In this document: positions 1 through 64,000 of the stretch, piece after piece | Numbering within the stretch: position 1 is the first letter of the stretch | Layout: the number at the start of each line of letters is the position of its first letter | Assembly (NCBI RefSeq): GCF_001189915.1 | Contig: NZ_LFLS01000011.1 | Span: 62,001 to 126,000, forward strand | DNA: 64,000 nucleotides | From: Herbaspirillum autotrophicum | GTDB taxonomy: Bacteria > Pseudomonadota > Gammaproteobacteria > Burkholderiales > Burkholderiaceae_D | Direction of reading: 5' to 3' | Translations under genes and position numbers: made by a program | The notes under the pieces: generated by a model | What the model saw: only the letters and a program-made list of their open reading frames with translations | What the model was told of the DNA's origin: nothing | The model's database searches: none

Positions 1-1260
1 CGGATTTTTCGACGGCAAGCGGAATGCCATGACCGGCATCCATGCATACACCTTGACCCCTGAGCGCGTCATCAATTGCCAGGCGACCCGGCTGAACAGG
101 TCTGCCCGCAGCGGCAAATGACGATTGGGAAAGTAGACCGAATCGGCGACGCCATCGCCATCCGGATCGGCATACGCTTGCAGGAATACGCTGGTGGGAC
201 TGATCTTCTTGACCCGCTCCAGCAAGAGCGACAGATTTTCTTCCTGCTGCTTGGGGTCCGGATCATAAACATAATCCAGATCGACGTGCATCACGCGGTT
301 GACCGGACGCACATCGCCATCAAAACCGGCCGGTGTGCGCAAATAATATAAATAATCGGGCGCCAGCGCGTCGAACGAAACCAATCCGCGCCGGATCCGG
401 TTCAAGGGTACATCCGGCGAATTCGGCCCGCTCTCAAGCGACATGGCGAACGGCAGACCGACAGCATCAGCAGCCGCCAGCGCCGTATTGTTATACGCGC
501 CGTAGGGCCAGACCACCGCGCGCACCGGCACGCCGGTGTGCTTCTCGATCAACTGCTTTCCCAGTTGCAAATCAGCAATCAGACGCTGCTGATACGCGGC
601 GTCGCTTTCATAGGTGGCGGTGCGGGAATCATAGCGATGCGTCACGACTGCCGGTATTTCATTACCTTGTGGATTTGCCACCGTGCCTTTATGCAATGCA
701 TGGGTATGCGTGGCAAATTCAGCCAGTCCGGAAGCAGACATTTCAGTGATCTCCGACCAGCTCAGGAATTTTTCGCGCGGCACGCCGGTCTTCCCGTATG
801 ACATGACCCGCTGGCCGCCAGGCACCTCCAGCCACTCCGTCACCAGCGCGAAGATGGCCGGAAACCGAAACAGCTTCAGCAGAGGAAATACTTTGCTGTA
901 AAAACTCTGATAACCGTCATCGAACACCAGCAACACCGGCTTTCCCGGCAACGGCGCGCCGCCGTTCCGGGAAGCCCGGATCTGATCCAGCGTAACCGGG
1001 TGATAGCCGTTGTCCCTGAGCCAGGAAAAGAAGTTCATCAACACGCTCTGATCGACCGCCAGTTCTTCCGGGTCAGTATCAAACGTGGCCCGTACATTTT
1101 CACGTATGTCATGAAACGCAAAAACGCGGAAGGTCTTGCCATCATCGGGATCAGCTTGCGGCAACGATGCTGCCTGCGCCGCCGACAGCATGCCGCCTAG
1201 GACCAGCATCCACACCGGCACCATGATGCAGCGCCTTATCAACCAGATCAATATCAGCAC
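1..1260 (-). CDS. pgaB: PNAG N-deacetylase PgaB (3' part beyond window)
   Basis: This is the N-terminal 420 codons of PgaB, the periplasmic or outer-membrane enzyme that partly de-N-acetylates poly-beta-1,6-N-acetylglucosamine before export. An N-terminal hydrophobic leader is followed by a polysaccharide-deacetylase (NodB) domain: the segments FHDI and LVFDDGYQSF (metal-binding Asp pair), a THTHALH histidine motif and VVWPYGAYN are readable. The start of the C-terminal hydrolase domain (MHVDLDYVYD) is also present. I chose the GTG at 1258-1260 because AAGGAG lies just upstream, overlapping the pgaA stop. The leader lacks a clean lipobox, unlike E. coli PgaB. It is nine bases downstream of pgaA, so the two are co-transcribed; pgaC and pgaD would be expected beyond position 1. 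The frame is open to the left edge. Confidence 0.9.
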   Translation of the reverse strand, partial: MLILIWLIRRCIMVPVWMLVLGGMLSAAQAASLPQADPDDGKTFRVFAFHDIRENVRATFDTDPEELAVDQSVLMNFFSWLRDNGYHPVTLDQIRASRNGGAPLPGKPVLLVFDDGYQSFYSKVFPLLKLFRFPAIFALVTEWLEVPGGQRVMSYGKTGVPREKFLSWSEITEMSASGLAEFATHTHALHKGTVANPQGNEIPAVVTHRYDSRTATYESDAAYQQRLIADLQLGKQLIEKHTGVPVRAVVWPYGAYNNTALAAADAVGLPFAMSLESGPNSPDVPLNRIRRGLVSFDALAPDYLYYLRTPAGFDGDVRPVNRVMHVDLDYVYDPDPKQQEENLSLLLERVKKISPTSVFLQAYADPDGDGVADSVYFPNRHLPLRADLFSRVAWQLMTRSGVKVYAWMPVMAFRLPSKNP

Positions 1261-1269
1261 AGCGTCTCC

Positions 1270-3771
1270 TTAGTCAAACGGAACAGACAAGTTCAAATAG
1301 CCATAGCTGCGGCGGTCGCTGACCCCATCGTAGGGATGCGCCGCGAGGCCGGCGCCATAGGTCAGCGCCAGTCGTTCACCGAGTTGCCATTCATGTTCGT
1401 AGCGGATGCCCCATAATGGCCGGCCATCCTGGCCGGCCTGCCGATACCAGCCAAGCGTGCCGTAAATGCGTTGTGTCAGACGTCGCTCATCCCGTTTCCA
1501 GGTCAGCCACTGAAAACGGCTGACCTGCTCCAGAGACGCATCTGTACGAGGATTGAAATAGGCCGCCGGGCGCTCGCCGTTGAGCGCCGCCGCCATGCTC
1601 AGCGTGGTTGCGAATTGCGCGCGCGGACTGCTGTACCAGCGCTCGCTCCAGCTCAGCGAAAGCGCGTGACGACGATTGCCATCTGAAAAACCGATATGCT
1701 GATAAAGGGTGTCAAACTGGCGACTTTCATTGACGACATAGACGATGCCGGTGTTGTACTCGCTGCCGCGGACGCCATCGGCATATGCCTTGGCAGAAAG
1801 ATTGATGCTGTTGCTGTCCGCAAAAGCACTCCAGCGCCACTGATCATCAATACGATAAGTGAGCGCGGCCGTGGCACCTGCGGCGAGACTGGCCTGCGCG
1901 GTATGGTGCAGACCAGCGCCGATTTTCCAGCGTTCGTTGAGCCATGATATGCCGGCTTCACTGCGCTGCCGGCTGATATTTCCCTGATCGGTGTTGGCAT
2001 GGACAAAGATTTTCTGCGCATGGACGCGCCACTGATCATTGAACAATGCCGAATTGCCGCGCACTGCGATGCGTTGTTCGCTGTTGGCCACACTGCCGCC
2101 GCCGCTGCTGCTGCGGCCTGCACTTGATGCGATTTCCACCGACGGTCCGCGCAACGCATCGTTGGCACGCACCAGACGCTGCACCATCGCCGCCTCGGGA
2201 AACTCCCGTTGCAGTTGCGCCACCAGCCTGCTGCCTTCACCAATCCGGTTGGCCGCCAGCAAGGCACTGGCATAACTTGCTCGCGCATCCAGCGAGGTCG
2301 GCCTGTCGGTCAGGATCGCTTGCAGCAAGCTCAGCGAAGCATCCATTTGCCCGCGTTGTCCGAGCGCCTGCGCCAGGCCTAGCGAGAAATCCTCATTGAA
2401 TGGCGCCACGTCATGCAGAATTTCAAAACGCTCAAGCGCCAATTTTTCGCGCTCGGTATACAAGAGATATCTGGCTTGCAGGGACTGAATCGCCAGATAT
2501 TCCGGATTCGGCTTGCCCAGATTGTTGCGTAATGGTGTCGCCGCTTCCAGTTCGACCAACAACTGTTCGGCCGATCTGAAACGACCGGTATCGAGGTAGG
2601 CATAAAACAAACCAATGTGCGCCTCGCTTGGCATGCGCAGGTGGTTTCCGCCTTCCTTCAATGCCTGTTCATACAATTGCACGGCCTGCCTGGAATCACG
2701 TTCCTGAGCGCAGGCATCGGCGACAGCCGCAAGAACATAATAAGGAAAGCGGATGCCTTGGCGCTGTCGTTCATGAAACAGTGCAATTGCCTGATCATTG
2801 CGCCCCCGCGCCACCAGAGCGACCAGATAATCATTGTCGAGACTGGCGCGCAGCTCACGCATCTGCGGGACATCCGCAAGCGCGTTCCGCAAGTGCTCTA
2901 TTTTCAGCAACACGGTTGTCAGCGCATCGAATCTGCGCTCGTCGCCAAATACCTCACGGTCGCGCAGTGCCCATTTCAATTCGTCACTGATCGCGCGTTG
3001 TTCCAGTTGCCGCATTTCTTCAGGCGTAAACAGCGGCCCGGCGGCGGCCTGTCCGCTGCGTGCCTGTTCCAGCGCAAATGTCGCGGCACCGGTACGTGAC
3101 AACAAAAACAATCGCTGACGTTGCAAGTCCTTCCTGTGCGGCGCCAGCGCCAGCGCCCTGGCGTAGAGATCAATCGCTGCAATCCATTTTTCACGCGTCT
3201 CGGCCAGCAACGCTTCGGCTTCCAGCACCTGCACTTGCTGCACTGTACCGGCGGCGATCTGGCGCAACGCCGGCAAGCCGGCTTCAGCCGCCGGCAGTTG
3301 GCTACTATCGATCAGCCAGTATGTCTGTTTGAGCCGGGCATCGAATGCCATCGGATGTCGCCGCATCAACACCTGTACCACCATCGCTTCCAGCGTTACC
3401 TGACGCAGTGCGCGCGCCGCGCTGAACAGGGCATCAAGAGCGTAGTCCGGCAATTGCTCCGGCGCGATGGTTTGGATCACCGCTATCGCGGCTGCTGCAT
3501 GTCCCTGCTCTTGCTGCCACACCAGATAATCGGCCAGCACTCTGACGCTCTGCGCCGCGCTGAGCTGATGCCTGGCGTCGCCGGACACCCAGGCCGACAA
3601 TGAAGACAAGGCCGCCTCCCGTTCTCCATTTCGATACTGCTTGATCAGTGCGTCATGCCGCGCCTGCGAATAAGGCACGGCCACCGCACCGGGCGTCAGG
3701 CCCTGGGCCAGCGTGTGCGCGTGGCTTACGACAAACATCACCAGCAGAAAAGGCAACTTCCGTGACGGCAT
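1270..3771 (-). CDS. pgaA: PNAG outer-membrane export porin PgaA
   Basis: An 833-residue protein matching PgaA: a signal peptide (hydrophobic LPFLLVMFVV, cleavage near HTLAQG), a long periplasmic superhelix of TPR-like helices (roughly residues 30-520), then a C-terminal beta-barrel rich in alternating aromatic strands and ending in the short strand LNLSVPFD. PgaA docks the deacetylated polymer through its TPR part and exports it through the barrel. Length is close to the E. coli protein (807). It is the first gene of the operon in the window, directly upstream of pgaB, with the pgaB ribosome-binding site overlapping its stop codon. Assignment rests on domain order plus the PgaB neighbour. 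Confidence 0.9.
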   Translation of the reverse strand: MPSRKLPFLLVMFVVSHAHTLAQGLTPGAVAVPYSQARHDALIKQYRNGEREAALSSLSAWVSGDARHQLSAAQSVRVLADYLVWQQEQGHAAAAIAVIQTIAPEQLPDYALDALFSAARALRQVTLEAMVVQVLMRRHPMAFDARLKQTYWLIDSSQLPAAEAGLPALRQIAAGTVQQVQVLEAEALLAETREKWIAAIDLYARALALAPHRKDLQRQRLFLLSRTGAATFALEQARSGQAAAGPLFTPEEMRQLEQRAISDELKWALRDREVFGDERRFDALTTVLLKIEHLRNALADVPQMRELRASLDNDYLVALVARGRNDQAIALFHERQRQGIRFPYYVLAAVADACAQERDSRQAVQLYEQALKEGGNHLRMPSEAHIGLFYAYLDTGRFRSAEQLLVELEAATPLRNNLGKPNPEYLAIQSLQARYLLYTEREKLALERFEILHDVAPFNEDFSLGLAQALGQRGQMDASLSLLQAILTDRPTSLDARASYASALLAANRIGEGSRLVAQLQREFPEAAMVQRLVRANDALRGPSVEIASSAGRSSSGGGSVANSEQRIAVRGNSALFNDQWRVHAQKIFVHANTDQGNISRQRSEAGISWLNERWKIGAGLHHTAQASLAAGATAALTYRIDDQWRWSAFADSNSINLSAKAYADGVRGSEYNTGIVYVVNESRQFDTLYQHIGFSDGNRRHALSLSWSERWYSSPRAQFATTLSMAAALNGERPAAYFNPRTDASLEQVSRFQWLTWKRDERRLTQRIYGTLGWYRQAGQDGRPLWGIRYEHEWQLGERLALTYGAGLAAHPYDGVSDRRSYGYLNLSVPFD

Positions 3772-4314
3772 TGCACGACTCCCTGTTCAAGAACTACTGT
3801 TACCTCCCGCTGAGCGAGCCCATCAGCAACCGGACCGGAATACGGATGAACGCATTTGATCAATCAATATTGTTTTTTTAACAATCTCATGATGAGAATG
3901 AATGTAGACCCGCATCCACAAGAGCGAAGTAAGAAAACTCTCAAAACCGACATGCGATCTGCAAAACCCGCATGTATTCGATTTACTTCAACGCATTTAG
4001 CTGCCGGGAGAGATAGCGGGATTGTGGAAACGACGATGACCATCAACACATAACAACGAGCCGGTGATCATCTGTATGACGGAGGAAATTCCCGGCGTGC
4101 AGCAGGTGCACGGTTTGCCGCTGTTCCTGCAAGATGGATGGCTGGCAAGCCATCACGAGAAAATGACAGCGGCTGCAAGGCTGACCCGCATGCTTCGGCA
4201 AACCTGTTGCGGATGGCGTATATTCTCACCGTAAACAGGCAGCGCCAGTGCCATCCGGCAAGCGCTGCGGCAACATCAGACATGACCATCGTCTGCGATT
4301 TCCGGAACAAGTAA
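3772..4314. other. Intergenic region between divergent pgaA and ogt
   Basis: No convincing gene. The region holds the leader of pgaA (minus) and of ogt (plus). An AT-rich patch at about 3855-3900 contains two small inverted repeats, TTGTT/AACAA and TCTCAT-G-ATGAGA (3884-3896), which are operator-like but unassigned. Reading frames across it lack family signal and ribosome-binding sites. Confidence 0.4.
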
Positions 4315-4809
4315 ATGACCTATGTATTCAAGACCGCCGACACGCCGGTCGGCAAGCTCAAACTGGTGGCAAACGGCCAGCGCCTGGCGGCAATTTTGTG
4401 GGAGCACGACAAACCCGACCGGGTACGGCTCGGCCCCATGACCGAAGATCCGGACAGCGTCGTGCTGTACGAAACCGAGCGGCAGTTGCGCGAATACTTT
4501 GCCGGCACCAGACAGCAATTCGATCTGGAACTGGAATTTTCCGGCACCGAATTCCAGAAGCAAGTGTGGAATGCATTGCTGACCATTCCGCTCGGCGAAA
4601 CCAGAACCTACAGCGACATAGCCTGGCAAATCGGCAGACCCAAGGCGGTGCGCGCAGTGGGTGCTGCCAATGGCCGCAATCCGATTTCCATCATCGCGCC
4701 GTGCCATCGGGTGGTCGGCATGTCGGGCGCACTGACCGGATTTGCCGGCGGCTTGCCGATCAAGAGAAAGTTGCTGTCGCTGGAATGCGGCACGCCCGAT
4801 TTGTTTTGA
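4315..4809 (+). CDS. ogt: Methylated-DNA--protein-cysteine methyltransferase
   Basis: A 164-residue O6-alkylguanine-DNA alkyltransferase, a suicide enzyme that moves the alkyl group from O6-alkylguanine or O4-alkylthymine onto its own cysteine. The active-site signature PCHRV is present with the acceptor Cys130, followed by the conserved GFAGGLPIKRKLL segment; the helix-turn-helix DNA-binding part (TYSDIAWQIGRPKAVRAVGAANGRNP) precedes it. The N-terminal half is the short RNase H-like domain, and there is no Ada sensor domain, so this is the Ogt-type stand-alone enzyme. It is monocistronic, divergent from pga and convergent with the siderophore receptor gene. Confidence 0.93.
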   Translation: MTYVFKTADTPVGKLKLVANGQRLAAILWEHDKPDRVRLGPMTEDPDSVVLYETERQLREYFAGTRQQFDLELEFSGTEFQKQVWNALLTIPLGETRTYSDIAWQIGRPKAVRAVGAANGRNPISIIAPCHRVVGMSGALTGFAGGLPIKRKLLSLECGTPDLF

Positions 4810-4835
4810 ACCACACTCCGGGCCTACCGGCAACA

Positions 4836-4862
4836 GCACCGGATGCAGTCTGCATCCGGTGC
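4836..4862. terminator. Hairpin between convergent ogt and receptor genes
   Basis: Perfect 11-bp inverted repeat (GCACCGGATGC, loop AGTCT, GCATCCGGTGC) in the 63-bp gap between two convergent genes. No run of T follows on either strand, so it is a terminator-like hairpin by position rather than a canonical intrinsic terminator. Confidence 0.45.
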
Positions 4863-4872
4863 GCGTTCAAGA

Positions 4873-7389
4873 TCAGAACTTCATACGCAAGGTCACCGCG
4901 CCATTGCGCGGCGTGCCGATATGGTTGCCCCAGTTGGTACCGCCGATGGTGGAGTAATACAGCTTGTTGAATACATTGTTCAGATTCAACTGGACTTCCG
5001 TGCTGCGATCAAACTGATAAGACGCCATCAAGCCATACACCTGATATGCCTTTTGTTCGACCCGATAAGGTATCGCGCCATAGTTATATGACTGATAGCC
5101 GGTGGTGGTCTGGTCCTGGTAAATCGAACTTTGCGCTTGCATGTTGGCGCCGACCTTCCAGGCCTGCATGGCGCCGGGCAATTGCCATGTCGTCGCCAGC
5201 TTGACCAGATGGCGCGGCAAGTACGTGTTGTAGTCCTTGTCGACGCTGCCGCCGGCGGCATACTTCGAGACGTTGTAGGTATAGCCGGCAGCGATGCTCC
5301 AGCCCGGCAACAACTCTCCTGAGATATCGAATTCCAGACCGCGATTGCGCACCTTGTCGGACGCCTCATAGCACGTCATTGTCATGCTGAAACAATTGGT
5401 ATTGTTGGCGACTCCCTTGGGCAGATTGTTTTGCACCGTTTGAAACAGCGCCGCCGACGCATTGAGCTTGCCGCCAAAGAATTCGCCCTTGACCCCCAGT
5501 TCATAATTGCTGCCGGTGACCGGCGGTAGCAATTGCCCGGTCACATCGCGCTGACTTTGCGGCTGGAAGATTTCCGTGTAACTGGCATAGGCCGAAGTAG
5601 TCGGGCTGAGTTCGTGGACCAGACCGGCATACGGCGTGAATTCGCGCGTCGCTTTGTAACTGGCGGACGACCACGAAGTCTTTGAGACATAGTCGACCCA
5701 ACTGAAACGTCCGCCCAGAATCAATTTGGTAGAAAAAGGCAGATCGAAACGAGTCGCCATGTAAACGCCGGTGTCCTTGCGGCGGCTGCTTTCATAGCTG
5801 GTGGACCTGATGGCTGTCGGATACGGCAGACCGGATAAATTGAAGTTCCACGGATCGAACGGGGTACGCACACCGATGCCCGCAGACCAGTAGTACCAGT
5901 CGGTATGCTGGACATTGGCGCCGACCATCAGCTCATGACGCCGGCCCAGCAACTCGTAGGCACCTTGCAGATGGAGTCCGAAATTTTCCCGCTCATCGGT
6001 ATAGCGCAGATCGGTATTGCTGATGCTCAGCTGATCGTTGACCGCATTGGTATGCACCAGCGAACGGCCCATCATGGCAGCCTTGGCTGAAATCTTGTTG
6101 GCAGAAAAGGTCAGCTTCCAGTCATCGTTGAATTGGTGCGTCAGTTCGGCAAAGACTTGCTGATTTCTCTTGTTGAGGAAGGTCCAGTCCGGAATCAAGG
6201 TCGTGGATGCAGAAAACGGATAGAACGATCCGTCGATGCGGGTCGGCAAGCCGCCCCAGTCATAGCCTCGGTTGCGCTCGTTCTGCAAGACCAGGCCGGC
6301 GGTGAGCATGGTGTCGGGCGTGAGGTCGGCTTCCAGAATGCCGTATCCCAACTTGTTGTCCTTGCTGCTGTCTTGCTGATAACTGTTACCGTCAGTACCA
6401 TACAGCACGCCGCGCGCACGCAAGGTGCCGGCTTCATTGAGCGGGCCGCCGGCGTCGATCTGGGCCGCATACGTGGACCAGGAACCGGCGCTCAGTTCCA
6501 CGGCTACCTGCTTCTCGCGCGTGGGACGCTTGCGCACCATATTGACCGCTGCCGAGGGGTTGCCGGAACCCTGCATCAGGCCGTTGGCACCGCGCACGAT
6601 TTCGATATGGTCATACAGCACGGTCGCCGGCAATGACAACGAATCGGTAGAAAAACCATCCGAAATGCTCAGCGGCAAACCGTCAATCTGCAAGCTCTGA
6701 ATCCGTTCACCACGGGCGTACCACAGGGCGCGGCCGCTGCCGTTATAGGTTGAAGTCAGGCCGGTGGTGGCGCGCAAGACATCATCCAGCGTTTGCAGGC
6801 GCTCGTCTTCCATGCGCTGACGGGTGACGACGGAAACCGATTGCGGCGTGTCGCGCATGCTCAAGCCCAAACCGGTTGCGGTACTCATGGAGCCGGTGGT
6901 GTAGGAACCACTGCCTTCGGTCACGGCGCTGCGCTCAACGCCGGCAGTCACCACTACCGCCGGCAGCTTGTCGTTGTTGCCTGCCGCAGGAACGACATCC
7001 CGTTCGCGCAAGATGTAATCGCCATTGCCCTGATGCACGGCTTGCAGGCCGGTGCCTTCCAGCAGAGAGACAAACGCCTGATCAACCCCAAGCTTGCCTT
7101 GCAGCGCCCGCCCCTGTTTTCCGGCCAGCAGCGCCGAGGGTGCCGACACACTGATGCCGGCCTGCGCCGCAAATGCCGGCAATGACGCGGACAACGGGCC
7201 GGCCGCGATCTGATACAGGCGCTCGCTGCTGCGGCTCTCCACGGCGCGCGCCGCGCCCGGCTGTTGGGCCAGCACGCTGCTGCAAGCGGTGGCCAGCATC
7301 AATGCCAGTGCCCCGCTCCGGTGGCGGGCGGAACAATACGGCGCGCGTGGTGCGCGGACGAGGACTGGCCCCGGGTGTTTCGGTGTCAT
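4873..7389 (-). CDS. TonB-dependent siderophore receptor with N-terminal signalling domain
   Basis: An 838-residue outer-membrane receptor of the FpvA/FhuE type. After a signal peptide ending near VLAQQ comes a secretin/TonB N-terminal (STN) signalling domain (about residues 50-130: FAAQAGISVS...LLEGTGL), the plug domain (about 160-310, including MRDTPQSVSVVTRQRMED and IEIVRGANGLMQGSGNPSAAVN), and a 22-strand barrel ending in the terminal aromatic strand VTLRMKF. The STN domain is the part that talks to a FecR-type anti-sigma factor, and exactly such a gene lies immediately upstream in the same orientation. It should import a ferric hydroxamate or mixed siderophore; the ligand cannot be read from sequence. 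There is no siderophore synthesis gene in the window, so xenosiderophore uptake is possible. Confidence 0.93.
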   Translation of the reverse strand: MTPKHPGPVLVRAPRAPYCSARHRSGALALMLATACSSVLAQQPGAARAVESRSSERLYQIAAGPLSASLPAFAAQAGISVSAPSALLAGKQGRALQGKLGVDQAFVSLLEGTGLQAVHQGNGDYILRERDVVPAAGNNDKLPAVVVTAGVERSAVTEGSGSYTTGSMSTATGLGLSMRDTPQSVSVVTRQRMEDERLQTLDDVLRATTGLTSTYNGSGRALWYARGERIQSLQIDGLPLSISDGFSTDSLSLPATVLYDHIEIVRGANGLMQGSGNPSAAVNMVRKRPTREKQVAVELSAGSWSTYAAQIDAGGPLNEAGTLRARGVLYGTDGNSYQQDSSKDNKLGYGILEADLTPDTMLTAGLVLQNERNRGYDWGGLPTRIDGSFYPFSASTTLIPDWTFLNKRNQQVFAELTHQFNDDWKLTFSANKISAKAAMMGRSLVHTNAVNDQLSISNTDLRYTDERENFGLHLQGAYELLGRRHELMVGANVQHTDWYYWSAGIGVRTPFDPWNFNLSGLPYPTAIRSTSYESSRRKDTGVYMATRFDLPFSTKLILGGRFSWVDYVSKTSWSSASYKATREFTPYAGLVHELSPTTSAYASYTEIFQPQSQRDVTGQLLPPVTGSNYELGVKGEFFGGKLNASAALFQTVQNNLPKGVANNTNCFSMTMTCYEASDKVRNRGLEFDISGELLPGWSIAAGYTYNVSKYAAGGSVDKDYNTYLPRHLVKLATTWQLPGAMQAWKVGANMQAQSSIYQDQTTTGYQSYNYGAIPYRVEQKAYQVYGLMASYQFDRSTEVQLNLNNVFNKLYYSTIGGTNWGNHIGTPRNGAVTLRMKF

Positions 7390-7466
7390 GCTGCGCTTCC
7401 CTTTCGATTCGTCAAATTATTCTGGTTCTCATGACATTGACGAAGCGGCCGGCAAAAAGGGACAGC

Positions 7467-7492
7467 GACGGTTGAATTTCCGTGAAATTTCC
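7467..7492 (-). promoter_or_regulatory. Candidate ECF-sigma promoter for the siderophore receptor
   Basis: On the minus strand GGAAAT (7487-7492) is followed after 17 bases by GTC (7467-7469), the spacing reported for FecI-type promoters (GGAAAT, then TC near -10). It lies directly after the FecR-like gene and about 80 bases upstream of the receptor start. A second GGAAAT (7476-7481) overlaps. Short motif, so tentative. Confidence 0.35.
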
Positions 7493-7500
7493 TGAATGGT

Positions 7501-8481
7501 TCAGAGCGCGCCCACGCTGGCCCAGTAACGCGTGAAATAACGCACGCGCACCGGCAGGGATTGTTGCAAAAGATGAAGCACGGCATCGGTGTCGCGCAGA
7601 CGGAAAGCACCCGATACCCGCAGATCGGCGACGTCCGCATCACAACGCAAGCTGCCGCGACGATAGCGCGCAAGCTGCGTCAGGAATTCGGCAAGCGGCG
7701 TATCGTCGGCATAGAGCAAGCCCTGCACCCAGGCTTCTGCATTGAGCGTCAAGGCACCGGCGGCAGCGCAGGAATCTTCATCAAAACTGCTTTGCCAGCC
7801 GGCCTTGATGATCTGCACCGGCCGTTCGCGGTTGACCGGACGTATTTCAACCGCGCCGGACATCACCGCCACATGCGTGCGTGAACCCGCACCGCGTGCA
7901 TCCTGCCGTACCGCGAAGCGCGTGCCCAGTGCGCGGATCCGGCCATGTGCAGTCTCTACCGTGAACGGCCGGTGCTGCGGTGCCGGATCGGGCGCGGTGT
8001 CGATGTGAATCGCGCCGCTCCACAAGCGGATCAGACGCAGTTCTTGATCAAAACGGATATCGACTGCACTGGCGCTGTCGAGCGTCAGGCGCGAACCGTC
8101 AGCCAGTTCGATATGACGGATTTCGCCGGTAGCGCTGCGCCATTGCGCATTCCATTCACGCCACGGCGTCGCTTCGTACGCGCCCCAACCGAGCGAGCCG
8201 GCCCCGATCAGCAGACACAGTGTTTTCAATGCCGCGCGCCGTTGCCGGATCGATGGCCGGTCCAGTGTCGACATGCCCAGCGCCAGCGGCACCATCTCCA
8301 ATGTTTTACTGACACGCTCGGCACGTTGCCAGGCGGCTTCATGTTCGGGATCGGCGGCGCGCCAGTTCATCCATGCCTGCCGTTGCGTTTCGCTGAGGGC
8401 ACCGTCATGCAGGCGCATCAGCCATTGTGCTGCGGCGCGCGCGCTGCGCGGGGTAATGGCGGGCTCGATGACGTGACTCAT
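7501..8481 (-). CDS. FecR-family anti-sigma / signal-transducing protein
   Basis: About 326 residues with the FecR layout: a cytoplasmic N-terminal DUF4880-like segment (AAQWLMRLHDGALSETQRQAWMNWRAADPEHEAAW), a weak transmembrane segment near residues 90-110 (LKTLCLLIGAGSLGWGAY), and a periplasmic FecR domain (IRHIELADGSRLTLDSASAVDIRF, then GRIRALGTRFAVRQD) that would bind the receptor's STN domain. I chose the ATG at 8479-8481 because it overlaps the stop of the sigma gene (ATGA), implying translational coupling; an in-frame start 18 bases upstream would lie inside the sigma gene. The protein should hold or activate the adjacent ECF sigma factor in response to ferric-siderophore binding. Confidence 0.88.
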   Translation of the reverse strand: MSHVIEPAITPRSARAAAQWLMRLHDGALSETQRQAWMNWRAADPEHEAAWQRAERVSKTLEMVPLALGMSTLDRPSIRQRRAALKTLCLLIGAGSLGWGAYEATPWREWNAQWRSATGEIRHIELADGSRLTLDSASAVDIRFDQELRLIRLWSGAIHIDTAPDPAPQHRPFTVETAHGRIRALGTRFAVRQDARGAGSRTHVAVMSGAVEIRPVNRERPVQIIKAGWQSSFDEDSCAAAGALTLNAEAWVQGLLYADDTPLAEFLTQLARYRRGSLRCDADVADLRVSGAFRLRDTDAVLHLLQQSLPVRVRYFTRYWASVGAL

Positions 8482-8978
8482 GCGATCAAGAGAATGCATT
8501 GTTCCAGCGCCCGCACCATGTGCCGCTTGATGGTGCGCTCACTGAGATTGAGGCGCACCGCAATCTCGGCATACGTCAGCCCTTCCAGTTGCGCCAGCAG
8601 AAACGCACTGCGCACCGGCGGCGGCAAGCCATCCAGCATGGTATCTACCTGATGCAGGGTTTCCAGCATGATCAGCCGTTCTTCCGGCGCCGGCATGAAA
8701 TTTTCCGGCATCAGCGCCAGCGTGTCGAGCCAGGCTTGTTCCAGCGAGCGGCGCCGGTAATGGTCAATCACCAGCCGTTTGGCAACCGTGGTCAGGTACG
8801 CGCGCGGCTCGCTCATCGGGCGTTCGTGGGGTGAAGTCAGCAGCCGGACAAATGTATCTTGCGCCAGATCAGCGGCTTGCTCGGCGCAATTGAGCTTGCG
8901 CTTCAACCAGCCCAGCAGCCAGCCGTGATGCGCGCAATAAAGATCCGCAAGGGGATCGGAAGAACGGGCGAAGTGCAA
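8478..8978 (-). CDS. FecI-like ECF RNA polymerase sigma factor
   Basis: A 166-residue ECF sigma factor with sigma region 2 (ADLYCAHHGWLLGWLKRKL...ADLAQDTFVRLL) and region 4 (LPPPVRSAFLLAQLEGLTYAEIAVRLNLSERTIKRHMVRAL), typical of the iron-starvation FecI group. It directs RNA polymerase to the receptor promoter. I placed the start at the TTG 8976-8978: GGAG sits six bases upstream and the family begins about 20 residues before the GWL motif. The frame is open further upstream to 9065, but that extension would run through the Fur box. Its stop overlaps the FecR start. Likely iron-repressed through the Fur box at 9041. Confidence 0.85.
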   Translation of the reverse strand: MHFARSSDPLADLYCAHHGWLLGWLKRKLNCAEQAADLAQDTFVRLLTSPHERPMSEPRAYLTTVAKRLVIDHYRRRSLEQAWLDTLALMPENFMPAPEERLIMLETLHQVDTMLDGLPPPVRSAFLLAQLEGLTYAEIAVRLNLSERTIKRHMVRALEQCILLIA

Positions 8979-9040
8979 GGGATGCTCCGGAAAAGGCGGC
9001 GCATGGCCGTGCGATGCTCCTGCCTGAATCACAATGTATT

Positions 9041-9059
9041 GATAATGATTCTCATTATT
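9041..9059. promoter_or_regulatory. Fur box upstream of the ECF sigma gene
   Basis: The 19-mer GATAATGATTCTCATTATT matches 16 of 19 positions of the classical Fur consensus. It lies about 60 bases upstream of the chosen sigma-factor start, the position expected for iron-dependent repression of a FecI-type gene. Confidence 0.8.
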
Positions 9060-9189
9060 GAGCAAATGCTAGTTCTGCGTCAAGCAGAACCATCATCAAA
9101 TACGGCGCGCCATCGCCGGTGTTGTATGGCGCGCCATCAGGGCAACGGCAGATCGGCTTCCGCATTTTTCTCCCACCTCAAAATTTGCA

Positions 9190-9218
9190 TTGAGTGAACA
9201 TTTATTTTGCACTATAGT
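9190..9218 (+). promoter_or_regulatory. Sigma-70 type promoter for the binding-protein gene
   Basis: TTGAGT (9190-9195) and TATAGT (9213-9218) are separated by exactly 17 bases, 50 bases upstream of the start codon at 9269. Good match by sequence and spacing; not tested. Confidence 0.55.
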
Positions 9219-9268
9219 AAACAACAGAAAAATCAGAACACCTCAAAACAAGACAGGAGACAAGCGCA

Positions 9269-10531
9269 ATGACGCAAAGAAAACCATCGCTGACAATAGC
9301 GAAAACACCGGCCCAATGGCGCAATGCCGTCAAATGGCTGGGACTGACGGCCGCGCTCACATGCATGTTCGGTAACGCTTATGCGGCGCCCGAAGCCTTC
9401 TCGGGCGACGTGGTCAAGATCGGGATCCTGAATGACCAGTCCGGCTTGTATGCCGATCTGGCCGGACAAGGTTCGGTCGAAGCGGCGCGCATGGCCATCG
9501 AGGAAATGGGCGGCAGCGTGGCCGGCAAGAAAATCGAACTGGTGTTCGGCAACCATCAAAACAAAGCTGACGTCGGCGCGTTGATTGCACGCGGCTGGTT
9601 CGACAAGGATGGCGTCGACATGATTGCCGACTTCTCGAATTCATCGGTCGGCTTTGCGGTGCAGGGACTGGCTGCCGAGCGCGGCAAGATTGCGATGATC
9701 GCGGCCGCCTCCTCCGACTTCACCGGAAAATCATGTACCGCCACCTCAGCGCAATGGGTCTACAACAGCTATACGAATGGTTATGGCCTGGCCAAGGTAT
9801 TGACTGAACAAGGCTATAAATCCTGGTTCTTGCTGACCGTCGATTATGCTTTCGGGCATGCCTTTGCCAGCGACATGAAAGACGCCATCAAGGCCGCCGG
9901 CGGCACGGTCGCCGGCGAGGCCCGGCATCCGCTGAATGCCTCCGACATGAGCTCTTTCCTGTTGCAGGCGCAGGCATCCAAGGCCAGCATCATCGGCCTG
10001 GCCAGTGCCGGCGCCGACATGACCACCGCCATCAAACAGGCCGGCGAATTTGGCGTTACTGCCAAACAGGCACTGGCAGCGCCGGCAGTATTCATCACCG
10101 ACATCCACGGCATGGGGCTCAAGGCGGCACAAGGATTGCGCTTCATTACGGCGTTCTACTGGGATCGCAATGAGCAAACCCGGGCCTGGTCACAAAAATT
10201 CTTCCAGCGCCGCAAGGCCATGCCGACCATGACGCAGGCCGGTGTTTACTCCTCCGTGCTGCACTACTTGAAAGCAGTCAAGGCCGCCAATACCGACAAC
10301 GCCGCAGCGGTGATGAAGAAAATGCGCGAGTTGCCGGTCAATGACATGTTTGCGCAAAACGGTCATTTGCGGGAAGACGGTCAAATGGTGCATGACATGT
10401 TTTTGGTCGAGGTCAAGAAACCCTCCGAATCCAAAGGCGCCTGGGATTACTACAAGGTGATCGCCACCATCCCCGGCGACAAGATTTTCAAGCCGCTGGC
10501 GCAAAGCGATTGTCCATTGATCAAACGCTAA
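9269..10531 (+). CDS. Periplasmic substrate-binding protein, branched-chain amino acid (Peripla_BP_6) family
   Basis: A 420-residue exported binding protein. The N-terminus carries a basic stretch, a hydrophobic core (LGLTAALTCMFGNAYA) and a cleavage site near AYAAPE; the mature part starts with the family's VVKIGILNDQSGLYADLAGQGSVEAARMA segment. Such proteins normally feed LivHMGF-type ABC importers for branched-chain amino acids, amides or aromatic acids. AGGAG precedes the ATG. No permease or ATPase gene is adjacent, so it is an orphan that must share a transporter encoded elsewhere or act as a sensor. It is followed at 30 bases by a cupin gene and then by an XRE-cupin regulator, suggesting one metabolic unit. 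Ligand unknown. Confidence 0.9.
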   Translation: MTQRKPSLTIAKTPAQWRNAVKWLGLTAALTCMFGNAYAAPEAFSGDVVKIGILNDQSGLYADLAGQGSVEAARMAIEEMGGSVAGKKIELVFGNHQNKADVGALIARGWFDKDGVDMIADFSNSSVGFAVQGLAAERGKIAMIAAASSDFTGKSCTATSAQWVYNSYTNGYGLAKVLTEQGYKSWFLLTVDYAFGHAFASDMKDAIKAAGGTVAGEARHPLNASDMSSFLLQAQASKASIIGLASAGADMTTAIKQAGEFGVTAKQALAAPAVFITDIHGMGLKAAQGLRFITAFYWDRNEQTRAWSQKFFQRRKAMPTMTQAGVYSSVLHYLKAVKAANTDNAAAVMKKMRELPVNDMFAQNGHLREDGQMVHDMFLVEVKKPSESKGAWDYYKVIATIPGDKIFKPLAQSDCPLIKR

Positions 10532-10561
10532 TCAAGAAATGATTTTCCGAAGGAGACTGAA

Positions 10562-11005
10562 ATGACTGCAGCAGCAAAGAATCCGAACCAACAAGACCCG
10601 CCGCCACTGGTACGCCACGCCGATGACATGGAGTGGGAAACCATCCGCTGGCCGGGCGAAACCGGCAAGATGCTGTTTCACCCGACGGCGGAAAATCCGA
10701 CCGCACCGAATGCCGGCCTGTTGCGTCTGGAACCGGGGGCGCATCATCCGTGGCACCGGCATGACTTCGCCCAGGTCTGGTACATCCTGGAAGGCGAATT
10801 CAATATCGGCGGCAAGATCTGCACACCGGGCACCATGTTGTTTCACGGCGATCCGCATTGCGAGGAAGAATTGCATACGGCGACCGGCGGCATGATGCTC
10901 ATTGTGCAGTATCCGGGTCCTACCACGCAGGGGCGCCCGATCTACGACAAGCGTTTCAACATGGACCAGCGTGTCGCCCTTGATCTGGAGCGTACCGACA
11001 TCTGA
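10562..11005 (+). CDS. Cupin-domain protein
   Basis: A 147-residue single-domain cupin. Motif 1 (GAHHPWHRHDFAQVWYILEGEF) supplies the metal-ligand histidines and glutamine/glutamate positions, and motif 2 (PGTMLFHGDPHCEEELHT) adds a further histidine, so a metal-binding beta-barrel is expected. AAGGAGACTGAA precedes the ATG, 30 bases after the binding-protein gene, so both are probably co-transcribed. Possible roles are a small dioxygenase, isomerase or ligand-binding protein acting on the imported compound; the sequence does not decide. The long proline-rich N-terminus before the cupin is unremarkable. Confidence 0.8.
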   Translation: MTAAAKNPNQQDPPPLVRHADDMEWETIRWPGETGKMLFHPTAENPTAPNAGLLRLEPGAHHPWHRHDFAQVWYILEGEFNIGGKICTPGTMLFHGDPHCEEELHTATGGMMLIVQYPGPTTQGRPIYDKRFNMDQRVALDLERTDI

Positions 11006-11137
11006 TTGTCGTACCCGCAATGCCGACAGCCGCCGCAGATACATGTGCGCCGGCTGCCATGTTTTGTTTGACGCATTTCAAGACAGGTACAATAGGCTCG
11101 CACCGGCGCAGGCCTTTATCCCTCATAAAAACAAAGC

Positions 11138-11749
11138 ATGGACAACCCAGAATTGATCGCGATTCAAATTGGCAGTCGCATCCGCGAATCCCGCCGCGCA
11201 CGCCATATCACGCTGCAGGTATTGAGTGCGGAAACCAGTCTGTCCACCGGCTTTCTGTCCAAGCTCGAACGCGGCGAAGCCAGTGCCTCCATCGCCAATC
11301 TGATTTCCATCTCGAAGTATCTCGGCCTGTCGCTGCAAGATCTGTTTCAGGCCGGCACCGGCGAGATACCGGCGGTTCCCGATTATGTGTTGTCGAAAGC
11401 CAAAGAGCGCAATGACAGCCCACCATTGCCGGCAGTCGGTTATACCTTTCACCGCTCCTGCGGCGACCTGCCCGATCAGCAACTGGCAGCATTCGAGCTG
11501 GAGTTTCCGGCCAATCAGGAAAACCAGCCGGTACTGGTGGCGCATGAAGGCGAAGAAGTCTTGTACATGCTGGAAGGCAAGCTGGAATTCCAGATCGGCG
11601 ATGCCACGCTGGTTCTGGAACGCGGCGACTGTGTCCATTTCGATTGCGAAAAACCGCACATGGGTCGCAATATCGGCAACAAAACGGCACGGCTGTTGAT
11701 GGTGGTTTCCAGCGCCTCGCCAATCAAGCGCCGCTTCGGAAAAAGCTGA
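11138..11749 (+). CDS. XRE-family transcriptional regulator with C-terminal cupin sensor domain
   Basis: A 203-residue regulator: an N-terminal lambda-repressor-like helix-turn-helix (about residues 10-65: IRESRRARHITLQVLSAETSLSTGFLSKLERGEASASIANL) and a C-terminal cupin_2 domain (about 130-195: VLVAHEGEEVLYMLEGKLEFQIGD...LERGDCVHFDCEKPHMGRN). This HTH-cupin architecture (PuuR/SutR type) controls amine, amino-acid or sulfur metabolism genes, the cupin binding the effector. It is co-oriented with the binding-protein and cupin genes, so it plausibly regulates them. A weak promoter (TTGTTT at 11064, TACAAT at 11088, 18-bp spacer) may give it its own transcript. Confidence 0.88.
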   Translation: MDNPELIAIQIGSRIRESRRARHITLQVLSAETSLSTGFLSKLERGEASASIANLISISKYLGLSLQDLFQAGTGEIPAVPDYVLSKAKERNDSPPLPAVGYTFHRSCGDLPDQQLAAFELEFPANQENQPVLVAHEGEEVLYMLEGKLEFQIGDATLVLERGDCVHFDCEKPHMGRNIGNKTARLLMVVSSASPIKRRFGKS

Positions 11750-11793
11750 GCAATCCCGGCATCACGCCTTCTTGCGCAACACCGTCCGGCAAC

Positions 11794-12915
11794 TCATGCT
11801 TGCGCTCCGGGTTCCGGCTCCCGGTGTGCCTGCCGCATCACCACCTCATGCACAAATGCCAGCTTCAGCAATACCGGCGTGGTTAACGTAAACGGATACG
11901 AATCCGGCATGCCGATACTGCGGTTGAGGCTGTTCAGTACATAGGTCAGGGCAAACCATTCCTTGCTGAGTTCATCGAAAGACAGCGCATCGACCGGCGA
12001 GCTGTCAATCGTCATCGCTTGTTCGTTGCGATTTTTCGGGCGTAGTTGCACACCGCAGGAATAAGCGGTCTCCAGCGTATCGAACATGTGCAGGTAATGC
12101 GCCCAGGTTTCCGCCCAGTCTTCCCATGGATGGCTGCTGGCGTAGACGCTGACGAATTGTTGATTCCAGTCCGGCGGCGGACCATTGTCATAGTGCCGCT
12201 GCAAGCTGTCGCCATAGTTCGCGGTCTCGTCGCCGAACAGACGGCGGAATGCATCGATGTCGGGAGTGCCCGCAATCAAACGATCAAAATAGTAATGCCC
12301 GCTTTCGTGACGAAAATGTCCGAGCAGGGTGCGATACGGTTCCGCCATCTGGGCCCGCATCTGTTCCCGGTACGCCGGGTCTGCCTCCGCAACATTGATA
12401 GTGATCACGCCTGCGGCATGGCCGGTCAATACCGACGGACCATGCGGCACATCTTCCAGGAATTCGAACGTGAGACCGGCGCGCGGATCTTCCGGTTTCG
12501 ACATTGGCTGCAACTGCAGCGTCCAGAGGGTATGCAACAACCGGCGCTTGGCTACTTCGAGGCGTTTCCAGAGAATGCGGTTCTGTTCTGTCGCCAGCGA
12601 AGGAATCACGCTCGTCAGACGACACGATGCACACAGCGCGTTGTCGTCCGCATCGTCGATCATCCAGTTGCACACCTCTTCCTGCACATAGTTGCGGCAT
12701 TGCCGGAAGAGCCGGTTCTGGTTCACCGGATTGATACTGCGCCAACGTTGCGCGCCGGAGCCGTCACCGGCAATGCTGGTCACATCGGCCGCAGGCGCAA
12801 AGCTGCTGATGATCTGAAATTCAGGCTGACAACCCAGCAACCAGCCGCAGTGTTCGCACAGTGTGTTTTCAAAGAAAACCTGGCTGGCACAGTTGTCGCA
12901 ATGAAACGTCTTCAT
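11794..12915 (-). CDS. Zinc-ribbon protein with HExxH putative metallopeptidase domain
   Basis: A 373-residue protein starting with a zinc ribbon (Cys6, Cys9, Cys20, Cys23 in MKTFHCDNC...LCEHCGW) and a second cysteine-containing stretch around residues 60-105, followed by a domain with an HESGH (HExxH) zinc-peptidase signature at residues 203-207 (HFRHESGHYYFDRL) and a WAETWAHYLHMFDTLETA segment. This matches a widespread uncharacterised bacterial family annotated as putative zinc-binding metallopeptidase (COG4307 type). I chose the ATG at 12913-12915, preceded by AGGGAG and starting right at the zinc ribbon; an in-frame extension to 13173 has no family signal. Cytoplasmic; substrate unknown. 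It is alone between convergent and divergent neighbours. Confidence 0.75.
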   Translation of the reverse strand: MKTFHCDNCASQVFFENTLCEHCGWLLGCQPEFQIISSFAPAADVTSIAGDGSGAQRWRSINPVNQNRLFRQCRNYVQEEVCNWMIDDADDNALCASCRLTSVIPSLATEQNRILWKRLEVAKRRLLHTLWTLQLQPMSKPEDPRAGLTFEFLEDVPHGPSVLTGHAAGVITINVAEADPAYREQMRAQMAEPYRTLLGHFRHESGHYYFDRLIAGTPDIDAFRRLFGDETANYGDSLQRHYDNGPPPDWNQQFVSVYASSHPWEDWAETWAHYLHMFDTLETAYSCGVQLRPKNRNEQAMTIDSSPVDALSFDELSKEWFALTYVLNSLNRSIGMPDSYPFTLTTPVLLKLAFVHEVVMRQAHREPEPGAQA

Positions 12916-13324
12916 GCCGCTCCCTGTTCTGATATCGCGTTGTCGCATTGGCATGCATGCACGCGCTGCCCGCATCCGCGACGCGCTACGGAATGGCACG
13001 GCTACCTCACTACTGACCGCCGCCACGGCCGCCTTGTTCCGGCATCGGCTGCAAGATGAGCATAAATAATTGAGCACAGATAATGCCGCCAGCCAGCGCG
13101 CTGCCGGCCGCTTCGCAGGAAGCGCGCCGCGCCGTCGGACGAAATGCGGCGACCGGCGCTGCGTTTGCCGCAAGTCCTACAAAATGTCACGTCATCGTCC
13201 TATGGTCTGCGGCCAGTGCTGTCGGTACATTTCGTGTGTCTTGATGCAAGACGTAAATCATCAGGTTGCGGAGGGTGCGCGACTGAGCTGCCGTTCCATG
13301 GTGCATCAATAACAGGAGATCATT
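12916..13324. other. Intergenic region between divergent genes
   Basis: About 400 bases with only short frames lacking ribosome-binding sites or family features. It contains the leader of the membrane-protein gene at 13325, whose AGGAG is at 13314-13318, and the leader of the metallopeptidase gene. I see no clear operator. Confidence 0.3.
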
Positions 13325-14344
13325 ATGATAAGTCGTACTCTGCATGAACCTGACACAGAGGCGAGCGGATCCGCCGCCTCCGGCGTGTCCTGGGGCGCCA
13401 TCCTCGCCGGGGCATTTGCCGCAGCGGCGCTGTCGTTCATCCTCGTCATTCTGGGCTTTGGCCTGGGATTCTCGTCGGTGTCGCCATGGTCGGGCAGCGG
13501 TCTCAGCGCTCAGACTATCGGCTATTCGACCATCGTCTGGATCGCCTTCACCCAGATCGCGGCATCCGCCATTGGTGGTTATCTCGCCGGCCGGCTGCGC
13601 GTGAAATGGACCAGCGTGCATACTGACGAAGTGTATTTTCGCGATACCGCGCACGGCTTTCTGGCATGGGCAGTCGCCTCGCTGGCTACCGCCGCATTGC
13701 TTAGCAGCGCGGTCGGCGCGGTCTTGTCGGGCGGCGCCAAAGTGGCCGGTTCTGCCGGCGCGGCAGTAGTCGCAGCCGGTGGCGCAGCGATGACGGCCGA
13801 TGCCAATGACAGCCGTGGCGGTGATGGCATATCAGGCTATTTCATTGACTCGCTGTTCCGTCCTGCTACCGCAACCGCATCCGGCGCACCGGCAGCACCC
13901 GGCACTGACACCGCTGCCGCAGTTGCACCACTGGCAGACGGTCGCAGCACCCCGGTCACGCAGCCCCAACGGACAGAGGTCACCCGCATTTTCGCCAATG
14001 CATTGCACACCGGCGCATTGCCGGACAGCGACAAGAAATATGTCGCGCAATTGCTGGCGCAACGCACAGGCATGAGCCAGGCCGATGCGGAAAAGCGCGT
14101 CTCTGACACCTATGCCACGTACAAAAAGAACATCGACGACGCCACCCTGAAAGCCAAGGAAGCCGCCGACAGCGCGCGCAAGGCAGCCGCTTATGGTTCG
14201 CTGTGGATGTTTGTGGCCTTGTTGTGCGGTGCCTTTGTTGCCAGCTTTTCGGCGACCTGGGGCGGCCGCCGACGCGACCATGTTGTATTCACCGAAGTGG
14301 AACCGCGCATCACCGAGTCCACCGAACATGTCACCATTTCCTAG
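13325..14344 (+). CDS. Multi-pass inner-membrane protein of unknown function
   Basis: A 339-residue protein. Hydrophobic Gly/Ala-rich segments lie at about residues 22-48 (WGAILAGAFAAAALSFILVILGFGLGF), 63-90 (Ile/Ala/Gly-rich, ending IGGYLAGRL), 113-155 and near the C-terminus at about 290-310 (GSLWMFVALLCGAFVASFSATWGG). Between them is a soluble stretch (about 165-285) with a proline/alanine linker and a charged helix predicted to be coiled (YKKNIDDATLKAKEAADSARKAA). I do not recognise a named family. AGGAG precedes the ATG. Its stop lies nine bases before a 24-codon gene, so the two form a transcription unit closed by the terminator at 14453. Confidence 0.7.
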   Translation: MISRTLHEPDTEASGSAASGVSWGAILAGAFAAAALSFILVILGFGLGFSSVSPWSGSGLSAQTIGYSTIVWIAFTQIAASAIGGYLAGRLRVKWTSVHTDEVYFRDTAHGFLAWAVASLATAALLSSAVGAVLSGGAKVAGSAGAAVVAAGGAAMTADANDSRGGDGISGYFIDSLFRPATATASGAPAAPGTDTAAAVAPLADGRSTPVTQPQRTEVTRIFANALHTGALPDSDKKYVAQLLAQRTGMSQADAEKRVSDTYATYKKNIDDATLKAKEAADSARKAAAYGSLWMFVALLCGAFVASFSATWGGRRRDHVVFTEVEPRITESTEHVTIS

Positions 14345-14353
14345 GAGATCACC

Positions 14354-14428
14354 ATGCCAGCAATTCTGCTTTGGTTACTCGGCGTACCTATTCCACTCAT
14401 CATTCTGATCATTTTGTTCATGCACTAA
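14354..14428 (+). CDS. 24-residue hydrophobic microprotein
   Basis: ATG at 14354 to TAA at 14426-14428 encodes 24 residues that are almost entirely one membrane span (MPAILLWLLGVPIPLIILI, ending in FMH). TAGGAGATCACC precedes the ATG, giving a good Shine-Dalgarno at the right distance, and the gene lies between the membrane-protein stop and an intrinsic terminator. Short proteins of the form M-x-x-ILLWLLGVPIP are common in bacterial genomes, which supports it being real. It may be a partner of the upstream membrane protein; function unknown. Confidence 0.65.
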   Translation: MPAILLWLLGVPIPLIILIILFMH

Positions 14429-14452
14429 GAACAACGCGATCTTGAAATGACA

Positions 14453-14482
14453 GCCGCGCTTGCCAGCGCGGCTTTTTGTTTT
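14453..14482 (+). terminator. Intrinsic terminator after the membrane-protein unit
   Basis: GCCGCGCT, loop TGCC, AGCGCGGC followed by TTTTTGTTTT: an 8-bp GC-rich stem with a T tract, immediately downstream of the microprotein gene. Confidence 0.85.
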
Positions 14483-14565
14483 CGCGCGCGGCGGCTTGCC
14501 GGGGATTTGCAGTATCAGACAAATATCCGCGAGGATCGCGCTAAAGCCAATTGTGTGAATGCGTT

Positions 14566-14581
14566 ACAGTGTATTCACTGT
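14566..14581. promoter_or_regulatory. Perfect 16-bp palindrome upstream of the alcohol dehydrogenase gene
   Basis: ACAGTG-TATT-CACTGT sits 25 bases before the ATG at 14607. A second inverted pair, GTGAAT (14555-14560) and ATTCAC (14573-14578), overlaps it. Its position suggests a repressor or activator operator in the leader or core promoter; the cognate regulator is unknown (the AraC gene at 15739 is a neighbour). Confidence 0.4.
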
Positions 14582-14606
14582 CTCAACCCTCACTGGACTA
14601 TCAACC

Positions 14607-15656
14607 ATGACACTCGCACGCGGATATGCGGCATCAGCCGTCAAAGCAAAACTGGCTCCCTTTTCATTCGAACGTCGCGCAGTGAATGCCGACGACGTGG
14701 CCATCGACATCAAATTCTGTGGCGTCTGCCACTCGGATATCCACCAGGCGCGTGATGAATGGGGCGGCGCGATGTTTCCGATGGTGCCGGGCCATGAAAT
14801 CGCCGGCATCGTGACCGCGGTCGGCGCCGATGTCACGAAATTCAAGGTCGGCGACCGTGTCGGTGTCGGCTGCTTCGTTGATTCCTGCACCACCTGCGGT
14901 ACCCGCCACGCTGATCTGGAACAATACATGCCGGGCCTGGTGCAAACCTATAACAGCGTTGAAGCCGATGGCGTCACGCCAACCTACGGTGGTTATTCCG
15001 ATCACATCGTGGTCAAGCAAGGTTACGTGCTTTCCATTCCGGACAACTTGCCGCTGGATAAGGCCGCGCCGTTGTTGTGCGCCGGCATTACGCTGTATTC
15101 GCCGCTCAACCACTGGAAGGCCGGCCCGGGCAAGAAGGTCGCGATTATCGGCCTCGGTGGTCTGGGTCACATGGGCGTGAAGATCGCGCATGCCATGGGT
15201 GCCGAAGTGACCGTGCTGAGCCAGTCGCTGTCGAAGCAGGAAGACGGCCTGCGCTTTGGCGCTGCCAGTTACTATGCCACCAGCGATCAGGAAACATTCA
15301 CCAAACTCGCTGGCCAGTTCGATCTGATCATCAACACCGTCGGCGCCGCCATTGATTGGAACGATTACCTTCAATTGCTTAAGGTTGACGGCACCATGAC
15401 GCTGGTCGGCGTACCCGACGCCGCAACCCCGCCGGTCAATGCCTTCCACCTGATCGGCGCGCGCCGCACACTGGCCGGCTCGATGATCGGTTCGATCAAG
15501 GAAACCCAGGAAATGCTGGATTTCTGCGGCAAGCACAATATCACCGCGGACATCGAAATCATCGATATCCAGGCCATCAATGAAGCGTTTGACCGGGTCG
15601 TCAAGAGTGATGTCCGTTACCGCTTTGTCATCGACATGAAGTCACTGGCGGCGTAA
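14607..15656 (+). CDS. NAD(P)-dependent zinc alcohol dehydrogenase (YahK/cinnamyl-alcohol dehydrogenase type)
   Basis: A 349-residue medium-chain dehydrogenase/reductase oxidising alcohols or reducing aldehydes. The catalytic-zinc ligands are in place (Cys41 in CGVCHSD, His63-Glu64 in VPGHE, and a cysteine in [14 protein letters not shown]), and the Rossmann motif [11 protein letters not shown] binds the cofactor. I chose the ATG at 14607 because the family starts at about this point; an upstream in-frame ATG at 14559 would add 16 residues without family character. Oddity: in the structural-zinc lobe only Cys94 and Cys97 remain, with Arg100 and Met108 where YahK relatives have the third and fourth cysteines. 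The gene is followed by a bidirectional terminator and a convergent AraC-type regulator. Confidence 0.9.
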
Positions 15657-15687
15657 CACCTCGCCATAACGCAGCATCCTCACTAAG

Positions 15688-15715
15688 AAAAAGCACCCGC
15701 GGGTGCTTTTTTCTT
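15688..15715. terminator. Bidirectional intrinsic terminator between convergent genes
   Basis: Palindromic AAGCACCCGCGGGTGCTT flanked by AAAAA on the left and TTTTTTCTTTT on the right. It can terminate both the dehydrogenase transcript and the convergent AraC-regulator transcript. Confidence 0.88.
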
Positions 15716-15738
15716 TTATCTGCGCGGCTAACGCCAGC

Positions 15739-16680
15739 TCAGGGAACTGCCGCCACCGCTGCCGTCGCAGCGGCAACATCTCCCAGCAACTGCGCCCGCG
15801 CCTGCGCGACGTCACGCATCGGCGCCTGACCGAAATGGCGCGTGTATTCGCGGCTGAACTGGGACTGGCTTTCATACCCGACCCGAAATCCGGCAGCGCC
15901 GGCATCGATCATATCGATCAGCATCAACTGACGCGCGTTCTGCAGGCGCAGTACTTTCTGGTACTGCATCGGCGTCATCGCGGTAATGGTTTTGAAGTGA
16001 TGGTGCAGCGACGACGGACTCATGTTGACGTACGCCGCCAATTCATCAATCCGCAATTGGGTGGAAAAATTTTCCTTGATCCAGCTGATCGCACGTCCGA
16101 TCCGGTGGGTCTGACTTTCCGACGCCGCAACGTGACGCAGCCGCACGCTGTCGGCTCCGGTCAATAAATGATAGGCAATTTCCTTGCGAATGAGCGGCGC
16201 CAGAATCGGAATTGCAGACGGCGTCTCCAGCAAGCGCAACAAACGCACGCAACTGTCCATCAACGAGGGCGGCAAATGGTTCACCGACAAGCTGCGCTGG
16301 GACTTCTCGGAAGCCACGGCAGCGTTGTCAATCTGGTTCATGGTTTCGGTCAGTTGCAAGACATCGATATCGAGCAGCAGGCACAAATGCGGCCGTTCAA
16401 CACTGGCTTCCGTAACCCGCGCCATCACCGGCAGACCAATCGACGTCAGCAAATATTCACCTTCGCCATACTGGAAACATTCCGTGCCAAGAATCGCGAT
16501 TTTGCTGCCTTGCGCGACAAAGGCCAGACCCGGTTTGTATTCCAGCGCCACCGGCTCGGTCGGCACCGAACTGCGGTACAGCCGCAAACCGTCAATCGCC
16601 GTCTCCAGACTGCCGTCATGGGGCAGGAACTGCGCGATCAATGCGCTGATTTCCGAATGCAAAGAGTCGAACACGAGCAT
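15739..16680 (-). CDS. AraC-family transcriptional regulator
   Basis: A 313-residue regulator with an N-terminal AraC_N (cupin-like) sensing domain (about residues 20-185: GLRLYRSSVPTEPVALEYKPGLAFVAQGSKI) and a C-terminal pair of helix-turn-helix motifs (about 200-300: IDELAAYVNMSPSSLHHHFKTITAMTPMQYQKVLRLQNARQLM, then the second motif AAGFRVGYESQSQFSREYTRHFG). In this subfamily (AraC plus N-terminal AraC_N) the gene often lies beside the oxidoreductase it controls, here the convergent alcohol dehydrogenase. The start at 16680 is the only good one. Effector unknown. Confidence 0.9.
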   Translation of the reverse strand: MLVFDSLHSEISALIAQFLPHDGSLETAIDGLRLYRSSVPTEPVALEYKPGLAFVAQGSKIAILGTECFQYGEGEYLLTSIGLPVMARVTEASVERPHLCLLLDIDVLQLTETMNQIDNAAVASEKSQRSLSVNHLPPSLMDSCVRLLRLLETPSAIPILAPLIRKEIAYHLLTGADSVRLRHVAASESQTHRIGRAISWIKENFSTQLRIDELAAYVNMSPSSLHHHFKTITAMTPMQYQKVLRLQNARQLMLIDMIDAGAAGFRVGYESQSQFSREYTRHFGQAPMRDVAQARAQLLGDVAAATAAVAAVP

Positions 16681-16823
16681 GTTGAGGGGAGCCGTTGGTG
16701 GTGAGGAGTGCAGCCATTATAGCCAGATGCCGTATCTGGTCATGCGGTGGCGATATTTCAAGAGGAGGCGGCATGACAGCCCTGATCCGCCACATGCGAC
16801 ATCCTGCCGGAATTGCCGCCAGA

Positions 16824-16854
16824 CAAAAAAACCCGCTCGAATGAATCAGCGGGC
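16824..16854 (-). terminator. Intrinsic terminator ending the T6SS transcription unit
   Basis: On the minus strand CCCGCT (16848-16853 side), a 10-base loop and AGCGGG are followed by seven T (the A run at 16825-16831 on plus). It lies about 65 bases after the last gene of the minus-strand secretion locus. Confidence 0.8.
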
Positions 16855-16917
16855 TGTATATTCATCTGCGCAAGGCACTTGATGCAGCATGCGGAAAAAC
16901 ATACTGCATCAGATACA

Positions 16918-17199
16918 TTACTTCGGCTTGACGTCCTGGTTCTCCGTCGATGCTTCTTTCGGTGCCTCTTTCGACACGTCTTGCGATGCGGACGAACGTA
17001 CCGACTCGACTATTTTTCCGGTACGCGACTGCGCCGCTTGTATTGCCTCATTCGTCGCCGAACGCGCTCCCTGACTGATTTGATTTTGCGCTGAATTCAC
17101 CACCTGCCCCTTGACCGACTCAAGCAACTGGCTGAATTGCGCATTGGCATTCATTGAAAACAGCACCGCGAACAGCGCCCACAAAAATTTCCTTACCAT
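16918..17199 (-). CDS. Small exported protein of unknown function at the end of the T6SS locus
   Basis: A 93-residue protein with a clear Sec signal peptide (MVRKFLWALFAVLFSMNANA, cleavage after ANA). The mature 73 residues are Gln/Ser/Asn-rich, probably helical, and end in a charged Lys/Glu tail (EAPKEASTENQDVKPK). It contains no cysteine. I chose the ATG at 17197-17199, with GGGAG six bases upstream. No family recognised. As the last gene before the terminator of the secretion locus it could be an immunity or periplasmic accessory protein, which is inference from position only. Confidence 0.6.
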   Translation of the reverse strand: MVRKFLWALFAVLFSMNANAQFSQLLESVKGQVVNSAQNQISQGARSATNEAIQAAQSRTGKIVESVRSSASQDVSKEAPKEASTENQDVKPK

Positions 17200-17295
17200 C
17201 GTCAACTCCCATTAAATGAAAATGAAATAACTTGTCAATAGCGCCGGCATCGGCGCACGCCCCGGAGGACATGGCAACACCTGTATTCGCGCTGG

Positions 17296-17673
17296 TTACT
17301 TTCCGGTCTTGAACGGCGCGAAGAAATTTTCCGGCAATTCCTGAGGGAAACCGACCGCATTGGTGGGAGTCAGATCTGACATATTGACGTCGAAGTCGTA
17401 GGTTTTCTGGCGTCTCTGCGCGTCCTGATGTGCAGCAACTTGCTTGTCAATGGACGATTTGATATTCGACATCTGTTCCAGCATCTTGTTGCCGACCTGC
17501 TGGACGGTCCCGATCATGTTGCTGGCGTTGCTCGTTGAAGCCACCGACATGTCCGGAATCGCATTGATGAACGACTCAGACAGCGAGCTGCCAGCACTTT
17601 GGCCATAGCCGTGCATCTCGTTGCACGCAGCCATAATCTCTTTCGGATCAATCATGTCCTTGGGGTCAATCAT
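17296..17673 (-). CDS. Unknown 125-residue protein downstream of tssM
   Basis: Start ATG at 17671-17673, preceded by AAGGAG. The protein opens with a tandem MIDPKD-MIDPKE, continues with a small-residue-rich stretch (GYGQSAGSSLSESF) and an amphipathic, probably coiled helix (MLEQMSNIKSSIDKQVAAHQDAQRRQK), and ends PENFFAPFKTGK. It has no signal peptide or membrane segment and no recognised family. It lies 56 bases after tssM on the same strand and upstream of the small exported protein. Being a soluble, leaderless protein in this position it may be a T6SS accessory or cargo protein; that is inference. Confidence 0.6.
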   Translation of the reverse strand: MIDPKDMIDPKEIMAACNEMHGYGQSAGSSLSESFINAIPDMSVASTSNASNMIGTVQQVGNKMLEQMSNIKSSIDKQVAAHQDAQRRQKTYDFDVNMSDLTPTNAVGFPQELPENFFAPFKTGK

Positions 17674-17729
17674 TACCACTCCTTTTCAGTTTAATTGAAG
17701 CGCCGGCGGCGCCTTTGATACCATCTGCA

Positions 17730-20700
17730 TCACGACGGACATCTGAACGACTGCAACATGCCCGACCAAATCGGCGACAGCGCCGTTAACGCCTGCCACT
17801 CCAGCCGAACCGTCCCGATGTTCGTCTGATACAGTCTTTCGCGACGGTCCGCGGTTCCACCCGCCGCCTGTCCCGCGTCGAAGAAACGGAACAGCGCCCA
17901 TGGGCCGGTGAACTGAAGCGTGCTCAGCCGGCCATCCACCGATTTCAATTGCATTTGAATCGCGAGCTTTGTACTTTGGCCGTTCCAGTCAATCCGTTGC
18001 GGCGACGTCATTCCGTGCGCATACCGCAACGTCTGGCCGTCGATCGTCAGTTGCACTTCGGATATTTGTGAATCCATATCAATGAAACGCAGCACCGTAG
18101 ACACCCGCAAATGCCCCGCGTCATCGAGCATGGCGCTGCGGATGCGATCGGCCGCTTCATAAGAAGACAACACGCCCGGGCTTACCATGCCGAGGTTGCC
18201 TCCATTCGAATTCAACGCCTTCCATGGCGTACCCGAGGTATCGACATGGGCTGCCAGGTGCTCGCGAAAATAGCTCGCCATCAGCCCTTGCGCGCTGAAC
18301 AATCGTTCGAAATCGGCCACTCCCGCATCGAGCTGCGAACCCTGGCGAAACGGATAACGTGCAGTGAAACCATTACTGCACACCGATGAGGTTACGCCGG
18401 CGGCGCCCCGATTGAGCAACGCACCGGACTCCTTGGTCGTCATCGTGCTGCCGTTGCCGATCAAATCGAACATGATCCCGCGTACCGGTTCCGGCTGGCG
18501 CGCAGCGGTTTGCTTGAGCCGCGAAAACACATCGTATTGTGCGGGCAGAACCTGCCCTACTTGCAGTGCACCACTGACCAGTCCCAATTGCCGGTACAGT
18601 GGCTCAAACAGGCGGGCCAGCGGATTGGTCGGTGCATCGCTACGGTTATTCAGTTGTGCCGCCAGTTGCCGGATGGCCTGGAAATGTTCCTCGACAACGT
18701 GTTCCGGCAATAACACCGTACGATAATGCTGACCACTCAGTTCGCCTACGATCTGACGTCGTCCCTTTTCAAAACGATATTTCTGGCGATCGATCCAGCT
18801 ATCGATATTGCCTTCATCATTGGCGCCGGTAAGCGTCGTCTCTCGGGCTGCGAAACGCAACAAATTCACCAGCGACGACTGCGAATCCATCATCGCCGCC
18901 GCCAGTTGAGCAGCGTCATCAAGTCCCGTCACGCTGCGCACTGTCACATCGTTGAGGAAATTCTGCCAACTGGTAATGTAATTTTGCAAAAACTGAGCCC
19001 GGGTAGAGTCGGTCAGCTTCTGAACTACCCCGTCAATTTGAAAGCTGTTGCCGCGCAACTGTTCATCGCGCAACACCCAGCTCTCCTCTTCAAGCATCGC
19101 ACGAGCGCTCTTCTCGACGCGGGGCAGGAACACATCCGTATAACCCGCCCGCGTGAACCAACCGGATACCGCAACATCGGTGGAAGGGATATTGCTGCGC
19201 AAGCGCAGGCTCATCGCCGATTCAAATCCCGCCGCGCGTGACAGCGAGATATCGTTGACATTGGCAGGCAGCTCTTGCGTCCGAATGTGCTGCAGTACGC
19301 GTGTAACAAGTGGAATTTGTGCTGCCCGCGCACGCGCCGAACGCACCAGGCTGGCGTCCTCCGGGGTGGCAGGAAGTTTTGGCAGAGAGATCAGCTCGCG
19401 CACGTGGGCCAGCAATACGCGCTTATCGTCTTCATTGTATTGTCCGCCGGAAAGACCATCCCAGCGTGTCCCCAGCCAGCGCACGACTTCTTCAGCGTGG
19501 CGCCGGTCAGGTCGGCACAGCATCAGATAGACCTTGAGCGTCTGGTATACATCGCCTGATGCACCATCCGCTTGCGCCAGCAATACACGCCGGACTTCAT
19601 TGTGCAGCTCCGGCATCAACATTTTTTGCAATTGGCGATGGTAGGTATCACGCGCAACATCGGCGACGCGATCATGTTCGAAATACGGCGTCGCCATCCC
19701 GCGCCCGGCTTCTTCTGCCTGTATCTGCGCATAACGCATTTGGCCCGCAACCTCAAGCAGCGGTGAGCCGCCATCAGGTCCATACGACACCTGCGCCTGT
19801 GCCAGACGTTTCGTCTCACTGAACTGCGCCCAGACATCTTCCAGGTAGTTGCGCTCGGCGAAGTATCCCCAACCGAACCACAGCAGCAGAAACATGGCAA
19901 GAACCGGCAATGCCATCGCGCGTATCCCATGACCAACCCGGTTGCGCCATGATCGCTTACCGCTTGGTCGCACCGCATTGCGTTCGAGCACCACCTGTTT
20001 GAAAAGTGGCGTCCACAGTTCCCCCAACGATCTGGTCGGTGCTGGCGAACCCGGCATCGTACCGCCGGACTGCGTCACGGCCAGTTCTGCCATCGATCCT
20101 ATCCACACGCCCCGCAACCGCGCGGCCACGTTGAACTCAGCCGGTGCAATCGCAATTTGCAACCAGACAAAGAGCGTTTTGTGCAACTGGCTCAAGGTCT
20201 CCACGAAGCGCAATTGTGCATAATTCGAGGCGACCTCAGTCACCGCCGGTGTGGAGAACAACACCTGTTGCTGGACTCGCCGCTGCAGTTCGTGCAACGC
20301 ACTGTCCCAGCTCGCGCCAGTTTCCGCAGCGCTTTCATCGCGCGCCTGCTCAGGCAGGCAGAATCCCATTCCGCTGGCCCAATAGCCGGTATCCAGTTGC
20401 GACAGCACCGAGACCGCGCCATCAAGCCGGTCGATACCGTTCAGGGCGACATATACCTGCGCCTGCTGTCCGAACATTTCACGCATGTCTGCAAGCCGGC
20501 GATGCACAACGTCAGCCATGCGCTTACGCGCTTCCAATTGGGCATCAACCATCACCCCGCTATCAACACACAGCACAACACCACTGATTGGCGCGCTTCC
20601 GCGAAGACGGTACAAGCCCTTCAGCAATTTCTTCCAGGCTTCCAGCGACGCATCGTCGATACCCTCGCGCAGATTCCAGCGCCCACCGATATCAAACCAG

Positions 20701-21215
20701 ACAGCATCGTTCGCGATACGAACATTGAGATCCGCACCTCGGCTGTTCAACGGTTCGATCGCAAGTACCCGCTCCTCGCCGGAGCCTGCCGCATTCACTG
20801 CCTTCGCCACCAGGTTGGTCTTGCCACTGCCCTCCGTACCCAACACGAGGTACCACGGCAAAGCGCTCATATGCTCCCGACGCAACACGCCGATCCAGTG
20901 CTTCCAGCGGCTGCGTGGCTGGCGTTCCCAGCGGGTCTTCAGTTGCCGCCCCAGTTCCTGCAGCCGCTCATCGATAATATCGGCCCGCGCCACCGGCTGC
21001 GATATCCGCACCCGGCGCGGGCTCATGGCGAGCCGTGCCCAGAGCCGCCCCAGCGTCGGCCACAGCCCCCACGCCAGCACCAGCACAATCAGGATCTGGC
21101 GCACCACGACTCCTGCGAACGGATGATAAATACCAAACGCAAACAACGGCCCCACCCACCAGATCATCACTGCAATCAGAAGCGCAACAAAGACTCTAAG
21201 ACTGGCTCTTACCAT
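17730..21215 (-). CDS. tssM: Type VI secretion inner-membrane protein TssM (IcmF/VasK)
   Basis: A 1161-residue IcmF-family protein of the T6SS membrane complex (TssJLM), spanning the inner membrane and reaching TssJ in the periplasm. Two N-terminal transmembrane segments (about residues 7-30 and 36-56), a cytoplasmic NTPase-like domain with a Walker A motif GTEGSGKT at 126-133, a third membrane span around 430-455 (MALPVLAMFLLLWFGWGYF), then the long periplasmic IcmF/DUF1215 and C-terminal VasK domains. The intact Walker A suggests nucleotide binding, which not all TssM proteins keep. Start codon overlaps the end of tssL by seven bases. Confidence 0.95.
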   Translation of the reverse strand: MVRASLRVFVALLIAVMIWWVGPLFAFGIYHPFAGVVVRQILIVLVLAWGLWPTLGRLWARLAMSPRRVRISQPVARADIIDERLQELGRQLKTRWERQPRSRWKHWIGVLRREHMSALPWYLVLGTEGSGKTNLVAKAVNAAGSGEERVLAIEPLNSRGADLNVRIANDAVWFDIGGRWNLREGIDDASLEAWKKLLKGLYRLRGSAPISGVVLCVDSGVMVDAQLEARKRMADVVHRRLADMREMFGQQAQVYVALNGIDRLDGAVSVLSQLDTGYWASGMGFCLPEQARDESAAETGASWDSALHELQRRVQQQVLFSTPAVTEVASNYAQLRFVETLSQLHKTLFVWLQIAIAPAEFNVAARLRGVWIGSMAELAVTQSGGTMPGSPAPTRSLGELWTPLFKQVVLERNAVRPSGKRSWRNRVGHGIRAMALPVLAMFLLLWFGWGYFAERNYLEDVWAQFSETKRLAQAQVSYGPDGGSPLLEVAGQMRYAQIQAEEAGRGMATPYFEHDRVADVARDTYHRQLQKMLMPELHNEVRRVLLAQADGASGDVYQTLKVYLMLCRPDRRHAEEVVRWLGTRWDGLSGGQYNEDDKRVLLAHVRELISLPKLPATPEDASLVRSARARAAQIPLVTRVLQHIRTQELPANVNDISLSRAAGFESAMSLRLRSNIPSTDVAVSGWFTRAGYTDVFLPRVEKSARAMLEEESWVLRDEQLRGNSFQIDGVVQKLTDSTRAQFLQNYITSWQNFLNDVTVRSVTGLDDAAQLAAAMMDSQSSLVNLLRFAARETTLTGANDEGNIDSWIDRQKYRFEKGRRQIVGELSGQHYRTVLLPEHVVEEHFQAIRQLAAQLNNRSDAPTNPLARLFEPLYRQLGLVSGALQVGQVLPAQYDVFSRLKQTAARQPEPVRGIMFDLIGNGSTMTTKESGALLNRGAAGVTSSVCSNGFTARYPFRQGSQLDAGVADFERLFSAQGLMASYFREHLAAHVDTSGTPWKALNSNGGNLGMVSPGVLSSYEAADRIRSAMLDDAGHLRVSTVLRFIDMDSQISEVQLTIDGQTLRYAHGMTSPQRIDWNGQSTKLAIQMQLKSVDGRLSTLQFTGPWALFRFFDAGQAAGGTADRRERLYQTNIGTVRLEWQALTALSPIWSGMLQSFRCPS

Positions 21216-22774
21216 GGTTTCACCTTCTGTGTTGCATAGGGAGATTGTCCTTCCGGTGTCATCTCCACACCGTCCGGCATGGCGTTCGTATCGTGGTAGG
21301 GAGTAGTGGCGGCAGCGTTGCGCTCAGTGCGCCTGCCACCGCCCGGAATCACTTTCCACAAGACATCTACCCGGCGATTTTTCTCGTAGGCGGCCGATGT
21401 CCGGGCCGGATCCATCGGCTGCGTGTCACCCAATCCTGAAAAGCCGATGTTTCGCTGTACTGCATTTTCAGGGGCCTGCGCCCCGCCCGGCAACGCAGTC
21501 CTGCGCAACTCGTTGGCCACGGTACGCGCACGCGCCTCCGACAACACTTGGTTATTCGCGAACTCACTCGTGCGAATCGGTTGCCGGTCGGTGTGACCGA
21601 TTACCTCAAGGTCGCCTGGCCACGGTGCGAACGCCAGGCCGAGTCGTTCAATATTGCCTTCGAAATCGGCGCGCACTTTGGCCTTGCCGACGTCAAATGC
21701 GCCATCGCTGCGAAACACAAGCAGCCAGCCTTCGGGATGTTTGTATGCGGTCAGCCAGCCTTCCGACAGCAGCAGCGGCAGCGGCGGTGGCAGCGTTTCC
21801 GCGAGATTGATGGTGCGGGTCGGCGGCATCCATGCGGCGAGTGCATTGCGTATTGGTGCGCCTTGTGAATTCAGTACAGCGCTGATGATTCCATAGATCA
21901 GCAACACCGCGGCCAGAGCGACCGCTCCCGCTCTGGCCACAGTCCACCACCGCTGATGCGGTCGCGCCAGCGTGATCAGTTTCGTACCCAACGGCTCGGG
22001 TGGTACATGACGCCAGATCAATACATGCAATTGCGAACGCAGGTCCCGCAACAACACATCGCCGCGGTCCAGTACCCGATAACGGCCTTGCCAGCCGAGT
22101 GAGAGAATCAACTCGTAGAACGACAGCAAAGCGACGGACGAATCATCCTCGGTCTTCATCCAGCGTGCCAGATCGGAAAATGCATCCTCGCCGCCCCAGG
22201 CATCATCGTGAAACTCGACCAACAGGCTGCGTTCACCGTCGTACAGCACCAGTGACCCAGCGCGCGCGGCATCGCTGGCATTCTCGTCCAAATAGGTACA
22301 TAACAAATAAGACGCGTCGCGGATTTTTTCCCACTCACAACCAGAGCTGGCCAGCCGCTCACGATAAAGCCGTACCTCGAGACCGAGCTGGGTGCGCATG
22401 GCCGACTGACTGAGCGAACTTTCCGACAAATGTCGCGACAATTGCAGAATCGCCGGCAACGCATGCGACACGAACGGATTGCTCCAGTTCGCTGATTGCT
22501 GCCCGGCTTTCAGGATGGCTACCGGTTCGCTTTGCTGACTGTAGACCACAGGTGAAGTGACTACCGTATCGGCCTGAAGCGCAGAAGGGTTGTCCTTTAC
22601 TGTCGTGGTCGCACCCACACTGGTGGTCGTACCGATACTTGACGATGCATTGACCAGCGATGACAACGTCGGCGCACGCGTCATCAGATCCGGATTAGAG
22701 GCGGCCCGGTCGAGCATGTGGGACGCCGACGTCGCACGCCGGATGGCAGAAGAAAGATTTCTTAGCAAATTCAT
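21209..22774 (-). CDS. tssL: TssL (DotU) with C-terminal OmpA/peptidoglycan-binding domain
   Basis: A 521-residue 'extended' TssL. An N-terminal Ser/Thr-rich tail (about 1-90) precedes the cytoplasmic DotU domain (about 100-265, with SSLSQSAMRTQLGLEVRLYRERL and FYELILSLGWQGRYR). A single membrane span follows (about 275-297: GAVALAAVLLIYGIISAVL), then a periplasmic OmpA-like domain with the diagnostic LEVIGHTDRQPIRTS and LSEARARTVANELRR segments that bind peptidoglycan. It anchors the TssJLM complex and recruits the baseplate. The fused OmpA domain replaces the separate TagL found in some systems. It sits between tssK (24-base gap) and tssM (overlap). Confidence 0.95.
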   Translation of the reverse strand: MNLLRNLSSAIRRATSASHMLDRAASNPDLMTRAPTLSSLVNASSSIGTTTSVGATTTVKDNPSALQADTVVTSPVVYSQQSEPVAILKAGQQSANWSNPFVSHALPAILQLSRHLSESSLSQSAMRTQLGLEVRLYRERLASSGCEWEKIRDASYLLCTYLDENASDAARAGSLVLYDGERSLLVEFHDDAWGGEDAFSDLARWMKTEDDSSVALLSFYELILSLGWQGRYRVLDRGDVLLRDLRSQLHVLIWRHVPPEPLGTKLITLARPHQRWWTVARAGAVALAAVLLIYGIISAVLNSQGAPIRNALAAWMPPTRTINLAETLPPPLPLLLSEGWLTAYKHPEGWLLVFRSDGAFDVGKAKVRADFEGNIERLGLAFAPWPGDLEVIGHTDRQPIRTSEFANNQVLSEARARTVANELRRTALPGGAQAPENAVQRNIGFSGLGDTQPMDPARTSAAYEKNRRVDVLWKVIPGGGRRTERNAAATTPYHDTNAMPDGVEMTPEGQSPYATQKVKPW

Positions 22775-22798
22775 ATTAGTAAAAGCTCATGTCAGTGG

Positions 22799-24160
22799 TC
22801 ATGCAACCTTGCCGTCTCGCAAGCCCCATGCTTCAAAGCGCAGGTCTGGAAACTCGCCGACGATGCGCAGCGCCATCGCGGAACCGGAGAGTGTCTGTTT
22901 CCAGAACGGATCGCTCGATTCGACTTCGAAGTAGGTGCTTTGGGCGTAATAAGGAATCTGGCGCGGTGGATTGGGCAACGGAATCAGACGCGCCCCCGGC
23001 AATTGCAGATCTACCAGTTTCTGAATTTGCTCAACCGCGCCCAGCTTGGTTTGTTGAGGCAGCAACTGACGGAGTTTTTCGGCCGGCATCGCGGCGGAGA
23101 CCGCAAACACGAGCTTTCTGAGATTCCACTGCTGATCGACCATGCAGATATGGACCTGATCGCCCCGATCTTCGAAGCGCAGGGGCAACACCGGTGTCTC
23201 GATCACGCGCGCCAGTGCGTGCCGCACTGCCGTCGCCAGCGGCTCGAAACAACTTTGCAAATCGTCATGGCGATAGCCAAATTCGCGACCGGCCAGTTCT
23301 TCGTCAACACCGGGCAACACGCTCAGTCGCCCCAGCAAGCCGATCAGCTCGCGATATAACAACACGGGTGGCAACGGGTCGAACGCATCGAGATTGGCCA
23401 GCCGCATGCGGTACTCGGCAATCGCCTGTCTCAGCATCAATTCGATAAAATCCGCGATGCCGCCGCCGGCCGTCAGGATTCGTTGTCCGGACGTATTTTC
23501 CAACCGTACCCGCAGCGTACTTTGCAGTTCGTTGATCAATGAATTCAGCACCACATGCGTGCGGGTGTCGAGCAGCGGCGGAATAAAACGCGGATCCAAT
23601 AGTATCGTGCGGCTCGCACTGCGGCCCGCAACGCGGGCGATCGGTAACGCCACCTCGTCGGTACGAAGCTGCTTTTGCCAACACAGTCGCGTCATCAACT
23701 GACCAGTTTCAATCGTCAGGTTGCGCGGTGTGCCTGGCGCATCGAGGCCGATACTCAAGTCGCGGACCTCAGTGGCCGCAGCACGGTAACGCGAAGCCGA
23801 CGTCACTTCACCGAACGCCATCTCAGGGCCGCCGCTGCCCGCAGCCTGAATCGCGAAACAGGCGACGTCGCCGGCCTGCGCCTGTTCGGTTCCCAGCGGT
23901 AACGGCAATGCATCGTGGGATGGCAATGAAAATGCGGTGCCATCCTGGAACACGCCGCGTGCACTGCGCAGGCCGAGCCTGCCAAGCCCGAGCCCGTCCT
24001 GATCGACATCGAGCTGCGTAAAACCCCAGCCGTGATTCACGGTTTGTCCGAGTCGCGACGCAACCTGGTGTGAAAAATAACGTTCCAGTTGTTGGAAATG
24101 CTGAGTTTCGATCAACATTCCATCACTCCACGCTACCGGCCCAACCGGTAAACTGCTCAT
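22799..24160 (-). CDS. tssK: Type VI baseplate protein TssK (VasE/ImpJ)
   Basis: A 453-residue TssK, the trimeric adaptor joining the T6SS baseplate to the TssLM membrane complex. The N-terminal family signature is clear (MSSLPVGPVAWSDGMLIETQHFQQLERYF), as is the conserved middle LIGLLGRLSVLPGVDEE. Length is normal. The start codon overlaps the tssJ stop (TAATG) and AGGAGACGAAGATA lies upstream, which fixes the start. Confidence 0.95.
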   Translation of the reverse strand: MSSLPVGPVAWSDGMLIETQHFQQLERYFSHQVASRLGQTVNHGWGFTQLDVDQDGLGLGRLGLRSARGVFQDGTAFSLPSHDALPLPLGTEQAQAGDVACFAIQAAGSGGPEMAFGEVTSASRYRAAATEVRDLSIGLDAPGTPRNLTIETGQLMTRLCWQKQLRTDEVALPIARVAGRSASRTILLDPRFIPPLLDTRTHVVLNSLINELQSTLRVRLENTSGQRILTAGGGIADFIELMLRQAIAEYRMRLANLDAFDPLPPVLLYRELIGLLGRLSVLPGVDEELAGREFGYRHDDLQSCFEPLATAVRHALARVIETPVLPLRFEDRGDQVHICMVDQQWNLRKLVFAVSAAMPAEKLRQLLPQQTKLGAVEQIQKLVDLQLPGARLIPLPNPPRQIPYYAQSTYFEVESSDPFWKQTLSGSAMALRIVGEFPDLRFEAWGLRDGKVA

Positions 24161-24726
24161 TATCTTCGTCTCCTTATACCCGTTGCGTGGGGGGCTGGTT
24201 CAACTGCCACGGCATTGGTGTTTATGTTTACAGGTGCATCAAGTGCGAGCGGCACGGGGCCCGGCAGCGATGCGTTATAGATACCGCTGCGCTCAAGCAA
24301 CACGGCCAGATGAATCACTTCCTGGCCATCGATGCGCACGCGAAGCGGCGCATAATTGGGCGGACGCTGCGCGTAATCCGCGTCTGCCAACAGCCAGATC
24401 TCGCCGGTGCGCGGTACTTCGATCCAGAATTGCAAAACCTGATTCGGCGCTATGACATGACGAGAAGCGGCAAGCACGGAACCATCCTGATCACGTCCGG
24501 CGCACGACGAATCGTTGCTTCCCATCGGCACCCAATCAGCCACCCGCACGATATATATGCACGACTGAACCGGTCTCGAATCGCCGTTGACACCGGGATT
24601 GAGCCGATTGCTGCCTACCAGCGTAACGTGCAACCGGCGCGGCTCGACATTCTTCGAACCAAGCGACGAACACGCTGACAGAACGCTCAGTACGAGACAT
24701 GCAATCAGCGTCTGGATATATTTCAT
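24160..24726 (-). CDS. tssJ: Type VI outer-membrane lipoprotein TssJ (VasD)
   Basis: A 188-residue lipoprotein with lipobox LSAC (Cys19) after the hydrophobic core ACLVLSVL. The mature protein has the transthyretin-like TssJ fold region (LHVTLVGSNRLNPGVNGDSRPV...VRIYQL-equivalent CIYIVRVADW). It anchors TssM to the outer membrane. The start overlaps the stop of the DUF4150 gene by one base, and its own stop overlaps the tssK start. Confidence 0.9.
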   Translation of the reverse strand: MKYIQTLIACLVLSVLSACSSLGSKNVEPRRLHVTLVGSNRLNPGVNGDSRPVQSCIYIVRVADWVPMGSNDSSCAGRDQDGSVLAASRHVIAPNQVLQFWIEVPRTGEIWLLADADYAQRPPNYAPLRVRIDGQEVIHLAVLLERSGIYNASLPGPVPLALDAPVNINTNAVAVEPAPHATGIRRRR

Positions 24727-25112
24727 CAGCTGAGCGTCATCGTGATGGTCTGGGATGGCGTGACTGTCTGACCCGACGTATTCTGCTTATTCGGCAAATT
24801 GGTATCGGTCAGTCTGGTCTGCGGCGCACCTTGTATCAACACCTTTCCCGACCCCGTCACATGACGCGACTCGGAGGAAACGGTGCCCGATGCGACCCCG
24901 CCCATTGAACCCGGCTCATCACTGTGCGTGATCGGAATAGTCGTATTCATGTTGTGCACCGGCCCGCCGCTGTAAATGATAGTCGGCACATTCGGCACCG
25001 CTTCAGGCTTGTTCGCGATGTTCGTATACGATATCGGGATCGCCAGCGGCGGCGTTTTGCAGACATCGGAATCTGACTGCGCCATCCCGCCGGCAGAGCA
25101 ATTGGCAAACAT
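24726..25112 (-). CDS. DUF4150 PAAR-like spike-tip protein
   Basis: A 128-residue protein of the DUF4150 (PAAR-like) family. The diagnostic parts are the N-terminal cysteine stretch (MFANCSAGGMAQSDSDVCKTPP), PAVPIPYTN-like LAIPISYTNIAN and the Gly/Ser-rich GGVASGTVSSESRHVTGSGKV. PAAR-like proteins cap the VgrG trimer and carry or recruit effectors. No C-terminal toxin extension is present. I chose the ATG at 25110-25112, with GGAGG five bases upstream, rather than the ATG twelve bases before, which lies within that ribosome-binding sequence. Overlaps tssJ by one base. Confidence 0.85.
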   Translation of the reverse strand: MFANCSAGGMAQSDSDVCKTPPLAIPISYTNIANKPEAVPNVPTIIYSGGPVHNMNTTIPITHSDEPGSMGGVASGTVSSESRHVTGSGKVLIQGAPQTRLTDTNLPNKQNTSGQTVTPSQTITMTLS

Positions 25113-25136
25113 AACAACCTCCATGTATAAACTGGT

Positions 25137-25718
25137 TCAACCCATGTGGATTTGTCCGGCGTCGATCTTAATCAACGCTTCGGCCGACACCACAGCGCTT
25201 TGTGCATGCATCCCCAAATGCCCCTCCGTATGGACGAACGTGTTTCCGGCACGAGTGGAGTCGGTCCCACGGACATGGGTGTAACGCTCTGCCGCCACCT
25301 CTGTAACCACATCCGCCCGGCTCGCGATCTGAACCGCCTCGAAATCCAATCTGTCACTGGCTTGCAGGAGCATGCCGTGCGCCTGTATGCGAAGGCTGGC
25401 AGCACCGAAATCAAGTACCACCGCTTCCGCATCACCGCTTCGTTCGAGAATCGCGAGTACCCAGCACCCTCTTGCCGTCTGGTACAACTGGACCAGATCG
25501 TCCAATTGCGGTTTGACCAGACAACTGACCGCGACGCGGGCCAGCACCGTGTCGCCGGGCAGTGCAGAAATTCGCCACACGCCGTGGTCCTCCGATCCGC
25601 ACACACGGCCGATAGTCAAATGATCGGTCCTTGTGAACAGCGCCAGCAGCGGCGCAGAAATTTCTTTGTCGCGTTCATTTACCTTCGTTTCCCGGCCCGG
25701 TTGCATTTCACTCGTCAT
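25137..25718 (-). CDS. DUF3540-domain T6SS accessory protein
   Basis: A 193-residue protein of the DUF3540 family, which occurs beside vgrG with DUF2169, pentapeptide-repeat and DUF4150 genes. The C-terminal two thirds are a series of short beta-strands (AVVLDFGAASLRIQAHGMLLQASDRLDFEAVQIASRADVVTEVAAERYTHVRGTDSTRAGN) like the needle part of VgrG. The ATG at 25716-25718 shares a base with the preceding stop (TGATG) and has GAGGAA upstream. No enzymatic motif. A role in loading or extending the spike is likely from context. Confidence 0.8.
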   Translation of the reverse strand: MTSEMQPGRETKVNERDKEISAPLLALFTRTDHLTIGRVCGSEDHGVWRISALPGDTVLARVAVSCLVKPQLDDLVQLYQTARGCWVLAILERSGDAEAVVLDFGAASLRIQAHGMLLQASDRLDFEAVQIASRADVVTEVAAERYTHVRGTDSTRAGNTFVHTEGHLGMHAQSAVVSAEALIKIDAGQIHMG

Positions 25719-26788
25719 CAGATTCCTCTTGCTCCTGGTTGGATGCGCTGCCGCCAAAGACCATCGTCATCCAGGGCAGCATCATCAAATTTTGTATTCT
25801 TCGTGTCGGCAGCGCTCCAGACATTTCTCGGCTGTCCTGTCAACAGTCCGGAGCGACAATCACTGCCGGTCAGATTGACATCACACAAATCAGCACCGCG
25901 AGCATCGATGCCCCGCAATTCCGCAGCCACGAGCTGTACGCGTTCGAGTCGGGCATGACGAAAGGCAACGCGCGGAGCGCGCAACGCCTGAAAATCGCAG
26001 TTTTTGACATTGGCATGATCGAACATGGCCTGAAACAATTCAGAGTTCCGGATCGTCATGTCGGTCAGTACCGCGTGATCGAAACTCACGAACGGCAACG
26101 TGCTCCCGTTTATGCTGCCACCGGTCCAGTGGCTGTGTGACCAGGCGGCCTGTTTCAACTTGCTCGCTTGCAGCGTCATCTGTTCTATTTTCGAATCTAT
26201 CCAGCGCACGTTGATGCCGCTGCAATCAGTCAGAACAACGCCGGTGCAAAGACTCTGACCAACGATGAAATTCTCAAGCTCGACCGCCATGACTTGCAGT
26301 TCGGAAAGCTGGACGTCGATCCACGACACATCGGACCAACGCGCGCCGCGCAGCGAGACCTTCGTCAGTTCGCTCGCCACGAACGATACGTGGGCCGCGC
26401 GGACTGCATCGAACTGCAACGACGCACCTTTGATATTGGCCAGCACCATGTCCTTTAACAGACTGTCCTGCCATCTGGCGCCGCGAATCTCGCCGCCCGT
26501 GAAGGATAGTCCTCGCAGCACGCTGTCGGCCCATTCCCCCTCGGCGATCTGGCAATTTTCAAAGACCAGACGCGTCAGGTCACAATCTTCAAAGTGATTC
26601 GCATCGAACCGGCAATTGACGAATCGCAGGCCGGACAGCCGGCACCGCGACCAGTGCAGCTGGTCGAAATGGCAATCCTCGTAAATCGTATCGGACAAAT
26701 CGAGGTTTTTGTGCGACGACGTGTAATGCCGTCCCCGAATTACTGACGGCAAGGCGGGCACATCCGGCGGCAACAGGGGGGCATTCAT
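25718..26788 (-). CDS. Pentapeptide-repeat protein of the vgrG module
   Basis: A 356-residue protein built almost entirely of pentapeptide-type repeats, A/C(D/N)LXX-like units such as YEDCHFDQLHWSRCRLSGLRF and ARGADLCDVNLTGSDCRSG, expected to form a right-handed quadrilateral beta-helix. It has no signal peptide. The ATG at 26786-26788 overlaps the previous stop (ATGA) and AGGAGGGGCG gives a strong ribosome-binding site. Paired with the DUF2169/pentapeptide gene immediately upstream, it appears to be half of a split adaptor; direct biochemical role unknown. Confidence 0.85.
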   Translation of the reverse strand: MNAPLLPPDVPALPSVIRGRHYTSSHKNLDLSDTIYEDCHFDQLHWSRCRLSGLRFVNCRFDANHFEDCDLTRLVFENCQIAEGEWADSVLRGLSFTGGEIRGARWQDSLLKDMVLANIKGASLQFDAVRAAHVSFVASELTKVSLRGARWSDVSWIDVQLSELQVMAVELENFIVGQSLCTGVVLTDCSGINVRWIDSKIEQMTLQASKLKQAAWSHSHWTGGSINGSTLPFVSFDHAVLTDMTIRNSELFQAMFDHANVKNCDFQALRAPRVAFRHARLERVQLVAAELRGIDARGADLCDVNLTGSDCRSGLLTGQPRNVWSAADTKNTKFDDAALDDDGLWRQRIQPGARGI

Positions 26789-29010
26789 TCGCCCCTCCTG
26801 GGTACATCGATTCGTCCCGTGTTGAGGTTCCGGCTCCATACACCGGACTGTGGCAACAGGGCCCATGAAGTACTTGCCCGGATCAGATTGCAATCGTGCA
26901 TCCGGGTCTCGCGCATGTCGGCGCCGTAAAGGATCGCCTCTTTCAGCGAACAGCCGTCAAACGATGCGCCGGCCAGACAGGCATGCATGATGTTCGCGCC
27001 GTCGAGTAACGTCGATGTCCAGTTCGACCGCTCTGCCTTCAGGTGTTGGCCGTTGAATTTGATGAACGAACAGTGATTGACCTGCACCCCGAGTGCCTGC
27101 AAGTCCTGAAAGCTCGACGACCGGAACACGCAATCGGTAAGGTGCGCGTGCTCCAGCGACGAGCCGTACGACAATACTGCCGACGACAACGTCGTTTGTT
27201 GCCATGTGCTCCGGCATAAATTACTCAACAGCACACTCAGTTTTGTCATCGTGCATTGCGACAGTTTCAGGTCTGTCAGTTTGCATTCAACCAGGTCGAT
27301 TCCCTTCGCACGTACCTGGTTCCAGGTCCAATGACAGGCATCGACGTCGTTCCAGGACACGCCCTGCCATTCCACATCCTGTATGCAACCACGCGCACCG
27401 CCGCCGCCCTGCACGACCACCATCGACCACGCTCCCGCTGTCGCTGTAAAGTCGTCAAGCCGGCACGTCTCCAGGTTGACGCGCTCCAGCGTCACGTTGT
27501 TCCAGGAACTGCGCGCAAGTTCGCAACGAATCAGTGCACCGTCCTGCCATTGCACCTCGTTGAACGCGGCATCGACGCATGTGCAGTCGACCATCTGTAC
27601 CTGGCTCAGCGAACAGTTCAGCCAGTTGCTCTGATCGAATCGGCAACGCTCGAACCGCACTTCTTCGAAACACCAGCCGTCAAGTCGCAACGCCGACAGA
27701 TCAGCGCCCCGGATGGTCACCCGCGCAAGCCCGGCAGCATCAGCTACGCTCAAACGTTGTCGCCAATCCTGACCGTCAGGCGGCGGTGCCGGCAATGTAC
27801 CGGATTGCATTTTTTCTCCGGACGCGTTCAGCCTGATCTGGTCTTCGCGTGCCACGGTGAGGCTCATAAGCTGGCCTTCGAGCCGCGTTCTGACTTCCTT
27901 GCGATGGTAAGGTACAGGACTAAAACGAGGGTGATCATCCGCATCAAGAATGAGATCCCAACTCCAGCCCCGGTCGACCGACGGCATCAACGGATGATCC
28001 GCCTGTTGCGTCGGATCAATGCAGCTCAAGTCCACACGCTGCCCGGCAAATGCCATCAAGGTGTCGACGTCGAATGGTTCCTCCGCATCCTTGAATGCAG
28101 CGACCAGCATGGCCGGACTGTCATCAAGAACGTAAGCGGTCGCAATTGCGCCATTCCACCACAGCACACCGATATCACGATCAGGAAGGAACCAGAGAGT
28201 CTGTTGCCTGAGCGCAAGTTGATCGGCGCCGGTGCGGTCGGTGCGCGTGACCAGCGCGACTGCGGCAAGACGTGGCAGTAACCCGCTATACCCTGCGCCA
28301 TGCTCGCCGAAACCGCGCAGTTCGAAACGCGCGCCCGGTGTCCAGCTTTCGCGATGCGACCATTGATCCGGTGCCGCCTGCTGAAAAAACCGAAGATCGA
28401 CACTGGCAGGCCATCCCATGTGCGTACCGTCACGCGCCATTGCCTCAGACGTGCCGGGCCGGGCGGGCATCCATTGCCGGCGTTCTGGCCAGTCATTTGC
28501 GAGCGCCCCCATCGCGGCCAGCGGTTCTGGAGCAACGCCCAGCACCCCCACACGCTGCAATGGCGCCGTACCTGACACGATGCCGAACGGATTTTCTCCG
28601 GCCCCGCCCGCGGCCGCCTGCACCGGATCAATCGTGAGTCGCGCGAAGGCATCTGGTGCCGACCCGGGGTTCGCTTTCACGCGACACGACACCGTCTTGC
28701 GAACGCCGTCGAGTTCAACCGAAGCGTTCCACTCAACCATGCCTCTATGGTCTGCGGCGGTTATCCGGTGCACTGATTCGCCGGCCAGCAACCACTCCGC
28801 GCAACGCTTCGGCATGGCGACCTCGGCCAACGGCACCGATGGCGTCGCCGCCTTCAGCGCCTCCCAGACTGCCGCTTCATGGACCAGGATCGTCGGATCG
28901 CTGAGCCGGAAGCCGACACCGATACTGATCGCCAGCATCGGCGTAGCACCAATCTGGGTTCGCGCCGTCGCAATAAGTGCGGCCTGAGGCTTGATATGAC
29001 GCATCGGCAT
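26785..29010 (-). CDS. DUF2169 and pentapeptide-repeat fusion protein, T6SS adaptor candidate
   Basis: A 741-residue protein: an N-terminal DUF2169 domain (about residues 1-330; TPMLAISIGVGFRLSD, WNASVELDGVRKTVSCRVKANP, RFFQQAAPDQ) followed by pentapeptide repeats (about 440-735, e.g. ADLSALRLDGWCFEEVRFERCRFDQSNWLNCSLSQ). DUF2169 proteins recur next to VgrG and DUF4150 genes and are thought to help load effectors. The start shares a base with the vgrG stop (TGATG) and the stop overlaps the next gene (ATGA), so vgrG through DUF4150 is tightly coupled. Confidence 0.85.
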   Translation of the reverse strand: MPMRHIKPQAALIATARTQIGATPMLAISIGVGFRLSDPTILVHEAAVWEALKAATPSVPLAEVAMPKRCAEWLLAGESVHRITAADHRGMVEWNASVELDGVRKTVSCRVKANPGSAPDAFARLTIDPVQAAAGGAGENPFGIVSGTAPLQRVGVLGVAPEPLAAMGALANDWPERRQWMPARPGTSEAMARDGTHMGWPASVDLRFFQQAAPDQWSHRESWTPGARFELRGFGEHGAGYSGLLPRLAAVALVTRTDRTGADQLALRQQTLWFLPDRDIGVLWWNGAIATAYVLDDSPAMLVAAFKDAEEPFDVDTLMAFAGQRVDLSCIDPTQQADHPLMPSVDRGWSWDLILDADDHPRFSPVPYHRKEVRTRLEGQLMSLTVAREDQIRLNASGEKMQSGTLPAPPPDGQDWRQRLSVADAAGLARVTIRGADLSALRLDGWCFEEVRFERCRFDQSNWLNCSLSQVQMVDCTCVDAAFNEVQWQDGALIRCELARSSWNNVTLERVNLETCRLDDFTATAGAWSMVVVQGGGGARGCIQDVEWQGVSWNDVDACHWTWNQVRAKGIDLVECKLTDLKLSQCTMTKLSVLLSNLCRSTWQQTTLSSAVLSYGSSLEHAHLTDCVFRSSSFQDLQALGVQVNHCSFIKFNGQHLKAERSNWTSTLLDGANIMHACLAGASFDGCSLKEAILYGADMRETRMHDCNLIRASTSWALLPQSGVWSRNLNTGRIDVPRRGE

Positions 29011-31301
29011 CAGCTTTTCACTTGCATGCCAAGTTTCTTCAGATCCACACCGGTATCCGAATAACTGGCACCGGTGTACGAATAGCTGACACCGGTGACC
29101 GACGTGCTGTTGCCGGTGGTCGAATTGCTTGAACCGACAGTAGAGGTCGTGCTGCCTGTGGTAGACATGCTCGTCCCTACCATTGTTGTCGATGATCCCG
29201 TGGTCGACATGGAAACACCGGTGACGCTGGTCGACATGCCCGTATTCGACATCGATGTGCCAACGATACTGGTTGTTGAGCCCACCACTGATGTGCTGGC
29301 GCCGGTCATGCTGTTCGATGTCCCGGTAAACGACAGCGAGACGCCGGTCATGCTTTGCGACTGTCCTGTGGCAGACGTGCTGACGTCGGTCATCGAGGTT
29401 GAAATGCCCGTCATGCTGGTTGACACCCCGGTCACCGATGTCGTGGTGCCGGTCATACTGGTTGCTACGCCGGTGAACGAGGTGTTGACGCCGACGAACC
29501 CTGTATTGACGCCGGTGAACGAGGTATTGACGCCGTTGAACGAGGTATTGACACCGGTGAACGAGGTATTGACGCCGGTGAAGCCGACCGACGAACCGGT
29601 AAACGACAAATTGGCGCCGGTAAAATTTACCGACAATCCGGTGAAGTTGACCGACAGCCCGGTAAAGGTTACCGCGATACCCCTGAAACTGATCGCCGCC
29701 CCCGTCACCGACGTCGACGTGCCGACCACCGATACGCTCGAATCCTGGCCGACTGCCTTCGAGCTGTTACGCTCGACGGTCTCTTGCATGTCGCGCTCGG
29801 CATGAATCATCACGCGCTCCGCGCCACGCTGGTCGTCGAAGGTGAGCTGACTGGCATTCTGAGGTTGTCCTGCCTGCTTGATCGATCGCGATACCAGCCC
29901 CGTATAGCGAGCATCCTTCGGCAAGTCGTAGGGTGTCGGATTATCGCCGTTGTAGACGATACCGGTCACCAATGGCCGATCAAGGTCACCGTCCACATAC
30001 GTCACCAGGACTTCCTGTCCGGCCCGGGGCATGGCGATGACACCCCAGCCCTTGCCGGCCCACGCCTGAGACACCCGGATCCAGCATGAAGCGTCGGCTT
30101 CCACCGTCTTGTAGCGATCCCAGTGGAAGTGCACCTTGATGCGCCCCAGATTATCTGTATATACCTCGGAAATCAGGGGTCCCACTACAGTTGCGCTCTG
30201 AATCCCCGGTACCTGCGGTCGCGCCGTCACCAGCAGCGGCCGATATGGCTGATTGTCAGCCAACGCCCTGAATTTGACGCCGACATTGCGCCCTTGCGAC
30301 GAGCTGTCCGGTCCATCCTGGACGAATGACAATTCGCTGCCGATGACGTAATAACGGCGATTGCGCGTAGACGCCGGGTAACCTACCAGCGTAAATGCCT
30401 GGCCCGTCGTCAGGCCGCGTGCATTGGCCTCGCCGATCAAAACATGGGCATCTGCCTGAAACGCATCCAGCCGCAGCCGTGCCAGCCGTTCGCCGTTTTG
30501 TTCGTCCTGATAGCCCGTCGCGTAGTCGTAATATTCGAGCTGGACACCGGACAATGCCCGCCCGGATGGCGTCTGCGCATCGCTGTCCAGGCGGTTCGAC
30601 GGCACCAGATAGTTGAAATCGCGCAGCGCGACGTTATTCGACCGTACCCGCCGGGTACGCTGTAATCGCTGCACCCCTTCGCGTCCATGGATGGCCCGCG
30701 CTTCTTCGCCGTCAGGCAAATACTGGAGCTGGCCATAGGGCGATGCCTGGTCACCGAAGCGTTGCGTGTCTGACAGCACGACAACATGCCGGTCTGATTC
30801 GTGCGCAATCCAGAAATATATTCCCTCGTCTTCCAGTAATCGCTTGACGAAATTCAGGTCGGATTCCTGAAACTGCACGCAGTATTCGCGTGGCTCATAC
30901 ATTCCTTCCAATTCAAAGCGAAAGCCGCTGCGTTGATGTCCGGCGAACACCTGTTCGACGATTTCCGGCACCGTCAGGTTTTGAAAAATCCGGCTGTTCC
31001 GGTTTTCTTCCAGGAACGACAACCAGCTTCTCAAGTCCAGCGTATAGGTATATTGCCCGCTCAGTTGTCCGGTGTCATAACCGCCAAACACATAGGTACT
31101 GAAGGTGCGCACCGCGCCATTACCCAAATCGATATCAACCGATAACGGCGTACCAAGCAGTTCATCCAGATCCAATTCCGGATCATGACTCAACACATCA
31201 ATACGATACGACGGCTCCTGCGAGAAATCCTCTCGCACCGTCAACGCCAGCGCCATGCAACCCGAGTCCAGCGCATCACTACGCAATTCGATCAGACGCA
31301 T
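29010..31301 (-). CDS. vgrG: Type VI spike protein VgrG with long heptapeptide-repeat tail
   Basis: A 763-residue VgrG (TssI). The N-terminal gp27-like part (about 1-370) includes VKRLLEDEGIYFWIAHE and QYRESDLNF-type segments; the gp5 OB-fold (about 375-460) contains GRIKVHFHWDRYK and WAGKGWGVIAMPRAGQEVLVTYVDGDLDRPLVTG; DUF2345-like strands follow. Instead of the usual end, residues about 521-751 are 33 consecutive heptapeptides of the type V-N/S-T-S-F/M-T-G, then a 12-residue tail ending in MQVKS. There is no C-terminal toxin domain. The start lies within the end of clpV (10-base overlap), and the stop overlaps the DUF2169 start. Confidence 0.95.
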   Translation of the reverse strand: MRLIELRSDALDSGCMALALTVREDFSQEPSYRIDVLSHDPELDLDELLGTPLSVDIDLGNGAVRTFSTYVFGGYDTGQLSGQYTYTLDLRSWLSFLEENRNSRIFQNLTVPEIVEQVFAGHQRSGFRFELEGMYEPREYCVQFQESDLNFVKRLLEDEGIYFWIAHESDRHVVVLSDTQRFGDQASPYGQLQYLPDGEEARAIHGREGVQRLQRTRRVRSNNVALRDFNYLVPSNRLDSDAQTPSGRALSGVQLEYYDYATGYQDEQNGERLARLRLDAFQADAHVLIGEANARGLTTGQAFTLVGYPASTRNRRYYVIGSELSFVQDGPDSSSQGRNVGVKFRALADNQPYRPLLVTARPQVPGIQSATVVGPLISEVYTDNLGRIKVHFHWDRYKTVEADASCWIRVSQAWAGKGWGVIAMPRAGQEVLVTYVDGDLDRPLVTGIVYNGDNPTPYDLPKDARYTGLVSRSIKQAGQPQNASQLTFDDQRGAERVMIHAERDMQETVERNSSKAVGQDSSVSVVGTSTSVTGAAISFRGIAVTFTGLSVNFTGLSVNFTGANLSFTGSSVGFTGVNTSFTGVNTSFNGVNTSFTGVNTGFVGVNTSFTGVATSMTGTTTSVTGVSTSMTGISTSMTDVSTSATGQSQSMTGVSLSFTGTSNSMTGASTSVVGSTTSIVGTSMSNTGMSTSVTGVSMSTTGSSTTMVGTSMSTTGSTTSTVGSSNSTTGNSTSVTGVSYSYTGASYSDTGVDLKKLGMQVKS
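29049..29741 (-). repeat. 33 tandem 21-bp units encoding the VgrG heptapeptide tail
   Basis: Counting back from the C-terminal tail, 33 units of exactly seven residues (21 bp) run without an insertion or deletion, nearly all ending in Gly (one ends in Asp). The units nearest the core favour FTG (VNTSFTG), later ones STG/VTG. DNA copies are diverged except a near-identical central block around 29470-29580 (GTATTGACGCCGGTGAACGA on the plus strand). Confidence 0.9.
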
Positions 31302-33964
31302 GCCGGTTCTCCCTTCGTACCGGCATCAGCCGGCATATTCAGACCAACCGGCATCAACTCCCCATCGGTCTCGTCCTGCTCGGTTCCATCATCGAGTGTG
31401 AGCAACAGCCTGTCGGTCGCGGACAACCGTACCGTCTGTAACGTTCGGCCTTCCGCACGCGCAACCAGCACGCCATGCGCCACTACCGGCAGCACATGTT
31501 GACGCAGCAATTCGCGTACTGCGCGGCCGTTGGCCGGATGTTGTGCAATTGCCCTGGCAATCCAATCCGCGACGTTGTCTTCGACCTGCCAGCCAAGTCC
31601 GTTTTGAGCCAGTCGCTGGCCAATTTCATCAAGCGCCTGATATGCAATACCGGTCAGCGCCGCAAGATCAAGCGGCCGGAACACGACAACCTGAATCCGC
31701 GCCAGCAGTGCCGGAGAAAAACGTCCTTGCAATCGCTCCCGCACCAGTGCCTCCAGGCTGGCCTGCGACACCTGCGGATCGGCCTTGCACGATGCTTCAA
31801 TCTCCGCATCGCCCAGATTGGTCGTCAGCAAGATCAAGCTGTTGCGAAAACTGATCCGGCGTCCGTCGCCATCCTCCATCCACCCCTGATCGAAGACCTG
31901 ATAGAACACCTCATGAATGTCTGAATGTGCCCGGTCAAATTCGTCGAGCAACAAGACGCTATACGGCTTTTTCCGGATCGCCTCAGTCAGGCGTCCGCCC
32001 TTGCCGTATCCAACGTAGCCGGGAGGAGCCCCTTTCAGCGTTGAGGCCGTGTGCGCCTCTTGAAATTCGTTCATGTTGAACTGTACGAGGTTGCGCTCTC
32101 CGCCGAACAGCAACTCCGCCAATTTTGCCGCAGCCTGACTCTTGCCAGTACCTGTCGGTCCCGCCAGCAACATGACGCCCAACGGGCGCTGCGGATCGCC
32201 GAGACCGGAATGCGAGACATGCAATGCCTGCACAATCGCGCGTATCCCATCTGACTGGCCGTGGATGCAAGTGTTCAGCGAACACTCCAGATCAACGATC
32301 CGCTGTGCTTCGTCCTGTGCCAGTTGTGTGACCGGAACACCGGTCCACTCTGCCAGAACTTCGGCGATGACGTGGGCGTCGACCCAGGGCCGCACCAGAT
32401 GATCAGCATCGACACGTGCCGCCAGCGTGCCGTCATCATCGGATTTGCTTGCAGCTGAAGCCGGCGTGGCGCGCATCCGGGCCAGCCACGAGTTCACTTC
32501 CTCGCGTTGTGTTTCAACAATGCCCTTGAGCGTTTCCGCTTCGACTTCAATGCGATTGCGCTGAGCTTCAAGATCAGCATCATCGTCCGGCGTTGAAACA
32601 CCCATCCGGCGATCGTTAGCCCGCCACTGCAAAGCCTGCCCGATTGCCATCGCCTGCTGCCCGAGGCGCTCCAGGCCGGCTGGCGCACAGCTCTGGCTCA
32701 TCGCGACCCGCGCGCATGCCGTATCCAGCAAACTGATCGCCTTGTCCGGCAGTTGCCGGGCCGGAAGATAACGTCTCGACAGCGCGACAGCACTGCGCAG
32801 CGCAGCATCGACGATGTGTACCTGATGATGCTCGGCAAAACGCGGTGCGATAGTGCGCAGCATGTCAATGGCTGCAGCATCACCCGGTTCATCGACTGCC
32901 ACGGTCTGAAAGCGCCGGACAAATGCAGCATCGGGCTCGATATATTGCTTGTATTCCGACCACGTAGTCGCCGCCACCATGCGCAATTGCCCGCGCGCCA
33001 GCATCGGCTTGATCAGATTGGCGGCGTCACCGGTACCGGCCGATCCACCGGCACCGATCAGCGTATGGGTTTCATCGCAAAACAGAATGATCGGCGCCGG
33101 TGCCGCGATCACTGCATCAACCAACGCCTTCAGCCGTTGTTCGAATTCGCCGCGGACCCCTGCCCCGGCCTGCAGACGCGCCAGATCCAACGCCCACACT
33201 TGCGCCCCCAACAGACCCGGAGGCACGGCACCCGAGTGAATTCTCTGTGCCAGTGCTTCGACTACGGCCGTCTTCCCCACGCCAGCCTCACCGACCAGGA
33301 TCGGATTGTTCTGACGTCGCCGCGACAGGATGTCAATCACGATTCGCAACTCGTCATCACGCCCTACCACCGGATCAAGTTCGCCACGCGCAGCCTGGTC
33401 GGTCAGGCAGGTTGCCCACTTGGCAAGCACACCATCCGAACCCGCCTCGTCAACCGGAAAATAACCAGAGCTTTGCGACGGATTTTCCGCTGCCTCGGAC
33501 CATCTCGCTTCCAGCATTTCGTAGCGTTTTGCGACCTCATCGGTTGAAGCCGCAGTGATGCCTTGCGGGATCCGTTGCTGAAGCCAGCGGCGTGTGACAT
33601 CTTCATCAAGCCACGCGAGCAGCAAATGTCCGGAGCGGACTTTGCCCGACGGTGCCGCAATCTGGCTCCAGATCACGGCAGGACCGACACTGCGCTCCAG
33701 CGAAGCAGATATGTCGCGCAGCGAATCTCCGCTTACGTCGAACCCGTCCAGCGCTTTCTCCAGGCGGCGCTTCACGTCGTCGACATCGTGTCCCCATTCC
33801 GCGAAAAGCCTGGAAAAATCACTCTGCTCACGCTGCAACAGACACAAAGCCCAGTGGTCAAGATCGATAAAGGTGTGGTGCCTGGACCGACCCAGCGTCG
33901 TGGCATCAACCAGCGCCGCATAAGCCGTGCGACCAAGGCAATTGAAAATACGTTCGCGATTCAC
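31292..33964 (-). CDS. tssH: Type VI AAA+ ATPase ClpV (TssH)
   Basis: An 890-residue ClpV, the unfoldase that disassembles the contracted TssBC sheath. N-terminal Clp repeats (RTAYAALVDATTLGRSRHHTFIDLDHW), first AAA+ module with Walker A GEAGVGKTA and Walker B IILFCDETH, a coiled middle domain (about 470-530), and the second AAA+ module with GPTGTGKSQ and VLLLDEFDRAHSD, then the ClpB D2 small domain. I placed the start at the GTG 33962-33964, just after the tssG stop, because this matches the family's N-terminus; the frame is open 63 bases further upstream inside tssG. The end overlaps vgrG. Confidence 0.95.
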   Translation of the reverse strand: MNRERIFNCLGRTAYAALVDATTLGRSRHHTFIDLDHWALCLLQREQSDFSRLFAEWGHDVDDVKRRLEKALDGFDVSGDSLRDISASLERSVGPAVIWSQIAAPSGKVRSGHLLLAWLDEDVTRRWLQQRIPQGITAASTDEVAKRYEMLEARWSEAAENPSQSSGYFPVDEAGSDGVLAKWATCLTDQAARGELDPVVGRDDELRIVIDILSRRRQNNPILVGEAGVGKTAVVEALAQRIHSGAVPPGLLGAQVWALDLARLQAGAGVRGEFEQRLKALVDAVIAAPAPIILFCDETHTLIGAGGSAGTGDAANLIKPMLARGQLRMVAATTWSEYKQYIEPDAAFVRRFQTVAVDEPGDAAAIDMLRTIAPRFAEHHQVHIVDAALRSAVALSRRYLPARQLPDKAISLLDTACARVAMSQSCAPAGLERLGQQAMAIGQALQWRANDRRMGVSTPDDDADLEAQRNRIEVEAETLKGIVETQREEVNSWLARMRATPASAASKSDDDGTLAARVDADHLVRPWVDAHVIAEVLAEWTGVPVTQLAQDEAQRIVDLECSLNTCIHGQSDGIRAIVQALHVSHSGLGDPQRPLGVMLLAGPTGTGKSQAAAKLAELLFGGERNLVQFNMNEFQEAHTASTLKGAPPGYVGYGKGGRLTEAIRKKPYSVLLLDEFDRAHSDIHEVFYQVFDQGWMEDGDGRRISFRNSLILLTTNLGDAEIEASCKADPQVSQASLEALVRERLQGRFSPALLARIQVVVFRPLDLAALTGIAYQALDEIGQRLAQNGLGWQVEDNVADWIARAIAQHPANGRAVRELLRQHVLPVVAHGVLVARAEGRTLQTVRLSATDRLLLTLDDGTEQDETDGELMPVGLNMPADAGTKGEPACV

Positions 33965-33966
33965 GT

Positions 33967-34932
33967 CTAGTTCCGAAAAAAATCGTAGATGGTTAAAGTA
34001 CGTAGTGCATGATTCGGTCGAGACCATGTATCGACACCGAGGCGCATGCGTCCAATTTTTCCGGCGATTTCAGGGCGTGTTCGCACCTGGACCCTGATCA
34101 CCGGATCAATCTTGCCGTCGACAAAATCCGTGACGACTGCGCATAACGCCATCGCAGCCGCTGAACGACGTTGCCAGCGGTAAAATTCTGCTGCATCTAT
34201 CGGGCCGATTACGACTTCCATCGAGTGCTGGACATCCCAAATCCTGGCCCCGATCCGGCGCCCGCCGCGCAATGCCAGCGGCACCGGAATCCAGCGTCCG
34301 TGACGCGGCGTGATCCTGAACGGCACACCAAAGTAGCGCACCAGCATTCGCTGCAAATCGGCCAGCGACCGCCGAGGAGCGCAGTACACCCCTGGGAAGG
34401 CACGTCGGCAAGCCCGGGCGTCATGACTTGCCGTCGCTTCTTCATGCCGGCGACCGGCATCCGCCAATGCCGTTACCCGCTCGGCGAAAGGATTGCGCGC
34501 GCGCTCGTATCCAAGCACCGGATGCATTGACGACCAGGCAAAGTAATGCAGCCATGCCATATCGCCACAAATGACGTTGACAAAACGTTCGAATGCAGCA
34601 TTGCGTTCAAAGCGCTTTTCTTGCATTGCATGTTCAGTCACGTGCAACGGCATCGGACCATACGGTGCGAACAATCCGAAATGTCTCTGAATCACGTTGA
34701 CCTGATGATAGTCATCCGCTTCAATGAAGCGGGTCTGTCCGATTCGCACACTCGCAACGTCCGTGCTCGCAAAATGCATTTCTGCCGATTGCTCGATACG
34801 CAGCCACGGCGGACTGCGCCTCATGCGTCGCAGGGAGCCGGTCCTTTCCCGCTCCAGCACTTCCACCCGGCGCATCAACTCGAAAAAGTTGCGACGCGGC
34901 GTCAGTGCGCGCTGAATCTGTGCAAGGATCAC
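33967..34932 (-). CDS. tssG: Type VI baseplate protein TssG (VasB)
   Basis: A 321-residue baseplate wedge protein. Family hallmarks are FFELMRRVE near the N-terminus, the central FGPYGPMPLHVTEHA-type segment (here LFAPYGPMPLHVTEH), FAWSSMHP and the VRYFGVPFRI stretch. It complexes with TssF and TssE around the spike. Its ATG overlaps the tssF stop by four bases (ATGA). Confidence 0.93.
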   Translation of the reverse strand: MILAQIQRALTPRRNFFELMRRVEVLERERTGSLRRMRRSPPWLRIEQSAEMHFASTDVASVRIGQTRFIEADDYHQVNVIQRHFGLFAPYGPMPLHVTEHAMQEKRFERNAAFERFVNVICGDMAWLHYFAWSSMHPVLGYERARNPFAERVTALADAGRRHEEATASHDARACRRAFPGVYCAPRRSLADLQRMLVRYFGVPFRITPRHGRWIPVPLALRGGRRIGARIWDVQHSMEVVIGPIDAAEFYRWQRRSAAAMALCAVVTDFVDGKIDPVIRVQVRTRPEIAGKIGRMRLGVDTWSRPNHALRTLTIYDFFRN

Positions 34933-36791
34933 AGCAGTCTTCCTTCGCCGGCGCCGGTGTTCACATGCGTGCTGACAATCTCGCCGTCCAGCCGCACGCC
35001 CACCTCTATGCCGTCGTTGAGCGTTGCCGCCTCCGCCAGCGCTTGCGCCAGCAACCGTCCAAACAACCAGCCGCCGCGGTCCGAGTGCGCCGACTCTGCG
35101 ATATCTATATCGACGCGCGTGGCCTGCACGAAAGAACGCGGCACCGCACGTCCGGCCGCAATAAACGTCGCTTCCAGATGGACCGAGAGCAGACTTTCAA
35201 TCCGCTGACGGTCAAGCGCGTCGTCACGATTGGCGGCAAGCAACAATTGCTCGACTATCCGCGCGGTGACGTTCTGCGCCTTTCCGACACGCAGCGCGAG
35301 CGGGTTTTGCCCCAGATGTGAGGTTGCATCCCAACACATTTCGACGGATGGCATGCCGCGCGGCGCGCTTCCGGGCCACAGGCATTCGATGCGGCGTACG
35401 GCGACCGGATCAAGCAAACTGAGTTCAGCATCAAGCAGCGCTGAGGGGCGCCAATCACGGTCGACCACCAGCGCCTTGCCAGTAATCAATGCAATGTCAT
35501 CCAGTTCCACAGCGTCATCCAGCGTCGATACTGCAATCAGATCGTGGCTGGCGAGCGGGTCGAAACGATCACGTCGCGTGCCGTCGGCGAGCAAGCCGCT
35601 CTCTCGCCGCAAGCTATAGCGAATTGCTTCACTTCCGCCTTCATAGCCGGCGGTCTCCAGCACCGAACGTGCCGTATGTGATTTGCCATTGCTTTCGCAT
35701 ACCTGCACGGCCGTCAATCCCCACAGAAAATACGCGGCAGGCAACATCCGGTCCACGGGTATCCACTGTTCGGTCAGATTGGCGTCATACGGCACCGGAT
35801 CGAAACGCTTGGGATACAAATTAATCACCGGCGTTGCGAACAGACGAAATTGATTCGCGTCAACTTCGCCAACGAGCGAATTCGGTACGTCACGCAATGA
35901 AAAAAACAATTCGAACGAACGTGCAGACGGATTGATTTCTGCAACGGCCGCCAGCACATCGAGATAGAATCCGAGCAGCCGCGCCGGCTGGGCAAAATAT
36001 TCCCGCAACAGCCGCAAACCTGGCAAAGCACTGAAGTCCGGCGGCAGCAGCGCCTCGGCATCGTCTACACCGGACAAGCGGATACCCGTCAGCGGCAACT
36101 TCAGAACTTCATCGCCGTGCGCCGTCGGCACCAGCGCATACCACCCGCTGCTCGATGTCAGCAACATCCGATGCAGTGCGTATGCACGCGGCAGATCTCC
36201 GGCAAGACTCAGATGCAACGGCGGGACGCTTCCCTCGCCGCCGCACAGTTCGGCGATGGTTGACATTCCCTCCAGTTCGAAGCGGAACCGCAACACCGCC
36301 TGCGATGAAGCAAGTTGCTGCGCCAGTTGAGAAGGCAATCCATTCAGGCTTCTGCTGCATTCAGCCTTCGCAATGCGCAAAGGCAGCATCGTCACGTCGC
36401 GGGCCGTGGCAAAGGTGACCGGAAGCTTTCGGCCCGGCATGCGGGCCGACACCAGCGTACCGCGAGGCAGCGTATAGCGCCGGAACGCATCGGGGGAATC
36501 CAGATCCGGGTGAAATGCAAACGTCGAGATTACGGGCGTCGCCGCCATGAACAACGGGCAGATACGGCCAAGTGCCTGCTGCGCAAACTCGGCACATTCG
36601 CGATCAAGTCGCGTCTGTACCCGTGCCGACAGATAGGCAACGCCTTCAAGCAGCCGCTCAACGAACGGATCAGTGATCGCCTCCGGATGCAAACCGAGTT
36701 CCGAGGCAACCTGTGGATGTTCCTTCGAAAATCGTGCACCTGCTTCGCGCAACTGACGCAACTCATCGTTGTAATGATCCAGGAAACTCAT
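34929..36791 (-). CDS. tssF: Type VI baseplate protein TssF (VasA)
   Basis: A 620-residue TssF. The N-terminal signature FLDHYNDELRQLREAGARFSKEHP and the following VERLLEGVAYLSARVQTRLD are diagnostic, as is the C-terminal GWLFGRLLAQALAEAATLNDGIEV region. Length is typical. It forms a baseplate wedge with TssG and TssE. The gap to tssE is 16 bases and the end overlaps tssG. Confidence 0.95.
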   Translation of the reverse strand: MSFLDHYNDELRQLREAGARFSKEHPQVASELGLHPEAITDPFVERLLEGVAYLSARVQTRLDRECAEFAQQALGRICPLFMAATPVISTFAFHPDLDSPDAFRRYTLPRGTLVSARMPGRKLPVTFATARDVTMLPLRIAKAECSRSLNGLPSQLAQQLASSQAVLRFRFELEGMSTIAELCGGEGSVPPLHLSLAGDLPRAYALHRMLLTSSSGWYALVPTAHGDEVLKLPLTGIRLSGVDDAEALLPPDFSALPGLRLLREYFAQPARLLGFYLDVLAAVAEINPSARSFELFFSLRDVPNSLVGEVDANQFRLFATPVINLYPKRFDPVPYDANLTEQWIPVDRMLPAAYFLWGLTAVQVCESNGKSHTARSVLETAGYEGGSEAIRYSLRRESGLLADGTRRDRFDPLASHDLIAVSTLDDAVELDDIALITGKALVVDRDWRPSALLDAELSLLDPVAVRRIECLWPGSAPRGMPSVEMCWDATSHLGQNPLALRVGKAQNVTARIVEQLLLAANRDDALDRQRIESLLSVHLEATFIAAGRAVPRSFVQATRVDIDIAESAHSDRGGWLFGRLLAQALAEAATLNDGIEVGVRLDGEIVSTHVNTGAGEGRLL

Positions 36792-36807
36792 GATTGTTCG
36801 TTGTGCA

Positions 36808-37257
36808 TCAATCGCCAGCCAAACTGAAGAACCCGTTCAGATAATCGAGCGCAAGACTTGCCCTGATCTCGGCACCGTCGTCGCGTGCCGTCATCAGAAT
36901 GTCAAAATACATCGTATGCGATACATCCCGGTTGCGATCAAGACGTGGTTGCACCTGGATGCGGGTGCTGACCACGCGCGGCTCGAAACGACGTATCACT
37001 TCGCCAATGTGCGCCGCCACATGTACCGGATCGAGGCCAATGCCGCCTGATATTTGCAGCGGCGGGCAACCGTAATTCAATACCGAATACGCAACCGGAC
37101 TGCTATCCGAGGCGTTGATTCGCCCGCCGCGCAGCGAACAATTCATCAATTCAACCAGATGATGCGCAACGATTTCCCGCAACGAGTCGTGGTGAAATCG
37201 TTTCGACAGCTTGTTGTAGAGTGAATGTGCGCTCACATGCATATTTCCGTGTGTCAC
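36808..37257 (-). CDS. tssE: Type VI baseplate protein TssE (gp25-like)
   Basis: About 149 residues with the gp25/lysozyme-like wedge fold: SLYNKLSKRFH at the N-terminus, SVLNYGCPPLQ, and the conserved IRRFEPRVVSTRIQV (the EPR motif of the gp25 family). It links sheath and baseplate. The given start is GTG at 37257; an ATG at 37242 (five residues shorter) is equally possible, and neither has a convincing ribosome-binding site. Confidence 0.92.
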   Translation of the reverse strand: MTHGNMHVSAHSLYNKLSKRFHHDSLREIVAHHLVELMNCSLRGGRINASDSSPVAYSVLNYGCPPLQISGGIGLDPVHVAAHIGEVIRRFEPRVVSTRIQVQPRLDRNRDVSHTMYFDILMTARDDGAEIRASLALDYLNGFFSLAGD

Positions 37258-37309
37258 GCCTTGAATCGCGACACCTCCATGGTTTATTCGAAAGAAAAAT
37301 TCTCTCGGA

Positions 37310-37837
37310 TCAGATTGGCGCGTTCAACTTGAGATCGTAGCCAGCCTTGATGACCGCTCCCATGGCGCCATCATCGCGCTGTTCGCGGTACTCGAATTCG
37401 ATCTGTGCAAAATTGATCTTGATCTCATCCGTCGGCAGCACGTTGTCGACTTCACCACTGCCATGACCGAGCAGCGAAAACGGCATGTTGCCAAGCGTGC
37501 GAAACGAAGACACCAAACCGCTGGCGAAGGAAATCGTAAGAAATTCCTGCTGTCCCTTGCCCGACTTGCGGCAGATCAACTTGGCGCTGCCGATATGGTC
37601 ACCGGTTGCGCACATCAGAAACAGCTTCGGAGAGGCCTTGTTCGACACCATTCGAAACTCGAAGTCTTTCATCTCGACCTTGCCAGCACCGCCGCCACTG
37701 CCGAATCCCCAGCGCCCCGAATTTTCTTCCGCCCATTGCCAGCTCTGGATCTGGATCAGCCCCGGATACTGTTGGTCGGTCGACTCGCCTTCAACGCCAT
37801 CGATTTGCAGAAAATAATCAACCAATGCATTTGCCAT
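37310..37837 (-). CDS. hcp: Type VI tube protein Hcp (TssD)
   Basis: A 175-residue Hcp, the hexameric ring that stacks into the inner tube. It has the family start DYFLQIDGVEGES, the SWQWAEENSG strand, and KVEMKDFEF; the C-terminus contains IEFEYREQ. The Gly-rich insertion GFGSGGGAGK after SGRW is typical of betaproteobacterial Hcp. It has its own leader (148 bases to tssC, 53 bases to tssE), compatible with high expression. Confidence 0.95.
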   Translation of the reverse strand: MANALVDYFLQIDGVEGESTDQQYPGLIQIQSWQWAEENSGRWGFGSGGGAGKVEMKDFEFRMVSNKASPKLFLMCATGDHIGSAKLICRKSGKGQQEFLTISFASGLVSSFRTLGNMPFSLLGHGSGEVDNVLPTDEIKINFAQIEFEYREQRDDGAMGAVIKAGYDLKLNAPI

Positions 37838-37984
37838 TCTAAGGTTCCTAAATTAGGTTAAAAAACAACTGGTCCACCGTGCACACAATCTTGTCGCGCA
37901 ACGCCACTCACTGCGATGTCGCTGCACGACATTTCGAAATCCACCATCTGTCGCATGAATCGAAAAGTCTCCGGTCTTCTCAAA

Positions 37985-39496
37985 TCAATTTTCGACATCC
38001 AGCTTGGTCGATGGCAGCTTCGAAACCAGTCGGAGGGACACGGTCAATCCTTCCAACTGAAAATGAGGGCGCAAGAAAAATTGCGCGCGATAATATCCGG
38101 GGTTTTCCGGAATTTCGTCGACCACCACCTCGGCGGCCGACAACGGACGCCGCGACTTGGTGGTCTCGCTCGAAATCGACGGGTCACCGTCGACATAATT
38201 CATCAACCAGTCGTTCAGCCAGCGCTGGGTATCCTCACGCGACTTGAATGTACCGATCTTGTCGCGGACGATGCATTTCAGATAATGCGCAAAACGGCAG
38301 GTCGCAAAAATGTATGGCAGGCGCGATGACAGATTGGCATTCGCCGTCGCATCGTCGTCTTCATAGATTGCCGGACGATGCACGGTTTTCGCGCCGATGA
38401 AGGCCGCCGTGTCAGAGTTCTTCCGGTACACCAGCGGCATCAGGCCGGATTCCGACAATTCGTGCTCGCGACGGTCAGAAATGGCGATTTCCGTCGGACA
38501 ACTCAATTCAACTTCATTGTCCTGCGATGGCGAAATGAACTTGGGCAGTACTTCGACTGCGCCACCGGACTCGATGCCGCGTATCTTCGTGCACCAGCCA
38601 TACGTCTTGAACGCACGGGTTATATTGGCCCCCATTGCATAGGCAGAATTCGCCCAGCAGAAATCTTTTGAAGAATCAGGATCGACTTTTTCCTCGAAAC
38701 CGAATTCCTCGACCGGTAGCGTTTTCGCGCCATAAGGCACGCGCGCCAGAAAACGCGGAAGGGTCAACGCCAGATAGCGGGAGTCATTGCTTTCCCGCAA
38801 GCGACGCCAGAATGCGTATTCGGTTGAGGTAAAAATCTTGGACACATCGCGCGGATTCGACAATTCGTTCCAGTTGTCCATCTGCAGCAGTCCCGGTGCG
38901 GCTGCGGAGATAAATGGCGCGTGCGCAGCGGCCGCGATTTTCGACATTTCAGTCAGGATCGATACATCCTGCATGCTGTGATCGAACTGATAGTCCCCGA
39001 TCAGACAGCCAAACGGCTCGCCGCCAAACTGTCCGTATTCTTGTTCGTACACCATCTTGAAAATCGGACTCTGGTCCCACACCACACCTTTGAAGCGTCG
39101 CAGTGTCTTGCCAAGATCTGCCTTCGATATGTTCAGGTAACGAATTTTCAGATTTTCGCTGGTGTCCGTGTTCGAGACCAGATAATGCAAACCGCGCCAC
39201 GCACCTTCCAGCGTCTGAAAATGCTTGTTGTGCAGCACCTCGGTTAACTGGTCGGAAATCTTCTTGTCCAGTTCCGCAATCAGTTGCTCGACGGTCTGCG
39301 CAACGTCTTCCCGAATCACCACCCGGCTACCGCGCGCATACGTCAGCAATGTCTCGACGGCACTCTGGACCGCCTCAGCGGCTTCATTCGTCCTGGGCCG
39401 GAACGAGCGACGCAGAATGTCTTTCAGGTCGCCATCAATGCGTTCTTCTACAACGACGCGCTCTGGCGCCGATTCAATCTGGCCGGAAATACTCAT
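37985..39496 (-). CDS. tssC: Type VI contractile sheath large subunit TssC (VipB)
   Basis: A 503-residue sheath protein. Characteristic parts are the N-terminal LIAELDKKISDQLTEVLHNKHFQTLEGAWRGL, the FGCLIGDYQFDH segment and the C-terminal HYLKCIVRDKIG...WLNDWLMNYVDG and LRPHFQLEGLTVSLRLVS. With TssB it forms the contractile tail sheath recycled by ClpV. The ATG overlaps the tssB stop by four bases. Confidence 0.96.
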   Translation of the reverse strand: MSISGQIESAPERVVVEERIDGDLKDILRRSFRPRTNEAAEAVQSAVETLLTYARGSRVVIREDVAQTVEQLIAELDKKISDQLTEVLHNKHFQTLEGAWRGLHYLVSNTDTSENLKIRYLNISKADLGKTLRRFKGVVWDQSPIFKMVYEQEYGQFGGEPFGCLIGDYQFDHSMQDVSILTEMSKIAAAAHAPFISAAAPGLLQMDNWNELSNPRDVSKIFTSTEYAFWRRLRESNDSRYLALTLPRFLARVPYGAKTLPVEEFGFEEKVDPDSSKDFCWANSAYAMGANITRAFKTYGWCTKIRGIESGGAVEVLPKFISPSQDNEVELSCPTEIAISDRREHELSESGLMPLVYRKNSDTAAFIGAKTVHRPAIYEDDDATANANLSSRLPYIFATCRFAHYLKCIVRDKIGTFKSREDTQRWLNDWLMNYVDGDPSISSETTKSRRPLSAAEVVVDEIPENPGYYRAQFFLRPHFQLEGLTVSLRLVSKLPSTKLDVEN

Positions 39497-40053
39497 TCTC
39501 CCTCCTGACCAGGTGCCGGGTTCTCTGGCGTCGTACCGGCAGGAGCCGCTTCAGAAACGGCCGCCTTGAGACCATCCCAGTCCGGATTCTTGAGCAATTC
39601 CTGGATCAGATCCTCGGCTGCTACCTTGCCATCCATGTACGTCAGCAATTCCTTGAGGCGATTGCGCGCCTCAAGCAACATCGACAGTTCAGGGATACGC
39701 CTGACGACTTCCGCCGGTTCGAAAGACTCCATTGATGTGAACGTCAGATCAATTGGAATCAGCGTACCATCGTCCGTGAGCACGTTTTTCACGTGATAAT
39801 TCAACGACGGCCGGATCTGCTGCATGCGCTCATCAAAATTCTCGACATCGATTTCCGAAAACCGGCGTTCCTCGACCGGCCCCAGCGACGCGACGTTATC
39901 GCCGGACAAATCCGCCATCACGCCTGCCACAAAAGGCAATTCGACCTTTTTCTGGGAACCGTAGATTTCCACGTCGTATTCAATCTGCACCCGGGGAGCA
40001 CGGCTTTTCCCGATGAACTTCTGCCCGTCTGTTTGACGCACCATATTATTCAT
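39493..40053 (-). CDS. tssB: Type VI contractile sheath small subunit TssB (VipA)
   Basis: A 186-residue TssB: SRAPRVQIEYDVEIYGSQKKVELPFVAGVMADLSG at the N-terminus and the MLLEARNRLKELLTYMDGK helix near residue 140 are diagnostic. The C-terminal tail is Ala/Pro/Glu-rich. It forms heterodimers with TssC. A 22-base gap separates it from tssA. Confidence 0.95.
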   Translation of the reverse strand: MNNMVRQTDGQKFIGKSRAPRVQIEYDVEIYGSQKKVELPFVAGVMADLSGDNVASLGPVEERRFSEIDVENFDERMQQIRPSLNYHVKNVLTDDGTLIPIDLTFTSMESFEPAEVVRRIPELSMLLEARNRLKELLTYMDGKVAAEDLIQELLKNPDWDGLKAAVSEAAPAGTTPENPAPGQEGE

Positions 40054-40075
40054 ACTCCTAGATCAAAAACATCAA

Positions 40076-41008
40076 TTACCTGACGACAGCGCCGGGGCGA
40101 TCTATCTGGGTAGCCAATGCCCCGCCCTCCGCATAGAGTTCTGCCATCACTTCCTCGAAACTTGCTCCGAGCATGCGTCGAACGCGCAACAAGAAAATCG
40201 GTGCGGGATGACTCGGCTCATGAATCCGAAAATATTCAACGATCCGATCCAGCGCTATCTCCACGCCCTTTCGCGTCGTCACTTCAGCTATGCCGTCGAC
40301 AATTTTTGCGCGTTCGACAGCGACAACTCCCCCAGGCTCGCCGGTGCCGACATCGGCGAAAACCGCGACAGAGACAGCAGCGACGCTCAATCGCGCCAGC
40401 GCCCGGCCCAGCAACTGCAAAACGTCCGAGACATCGAAATGCTGCTCAGCGAGCATCATCAAGCCATCCATTTTCAGGAAAGCACCCTGAATTTCCGTCA
40501 ACAAGTCAAGCGCCGTCGCCTTGAGCTCCTTATCATCGTGAATCGCACTGCCTTCTCCGCTGACAAACGCATTGAGCGAGATACCTGTCGTTCCAAAACT
40601 CGCATTGCCGAGCTGATGCAAAAATTGCGGCTCTGATATCCAGCGCAAGTGCAAGGTATGAATCTCTCGGGGAGACTCCCCTGGCAAGGCCCGCGGGTGA
40701 ATCTCATCAACTGGCGAACTCATGATGTCGGCGAGCACGTTGATGCCCTCCGCCAGTCCGGCCATTCCTCTTCTCGCCATGCAGGCACGCATGTACCAGA
40801 TCGCCACACGAATATCCTTCGCCCGCGCCAGAAGCCCGAGACAGGAGGTTTCGATCGAACTCCATTGAAAACTGCTCTCGCCTTTTCTCTGCGGCGCATT
40901 GCCGACCGCGTCGTATTCACAAATCGCGGCGTCAATCAGAGCGAAGTCCTCGTCAAAATCCAACGCATGAAGCTCCAACACGTTTTCGTTCCGAGAATCC
41001 TTGTCCAT
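40076..41008 (-). CDS. tssA: Type VI protein TssA (short, ImpA_N form)
   Basis: A 310-residue TssA of the short class. The N-terminal ImpA_N domain is readable (SSFQWSSIETSCLGLLARAKDIRVAIWYMRACMARRGMAGLAEGINVL); the C-terminal region (EVTTRKGVEIALDRIVEYFRIHEPSHPAPIFLLRVRRMLG) matches the conserved end that contacts baseplate or distal sheath. The ATG at 41006-41008 is preceded by GGGAGGCGTA; the frame is open 180 bases further upstream but that extension is not TssA-like. First gene of the locus. Confidence 0.92.
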   Translation of the reverse strand: MDKDSRNENVLELHALDFDEDFALIDAAICEYDAVGNAPQRKGESSFQWSSIETSCLGLLARAKDIRVAIWYMRACMARRGMAGLAEGINVLADIMSSPVDEIHPRALPGESPREIHTLHLRWISEPQFLHQLGNASFGTTGISLNAFVSGEGSAIHDDKELKATALDLLTEIQGAFLKMDGLMMLAEQHFDVSDVLQLLGRALARLSVAAVSVAVFADVGTGEPGGVVAVERAKIVDGIAEVTTRKGVEIALDRIVEYFRIHEPSHPAPIFLLRVRRMLGASFEEVMAELYAEGGALATQIDRPGAVVR

Positions 41009-41642
41009 TACGCCTCCCGATTCATGCTGCTGAAACCAAATCGATTTCCTTTTTTTGCAGAGAAAAATCCGCCACGCCAAAACACTTCGCTGGTTGAACA
41101 ACAAGCGTCGCGCAGTCGCTGCGCCATGACACAAGCACACTGCATTCACGTTGGAGTCACAATGAATTGAGCGGCTTTTTGTTGGCAAGAAAATAATACA
41201 ACTATATTTTTGGTTCAGTGCTAGCTACTTCTGTTGAGGGTGTTACCCAAACAAGCAACACCGGGAAGGCGAACCGAAGCGTGGCTGCCGATGAGAATTC
41301 GACACGATTGAAATTTTGAAATTTTTATTGTTCAACATGTCGATCTTTCGGACTAATCCTATATTTATTTGAGAAATGAATACTTAAAGTGGCATGCCTG
41401 ACAATTAATTGATCAGGTGTGGAGACAAAAAAAAGAAACAAGAATGCGCCGTATCGTTTTGAAAACAAGATGACTGATCGGTTGCTACCGAGAAGCGAAG
41501 CACCCCTCAACAAAGTTCATCTGGCGGCCGCAGCGCTGCTTTTCTCAACGCCTTTGCGTTACGGTGTCGCGCAGTCATCTGCTCCCGATTGAAACCATGG
41601 CGACCAGCCGATACTGAAAAGTACATTGTTTGGAGGCGGCAA
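41009..41642. other. Divergent regulatory region between tssA and the LysR gene
   Basis: About 630 bases, distinctly AT-richer than the flanking genes, with no convincing gene. It must hold the promoter of the T6SS locus (minus) and of the LysR regulator (plus). A minus-strand TATTAT/TATAGT-rich patch lies at about 41195-41215. A weak match to the RcsB-like box of the fimbrial region is at 41348. I found no sigma-54 (GG-N10-GC) promoter that stood out. Confidence 0.45.
41348..41361. promoter_or_regulatory. Weak RcsB-box-like site before the T6SS locus
   Basis: TCGGACTAATCCTA agrees with 10 of the 14 positions of the box TARGMCCRGTCCTA found around the fimbrial genes and keeps the GGAC/TCCTA arms. 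It lies 340 bases upstream of tssA and 280 bases upstream of the LysR start, so assignment is tentative. Confidence 0.3.
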
Positions 41643-42569
41643 ATGAATATGGATTTGAACAGGAATCGCATGCGGTACTTCGAGGCTGTGAAGGAACATA
41701 AATCGATTCGACGGGCAGCCGAACAACTCAATGCCAAACCGTCTGTCATTACCCGACAGATACAAACGCTTGAAAATGAAATCGGCACCGAGTTATTCGA
41801 GCGCAATCACAAAGGCATGATTCCTACCGAAGCGGCCTATTTTCTGACCGAGTTCTGGCTCAGTTGTCTCGCGCAAAAAGAAAATCTGGACGACCAACTA
41901 CGCACTCTGCGCGAGATACAACATGGTCATATTCAAATTTCGCTGTGTGAAGACGTGGCAGAGAGTTTTTTGAATGAAGCATTGTCTGAATTCATTCACC
42001 TCTATCCCAAGGTCGAGATTGTCGCCAACGTCCGGGCAACCAATGCAATTATCGGTAACGTGGTGGAAAACGTCGCTCATATCGGCATCGCATACAATCC
42101 GCCCATGTGTGCCGATATAGACACTCATGCCAGTTCGCGACATTGCATCGTCGCGGCAATGAGACCAGGACATGCCCTTGCGCAACGCACTGGCCCCATT
42201 TCACTTCAGGATGCAATTGAATATCCCTGCGGATTGATGCCGACCTCCTACGGCCTCGGGCAACTGGTTCAAAATATCGCCTGCGCTGAAGCGTTGACAA
42301 TCAAGGCCGCTTTTACATCAAACACGCTGCTCATGCTGAAACAGTACGCGAAGGCTTCCGATGGCATTTCCTTCCTGACTGATTTCTCGGTAAGACGTGA
42401 AATTGCCGCAGGAGAGCTGGTTGCCATTCCTCTCGCTCACCCCCTGTTGAACAATCAACATGTCAAGGTATTGGTAAAAGCCAAACGCCCGTTGACGCGC
42501 GCCGTCCAGGAGTTACTGACACATATCAAGCAACGAATGACAGTATTTAATGACGCCGGCTTCGATTGA
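41643..42569 (+). CDS. LysR-family transcriptional regulator
   Basis: A 308-residue LysR regulator: an N-terminal winged helix (about residues 5-65: RMRYFEAVKEHKSIRRAAEQLNAKPSVITRQIQTLENEIGTELFERNHKGMIPTEAA) and a periplasmic-binding-like effector domain (about 90-300). The ATG at 41643 has GGAGG seven bases upstream, which decides the start. It is transcribed away from the T6SS locus and toward the acyl carrier protein operon (convergent). It could regulate either; LysR proteins usually control the divergent neighbour, here tssA. Effector unknown. Confidence 0.9.
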   Translation: MNMDLNRNRMRYFEAVKEHKSIRRAAEQLNAKPSVITRQIQTLENEIGTELFERNHKGMIPTEAAYFLTEFWLSCLAQKENLDDQLRTLREIQHGHIQISLCEDVAESFLNEALSEFIHLYPKVEIVANVRATNAIIGNVVENVAHIGIAYNPPMCADIDTHASSRHCIVAAMRPGHALAQRTGPISLQDAIEYPCGLMPTSYGLGQLVQNIACAEALTIKAAFTSNTLLMLKQYAKASDGISFLTDFSVRREIAAGELVAIPLAHPLLNNQHVKVLVKAKRPLTRAVQELLTHIKQRMTVFNDAGFD

Positions 42570-42575
42570 AGCCGG
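42556..42575 (+). terminator. Hairpin overlapping the LysR stop codon
   Basis: CCGGCTTC-GATT-GAAGCCGG, a perfect 8-bp stem spanning the TGA at 42567-42569. No T run follows directly; a second small hairpin (GCAG-AAAA-CTGC then TTCTTCTT) lies at about 42587-42605. Terminator by position. Confidence 0.4.
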
Positions 42576-43093
42576 TACGTGATGTGCAGAAAACTGCTTC
42601 TTCTTGATTGTTGACTCGCGCGGAAAGCCGGTTCATCCGGCCGTAGATTCGCATGCAGACCTGCTCCCCGCTTACGACGTCATCCGGCGCAAACAATCGG
42701 GCAGGAATCCGGGGCAATCGACATGGCCTTTTCCCGAGTGATTGACGAGTTACCGCGCAAAAAAGCCCCGCTCCGGGGGGGACGGATCGGGGCAAAAAAT
42801 GCAGTTCTGCTTGCGCAAAAACTACACCAGGTCGTCAGTTGGTTGAGGGAAACTGACGACCCGTAGAAAGATAACAACATATTTCGTTGCGTTGGCATCC
42901 GCTCTCACGCAAAACACGGAGCTGTTGCGCGTGCGTACCAATGCATTGTCTGAGCAGGTAGTTACGCAAGCGACGGCGCCATTTCATTTACCCTCGACAT
43001 GGCTTGATACTCTCTTACTTTTCAGGAAATCCGGCACCGCCGCTTTTCAATTTCCCGGCCAGCCGCGCGACGAACCGACTGGGAAAACCCGGC
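42570..43093. other. Gene-free region between convergent units
   Basis: Apart from the two hairpin structures listed here I see no gene. The 95-codon plus-strand frame at 42892-43179 lacks a ribosome-binding site, has no family features and overlaps the end of the gene at 43094. Confidence 0.4.
42759..42793 (-). terminator. Intrinsic terminator of the ACP/ketosynthase operon
   Basis: On the minus strand a GC-rich stem (GCCCCG with CGGGGC, extended inside by TCCG/CGGA) is followed by TTTTTT. It lies about 300 bases after the gene at 43094, the last of the minus-strand operon. Confidence 0.7.
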
Positions 43094-43498
43094 TCAATGA
43101 CTTACCGACTTGCCATTCCACAATGTCTTCCAGCTGTTCTCTTTTGCCAGCAAACCGATCACTGAACATAACGGCTTGAAAAATATCTCGCGCAAAATCC
43201 AGCCTTTCCGGTTTCCTGTTGCACGCATGCCCATTTGGTAAGCGATATCTTCGACAAACCAGGTGACAGGAATCTGTGCGATTTTTGCAAAAACAGGATA
43301 TCGCTGCATCAGTCGTACATAAGGAACGCCCCAGAAATGATAGCCACGCAAAGTACGCTCAGAGAAATTCTCTTTGCTGTACAGCACATCGGCCCGCCAA
43401 AGTTCCATGTCAACACTGCCGATCCGGCACAGCTCCGTGCAGATGACTTTCTGGCTAGGCTCCCATACCGGGACTTCTTGTGTTTTCAAGATTTTCAT
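43094..43498 (-). CDS. Unknown 134-residue protein in the ACP/ketosynthase operon
   Basis: Starts 17 bases after the ketosynthase stop, on the same strand. The protein has a Cys-x3-Cys (CTELC) near residue 20, a run of aromatic residues (GYHFWGVPYVRLMQRYPVFAKIAQIPVTWFVEDIAYQMG) and a basic helix-forming C-terminus (KGWILREIFFKPLCSVIGLLAK). No signal peptide; possibly peripheral to the membrane. I do not recognise a family. Co-transcription suggests it works with the carrier protein and ketosynthase, perhaps as a cyclase, tailoring or partner protein. Confidence 0.65.
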   Translation of the reverse strand: MKILKTQEVPVWEPSQKVICTELCRIGSVDMELWRADVLYSKENFSERTLRGYHFWGVPYVRLMQRYPVFAKIAQIPVTWFVEDIAYQMGMRATGNRKGWILREIFFKPLCSVIGLLAKENSWKTLWNGKSVSH

Positions 43499-43515
43499 TT
43501 GATTTCCTATGTTAT

Positions 43516-44748
43516 CTAAGTATGATTTTTCACAACCAGCACCGTATTACTACCACCAAAAGCAAATGAATTTGATACCGCATATTCAAGACCAGTCACT
43601 GGCAATCCTCGCTGTGGTACGTAATTCAAATCACACGCACTGTCTGCCTGCGACCAATGCGTGGTGGGCGGCACAATCTGCGTTTTCAAAGCAAGAATGG
43701 TCGCAATCATTTCTATCGCGCCTGCGGCACCCAGCAAATGGCCGTGTGCCGACTTGGTGCTGCTGACCGGGATACGATAGGCATGCTCGCCCAACATTTC
43801 CTTGATCAGTGCTGTTTCAACCACGTCGCCGACTTTGGTGGCGGTGCCATGCGCATTGATATAGCCGATTTTTTCCGGCGCGATCCCTGCATCCGTCAGG
43901 GCCCGGCCAAAAGCAAGCTTTTGCCCGTTCAAATCCGGTTTCGACAACGACTTGGCATCATTGCTGACCCCATAGCCGACAATTTCCGCGATTGGCCTGG
44001 CACCACGCTGCAACGCATGCTCCAGCGACTCCAGTACCAATACCGCAGCGCCTTCCGCCAATGCAAACCCGCTCCGGTCCGCACTAAAAGGGCGGCAGCC
44101 AGTGCCCGGCGAATCGCCTGGTTCCTTGCACAACACTTTCATATCGATCCACGACTGGATGATCGCCGGCACCAACAGCGCTTCAGCACCGCCGGCCAGC
44201 GCGACATCAAGATAGCCGTCGCGAATCCGCCGAAAAGCCTCACCGATCGCCACGCTTGATGATGAGCAAGCACACGAATAGGTTTGCGATTCGCCCTGTA
44301 TGCCATAACGCAAACCGATGTGCGAAGCTGGCGCATGGGTCATCGCAGCCAGCACGATCAGCATTTTCTTCTGCGGCGATATCTTGTAAAAATCGAAAAA
44401 ACCTTCTTGCAAGGATTGGGCACCACCCATTCCACTGCCAAAGAAAACCCCCGCTGACTCACCGAGCGGCAACGGGAGCGTACTCCCTGCCGAATCGATG
44501 GCTTGCCTGGCGGCGATGAGCGCCAGTTGACTGACACGATCAAGTTGCCGGTTTTCCAATGTGGAAAAATGCGCATCCATATCGATATCGACAACGCCTA
44601 AACCTCGTGTCGCGCATAATTCACTGACCATGCGTATGCCAGTGGCACCCGCAGTCAGATTCGCAAAGAAATCGTCGACGTTATTGCCTAGCGGTGTAAC
44701 CGCTCCCATGCCGGTGACAACCACCCTGCGTGCAGCAAGCATATTCAT
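43516..44748 (-). CDS. FabF-like beta-ketoacyl synthase of a specialised pathway
   Basis: A 410-residue KAS II-type condensing enzyme with the complete Cys-His-His triad: Cys161 (CACSSSS), His300 (NAHGTATKVGD) and His335 (KSAHGHLLGAAG), and the C-terminal FGGSNTVLV. It should extend an acyl chain on the carrier protein by decarboxylative condensation. The active-site context CACSSSS differs from housekeeping FabF (usually TACTSG/TACA), and there is no fabG, fabD or fabZ nearby, so it is probably dedicated to a secondary acyl product. The ATG at 44746-44748 follows GGGGGC; the in-frame upstream TTG is less likely. Confidence 0.88.
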   Translation of the reverse strand: MNMLAARRVVVTGMGAVTPLGNNVDDFFANLTAGATGIRMVSELCATRGLGVVDIDMDAHFSTLENRQLDRVSQLALIAARQAIDSAGSTLPLPLGESAGVFFGSGMGGAQSLQEGFFDFYKISPQKKMLIVLAAMTHAPASHIGLRYGIQGESQTYSCACSSSSVAIGEAFRRIRDGYLDVALAGGAEALLVPAIIQSWIDMKVLCKEPGDSPGTGCRPFSADRSGFALAEGAAVLVLESLEHALQRGARPIAEIVGYGVSNDAKSLSKPDLNGQKLAFGRALTDAGIAPEKIGYINAHGTATKVGDVVETALIKEMLGEHAYRIPVSSTKSAHGHLLGAAGAIEMIATILALKTQIVPPTTHWSQADSACDLNYVPQRGLPVTGLEYAVSNSFAFGGSNTVLVVKNHT

Positions 44749-44803
44749 TTTCAAGCCCCCTTTTTCCGCCCTGGAACTTGCAGTTCCATTTTTCGGGCAT
44801 CGT

Positions 44804-45121
44804 CTATGCCTGCGATTTTTCTTTCTTCAATTCCGTTTTCTGTTGATTTTTCTGGCGCTGGTATTGTTGTAAAAAACCATCAGCCAGTTCGTCGATATCT
44901 GTCGGAAATGCTTCCTTGTCAACACCTTCAAAGTTCAGTTCGACGTCATAATGCTTTTCCAGCAGCAACTGGATTTCAACCATCGCCAACGAATCGAAAT
45001 GCTCGATCAAGGTATCGAATTTCTTTCCTGACAATACCAATTCCCGATCAATGCCCATATATTCGCTGACCAATGTCGCCATTTGATTTTTTACCTCATC
45101 AATTGTCAATTCCGGCTTCAT
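44804..45121 (-). CDS. Acyl carrier protein
   Basis: A 105-residue carrier protein with the phosphopantetheine attachment site FDSLAMVEIQ (Ser44) and the usual helix pattern (VKNQMATLVSEYMGID...VELNFEGVDKEAFPTDIDELADGF). The last 17 residues are a Lys/Gln/Glu-rich tail (QRQKNQQKTELKKEK) not seen in housekeeping AcpP. GGGGGGGTAATAAA precedes the ATG. First gene of the minus-strand operon with the ketosynthase and the unknown 43094 gene; sits 166 bases after the fimbrial adhesin. Confidence 0.88.
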   Translation of the reverse strand: MKPELTIDEVKNQMATLVSEYMGIDRELVLSGKKFDTLIEHFDSLAMVEIQLLLEKHYDVELNFEGVDKEAFPTDIDELADGFLQQYQRQKNQQKTELKKEKSQA

Positions 45122-45287
45122 TTTATTACCCCCCCGTAAATTAGTAACGTATCAACAACATACGCCAATCAGACTGGCTGATCGCCAGCCCTGCCATCGA
45201 TGCAGCATCTCCACAAGCATTCTTGCTTAATCCTGCAGCGAGCTCAAACTATTTTCAACTACGACTTAACCGTATCCGCACTACCCG

Positions 45288-46289
45288 CTAATTCGTTTGC
45301 AACGTAAAGGTAGCAACGGTATTTGCGCTCCCTGGCGTCACGGCTGGCCGGGTCTGAATATATTGTGCGGAAAAGCCCATACTGAAGCGTGTACCCGCCG
45401 AAATTACCGTTATGCCCGGGGTTTCAAATTGCCCCAGGTTTACCGGTGTGCCGGCCTGATGGAGCATTTGTATACCTACGCCGGTCGCCGTTGAACCACC
45501 GCCTAACGCCAGCGTACCTGCGTAACCTGAAATATCAGCCGTTCCATTGAATTGAATCAGCAGCTTTGGCGGCGCGCTGGTGCAACTCACATTCAGGTTG
45601 AATGCCTTATTCCCCTGAACCGAATTCAGGCCGGTAAACTTGTTGGTGGCGACGCTGTTCAATGAAACAACTTTGTTGACGGAATCGACATCTACGGTGC
45701 AGCCGCCGCTTTGGATATAGCCGCCATTGGAGACATATATCTGCAGTGCCTGATAGCCCGGCACGTTATCGCTGCCATACTCGCCTACGCTCAGCGGACC
45801 GGAGCCGACAGTAACTGCGGTCTTGATCAGCTCGAATTTGAACTGCCCCGGAGAGAAATACATCACTCCGCCATTGGTCGTACTGCCCGCTGTTCCGTAG
45901 GGATTGCGCCATTGTGCAGGCGCCAGAGTGACGCCATCCGAATAAGTGAGGCGATAGCCGATGCCCGCCAGGTTGGTGCGGTACACATTGGGAAAACCGG
46001 CGACCGGAGCACCGCCATTCATCGACGGCGTAAAGGTTTCCAGATCGTTGAGCTGACACGCCAGATAGTTACTCGCGTTGATGAGCGTTTTCGACGGCGC
46101 AGTTTGCGTGTATGACGCGAGGACGGCGCCTACCGGAGCCGTACCGGCACCGAACACCGTGCCAATATTGATATTGAACTGGACCTTTTTCGCGCCATAG
46201 GGGTTACCGACCAGTGAGCAAGCTGCCTGACTCTCTCCACAGATCAGGAACAATCCTGCCAATCCGAACAAAATATTCCTGATATTCAT
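45288..46289 (-). CDS. Two-domain fimbrial tip adhesin
   Basis: A 333-residue protein with a signal peptide (NILFGLAGLFLICGESQA). The first ~200 residues are a putative receptor-binding domain without recognisable ligand signature; the C-terminal ~130 residues are a pilin domain starting at the first Cys (GGCTVDVDSVNKVVSLNSV) and containing a second Cys (LNVSCTSAPPKLLIQFNGT), GVGIQMLHQAGTPVNL, and the terminal donor-strand pattern ANTVATFTLQTN. This is the FimH-like layout. The ATG at 46287-46289 follows AAGGTG. Last gene of the fimbrial operon. Confidence 0.85.
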   Translation of the reverse strand: MNIRNILFGLAGLFLICGESQAACSLVGNPYGAKKVQFNINIGTVFGAGTAPVGAVLASYTQTAPSKTLINASNYLACQLNDLETFTPSMNGGAPVAGFPNVYRTNLAGIGYRLTYSDGVTLAPAQWRNPYGTAGSTTNGGVMYFSPGQFKFELIKTAVTVGSGPLSVGEYGSDNVPGYQALQIYVSNGGYIQSGGCTVDVDSVNKVVSLNSVATNKFTGLNSVQGNKAFNLNVSCTSAPPKLLIQFNGTADISGYAGTLALGGGSTATGVGIQMLHQAGTPVNLGQFETPGITVISAGTRFSMGFSAQYIQTRPAVTPGSANTVATFTLQTN

Positions 46290-46505
46290 GTACACACCTT
46301 CATCCTGTCAATATTGCGTTTATTACGAATAAATCCGATTTTCTTTCACATGCTGCGCTGCGGCCACCTGCCTGAATATCGTATGAACATTCAACCTGGC
46401 CACCGTCTTCACCATTAGTTCTTCATCAGCGGAAGGCATCACATCCGGGCTCGCCTTCCATGCTGATCACGCCGCTCTTAAGTGAAGCAGGTGCGCTGCA
46501 TTTTT

Positions 46506-49292
46506 CTATTTGCTTAACGCCTTGCCTGCCTTGACCGCAGAGACTGCCGAAAGTGACACCACCTTCGGCGCCAACACGGTCTGCTGGCAACTGCCTTCGA
46601 TAAAACTGATGGCTGCTTGTCCTTTAACCGGCTCGGGCAATGTGTACGTCATTTGGCACTGCTGGTCAGCAGCATCACCCCACTTCACGGTCAGCACGCC
46701 GCTATCGGCAACACCCCGGACAAACGCTTTGCTGCCCTGACCAACCACACCAACCGGTTGCTGCTGTTCGTTCAACACTTCGGCGGCGAAGGGCAACGGG
46801 CTGCCATCAGGACGTGTCACCTTGAACGTGACGGCACGGCTGTTATCGGTTTCAAATTTATACATGACCACCGAACCCATACGTGGCGCGACCGTCTTGC
46901 TGGTTTCCTTGAACTGGATATCATCGGACGAACCCTTGGGATCAATCTCGATCGTATTGTTCTCATAAGGCCGCAGGTACGGTGCCACGGCATGACCGCT
47001 GCTATCGACCGTGACCCCGATCGCGCTGCTGATGCCGGCACCTTCGGCATTCGGCGCAACAATGATGCCGACGGCATCGCCCAGTGTTTGCGACAGCGAT
47101 ACGCCGCCGGGATAGGCGACGATGCCGCCGTTGGCATTGAACGAAACCTGGCTGTTATCGCCAGACCGGCTGAAGCCGACACCCAGGTTGGCGCTGCTCG
47201 CCTGATAACCCATGTTGGCATTGAAATAATTGCTGGTGCCGCCATCACCGCTGGTACGGCTGCCTGATACGCCATAGGTAACCTTGCGCGCCTCGTCCAC
47301 GGTACCGTTGACACCAACCTGCATATTGGTACTGCTGTTGGAGCCCGTATTCCGTGTCAGATAGCTATTCATCGTCGGCGCATTCGAATCTCGTCCGAGC
47401 GGAATCGACAACGACAGCATGATCCGATTGTCGCTGCGGCCACCGTTATAGCCGGCGCCATAGAACACGTTTGCCATCTGCTGTGCCTGCAACTGATCCG
47501 ACGTCATCGGCGCTGTTTGCGACAAAGTACGCTGCACCGACAGATTCCAGCTCACCCGGCCCCAATTGGCACCGTAACCTGCAGAAAAAGAGGTCTGACG
47601 ACCGAGGTTGCCGCCCCAATACTGCACCGAACTGCCAGACAGAAACAGAGAACCCGGGCCAACTGCCTGACTGATATTCAGGTCGAGCCGACTGCGCTGA
47701 CGGTTGATCTGGTTGATGTTTTCACCGCGGGCCGCCAGGCTGCGCACACTGACGGCATCGTTCAACCCCAGATAGCCGCTACTGGAAAAGCGATAAGCGC
47801 CGAGCGCGAAATTGGTGCCTGTCTCGGGAATATTTTTGTTGTATGCAATCTGAATGCTTTGCCCTTGCAAAGCACTGCTGGATTGCAATTTCGTGTTCGA
47901 AACAGCGGCGTCGACAGCAATCGCCCCGATCGGGGTGCTGACGGCGGAGCCTACCTTGAATTGCAGATAGCCTTCCGAAGCAGCAAAGCCACCATAGCCG
48001 GTGAGGAAATTGTTGATCCCCTTCTGCAAAGTACCTTGCATCACCCATGGCGTGGCATTGCTGACGCTGCTGTATTGACTGAGCTGACCTACTGCTACGC
48101 TGTATCTGATCGCACCGGGACGCAGCAATTGCGGGATTGCGGCATAAGGCACGACGAACTGACTTTGACGACCACTTGTTTCGGTCACGGTCACCAGCAA
48201 ATCGCCGCCATAACCGGTGGGGTAGAGATCGTCAATGACAAACGGACCCGGCGCCACCGTTGTTTCGTAAATGGTGTAGCCTCTCTGGCTGATGGTGACG
48301 CGGGCATTGCTCTCGGCGATGCCGCGCACTACCGGCGCGTAGCCTTGCTGTGATTGCGGCGTTTGACGATCATCGGTGGCAAGCTTGATCCCGCGCAGAC
48401 GCACGCTATCCATGATCTGCCCGTCAGTAAAACTGTCACCCAGCACCAGTTGCGATCTGAGTTCGCTGATATCGCGCTGGAGGTAGGTAGCGGTATTCTG
48501 ATAAGCCGTACGGCCTGTGATCGAACTCCAGCCTTGTGCACCTTGATGCCGCAGGCGCCAGTCGCCCAAATTGATGCCGCCGTTCAAGCCCAGATACGAT
48601 TGCGATCCGGCGTTGCCGCTGGTGGCCGCCGACGAGCTGAAGTTATAGCCGAGCAAAGCCGCAGTGACGCCGCTGTCGAGCAGAGCAGGATCGACATAGC
48701 CACGCGCGGACCGGTTCATGAAGATCTGCGGCACGGTGACGGTAAGCGTCTGTTCACCGGCGTCAAAAGACACCGTGGCGCCTGCGATCCAGATACCCAG
48801 GTCGCCGCACAGAGGACCATCAGGAATCTGATGAGCAGCCACCTCGGCTTCACTGCGGGTACCGTCGCCACGCGCAACTTTGTTCAAATCCACCCCAAAC
48901 CTGGTCAGCATGGCGCGATCAAAACAGGGCATCGCGCTTTCCTGATTTGGCAAGTTTTTGAACACAATATCATTCATGCCCTGCCAGCCTTGATTGACGG
49001 AGACGCCAACGCGATAAATGCCAGGCAACACGATATTGGCTTTATCGAACCGAGACAAATCCGCCTGTTCATTCATGCCGGGTGCAAAGGATCCGGCGTC
49101 GAATTGCATCGCCGCCAGCGAGAATGGTTTGGCAGGTGCCGCCACGGCTGTACTTGTTTGAAAGAGCAGGCCCGAGAACATGCCGGAAATCAGCATGCTG
49201 AGCAAGCGCGGCTGCAATTCAAAAAATACGCCTGCCTCGACATGGCGACCAATAGGATTGCGTTGCAAAAAATGTAGCGATCTGTTCATCAT
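46506..49292 (-). CDS. Fimbrial outer-membrane usher (FimD/PapC family)
   Basis: About 928 residues. After a long basic leader the signal sequence (SMLISGMFSGLLFQTSTAVA) precedes the usher N-terminal domain (FDAGSFAPGMNEQADLSRFDKANIVLPGIYRVGVSVN), the 24-strand barrel and plug, and C-terminal domains ending in SFIEGSCQ. Signature segments such as PGPFVIDDLYPTGYGGDLLVTVTE and RGYTIYETTVAPGPF are present. It assembles subunits delivered by the chaperone. Start chosen at the ATG 49290-49292 (the next ATG is directly after); the ribosome-binding site is weak. Located between chaperone and adhesin genes. Confidence 0.93.
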   Translation of the reverse strand: MMNRSLHFLQRNPIGRHVEAGVFFELQPRLLSMLISGMFSGLLFQTSTAVAAPAKPFSLAAMQFDAGSFAPGMNEQADLSRFDKANIVLPGIYRVGVSVNQGWQGMNDIVFKNLPNQESAMPCFDRAMLTRFGVDLNKVARGDGTRSEAEVAAHQIPDGPLCGDLGIWIAGATVSFDAGEQTLTVTVPQIFMNRSARGYVDPALLDSGVTAALLGYNFSSSAATSGNAGSQSYLGLNGGINLGDWRLRHQGAQGWSSITGRTAYQNTATYLQRDISELRSQLVLGDSFTDGQIMDSVRLRGIKLATDDRQTPQSQQGYAPVVRGIAESNARVTISQRGYTIYETTVAPGPFVIDDLYPTGYGGDLLVTVTETSGRQSQFVVPYAAIPQLLRPGAIRYSVAVGQLSQYSSVSNATPWVMQGTLQKGINNFLTGYGGFAASEGYLQFKVGSAVSTPIGAIAVDAAVSNTKLQSSSALQGQSIQIAYNKNIPETGTNFALGAYRFSSSGYLGLNDAVSVRSLAARGENINQINRQRSRLDLNISQAVGPGSLFLSGSSVQYWGGNLGRQTSFSAGYGANWGRVSWNLSVQRTLSQTAPMTSDQLQAQQMANVFYGAGYNGGRSDNRIMLSLSIPLGRDSNAPTMNSYLTRNTGSNSSTNMQVGVNGTVDEARKVTYGVSGSRTSGDGGTSNYFNANMGYQASSANLGVGFSRSGDNSQVSFNANGGIVAYPGGVSLSQTLGDAVGIIVAPNAEGAGISSAIGVTVDSSGHAVAPYLRPYENNTIEIDPKGSSDDIQFKETSKTVAPRMGSVVMYKFETDNSRAVTFKVTRPDGSPLPFAAEVLNEQQQPVGVVGQGSKAFVRGVADSGVLTVKWGDAADQQCQMTYTLPEPVKGQAAISFIEGSCQQTVLAPKVVSLSAVSAVKAGKALSK

Positions 49293-49412
49293 TATTTCGA
49301 AATTGAAAACGCAAGTCCAAATGCCTGCTAAAAAGCATGGACACAATGTCAGCGTGGAAAGTCAGACGAGGCGGGATCCTGCAATCCCGGCATGGGATAC
49401 TTGAAATCCGTT

Positions 49413-50159
49413 TTACTGCTCAGCCAACGGAGCGGTCAATGGAACAAACGCGCCATAGTCATCAACGATGGAAAACGCGACGTGCGCTCCGGGGCCTGGC
49501 GCAGCAGGAGCATTTTTCAGCGAATAATGCTGTACACCGCCTGGCTCGACCATCGTGTAGTCGTCACTCTTGATTTGCTTATCGCCCACGGCCAGCGCCA
49601 CACTTTGGAACGAGATGTAATACGGCGTAGGATTGCGCACTTGCAACGCTTGGCCGCCGTCCGCTTTTACCAGACGCCACTCAAGCAGCCCAGGCGCGTT
49701 GTCTGGCTTGATCGCCAAATTGGCCGGACGGAAAAATATCTTGGTGCGCAGACGGAATGCAAAGCGCAACTGGTTATCTTCTTCGCCTCCCACTCTGGGA
49801 GGAACTTCCAGCACATTGAGCCAGAACAAGGTTTCTTTATCGGTGGCCAGCGGCTCTTTGGTATAAACCATGCGCATGACCTGGCTCTTGCCAGACTCGA
49901 CACGAAAAACAGGTGGAGTCAGAATGAACGGCACATTGCTTTTTTCAGCGCTGAGTTTTTCATCCCCGGTATCGATCCACGCCTGGACCAGACGGGGAAA
50001 CTGAGCATCGTCATTGGTCAGCTTGATGCTCACTTCACGCTGTTGCGCGGGGTACACCACGCGTGTACCAGATAACATAATGCCGGCGTGAGCAGACAGC
50101 GACAGCAAGCTCGCAAAACTCAAAACCAACAAGGCAAAGCACCATTTCAAGTAGCGCAT
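49413..50159 (-). CDS. Periplasmic fimbrial chaperone (FimC/PapD family)
   Basis: A 248-residue chaperone with signal peptide (RYLKWCFALLVLSFASLLSLSAHA). The PapD-like N-terminal domain starts GIMLSGTRVVYPAQQREVSIKLTND and has the conserved TPPVFRVESGKSQVMRMVY and ETLFWLNVLEVPP strands, and the second domain PTPYYISFQSVAL. It donates a strand to subunits and takes them to the usher. The ATG at 50157-50159 has AAAGAGAAAAAA before it. Between the pilin and usher genes. Confidence 0.93.
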   Translation of the reverse strand: MRYLKWCFALLVLSFASLLSLSAHAGIMLSGTRVVYPAQQREVSIKLTNDDAQFPRLVQAWIDTGDEKLSAEKSNVPFILTPPVFRVESGKSQVMRMVYTKEPLATDKETLFWLNVLEVPPRVGGEEDNQLRFAFRLRTKIFFRPANLAIKPDNAPGLLEWRLVKADGGQALQVRNPTPYYISFQSVALAVGDKQIKSDDYTMVEPGGVQHYSLKNAPAAPGPGAHVAFSIVDDYGAFVPLTAPLAEQ

Positions 50160-50294
50160 TTTTTTCTCTTTGTAAAACCGGATTCGAACAGCAACTGTAT
50201 TCAATCCTTGCAAATTCCGTCCTGCCACATGGCAGGACGGAAGGCTTCAATCGCTCTGCTTCATTGCGATTTAAGTCTGATCAGATTTAACCAA

Positions 50295-50852
50295 TCAGTT
50301 AAACGCGATCGAGTACTGAACGTTGCTGTTGACAGTACCTGCAGTAGCGGCGCCAGTAGCGAAGTACTGAGCCGAAAATGGCAGCACTGCTGTGTTGTTC
50401 GCAATCACGACCGGAGTCGACGATGTGTTGGTGAACAGGTTGATAGGAGCATTGGCTGCACCCGCATCGGCGATTTGCACTTGAACGTTGGTGGCGGTGC
50501 TACCGGCAGCCAGATTCAGGTTGCCGCTGGCAGCATCAACCAGTGGGCTGGATGCTTCGAAATGTACGGAAGCGCGGGTTCCATCGGTGCAGCCAGTGTC
50601 GCCAGGACCGCCAACAACGATATTGAAACCGGTAGAACCAGCAACAGCACCTTGGCTAGCCAGCGCAGTAGTCGACAGTGTTGGCAGCGACACTGTGAAG
50701 TCGCCGTTTGCCGCGCCAGCGGAACCGCCGTGCACAGCGCAAGTAACCGAAGTCAGCTGACCATTGAAAGTAATTGTGCCGTCAGCTGCCTGAGCCGAGC
50801 CTGCAAAGCCGATAGTTGCCAACAACGAGATGATGAGTGCTTGCTTTTTCAT
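50295..50852 (-). CDS. Major type 1 fimbrial subunit (FimA-like pilin)
   Basis: A 185-residue pilin: signal peptide (MKKQALIISLLATIGFAGSAQA), mature start ADGTITFNGQLTSVTCAVHGG with the first pilin Cys, a second Cys (GDTGCTDGTRA), and the terminal donor strand AGTVNSNVQYSIAFN ending in a penultimate aromatic. It forms the fimbrial shaft. The ATG at 50850-50852 follows TAGGAATCTTAAA. First gene of the operon pilin-chaperone-usher-adhesin; an RcsB-box-like site lies about 115 bases upstream. Confidence 0.92.
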   Translation of the reverse strand: MKKQALIISLLATIGFAGSAQAADGTITFNGQLTSVTCAVHGGSAGAANGDFTVSLPTLSTTALASQGAVAGSTGFNIVVGGPGDTGCTDGTRASVHFEASSPLVDAASGNLNLAAGSTATNVQVQIADAGAANAPINLFTNTSSTPVVIANNTAVLPFSAQYFATGAATAGTVNSNVQYSIAFN

Positions 50853-51586
50853 TTTAAGATTCCTAGAGATTGACGTTACCTTCTCCGCAGGTGCGGAAGA
50901 AGGGAGGAGCGCCCAGTAATTTGTTGAGCTAGCGACAGAATATTCGCCAGCAAAATCTCCGGAAATAGGCCTGGTCCTAAAATGAAGGAATTTGTGCAAT
51001 TGACAACAAGTTGTTGAAAAAACACCACTCATTCACACGGATTTTCCATGAAAATTTCCCGTTTTTTGAACACGAACAGACTGATGAACGTCAGCAGCAG
51101 ATCGACTTGACGGAAGCAGCATCGCCGAGTGAGATTGCACCGTGGCACATTGTTGTCCGTCAACTTGGATGACGAACATTTTCGACAGGCATGATGTCTC
51201 CCCCGCAGGCACTGCATGCCCCGTGAAAGATGGTTGTTTTTCGAAGAATTCAAGTCCGGGGCAATCAGGCTGACCGCAACAGACGACGACAGCACAATGG
51301 GTGACGGATGCATTATTGATGGCAGTCGCGCGGCGACGCCGCCCCCGGGCCGCATTACATCATTGCGGCCCCGACGCTGAGGACCGGACGCCAGCGCAAA
51401 GGAACATTCCGGCACAAGAAATGATTGACGCGCCGATATGCCCGGCCATCCGGATAGCTTTTACATTCGCCTCGACAGCACTGCTCCATCAGCCATCTCA
51501 TCCCGCTACAGCCGGAGAACTTGCATGCACCCGGCAGAAGTGCCCGGCATAACGGGAAGGGGCAAGGCCGCTTGAATTGACTGCGA
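50853..51586. other. Leader of the fimbrial operon and gap to the response-regulator gene
   Basis: About 730 bases without a supported gene. The proximal part contains the box at 50966, a perfect odd palindrome CAACAA-G-TTGTTG (51004-51016), and on the minus strand a possible -10 TATTCT near 50941. The distal part (51050-51580) shows only short frames with no family signal. Confidence 0.45.
50966..50979 (-). promoter_or_regulatory. RcsB-box-like site upstream of fimA
   Basis: Minus-strand TAGGACCAGGCCTA, a nearly perfect palindrome followed by TTTCCGG. It is one of four closely related 14-mers around the fimbrial and phosphorelay genes. Located 115 bases before the pilin start and about 25 bases upstream of a possible -10 element, a position fitting an activator. 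Confidence 0.55.
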
Positions 51587-52288
51587 CTACTTCGTGGTGT
51601 CTTCAGCCGCATCAAAAGCCCGAGACATCGGCGACGATGTCACAAACCCGTTTTCCATCGCATATCTGATGAGATCCACATCCTGCTTGACCCCCAGTTT
51701 TTCCATCGCCTTGGTTTTTTGCGTGCTGATAGTCTTCTTGCTTCTGTTGAGCTGCTCGGCAATTTCATTGACCGTCAGCCCTGAAGCATAAAGACGCACT
51801 ACTTCCGATTCGCGCTGGGTCAGCGCACTGGCGACGACATCACCATTGCGCTTGCGGTCAATCAATTCATTAATATTATTTATCGTGGGAGAAAAGTAAT
51901 TCCCTCCCGTGTGCGCTGCATAAATCGCAGGAACCAAATAGGAAACGGCATCCGACTTGCTGGTGATGCACGAAATACCGAGCGCCAGAAGTGAGCGCAG
52001 CAAGGCCGGGCTGTCGAGCATGGTCAACACCACGATCTTCATCATCGGATAGCGTCGTTGAATAAATGAAAACAAGGCAATGCCATCGCCGTATTCGCCA
52101 CCGGGCATAGAGTAGTCTGAAATCAAGACATCACATTGATTCTTTTCCAGAAATGCAATCAGCTCCGTTGAATTGCGTGCACTGCCAACCACTTTCAGAT
52201 TGATTACGCTCGACAATTCCTGCTCGATACCGATAATCACAGCCGGATGATCGTCGACGATGACCACGCGAATCGAAAAATTATCCAT
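51587..52288 (-). CDS. RcsB-like response regulator (NarL/FixJ family)
   Basis: A 233-residue regulator. The receiver domain has the acidic pair Asp12-Asp13 (VVIVDDHPAV), phospho-acceptor Asp58 (LISDYSMPGG) and Lys in ITSKSD. The C-terminal LuxR-type helix-turn-helix reads LTQRESEVVRLYASGLTVNEIAEQLNRSKKTISTQKTKAM, strikingly like enterobacterial RcsB (EIAKKLNRSIKTISSQK). The ATG at 52286-52288 follows AAGGAAATCTGCA. It is co-oriented with the hybrid kinase upstream and with the fimbrial operon downstream, so it is the probable output protein controlling fimbriae. RcsB-box-like sites lie in the surrounding leaders. Confidence 0.92.
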   Translation of the reverse strand: MDNFSIRVVIVDDHPAVIIGIEQELSSVINLKVVGSARNSTELIAFLEKNQCDVLISDYSMPGGEYGDGIALFSFIQRRYPMMKIVVLTMLDSPALLRSLLALGISCITSKSDAVSYLVPAIYAAHTGGNYFSPTINNINELIDRKRNGDVVASALTQRESEVVRLYASGLTVNEIAEQLNRSKKTISTQKTKAMEKLGVKQDVDLIRYAMENGFVTSSPMSRAFDAAEDTTK

Positions 52289-52396
52289 TGCAGATTTCCT
52301 TGTATTCTTTTGCAACGAGAATTAAGACATCACACCACTGGCAGTATGTCTCCGCCAATAATCATGCCACGAATTAACGATGGGTTGAAGCCTGCG

Positions 52397-52560
52397 ACTG
52401 CTGACTGGCAACTCATCGTCAACGTCGCCCGATACCCCTCCTCCCTGCGGTCACTGCCGGCCGGGTCTGAGTACAACGCGCGGTCAACGGGATACTCAAC
52501 GTTCCGTTGGCAGTGGCAGCAAGCGTGCATTTATTCTTGTTTCCAGCCACCTTCGTGTCC
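52397..52560 (-). pseudogene. Decayed C-terminal end of a fimbrial subunit gene
   Basis: On the minus strand one frame reads ATANGTLSIPLTARCTQTRP followed by AVTAG, the usual end of type 1 fimbrial subunits, and then, after a +1 frameshift near 52430, ATLTMSCQ, the equivalent of the terminal donor strand (A-T-F-T-L-S-Y-Q). The stop expected after the final Gln is lost. Upstream (52560-52950) no signal peptide or pilin cysteine pattern can be followed, so only the 3' end is recognisable. Confidence 0.5.
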
Positions 52561-52993
52561 GGACCACCTTTCGAATGCAACCTGCGCCAAGTCCGGCGGC
52601 ACAAATCCGCGCAATGGTTCGGCTGGCGGCCGCAATGACTGGCGCGCAATTTTTTTGGGGTGGACATGAGTACCGGTTCCGGCAAAGCGTTTCGCCATGG
52701 GTTCATCATCAACAATGACGGCAAAGCTGTGTCCACGGAATACCAAAGAAAATTCCAGACCTGATTCAATGTGCAAACCACGTCATGCCAGCTCCATCAA
52801 GTCGCTTGCAGAGATGAAAGCGTATTTGCCCCCTCCGAACAGTGAGGGCGGTACATCTTATCGATAAACCAATGCGTATTGAATGCAGGAATTCGCAGTA
52901 AAACGTTCCTGAGAATGGATGGAATCTGTGCCTCGCTGTCCAGCTTCCTCAGCGCAAAGAACCAGACCGGACCGTTCCGACCCAACCAAAACA

Positions 52994-53073
52994 ATTATAT
53001 TTATAGCAACTTTCCATAAGAATCAGCCAAAGCCGTAATCGGCAAAAAAATGCATAAGCCCAGTCCTATTTCC
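52994..53073 (+). repeat. Direct repeat copy 1 of an 80-bp leader segment
   Basis: Starts ATTATATTT-A-TAGCAAC and ends GCATAAGCCCAGTCCTATTT. It aligns over about 80 bp with 57530-57609 at roughly 75% identity by eye, sharing TAGCAAC, AATCAGCC, AGCCG, AATGCATA and GTCCTATTT. The other copy precedes an orphan pilin gene; this one precedes no intact plus-strand gene. Confidence 0.65.
53055..53068 (+). promoter_or_regulatory. RcsB-box-like site in leader copy 1
   Basis: TAAGCCCAGTCCTA followed by TTTCC, within the duplicated leader between the kinase and regulator genes. It agrees with the shared box at all 14 positions of TARGMCCRGTCCTA. Confidence 0.5.
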
Positions 53074-53156
53074 ATGTCGATATCTCTCCACTCTGCGCCA
53101 AAGGATGCCGCAATCGGTTCTTCTTGCCACAGGACCTATGTGCCCTCTCCCGTCTG

Positions 53157-56100
53157 CTATTGTGCGGTCTGTTCCAGAACGCACAATACTTCATCCAGCA
53201 TCGCGTCAAATTTCGGCACGCTTTCAGTCAATGCCGCAACATCTGCCGTACTGGCAAGATGTTCCATGCGCCGGCAAACGGCAACCACGGCAGTTTCACC
53301 GATCATCGCAAATACGCCTTTGATTGAATGCAACTGCTCTTGCATCTGAGCAAAATCATTGGTGGCCAGCGCGCGATAAATCATTGCGATCGAATCAGTA
53401 TTGGTAACGCGCATTGTTTGCAACAATGCCTTGCTCAGCACCGGCTTGCTCAAATTCGGCGAATGAAAGGACGCCGTCCCGCCGCCGCAATGCTTGCGCA
53501 CCATCTGATCAATTTGCGCCAGCGACATCGGCTTGAGCAACACATCGGTAATACCGATCTGCTTGCAACGCTGGCGTTCTTCCGGTCCCGCGTGCGCGGT
53601 GATGGCAATGATCGGCAACCTGGTACCGCGCCGCCGTAACGATGTGGTCAGCATATAGCCATCCATACCCGACATGTTCAAATCGGTAAACACCATGTCA
53701 TATTGATTTTTCTCAAACAACGCCAAGGCAGCCTGACCGCTGTTGGCCAAATCTGCCGGGTAGCCCAGGGTTGCAAATTGATCGTGGATCAACGCCAGAT
53801 TGATTTTGTGGTCCTCCACCACAAGTGTTCTGACGGCCGGTATCGCAAAGGCGTTTGTTTCAGTTGGCTGGCCCGGTGCAGCATCAGCCGCGCCCTCCTC
53901 CGGCACCAGGGCCAGTGCGATTGCATTACGCAAACCATCAAGGCAATAACATGACAGCGCGGTACGTCTGCCCCGAGTAACCGCTTTTCTCGGACCATCC
54001 TCCGCCACATCGATCACCCACGATGCTTTATCACAGGCCAGATTTTCGTCGGCAAAACTCCAGCTGCGTGATCCACCGAAAATCAGCAGGGGCAATGCCA
54101 TTGCCGGCATCTCTGCCGGATCACTGATCAGGTTGACTTGTATACCCCAGTACCGTAGCTGCTCACCGATAAACTCGCACCACTCCGGCGCGGAACACAG
54201 CAGAACCACCGTCGGGAAATCGGGAAAAGCATTGTGCAACTTCTGCACATTGCCGGCCAATTGTAAAGGCAGGCGAATGGTAAAAATACTGCCGGCAGCA
54301 TCGCTTACATCGAGTGCAATAGTGCCGCCCATCAGCTCAATCAACCGTTTGCATAACGCCAGGCCAAGACCGGTGCCGCCAAACCGGCGACTAATCGATG
54401 TGTCGCCTTGAATGAAAGGCTGAAACAAAGCCAAGCGCTGCGGCGCGGTAATGCCAATGCCCGAATCACTGACACTGATCGTCAACACCGGCGGCCCACT
54501 GCCGCCGGCAAGACTACTGGCCCAGATAGTCACCTTGCCACTTTCGGTAAACTTGATCGCATTGCTCAGCAGATTCAGCAACACCTGACGCAAGCGGGCC
54601 GGATCACCGCGATAGTGACGCGGCATATCCGGCGGCATCGTGTAAAACAGTCCCAAGCCCTTGGCGTCGGCCAGCGGTGCAAATACCAGTGCCACCTGTT
54701 CAATGACATCCAGCACGTCAAAGTCGATATTCTCGATCGTCATTTGTCCGGATTCTGCTTTCGAAAAATCCAGGATGTCGTTGATGATGGTAAGCAGCGC
54801 TTTCGATGAAGAACTTACCGTGCGCAGGCGATCCGCTTGCAGCTCTGTCAGTTCGGTACGCTCCAGCAACTCCAGATTGCCGAGGATGGCGTTGAGCGGG
54901 GTCCTTATTTCATGACTCATGGTCGCCAGAAACGACGACTTCGTCTGGCTTGCAATGTCTGCCGCAATACGCGCTTCTTCCAATTTTCTCTCCAATAGCT
55001 TGCGCGTGGTAATGTTGGAAACACTACACAACAGAACATCCTCACTTTGATACTTGGTCTCCACCAGATTGACCAACAGATGCGACTCGGTACCATCTGC
55101 GGCCGTGATGGCAAGATCCTGCTCGATAAACCGATTGCCGCGCCGGTTGCCTGCTCCTCCCAGATTGCGCCAATACAAATTGAGAAATTTCCCCTGAAGT
55201 GATATGGCTTCATCGTCATAGGAACGCATCACATCATTCTTCAATAATGTATCCCCCTTGACCGACAGCAAACTCAAACCCACGGGGGCAGTAGCAATAA
55301 TGGTCCGGCTCAGTTCTTCGCTCTCGAACACACGCTGTGAATGGCGGTAGGTCGGCATGAATACCTTCCGATCGAACGACCACAAGAACCCCCAAAGTAC
55401 GCTGAGCATGATCAAGGACCCGCCGCCGTATGCAAGCAAGATCGGCCAGCGCGCTGCCAATATGGTGCGCCACGAATAGGTGTAAGCGAAGATCCAACCG
55501 GTATCCGACAACGGTTCGCTGAACGTGAAATCGCCCGCTTCGTAGTAGTGGTCAGAAGATTGCAGATTTTTTTTCCAGCTTTGGGAGGCAAGGACGCGCC
55601 GGGGCAGATCATGATCGACAGACTGGTCTCCCCGCACGCTCAATATTTGCCTGCCCTGACTGTCGAGAATCAAAAAATTCCCGTCATAATCGCCATCATT
55701 CAAGACATCCGATAATGCATTGCTTCCCAGGCTGCTCACAAACACAATAAAAGCGTGTCCCTCATCAAATGCAGGGATCACCAATCTGAACATTTTTTCT
55801 CCGGTGAACAGGTCGTCCCATGCAGGCAACCAGATAATGCGTCTGGATTCATGAAATTTTCTGGCAATCACGGGATCGCGAAAATTCCCTATATCCGGCG
55901 CCAGCCGCCGGATCAGACCTGAGACATCTTCGCCAGCGGCGAGGTTGACCAAGTCATTGGGCGGGGGTGGCGCGATGGTAATGAAGGTGTGATCGAGATT
56001 GTAGAAAAAAATACTGACAGGCATGCGTCGCGCCTGGACACTGGCGCTGAGGGTATACGCCAGCTCCCCGGCCAGCGCCAGATAGTCGGCATAGACATTG

Positions 56101-56465
56101 ACCGGACATTTTCCTTTGGCCTCGCCCAGCGACAATTGCGGCAGTACCTTGCTGTTGATCTGGATGACCGCCCGGCAGCCCTGAGAAGAAAAATCATTGA
56201 GCAGCGTTTGCTTCGGCCGGCGGCGGTCTGACCATAGCATTTCCGCATTGATCACGCCGCGGCGCAGTGCCGCCTGCTTAGTCTCGATCACGAGCAACAG
56301 CAACGCCTTGTGCCGCAAATAGACAGAACGCCCCTCGCCGATGTAATCCTTGATGCTGGACCAGATCGCCAGCACGCTGGCGGCGACAATCATGACCGAC
56401 AAAGCCAACCCGCCGCCCCACAACAACCAGCGCTGATAGCGTCTGAACAAAGCGATTCTGTGCAT
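53157..56465 (-). CDS. Hybrid sensor histidine kinase with receiver and Hpt domains (RcsC/BvgS-like)
   Basis: A 1102-residue phosphorelay kinase. Two membrane spans (about 13-33 and 335-360) enclose a ~300-residue periplasmic sensor domain; a PAS-like region (about 385-495) leads into HisKA with phospho-acceptor His518 (ATMSHEIRTPLNAIL), HATPase (LLNLLSNAIKFTESG, DSGIGI, GGTGLGLALCKRLIELMGG), an RcsC ABL- or pseudo-receiver-like segment (about 745-840), a receiver domain with Asp928 (VFTDLNMSGMDGYML) and a C-terminal Hpt domain with His1046 (QLHSIKGVFAMIG). All four relay residues are therefore in one protein plus the RcsB-like regulator. Signal unknown. Its leader holds an RcsB-box-like site. 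Confidence 0.93.
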   Translation of the reverse strand: MHRIALFRRYQRWLLWGGGLALSVMIVAASVLAIWSSIKDYIGEGRSVYLRHKALLLLVIETKQAALRRGVINAEMLWSDRRRPKQTLLNDFSSQGCRAVIQINSKVLPQLSLGEAKGKCPVNVYADYLALAGELAYTLSASVQARRMPVSIFFYNLDHTFITIAPPPPNDLVNLAAGEDVSGLIRRLAPDIGNFRDPVIARKFHESRRIIWLPAWDDLFTGEKMFRLVIPAFDEGHAFIVFVSSLGSNALSDVLNDGDYDGNFLILDSQGRQILSVRGDQSVDHDLPRRVLASQSWKKNLQSSDHYYEAGDFTFSEPLSDTGWIFAYTYSWRTILAARWPILLAYGGGSLIMLSVLWGFLWSFDRKVFMPTYRHSQRVFESEELSRTIIATAPVGLSLLSVKGDTLLKNDVMRSYDDEAISLQGKFLNLYWRNLGGAGNRRGNRFIEQDLAITAADGTESHLLVNLVETKYQSEDVLLCSVSNITTRKLLERKLEEARIAADIASQTKSSFLATMSHEIRTPLNAILGNLELLERTELTELQADRLRTVSSSSKALLTIINDILDFSKAESGQMTIENIDFDVLDVIEQVALVFAPLADAKGLGLFYTMPPDMPRHYRGDPARLRQVLLNLLSNAIKFTESGKVTIWASSLAGGSGPPVLTISVSDSGIGITAPQRLALFQPFIQGDTSISRRFGGTGLGLALCKRLIELMGGTIALDVSDAAGSIFTIRLPLQLAGNVQKLHNAFPDFPTVVLLCSAPEWCEFIGEQLRYWGIQVNLISDPAEMPAMALPLLIFGGSRSWSFADENLACDKASWVIDVAEDGPRKAVTRGRRTALSCYCLDGLRNAIALALVPEEGAADAAPGQPTETNAFAIPAVRTLVVEDHKINLALIHDQFATLGYPADLANSGQAALALFEKNQYDMVFTDLNMSGMDGYMLTTSLRRRGTRLPIIAITAHAGPEERQRCKQIGITDVLLKPMSLAQIDQMVRKHCGGGTASFHSPNLSKPVLSKALLQTMRVTNTDSIAMIYRALATNDFAQMQEQLHSIKGVFAMIGETAVVAVCRRMEHLASTADVAALTESVPKFDAMLDEVLCVLEQTAQ

Positions 56466-56565
56466 GTTTTACCGATTCAATAATGCAGCGGTTCTGAACA
56501 AGGCGCCCGGTTGTTTGACAAAAGCGCAATACATCGAAAGAGAATTGTGTATTTCGCCCCGTGTT

Positions 56566-56579
56566 TCAGACCAGTCCTA
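56566..56579. promoter_or_regulatory. RcsB-box-like site upstream of the hybrid kinase gene
   Basis: TCAGACCAGTCCTA, 101 bases upstream of the kinase start (minus) and 86 bases upstream of a small plus-strand gene. It differs from the shared box only at the second position; suggests autoregulation of the phosphorelay. Confidence 0.45.
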
Positions 56580-56664
56580 TTGCTGCAAAGAATATTTCAA
56601 TTTAAATTCGACTCAACGCGAAAGTGTTATCGGCACAAGAATACAAAAAGATAGAAATATTAAG

Positions 56665-56850
56665 ATGAAACAGGATAATTCAACAAAAGCCGCACAGCTT
56701 CTGCTCGGCTATGCACGCCTCTCAAACACTGAAGCCATACATTTCACAAAAGGCATGAATCAGTTCATTTTTGCATCGCCGTCGCAAAAACGACAAATGA
56801 TGGAATGCTGGAAACAGCAAGGACAAGCATTGCCCGACGAACAACGGTGA
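56665..56850 (+). CDS. Small unknown protein (61 residues)
   Basis: ATG at 56665, soluble, charged, without signal peptide (MKQDNSTKAAQLLLGYARL at the start, QKRQMMECWKQQG near the end). It is divergent from the hybrid kinase and has an AT-rich leader, but no strong ribosome-binding site, so it may be real or spurious. Function unknown. Confidence 0.45.
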   Translation: MKQDNSTKAAQLLLGYARLSNTEAIHFTKGMNQFIFASPSQKRQMMECWKQQGQALPDEQR

Positions 56851-56989
56851 TCATCAGGCATAACGGATTTTTACTCAACGACAGAATGATTTTTTCCAAA
56901 TCTGTAAAACATGAGCATGAAACACAACCAATCGACGATTTTATATGAGCGCACTAATAAAATTATCGCCGGCACGCGTACTGTTGTTT

Positions 56990-57343
56990 TCAGATATCGT
57001 GCCCATGGAGAATCCCCAGGTGATCCGTACGGCGCCGCGATTGCATGTTCAAATTTGATTTTTTGCAGCTTTCGGTAAAAGCGAAGTCTCGGGCAACTAT
57101 ATTTTGCAAATCCAGATAAATCAACAAAATGGCGTCTTTTTCAATCATGCCGGGAGAGGTCAGCATGCGCTCATCAAGAATGCGTTTTGCCTGTGCCTCA
57201 TTGCCGTCGCACATATCGACAACAAACGACCATTGACGCTCTTGCGGAGACTGCTGCAGAAACTCCTGCCGGTGACTCAGAAATTTATATAGAAAGCAGA
57301 ACACAATCAAAAGAAAGACCAGGCCGGGAATAGCATTATTCAT
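56990..57343 (-). CDS. Small inner-membrane protein of unknown function
   Basis: A 117-residue protein with one N-terminal membrane span (MNNAIPGLVFLLIVFCFLYKF) and a cytoplasmic part with two probable helices (SFVVDMCDGNEAQAKRILDE, then EKDAILLIYLDLQNIVARDF). ATG at 57341-57343 preceded by AAGGGTG at a suitable distance. No family recognised. It lies between the kinase and the orphan pilin gene, so it may belong to the same regulatory or fimbrial region. Confidence 0.6.
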   Translation of the reverse strand: MNNAIPGLVFLLIVFCFLYKFLSHRQEFLQQSPQERQWSFVVDMCDGNEAQAKRILDERMLTSPGMIEKDAILLIYLDLQNIVARDFAFTESCKKSNLNMQSRRRTDHLGILHGHDI

Positions 57344-57529
57344 TATCAACACCCTTGATTAAACTGACTTGACAGACAACCGGCCTCAGATGCCGATACC
57401 AACAATTTATTTCTGCCGTTAAGTAATTGAACCAGCCGTAGCAACAATGAAATCACGAGGGAAAACCGTATATCAATTTGACATCCCCTGTTTCCAGCTT
57501 GACCGCCAGACCTCGACACCACTGAAATG

Positions 57530-57609
57530 ATTATATTTTTAGCAACCCGCCAAGGAAATCAGCCCGAGCCGCAATTGATGCGCGAATGCATAGGCCCGGT
57601 CCTATTTGC
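57530..57609 (+). repeat. Direct repeat copy 2 of the 80-bp leader segment
   Basis: Begins ATTATATTTTTAGCAAC and ends GCATAGGCCCGGTCCTATTT; homologous to 52994-53073. It lies about 230 bases upstream of the pilin-like gene at 57836 and probably contains its control region. Confidence 0.65.
57591..57604 (+). promoter_or_regulatory. RcsB-box-like site upstream of the orphan pilin gene
   Basis: TAGGCCCGGTCCTA, a close palindrome followed by TTTG, within leader copy 2. Same 14-mer family as the sites at 50966, 53055 and 56566. Confidence 0.55.
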
Positions 57610-57835
57610 GTATGGCGGCACATGAAGCAAGGATGAAAACACTGTTCAAATAACTGATATCGGGAAAGGAGGCACATCGCTTCAGGCAGACACGCATATA
57701 ACTACAGACAACGGCCTCGGGTCAGCGAGGTTTTTCTTTGGTTGAAGTCCGGCATCCAATTTTTAGGCAACACATCACATGCGTGAACAGATCGCGCATT
57801 TACCGCAAGGTGCTCACCCCTGGGAAGGAAAAATA

Positions 57836-58228
57836 ATGACAACTGCAACAACAGCATGGAAGACAATTTCAGCAGGCTTTGCTCTGCTTTCTATCGCAAC
57901 AGCGACAATGGCAAGTCCGGTTGGCGGCATCGCTTACTTTAGCGGGAAGATTGTTGAACCACCGTGCTCAGCGACACTAAACCAGATCGCAACACCCGCG
58001 AACCAGGTGAGTATCAATTGCACCCGACCGAGCGCATTTGCAGTGTCCTTCCAATCCGTTGCGAGGTCAGTAGCAGGCTCCGCTGCAAGTCTGGCAACGC
58101 AGGAAACCAGCAAGCCGGTTCGCTACAGCACTGGAATACGGGAGCAACGTTCGGTCAACATCCCCTCGACTTCTTCGAATGCCCGCAGCAGTCTGCTCTT
58201 GACGACAATCACGATCACCTATCAATGA
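57836..58228 (+). CDS. Short orphan fimbrial (pilin-like) protein
   Basis: A 130-residue exported protein: signal peptide (WKTISAGFALLSIATATMA), mature start SPVGGIAYFSGKIVEPPCSA with the first pilin Cys, a second Cys (VSINCTRP), and the terminal strand LLLTTITITYQ with the penultimate Tyr typical of chaperone-bound pilins. The mature length (~105) is well below the usual ~150, so the middle is missing; it may be an anchor/terminator-type subunit or a reduced pilin. ATG at 57836 follows AAGGAAAAATA. Divergent from neighbours; a candidate client of the chaperone-usher system 7 kb away. Confidence 0.75.
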   Translation: MTTATTAWKTISAGFALLSIATATMASPVGGIAYFSGKIVEPPCSATLNQIATPANQVSINCTRPSAFAVSFQSVARSVAGSAASLATQETSKPVRYSTGIREQRSVNIPSTSSNARSSLLLTTITITYQ

Positions 58229-58553
58229 TGCTGCAATTAAAACGACAGGACGCCTACGGGGGGGCGAAGACATCCTGCCGCCAGTCTGAAAAGTTATCAG
58301 CCGATGCAGACTGGAGATGCCATTCTACGAAGCGGGGATGACGGGAGCCATCAGACCAGTCTGAAAACGATGACATTATTGCAAACCGGGCTGGCAGTAC
58401 CCCGGTGCTTGCAGAACCGCCGTGTCTGATGGATCCCTTGTCGGGCGAACGCCGCACGCGATCATCAGTGCCTTCACATCCGGGGACGCGCAGATCTGCA
58501 CGAATACGCCAATGGCAAATCATCACTTCGAAGCAAGTGGGATCAGTAAACGG
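58229..58553. other. Non-coding stretch after the orphan pilin gene
   Basis: Moderately GC-rich, with short frames on both strands but no supported gene. It leads to the terminator at 58554, so it may be the 3' untranslated region of the pilin transcript or hold an undetected gene remnant. Confidence 0.3.
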
Positions 58554-58592
58554 AAAAACGGCTCGGATACTGAGTATCTGAGCCGTTTTTTA
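58554..58592 (+). terminator. Intrinsic terminator downstream of the orphan pilin gene
   Basis: AAACGGCTC (58556-58564) pairs with GAGCCGTTT (58580-58588), with an inner ATAC/GTAT pair, followed by a TTTTTT run ending the stem. Confidence 0.85.
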
Positions 58593-58777
58593 CAAAGCTG
58601 AACCGGCTATCGATCAGAAAGGCAGTGCACATAAGAACGACCACATCTCCAGCCAACCTTTTCTAACCGATTGAATTTAATTGGTTTTTTTAAAAATCAA
58701 AAACTCCACAGCCGTTTTCTGTAAAGTTACTGAGCATTTTCAGCCATTTTTTCGATGCTTCTGCCATCTGGCCAAAA

Positions 58778-58805
58778 AAACTGTAAAGCAGGATCTTTAC
58801 AGTTT
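58778..58805. repeat. Inverted repeat with 11-bp perfect arms
   Basis: AAACTGTAAAG, loop CAGGAT, CTTTACAGTTT. CTGTAAAG occurs a third time at 58720 as a direct copy. Could be a terminator-like hairpin or a protein-binding site; function not assigned. Confidence 0.6.
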
Positions 58806-59201
58806 CGTCAAGAAAACGGCGGTGCAATTACTTATGCCGCGAACGCGAAAAAATAGCTTAACACTCGACGAACCGTTTCTCTTTCGCAAATCCACTCCTG
58901 TTTTTGCCGATATTCAAATTTCGCTACGCCATTTCCGAAAGCGGCAGTATCCGGTTCGATAAGTTACAAGCCAACTCTCTATTTTCTTGAGCTTGCTCAT
59001 TTCAAAAATCACCAAAATAATATTTCCATATTACTGTTAGGCTTAAAAGTCATTTTCAACTTTAGCTCGGCTCGACCCTTAATTGTGGAAACGAATTGAT
59101 AATGACGCCAATTTTGTTGACGAGTAAGTTACTTATCTATATGATTTCACTTACCACTCATGCCTTGTGTCGTCATTAGGTTGGCCTCGCTTGGGAAGGA
59201 G

Positions 59202-59226
59202 AAGCCGCTCTTCGGGGCGGCTTTTT
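59202..59226 (+). terminator. Isolated intrinsic terminator
   Basis: AAGCCGC, loop, GCGGCTT followed by TTTT. No plus-strand gene ends immediately before it, so it may close a small RNA or a lost gene. Confidence 0.65.
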
Positions 59227-59370
59227 CACATCTAGAGAGTATTTGTGCCAGAAGAAACAACAACATTCGCACAGCGGTCTACATCAATGGCTACAACCTG
59301 CACTACCTAAACATGTAAACAATCTCTGCAACCCATTCATCTAGGGACCAACAATCAATCCAACATTTAA

Positions 59371-59414
59371 AAACGTAAACAAATAGCTCTTATAAAGGCT
59401 ATTTGTTTACGTTT
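59371..59414. repeat. Long hairpin with 17-bp perfect arms
   Basis: AAACGTAAACAAATAGC (59371-59387), 10-base loop, GCTATTTGTTTACGTTT (59398-59414). Pairing continues outward through TTTAA/TTAAA with one bulged A. AAACATGTAAAC occurs about 60 bases to the left. Too long for a common terminator; may be a recombination or transposon-end structure. Confidence 0.7.
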
Positions 59415-59574
59415 TAAAGAAAAGACCATATTGAGAATAGGTCTCATTTTTAGACGACTCTCGAAACTCCTACTCGATGCCGCATATGCGAAAAAATAAT
59501 GTAACACACTGAAAAGTTCATCCGATACGAATTCACTCTCATTTTTATGAGCATTCAGTAAATCTTGTGCTTCT

Positions 59575-59870
59575 GGACGCTTAGGTCTCTCGCGCAACAC
59601 CGTTAGACGTTATATACGCTAGGACACCATCGAACCTGTCTATGCAGATAGGAAATCGGTGAGTGCTCTCGACAAATATGCGTTCAAGTTATCTACTGGC
59701 TTAAAACGGAATCCGCCAAATATCGGAAGCAAAAACGCAGCGTGAAGCAGATGTATTTAGACCTGCGCGTATTGGGGTATGACGGGTCGCGCGACCGCGT
59801 TGCGGCGTTCGCTAGACAGTAGAAAGTGGATCAAATGGCGCGGGTCAATTCTGCGAGCAAAGGAACATGA
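59575..59870 (+). pseudogene. Remnant of an IS21-family transposase (IstA)
   Basis: The plus strand reads LGLSRNTVRRYIR, a stop, DTIEPVYADRKSVSALDKYA, then after a frameshift near 59694 WLKTESAKYRKQKRSVKQMY and LDLRVLGYDGSRDRVAAFARQ, a stop, KVDQMARVNSASKGT. This is the N-terminal helix-turn-helix and the following part of IstA (typical sequence LGLSRNTVRRYLR ... LSAWLKTEAGKSRKQKR ... RVAAFARAW). Two stop codons and at least one frameshift show it is dead, and the catalytic DDE part and istB are missing. It ends about 30 bases before the stop of the VanA-like gene. Confidence 0.8.
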
Positions 59871-59897
59871 TCACTCCAAAAGGGTATGCATAGCGAT

Positions 59898-60935
59898 TCA
59901 CGCAGAATCGCTAGCTTCGTCTTTGATCAGTGCTTCGAGTACCCTTCGGGCGCGTATTGCTCCCGCATCGCCAGCAAGGAGAACGGGCTTAAGCTCCCAA
60001 AACGATTGGTCTTCCATATTCTCTTGCTGTGCCTCTAGCATCGGGAGATCCTCTAGTTCGAAAGGCTTTCGAATGTTCGCGATTGCCGTGTTCGCTCGCT
60101 CGTAGCCCGCGTCCCCCATAGATTTCGGAAATCCAAAGCCGAACCAATAATGCGTCGCAGTTTCCGTTTCGGGGGTGAAGAAATGCGCAATATAAGTCGA
60201 GTTGCCCGTTCGAGGCGCATCTCCCGATGGTACTGCCCCGACCGAGAGAAGCATATTGGCCGGCGCATCCCACCGAACATCCATCCAACGACTCACTGGA
60301 GTTCCCTTTGGAATACGCCAAGCCTCTTCAAGAAAATCAGGAAGCACTTCGTCTTTGGTCAATCGGCGAGACCAGACCGTATTTCCCTCTTGGGACACTT
60401 CGCTCACGGCATTTCTGACCGCAGAAGACCCAAGCGTGCTTTTGTGCATGAATTCGATATGGCTGAGATCCATGATGTTGTCCGTTTCCAGCACATAATT
60501 CGCCCGCGCGTGCAGATAGTCTTTCGCAACAATTGACGTCTTCGGATCGAGAAAGCTGAAATCCGGAATCGCATCGGAAATAGGCTCGTTATTACCCATC
60601 CATATCCACAAAGCACTGTAACGCTCCACTAATGAATATTTGCGCACGCTTGCACCCTTGGGTATATGTCCATTTCCATGTGGATTCCCAACGCATTGAC
60701 CTTTAGCGTTGAATCGAAGTCCGTGGTACCCGCATTCGATTTCTCCATCACGCAAGCAACCGAGCGAAAGCGGCGCAAATCGATGTGGACATCTATCCTG
60801 TAACGCGACGGGGTCGCCGTTCTCATCACGATACATCACGATTTTTTTATCGAGCAAACGCCTGGAAAGCATGGAGTCATTTTTTAACTCATGATCCCAA
60901 GCCGCCACATACCATGCGTTGTATAGGAATGTCAT
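59898..60935 (-). CDS. Rieske non-heme iron oxygenase, VanA-like aromatic O-demethylase oxygenase subunit
   Basis: A 345-residue oxygenase alpha subunit. The Rieske [2Fe-2S] ligands are Cys49, His51, Cys68 and His71 (CPHRFAPLSLG, CGYHGLRF). The catalytic iron motif is DNIMDLSHIEFMH, giving His159 and His164 with the bridging Asp156 nearby. The N-terminus FLYNAWYVAAWDHEL is characteristic of the vanillate O-demethylase group, which cleave methyl ethers or hydroxylate substituted benzoates. The VanB-like reductase is adjacent upstream. The true substrate could be vanillate, syringate or another aromatic acid. GC content is lower than in the fimbrial and T6SS genes. Confidence 0.88.
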   Translation of the reverse strand: MTFLYNAWYVAAWDHELKNDSMLSRRLLDKKIVMYRDENGDPVALQDRCPHRFAPLSLGCLRDGEIECGYHGLRFNAKGQCVGNPHGNGHIPKGASVRKYSLVERYSALWIWMGNNEPISDAIPDFSFLDPKTSIVAKDYLHARANYVLETDNIMDLSHIEFMHKSTLGSSAVRNAVSEVSQEGNTVWSRRLTKDEVLPDFLEEAWRIPKGTPVSRWMDVRWDAPANMLLSVGAVPSGDAPRTGNSTYIAHFFTPETETATHYWFGFGFPKSMGDAGYERANTAIANIRKPFELEDLPMLEAQQENMEDQSFWELKPVLLAGDAGAIRARRVLEALIKDEASDSA

Positions 60936-60999
60936 ATTTGTCTCTTTCTAATATTTTTCTGCATATACAGCACTACCATGGAGGTCCACTTGGAGCCAT

Positions 61000-61968
61000 T
61001 TACAAGTCGAGCGTCAGGGTCAGCGATTTCGATCGAGAACAACAAGGCGTCAAGCAGTTGTTTAGACGCTTCTCATCGTCAGTCAGATAGACATCCCGAT
61101 GATCCGGCTCACCACTCAACACGGTCGTCAAGCATGTGCCGCAAACACCCTGTTCACATGAAACAGGAACATCGACACCAATCGAAGCGAGTGCATCAAT
61201 AATGGTTTCCCGTTCATTCACGACGACGCTAAGCTCGGAGCGTGCCAATTTGACTGTGAACGTCCTAACTGTGGTATCAGTTGTCAGAACTGGATCGATA
61301 TGAAAGTGCTCACGATGTAGCCTGCTCTTGTCAACCCCGCAAGACGCAGCCGCTTTCAACACGTGCTCAATGAATCCAAACGGTCCGCATATGTAGAAGT
61401 TACTGCGCTCTGGAAGAGTGCGATGAAACAACGCTTCGGCGTCGAACTTGGACAATCCAAGTTCGTCACTGACATAAAGGTTTGTCGCCTCGAGTATAGG
61501 CCCTGAAAAAATCCGCTCCTTAAACGCAACTGCGGCTCGCGTGCGGACACAGTAATGAAGATCGAATGGCATTGCTTCGCAGACAAGCTGCTCCGCCATT
61601 GACAATAGAGGGGTTATGCCGATGCCGCCCGCAATCAACACGCTGTGGCTGCGGTCTTCGGCCAGTGGAAACCGATTTCGTGGCTTACTTACATCAAGAA
61701 TGGCCCCCTCACTCAATTCATGAAGCGCTCGAGATCCACCTCGTGAAGCCGTCTCAAGTTGAACCCCAAGAAGATAACGGTCCCTCTCACTCGGCGAGTT
61801 ACATAGCGAATATTGGCGAACGATGTTTTCACCGAGGCGAACGTCAATATGAGCCCCGGCCGAAAACGGGGCCAGCAAAGATGCATCGCGCGCAACCAAT
61901 TCAATTTCCAGGATCCGCTCGGCAACGAGACGCTTTCGCCGAACAATGACCTGCTGCTCAAAACTCAT
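61000..61968 (-). CDS. VanB-like oxygenase reductase (FMN, NAD and plant-type [2Fe-2S] domains)
   Basis: A 322-residue phthalate-dioxygenase-reductase type protein: N-terminal FAD/FMN-binding barrel (HIDVRLGENIVRQYSLCNSPSERDRYLLGVQ), NAD-binding part (HSVLIAGGIGITPLLSMAEQL, FYICGPFGFIEHVL), C-terminal ferredoxin domain with the four cysteines of CEQGVCGTC ... NNCLTPCCS. It passes electrons to the VanA-like oxygenase 64 bases downstream. ATG at 61966-61968 preceded by AGAGGA. Confidence 0.9.
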   Translation of the reverse strand: MSFEQQVIVRRKRLVAERILEIELVARDASLLAPFSAGAHIDVRLGENIVRQYSLCNSPSERDRYLLGVQLETASRGGSRALHELSEGAILDVSKPRNRFPLAEDRSHSVLIAGGIGITPLLSMAEQLVCEAMPFDLHYCVRTRAAVAFKERIFSGPILEATNLYVSDELGLSKFDAEALFHRTLPERSNFYICGPFGFIEHVLKAAASCGVDKSRLHREHFHIDPVLTTDTTVRTFTVKLARSELSVVVNERETIIDALASIGVDVPVSCEQGVCGTCLTTVLSGEPDHRDVYLTDDEKRLNNCLTPCCSRSKSLTLTLDL

Positions 61969-62082
61969 TACCAATCCTCTCTACTCCACGATTGCAACAG
62001 TGCGCATCCACCCGGCCGATGTCGCTTTGATCCTAACCAGAAAACAGGTGACGGTGAATTCCTTGTCGAGCAAGTTCTCCTG

Positions 62083-62868
62083 CTATTCCAAAATGGCTAC
62101 TGCTCGAGTCCAACCAGCGGAAGCTCGCTTAATTTTTACGGGGAAACAACTGACTGTGAACCCTGTAGAGGGGAGCGCCTCAAGATTGTGCAGCTTCTCC
62201 AAATGACAATAGGCGATTTCCCTGCCAGCCTTGTGTCCCTCCCAGATCAGTCCGTTATCACCAGTCTTGTCGACCTTTTCCTTTGTATAGATGAAAGGAG
62301 CGTCCCAACTCCATGCGTCAGTTCCCGTTATGTGGACACCGCGTTCAAGCAAATAGAGTGTCGCTTCCCGGCCCATTCCGCAGCCCTTGTCTACATATTC
62401 GTCTCGTCCGTACGCCGCGCCTGCGGCCGTGTTGACCAACACAATCGTTCCCTCACTAAGAGTCACACTGATGCGCCTGAGTTCGGCGTCAACATCATCC
62501 ACCGTCACCACGTATCCATCTGGGAAGTGGCGAAAATCCAGCTTGATACCTGGGGCGAAGCACCATTCCAGCGGCACTTGGTCAATCGTCCAGGCTGGCT
62601 CGCCACCCGGTTTGCGACGATGATTCATGGTCGGATGAAAATGATAAGGGGCATCGAGGTGTGTCCCATTATGCGTAGTCAGTTGAACTCGCTCGATCGC
62701 CCACCCCTTACCGTCCGGCAAGTCGCCAGGTTGGAGATCGGGGAAAAAGGTTTGGATACGTCCGACAGACATATCATGATCGATATACTGGATCGTCGGC
62801 CGGGCTAGCTCAGGGTCACTTTTCACATCGTTCTCAAGAGGCATAGAAATATCGATGAACTTAGGCAT
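62083..62868 (-). CDS. Cyclase-family (kynurenine formamidase-like) metal-dependent hydrolase
   Basis: A 261-residue protein of the Cyclase family (Pfam 'Putative cyclase'). The metal-binding signature THNGTHLDAPYHF (His66, His70, Asp72, His76) is intact, as are the N-terminal IDISMPLENDV and LLERGVHITGTDAWSWD. Members hydrolyse formamides, isatin or similar ring-derived substrates, or act in aromatic degradation. ATG at 62866-62868 follows TGGAG and overlaps the end of the upstream gene by eight bases, so they are translationally linked. Substrate not determined. Confidence 0.85.
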   Translation of the reverse strand: MPKFIDISMPLENDVKSDPELARPTIQYIDHDMSVGRIQTFFPDLQPGDLPDGKGWAIERVQLTTHNGTHLDAPYHFHPTMNHRRKPGGEPAWTIDQVPLEWCFAPGIKLDFRHFPDGYVVTVDDVDAELRRISVTLSEGTIVLVNTAAGAAYGRDEYVDKGCGMGREATLYLLERGVHITGTDAWSWDAPFIYTKEKVDKTGDNGLIWEGHKAGREIAYCHLEKLHNLEALPSTGFTVSCFPVKIKRASAGWTRAVAILE

Positions 62869-63892
62869 GACTAACTCCAGGTAAAACTGCATCAATCTCT
62901 TCAGACTTTTTCGGCGCACTGATCACACATTGGTTGATTTCACCAAAAATCGAGTGGCCGAACTCGTCAAGCATTCGAATGCGCACGGTGTCCCCTGGTG
63001 CAAGGTACGGGGTGAAGCTAGTCCGTCCGTCTAACGTCTCGAGAAATCGCTTTTCAGCGATACATGCAACGCCACTTGTTGCAGCATCATAGTTTGAGAC
63101 TGTACCCGACCCGATAATCGTCCCGGCGCATAGGTTACGGGTATGAGCGGCATGCGAAATCAACTGCCCAAAGTCGAAAGCCATATCTTTGCCAGAATTC
63201 GGCCGGCCGAGCACTTCGTCATTGATTTCTACGGTCAGTTCCCCATGCAACTTACAGTCGCTCCATCTCCCTTGAAGTTCATCCAGTGTTACTGCAACCG
63301 GGGAGAATGCGCTCGCAGGCTTGCTCTGGAGCCAACCAAAACCAGTGTCACGCTCTCGGCCTTGGAGTTCACGTAAGCTCACGTCGTTAGCTAGCATGAC
63401 CAACCGTACGGCCTCACGTGCGTCAATGGGATCAGTGCCCATTGCCACGTAGGCAGTCACAACTGCAATCTCTCCTTCGCAGTCTGTGCCCCACTGCGTG
63501 CAAGAAGGAATCGGATCGCCCGGCCCAAGAAATCGATCTGATCCGCCTTGGTACATCAACGGGACCTGTCGATAGCTTTCTGGTAGAACTTTGCCTGCAA
63601 TGCGTCGGAACAGCGTTGAGTGACTGAGGAAAGCAGAACCGTCTAACCATTGCCATGAACGCGGCAGAGGCGACTCCCAGATCTGCTCTGCAAAGCTAAG
63701 TGCATCTGCGATGTCTCCCCTATTCAGCTTTTCATAGGTAGCCTCCAGCAGCGGAGCTACACTGTCCCAGTTATCGATCGCTTCCTGAAGCGTCCGAGCA
63801 ATGGTTGGCACAGCCAAGCCCCATCGCAAGTCTCGAGACACGACATTCAACGTGCCATCGGGTGTGCCATCCCTCAAAGTTGCAAGTTTCAT
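62861..63892 (-). CDS. Fumarylacetoacetate hydrolase-family protein
   Basis: A 343-residue FAH-family hydrolase. Readable family parts: VPLMYQGGSDRFLGPGDPI, the metal-binding acidic run DCEGEIAVVTAYVAMGTD, DVSLRELQGRE, SKPASAFSPVAVT, and the C-terminal GTIIGSGTVSNYD and PYLAPGDTVRIRM. Such enzymes cleave C-C bonds of ring-opened aromatics such as fumarylacetoacetate or fumarylpyruvate. With the VanAB-like pair and the cyclase it fits a complete lower pathway for a methoxylated or hydroxylated aromatic acid. The ATG at 63890-63892 lies 12 bases after the partial upstream gene. Confidence 0.87.
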   Translation of the reverse strand: MKLATLRDGTPDGTLNVVSRDLRWGLAVPTIARTLQEAIDNWDSVAPLLEATYEKLNRGDIADALSFAEQIWESPLPRSWQWLDGSAFLSHSTLFRRIAGKVLPESYRQVPLMYQGGSDRFLGPGDPIPSCTQWGTDCEGEIAVVTAYVAMGTDPIDAREAVRLVMLANDVSLRELQGRERDTGFGWLQSKPASAFSPVAVTLDELQGRWSDCKLHGELTVEINDEVLGRPNSGKDMAFDFGQLISHAAHTRNLCAGTIIGSGTVSNYDAATSGVACIAEKRFLETLDGRTSFTPYLAPGDTVRIRMLDEFGHSIFGEINQCVISAPKKSEEIDAVLPGVSHA

Positions 63893-63904
63893 CTACGCTC
63901 TCAT

Positions 63905-64000
63905 TCAAATTGGATTTGTTGCTTCGATCTTGACGTCGCTCATCAATTTAAAGACATCAAGGTCCGGGCAACGACCTTGTTCGTACTCTCCAAGCTGCAT
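63905..64000 (-). CDS. C-terminal end of an unidentified gene (5' part beyond window)
   Basis: An open frame from the right edge to TGA at 63905-63907 encodes LGEYEQGRCPDLDVFKLM... ending EATNPI. Only about 31 residues are visible, too few to name a family. Tight spacing (12 bases) to the FAH-family gene implies the same catabolic operon. The whole gene is needed for identification. Confidence 0.4.
   Translation of the reverse strand: MQLGEYEQGRCPDLDVFKLMSDVKIEATNPI

What the first reader, a model, noticed from the sequence alone, without database searches (positions are those of the whole stretch)
50966..57604. A shared RcsB-box-like 14-mer links an RcsB/RcsC-like phosphorelay to fimbriae
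Four 14-mers fit TARGMCCRGTCCTA: TAGGACCAGGCCTA (50966, minus) before fimA, TAAGCCCAGTCCTA (53055) between the kinase and regulator genes, TCAGACCAGTCCTA (56566) before the hybrid kinase, TAGGCCCGGTCCTA (57591) before the orphan pilin gene. All are near-palindromes, mostly followed by TTT. Enterobacterial RcsB boxes are also 14 bp with TAAG...TCCTA-type arms, and the regulator here has an RcsB-like recognition helix (NEIAEQLNRSKKTISTQK). The spatial pattern suggests a private regulon: fimbriae, autoregulation, orphan pilin. That such a box is used by a betaproteobacterial RcsB-like protein is inference.
Basis: partly seen in the sequence, partly recalled or inferred. Interest (0 to 1): 0.75.

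Follow-up and report, generated by a model that had tools for sequence, protein, structure and literature searches.

The report
RcsB-like operator shared by fimbriae, injectisomes
A short repeated DNA signal next to a set of fimbria genes is very probably the landing site of a neighbouring RcsB-like switch protein, and in related bacteria the same signal, at the same distance from the gene start, sits before injection-needle genes instead.

Summary
The four 14-mers exist and are not chance: the genome's three exact matches to their consensus (TAGGACYRGKCYTA, gene strand) all lie in this 6.6-kb cluster. A matrix from the four sites, applied to nine sister-species promoters chosen by a different element, peaks at one fixed distance in eight and one base off in the ninth. 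A matrix from those species ranks the window sites 1, 3, 8 and 10 of 63,987 positions. The box centre lies 30 bp before the -10 hexamer (about -42), or 62 bp with a second box between. Box-only scans find this register in 6 of 8 sites of two further species (four of the six already seen). The regulator is closest to RcsB; Lys or Gln at RcsB position 180 goes with G or G/T at half-site base 4. Corrections: the 57591 promoter points away from the orphan pilin; 56566 fits a small divergent gene better than the kinase; the regulon is not private, since sister species carry the box before SPI-1-type type III secretion genes. Binding is inferred, not shown.

The parts
50966..50979 (-). Box of the fimA promoter, TAGGACCAGGCCTA
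   Evidence: -10 TATTCT in register
50937..50942 (-). -10 hexamer TATTCT, 30 bp from the box centre (fimA)
   Evidence: the transcription start itself is inferred
50295..50852 (-). fimA-like major pilin (start at MKKQAL, my choice of start)
   Evidence: Pfam FimA 1.7e-10 on the longer frame 50295-51032
49413..50228 (-). PapD-type chaperone
46506..49346 (-). usher
45288..46295 (-). tip adhesin with MrkD-like receptor domain
51587..52288 (-). RcsB-like response regulator (receiver + LuxR-type DNA-binding domain)
   Evidence: on the frame 51587-52315; the start ATG at 52288 is inferred
53055..53068 (-). Upstream box of a tandem-box promoter, TAGGACTGGGCTTA
   Evidence: best hit in the window for a model trained on relatives
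53023..53036 (-). Degenerate second box, ACGGCTTTGGCTGA, 32 bp downstream
52994..52999 (-). -10 TATAAT of that promoter
53157..56465 (-). Unorthodox sensor kinase: HisKA, HATPase, receiver, Hpt
   Evidence: best NCBIfam model RcsC, 427.7 bits, below its cut-off of 920
56566..56579 (+). Box TCAGACCAGTCCTA (minus: TAGGACTGGTCTGA) between the kinase and the small divergent gene
56603..56608 (+). -10 TAAATT, 30 bp from the box centre, toward the small gene
56665..56850 (+). orfP, 61-aa conserved small protein; homologues found in the same clusters as this regulator's relatives
57591..57604 (-). Upstream box of the second tandem-box promoter, TAGGACCGGGCCTA
57559..57572 (-). Degenerate second box, GCGGCTCGGGCTGA
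57530..57535 (-). -10 TATAAT of that promoter
56990..57343 (-). orfM, 117-aa protein of unknown function with relatives (best match per genome 27-36% identical) in 6 other genomes of the genus
57779..58228 (+). orphan pilin-like gene; no box promoter in register points to it
   Evidence: (no Pfam match)
41348..41361 (+). Additional box TCGGACTAATCCTA with TAAAGT in register, between a type VI secretion gene (ImpA_N) and a LysR-type gene
58351..58364 (-). Additional box TCAGACTGGTCTGA with TAGAAT in register, downstream of the orphan pilin

Best explanation
The 14-mer is the operator of the RcsB-like response regulator encoded at 51587-52288, which the unorthodox kinase at 53157-56465 most likely phosphorylates. 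A regulator dimer binds the palindrome TAGGAC-NN-GTCCTA. At fimA and at the small gene orfP the box is centred about -42 from the transcription start, overlapping the -35 region, where a bound activator can touch RNA polymerase (class II activation). At 53055 and 57591 the good box sits one further step (32 bp, about three helical turns) upstream, with a degenerate second box at -42. The regulator would thereby switch on the fimbriae, orfP, the orfM transcript and a long leader toward its own gene. In sister species the same box in the same register stands before pilin genes, an EAL gene, a chemoreceptor gene and genes of an SPI-1-type type III secretion system. Shown: sequence, register, conservation, gene neighbourhoods. 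Inferred: binding, activation rather than repression, kinase-regulator pairing.
For: Clustering: 4 of the 5 places at up to 1 mismatch in 6.0 Mb lie in 6.6 kb. Independent element: in 9 promoters picked by TCTNGTCAGAT-N22-TACACT alone (0-1 mismatch), the window matrix peaks 35 bp upstream in 8 (rank 1 of 98 offsets) and 34 bp upstream in the ninth. Reverse: a matrix from those nine boxes (the ninth taken one base over) ranks the four sites 1, 3, 8, 10 of 63,987; a tandem-box model from eight relatives has 53055(-) and 57591(-) as its two best hits on both strands. Register: TANNNT at +37 or +69 in 4 of 4 window boxes and in L056, against 48 of 2,340 non-coding positions; among the 60 best window hits, 6 of the top 10 against 0 of the other 50; in 16 of 16 other own-genome near matches read (L005-L021 without L009, which is 41348) it is absent. 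Box-only scan of six genomes: 6 of 8 places in G016 and G026 in register, 0 of 2 in G015 and G018, no place in G020 and G001. Regulator: RcsB closest. Residue-base link: boxes of Lys180-type genomes have G at half-site base 4 in both arms in 10 of 10, Gln180-type in 1 of 11; among the first six positions only this one splits the groups so.
Against: No binding or expression data. The kinase side of 56566 has no -10 in register. The 53055 promoter lies about 700 nt upstream of the regulator with no recognised gene between, and a hairpin-plus-T site stands at its very start (terminator-like sites in the region, 12, are no commoner than in shuffles, 10.3). The same scan, which needs a -35, lists none of these promoters. 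Two G020 stretches, its SPI-1 region (L098, 16 kb) and the one around its 36% relative (L099, 12 kb), and the second-copy loci L057-L059 show no box in register, nor do the orfP genes of L053-L055 (threshold 7.5 bits). G000 and G023 have the regulator but no tandem promoter at up to 1 mismatch, and G020 has one without a close regulator. G016 and G026 were put into after boxes had been seen there; of the 4 places new in those genomes, 2 are in register. In G016 and G026 I assigned the boxes to regulators of 35-38% identity not beside the secretion genes. The Lys/Gln comparison covers 3 against 5 related genomes, so boxes are not independent; one G020 box was left out (regulator unknown), second boxes of tandem promoters were left out except that of L091, and the later sites were not used (their pattern fixes that base).
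Confidence: 0.78

Rival explanations
1. The box is read by a different regulator (another NarL/LuxR-type or AraC-type protein), and the RcsB-like protein is only a neighbour.
For: The own genome has 13 matches to the regulator query. InvF-like and LysR-type regulator genes lie near some sites. G020 has the tandem promoter before its EAL-like gene but no close copy of the regulator.
Against: The base-4 split follows the regulator's contact residue. Of the 5 genomes of the genus with the tandem promoter at up to 1 mismatch, 4 have a regulator copy of 47-60% identity, against 2 (G000, with the regulator itself, and G023) of the other 29. The arms resemble RcsAB boxes.
Confidence: 0.13
2. The sites are relics of a duplicated stretch of DNA (a spread repeat), without a regulatory role.
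For: 53055 and 57591 are copies with similarity for 75-100 bases from the box.
Against: 50966 and 56566 share no obvious flanks with them (inspection). Box and register recur in other genomes before unrelated genes.
Confidence: 0.03
3. The regulator binds the box but represses, so that the phosphorelay switches the fimbriae off.
For: Rcs boxes can mediate repression: an RcsB box in the -10/-35 region represses gadA (PMC5651002, passages).
Against: In the in-register sites the box is centred at about -42 or -74, typical activator positions, not over the -10. The tandem promoters I looked at have no consensus -35 (inspection).
Confidence: 0.15

Closest known systems
RcsB and the RcsAB/RcsB box of Enterobacteriaceae
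   Same: Best structure match RcsB; 14-bp near-palindrome with TARGA-N4-TCYTA arms; Lys at the position of K180; DNA-backbone contacts R177, T181, S183, Q185 and K186 kept (alignment, contacts from PMC5829831 passages).
   Different: Below the NCBIfam RcsB cut-off (186.9 against 235). Box core C-NN-G instead of ATAT. Thr instead of Ser184; T169 and K187 changed. The kinase beside it carries its own Hpt domain, so no separate RcsD is needed. Linked to fimbriae and injectisomes.
RcsCB/PvrSR control of cupD fimbriae in Pseudomonas aeruginosa PA14 (PMC2696094, PMC3842833; passages read)
   Same: RcsB-like regulator and RcsC with Hpt domain beside a chaperone-usher cluster; a putative RcsB site about 75 bp before cupD1 whose GAA is needed for promoter function; EAL protein in the same network.
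   Different: No strict -42 register or tandem boxes in the passages read; here related species carry the same box before type III secretion genes, and a small gene (orfP) travels with the regulator.
SsrA/SsrB of Salmonella (recalled; that NCBIfam models PRK15369/PRK15347 stand for SsrB/SsrA is recalled too)
   Same: NarL-family regulator with unorthodox kinase governing type III secretion genes.
   Different: The window regulator scores 103.9 bits with that model against 186.9 with RcsB. The relatives' secretion system is of the SPI-1 type (PrgH, InvF-like).
RocS1-RocA1-RocR / BvgAS-type phosphorelays (recalled)
   Same: Unorthodox kinase plus LuxR-type regulator controlling fimbriae.
   Different: Not compared by sequence here.

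Membership tests
RcsB | Full-length similarity to RcsB above other NarL-family regulators | tested here: met
   PDB RcsB 7.5e-46, best other protein VraR 2.8e-17
RcsB | NCBIfam RcsB equivalog cut-off (235 bits) | tested here: not met
   186.9 bits; so RcsB-like, not filed as RcsB
RcsB | Base-contacting residues K180 and S184 | tested here: inconclusive
   Lys kept, Ser replaced by Thr in the window protein; relatives of 47-60% that were aligned have Gln and Ser or Thr; G015, G016, G026 have Lys and Asn (contacts from PMC5829831)
RcsC-RcsD-RcsB phosphorelay | Separate Hpt protein RcsD between RcsC and RcsB | not tested
   The kinase beside the regulator carries its own Hpt domain, unlike RcsC/RcsD; a genome search for RcsD, RcsF or IgaA was not made
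RcsAB box | Five most conserved bases T1 A3 G4 T10 C11 of TaAGaatatTCcta | tested here: inconclusive
   All five in 53055 and 56566 (plus strand), four in 50966 and 57591 (by eye; consensus from PMC4325325)
Class II activator operator | Site centred near -42, fixed distance to -10 | tested here: met
   Box centre to -10 of 30 bp in fimA, orfP, 41348, 58351, L056 and 6 of 8 places of G016/G026; start sites not mapped, so -42 is inferred
RcsCB-cupD type fimbrial control | Adjacent regulator activates the fimbrial promoter | not testable with these tools
   Only position and sequence; needs expression data

The most novel reading that the evidence does not exclude
One RcsB-like regulator family, with its unorthodox kinase and a small protein of its own (orfP), forms a portable switch in this genus. 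It keeps one operator and one promoter geometry but is plugged into different surface machines: chaperone-usher fimbriae in two genomes without PrgH, and the SPI-1-type injectisome in others. Its DNA code has drifted in step with one residue: Lys at RcsB position 180 demands G at half-site base 4, Gln allows T.
Probability: 0.5. Interest if true: 0.72.

Novelty: new variant of a known kind. Interest (0 to 1): 0.55.

Why it matters
It gives an RcsB-like phosphorelay, in a genus I could not name (nearest named relative of the regulator: Achromobacter, 48%), a defined operator, a promoter geometry and a testable gene set, from sequence alone. It offers a natural case of a transcription switch changing its output between fimbriae and an injectisome while keeping its operator, and a natural residue-base pair for testing how NarL/LuxR-type regulators change DNA specificity. 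It also names an uncharacterised small protein that travels with this regulator.

Tried and rejected
Chance: rejected by shuffles, leave-one-out, genome scan and cross-species tests. Private regulon: rejected, since the box recurs before other genes in related genomes. Orphan pilin as target of 57591: rejected by orientation. Small RNA from 53055 or 57591: no Rfam match at gathering scores in 45000-59000, and the similarity of the two copies fades 75-100 bases from the box. A decayed copy of orfM downstream of 53055: considered, but no Pfam match for 52797-52994 and 52531-52776 and no clear alignment beyond the promoter. The tandem promoter outside the genus: 4 matches at up to 1 mismatch in 358 other genomes of the family, against 6 for the reversed pattern in all 392, so background. 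Achromobacter L064: no box found. Fold of orfP: three helices, mean pLDDT 82, no solved relative at E 0.001. Controls that do not help: at up to 2 mismatches the tandem pattern is near its reversed control (22 against 18 matches in 34 genomes), so only the 9 hits at 0-1 mismatch were used, plus L091 (2 mismatches) where named; TMRGACYRRTCYKA in the own genome is no commoner than its control (7 against 8 strand matches), only its placing is notable (3 of 5 places in this window; the other two without register). In one search the strand counts against control were 6 to 2 (G016), 4 to 2 (G026), 1 to 1 (G015), 0 to 4 (G020), 0 to 5 (G001), 1 to 6 (G018). Loci were delivered for 21 places and read 17 of them; the other places were not read. 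Genus and species were not identified.
Full report
OBSERVATION. The four 14-mers are real. On the gene strand they read TAGGACCAGGCCTA (50966), TAGGACTGGGCTTA (53055), TAGGACTGGTCTGA (56566) and TAGGACCGGGCCTA (57591). With their consensus, the 6.0-Mb own genome gives three exact places, all here; the 1-mismatch places are 56566 and one place on another contig (C5:82801) that lies in a long reading frame and has no -10 in register. Leave-one-out matrices find no equal elsewhere in the window.

SETTING. The region holds a chaperone-usher cluster (FimA-like pilin, PapD-type chaperone, usher, MrkD-like adhesin), a response regulator and a sensor kinase with HisKA, HATPase, receiver and Hpt domains. 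The regulator is closest to RcsB (PDB 7.5e-46; best other protein 2.8e-17) but below the NCBIfam RcsB cut-off; the kinase is closest to RcsC, also below cut-off.

RELATIVES. Proteins 47-60% identical to the regulator occur in five of 33 other genomes of the genus: G002, G004, G005, G009 and G023 (61 genomes in all). In G002 copies lie beside chaperone-usher genes; in G004, G005, G009 and G023 a copy lies in a type III secretion cluster. Families were tested for L054 (PrgH, needle, SctJ, OrgB) and L056 (InvF-like, SctC), and PrgH for all four; the rest is my reading of frames. PrgH occurs in 7 of 34 genomes of the genus and not in G000 or G002, the two with the fimbrial version. A small protein, orfP (61 aa at 56665-56850), has relatives in G002, G004, G005 and G009 (34 genomes, query from G009) and G023, in the same clusters; in the window it lies beside the kinase, and in G005 I found no start codon for it.

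PROMOTER GEOMETRY. Reading the relatives' promoters by eye showed box - 21 bp - TTCTNGTCAGAT - 22 bp - TACACT. A search of 34 genomes for TCTNGTCAGAT-N22-TACACT gave 22 matches: 5 with 0, 4 with 1 and 13 with 2 mismatches (the reversed control gave 18 at up to 2). The five exact matches are at regulator loci: sctD (prgH) promoters of G004, G005 and G009, and two pilin promoters of G002. The four 1-mismatch matches are a third pilin promoter of G002, an EAL gene in G002 (Pfam) and its look-alike in G020 (by eye), and a PAS/MCP chemoreceptor gene in G002. In these nine, chosen without the box, the window-derived matrix peaks at -35 from TTCT in eight and at -34 in the ninth; mean 6.75 at -35 against -14.6 (sd 2.8) at other offsets. 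The element is itself a second, degenerate box, so the promoters carry two boxes 32 bp apart, the nearer centred 30 bp before the -10, about -42.

REVERSE TESTS. A matrix from the nine relatives ranks the window sites 1, 3, 8 and 10 of 63,987 positions. A tandem model from eight relatives gives 53055(-) (14.5) and 57591(-) (10.1) as the best two window hits on both strands; the next is 2.7; the single-box sites 50966 and 56566 score low there (-19.4; -3.8 and -9.3), as they must if they lack the second box. The -10 register (TANNNT at +37 or +69 from the box start, distances taken from the relatives) holds in 4 of 4 window boxes and the L056 box, against 48 of 2,340 non-coding positions. Among the 60 best window hits it holds for 6 of the top 10 and 0 of the rest (Fisher 4.2e-6; four of the six are the sites under test). 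The two new ones are 41348, between a type VI secretion gene and a LysR-type gene, and 58351. Of 17 other near matches in the own genome read for this, only the one that is 41348 has the register.

WIDER TEST. Scanning six genomes of the genus for TAGGACNNGTCYKA, with no -10 in the pattern, gave ten places. In G016 and G026, which carry PrgH and a regulator 35-38% identical, 6 of 8 have the -10 at +37; in G015 and G018, 0 of 2; G020 and G001 had none. G016 and G026 were included because four of these places had turned up, by matrix and without regard to the -10, in their secretion regions; of the four new places two are in register. Two of the six stand 0.7-0.9 kb before the prgH frame; that they serve its operon is inferred. 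Of the seven PrgH genomes, six have in-register boxes in the stretch examined, G020 not (the boxes of L053-L056 were among those used for its matrix).

WHO READS THE BOX. E. coli RcsB contacts bases with K180 and S184 only, at A, G and A of the half-site TTAGGAA (PMC5829831, passages read). The window regulator and those of G015, G016 and G026 have Lys at that place; those of G002, G004, G005, G009 and G023 have Gln. Half-site base 4, which by my numbering is the contacted G, is G in 20 of 20 arms of Lys-type boxes (six own, two each of G016 and G026) but G in 10 and T in 12 of 22 arms of Gln-type boxes; both arms G in 10 of 10 against 1 of 11 boxes. The paper's passage does not say which of the two residues touches that G. 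The genomes are related and few, and the G016/G026 assignment is mine, so this is suggestive.

57591 and 53055 are copies of one tandem promoter reading minus: the first toward orfM, a 117-aa protein with relatives in six other genomes of the genus, the second toward the regulator through about 700 nt without recognised gene. The orphan pilin has no promoter of this type pointing at it. 56566 fits orfP (TAAATT in register) better than the kinase. The orfP homologues of L056 (box 10808) and L052 (box 8377) also have a box in register; those of L053-L055 do not.

KNOWN OR NEW. RcsCB control of cupD fimbriae in P. aeruginosa PA14, with a putative RcsB site before cupD1, is the nearest known system (PMC2696094, PMC3842833; passages read). 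In my searches (listings, and passages of seven papers) I saw no description of this box, register or fimbria/injectisome exchange; the library is partial. I file it as a new variant of a known kind.

Noticed in passing
window 56665-56850: orfP, a 61-aa predicted three-helix protein; its longer frame and a relative have no Pfam match. Found in six genomes of the genus, each time in the cluster of this regulator; possible partner or connector of the RcsB-like protein.
   Followed up: partly
window 41348-41361: In-register box between a type VI secretion operon (ImpA_N, VipA, VipB genes) and a LysR-type gene; the regulator may reach type VI secretion through the LysR gene.
   Followed up: partly
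window 58351-58364: Almost perfect palindrome TCAGACCAGTCTGA with TAGAAT in register on the minus side, downstream of the orphan pilin; its transcript would run antisense to that gene.
   Followed up: partly
window 52965-52987: GC-rich hairpin followed by a T-rich stretch right after the expected start of the 53055 transcript; could be an early terminator.
   Followed up: no
L052:15851-18350: Three tandem pilin genes, each with its own tandem-box promoter, before the chaperone gene in G002.
   Followed up: partly
L086, L074, L088: The same promoter stands before an EAL-domain gene in G002 (and a look-alike gene in G020) and before a PAS/MCP chemoreceptor gene in G002, suggesting c-di-GMP and chemotaxis links.
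   Followed up: partly
L114:1501 and L116:1501: Two boxes in different genomes share much of the sequence after the -10 (TAACATTCA...TTAAGAATRTCTTCAGCCA...), hinting at a further conserved regulon member.
   Followed up: no
L057, L058: Second regulator copies (47-50% identical) in G009 and G004 lie next to a gene for a large protein with an ATP-binding motif (MalT-like by my reading) and show no box in register.
   Followed up: no
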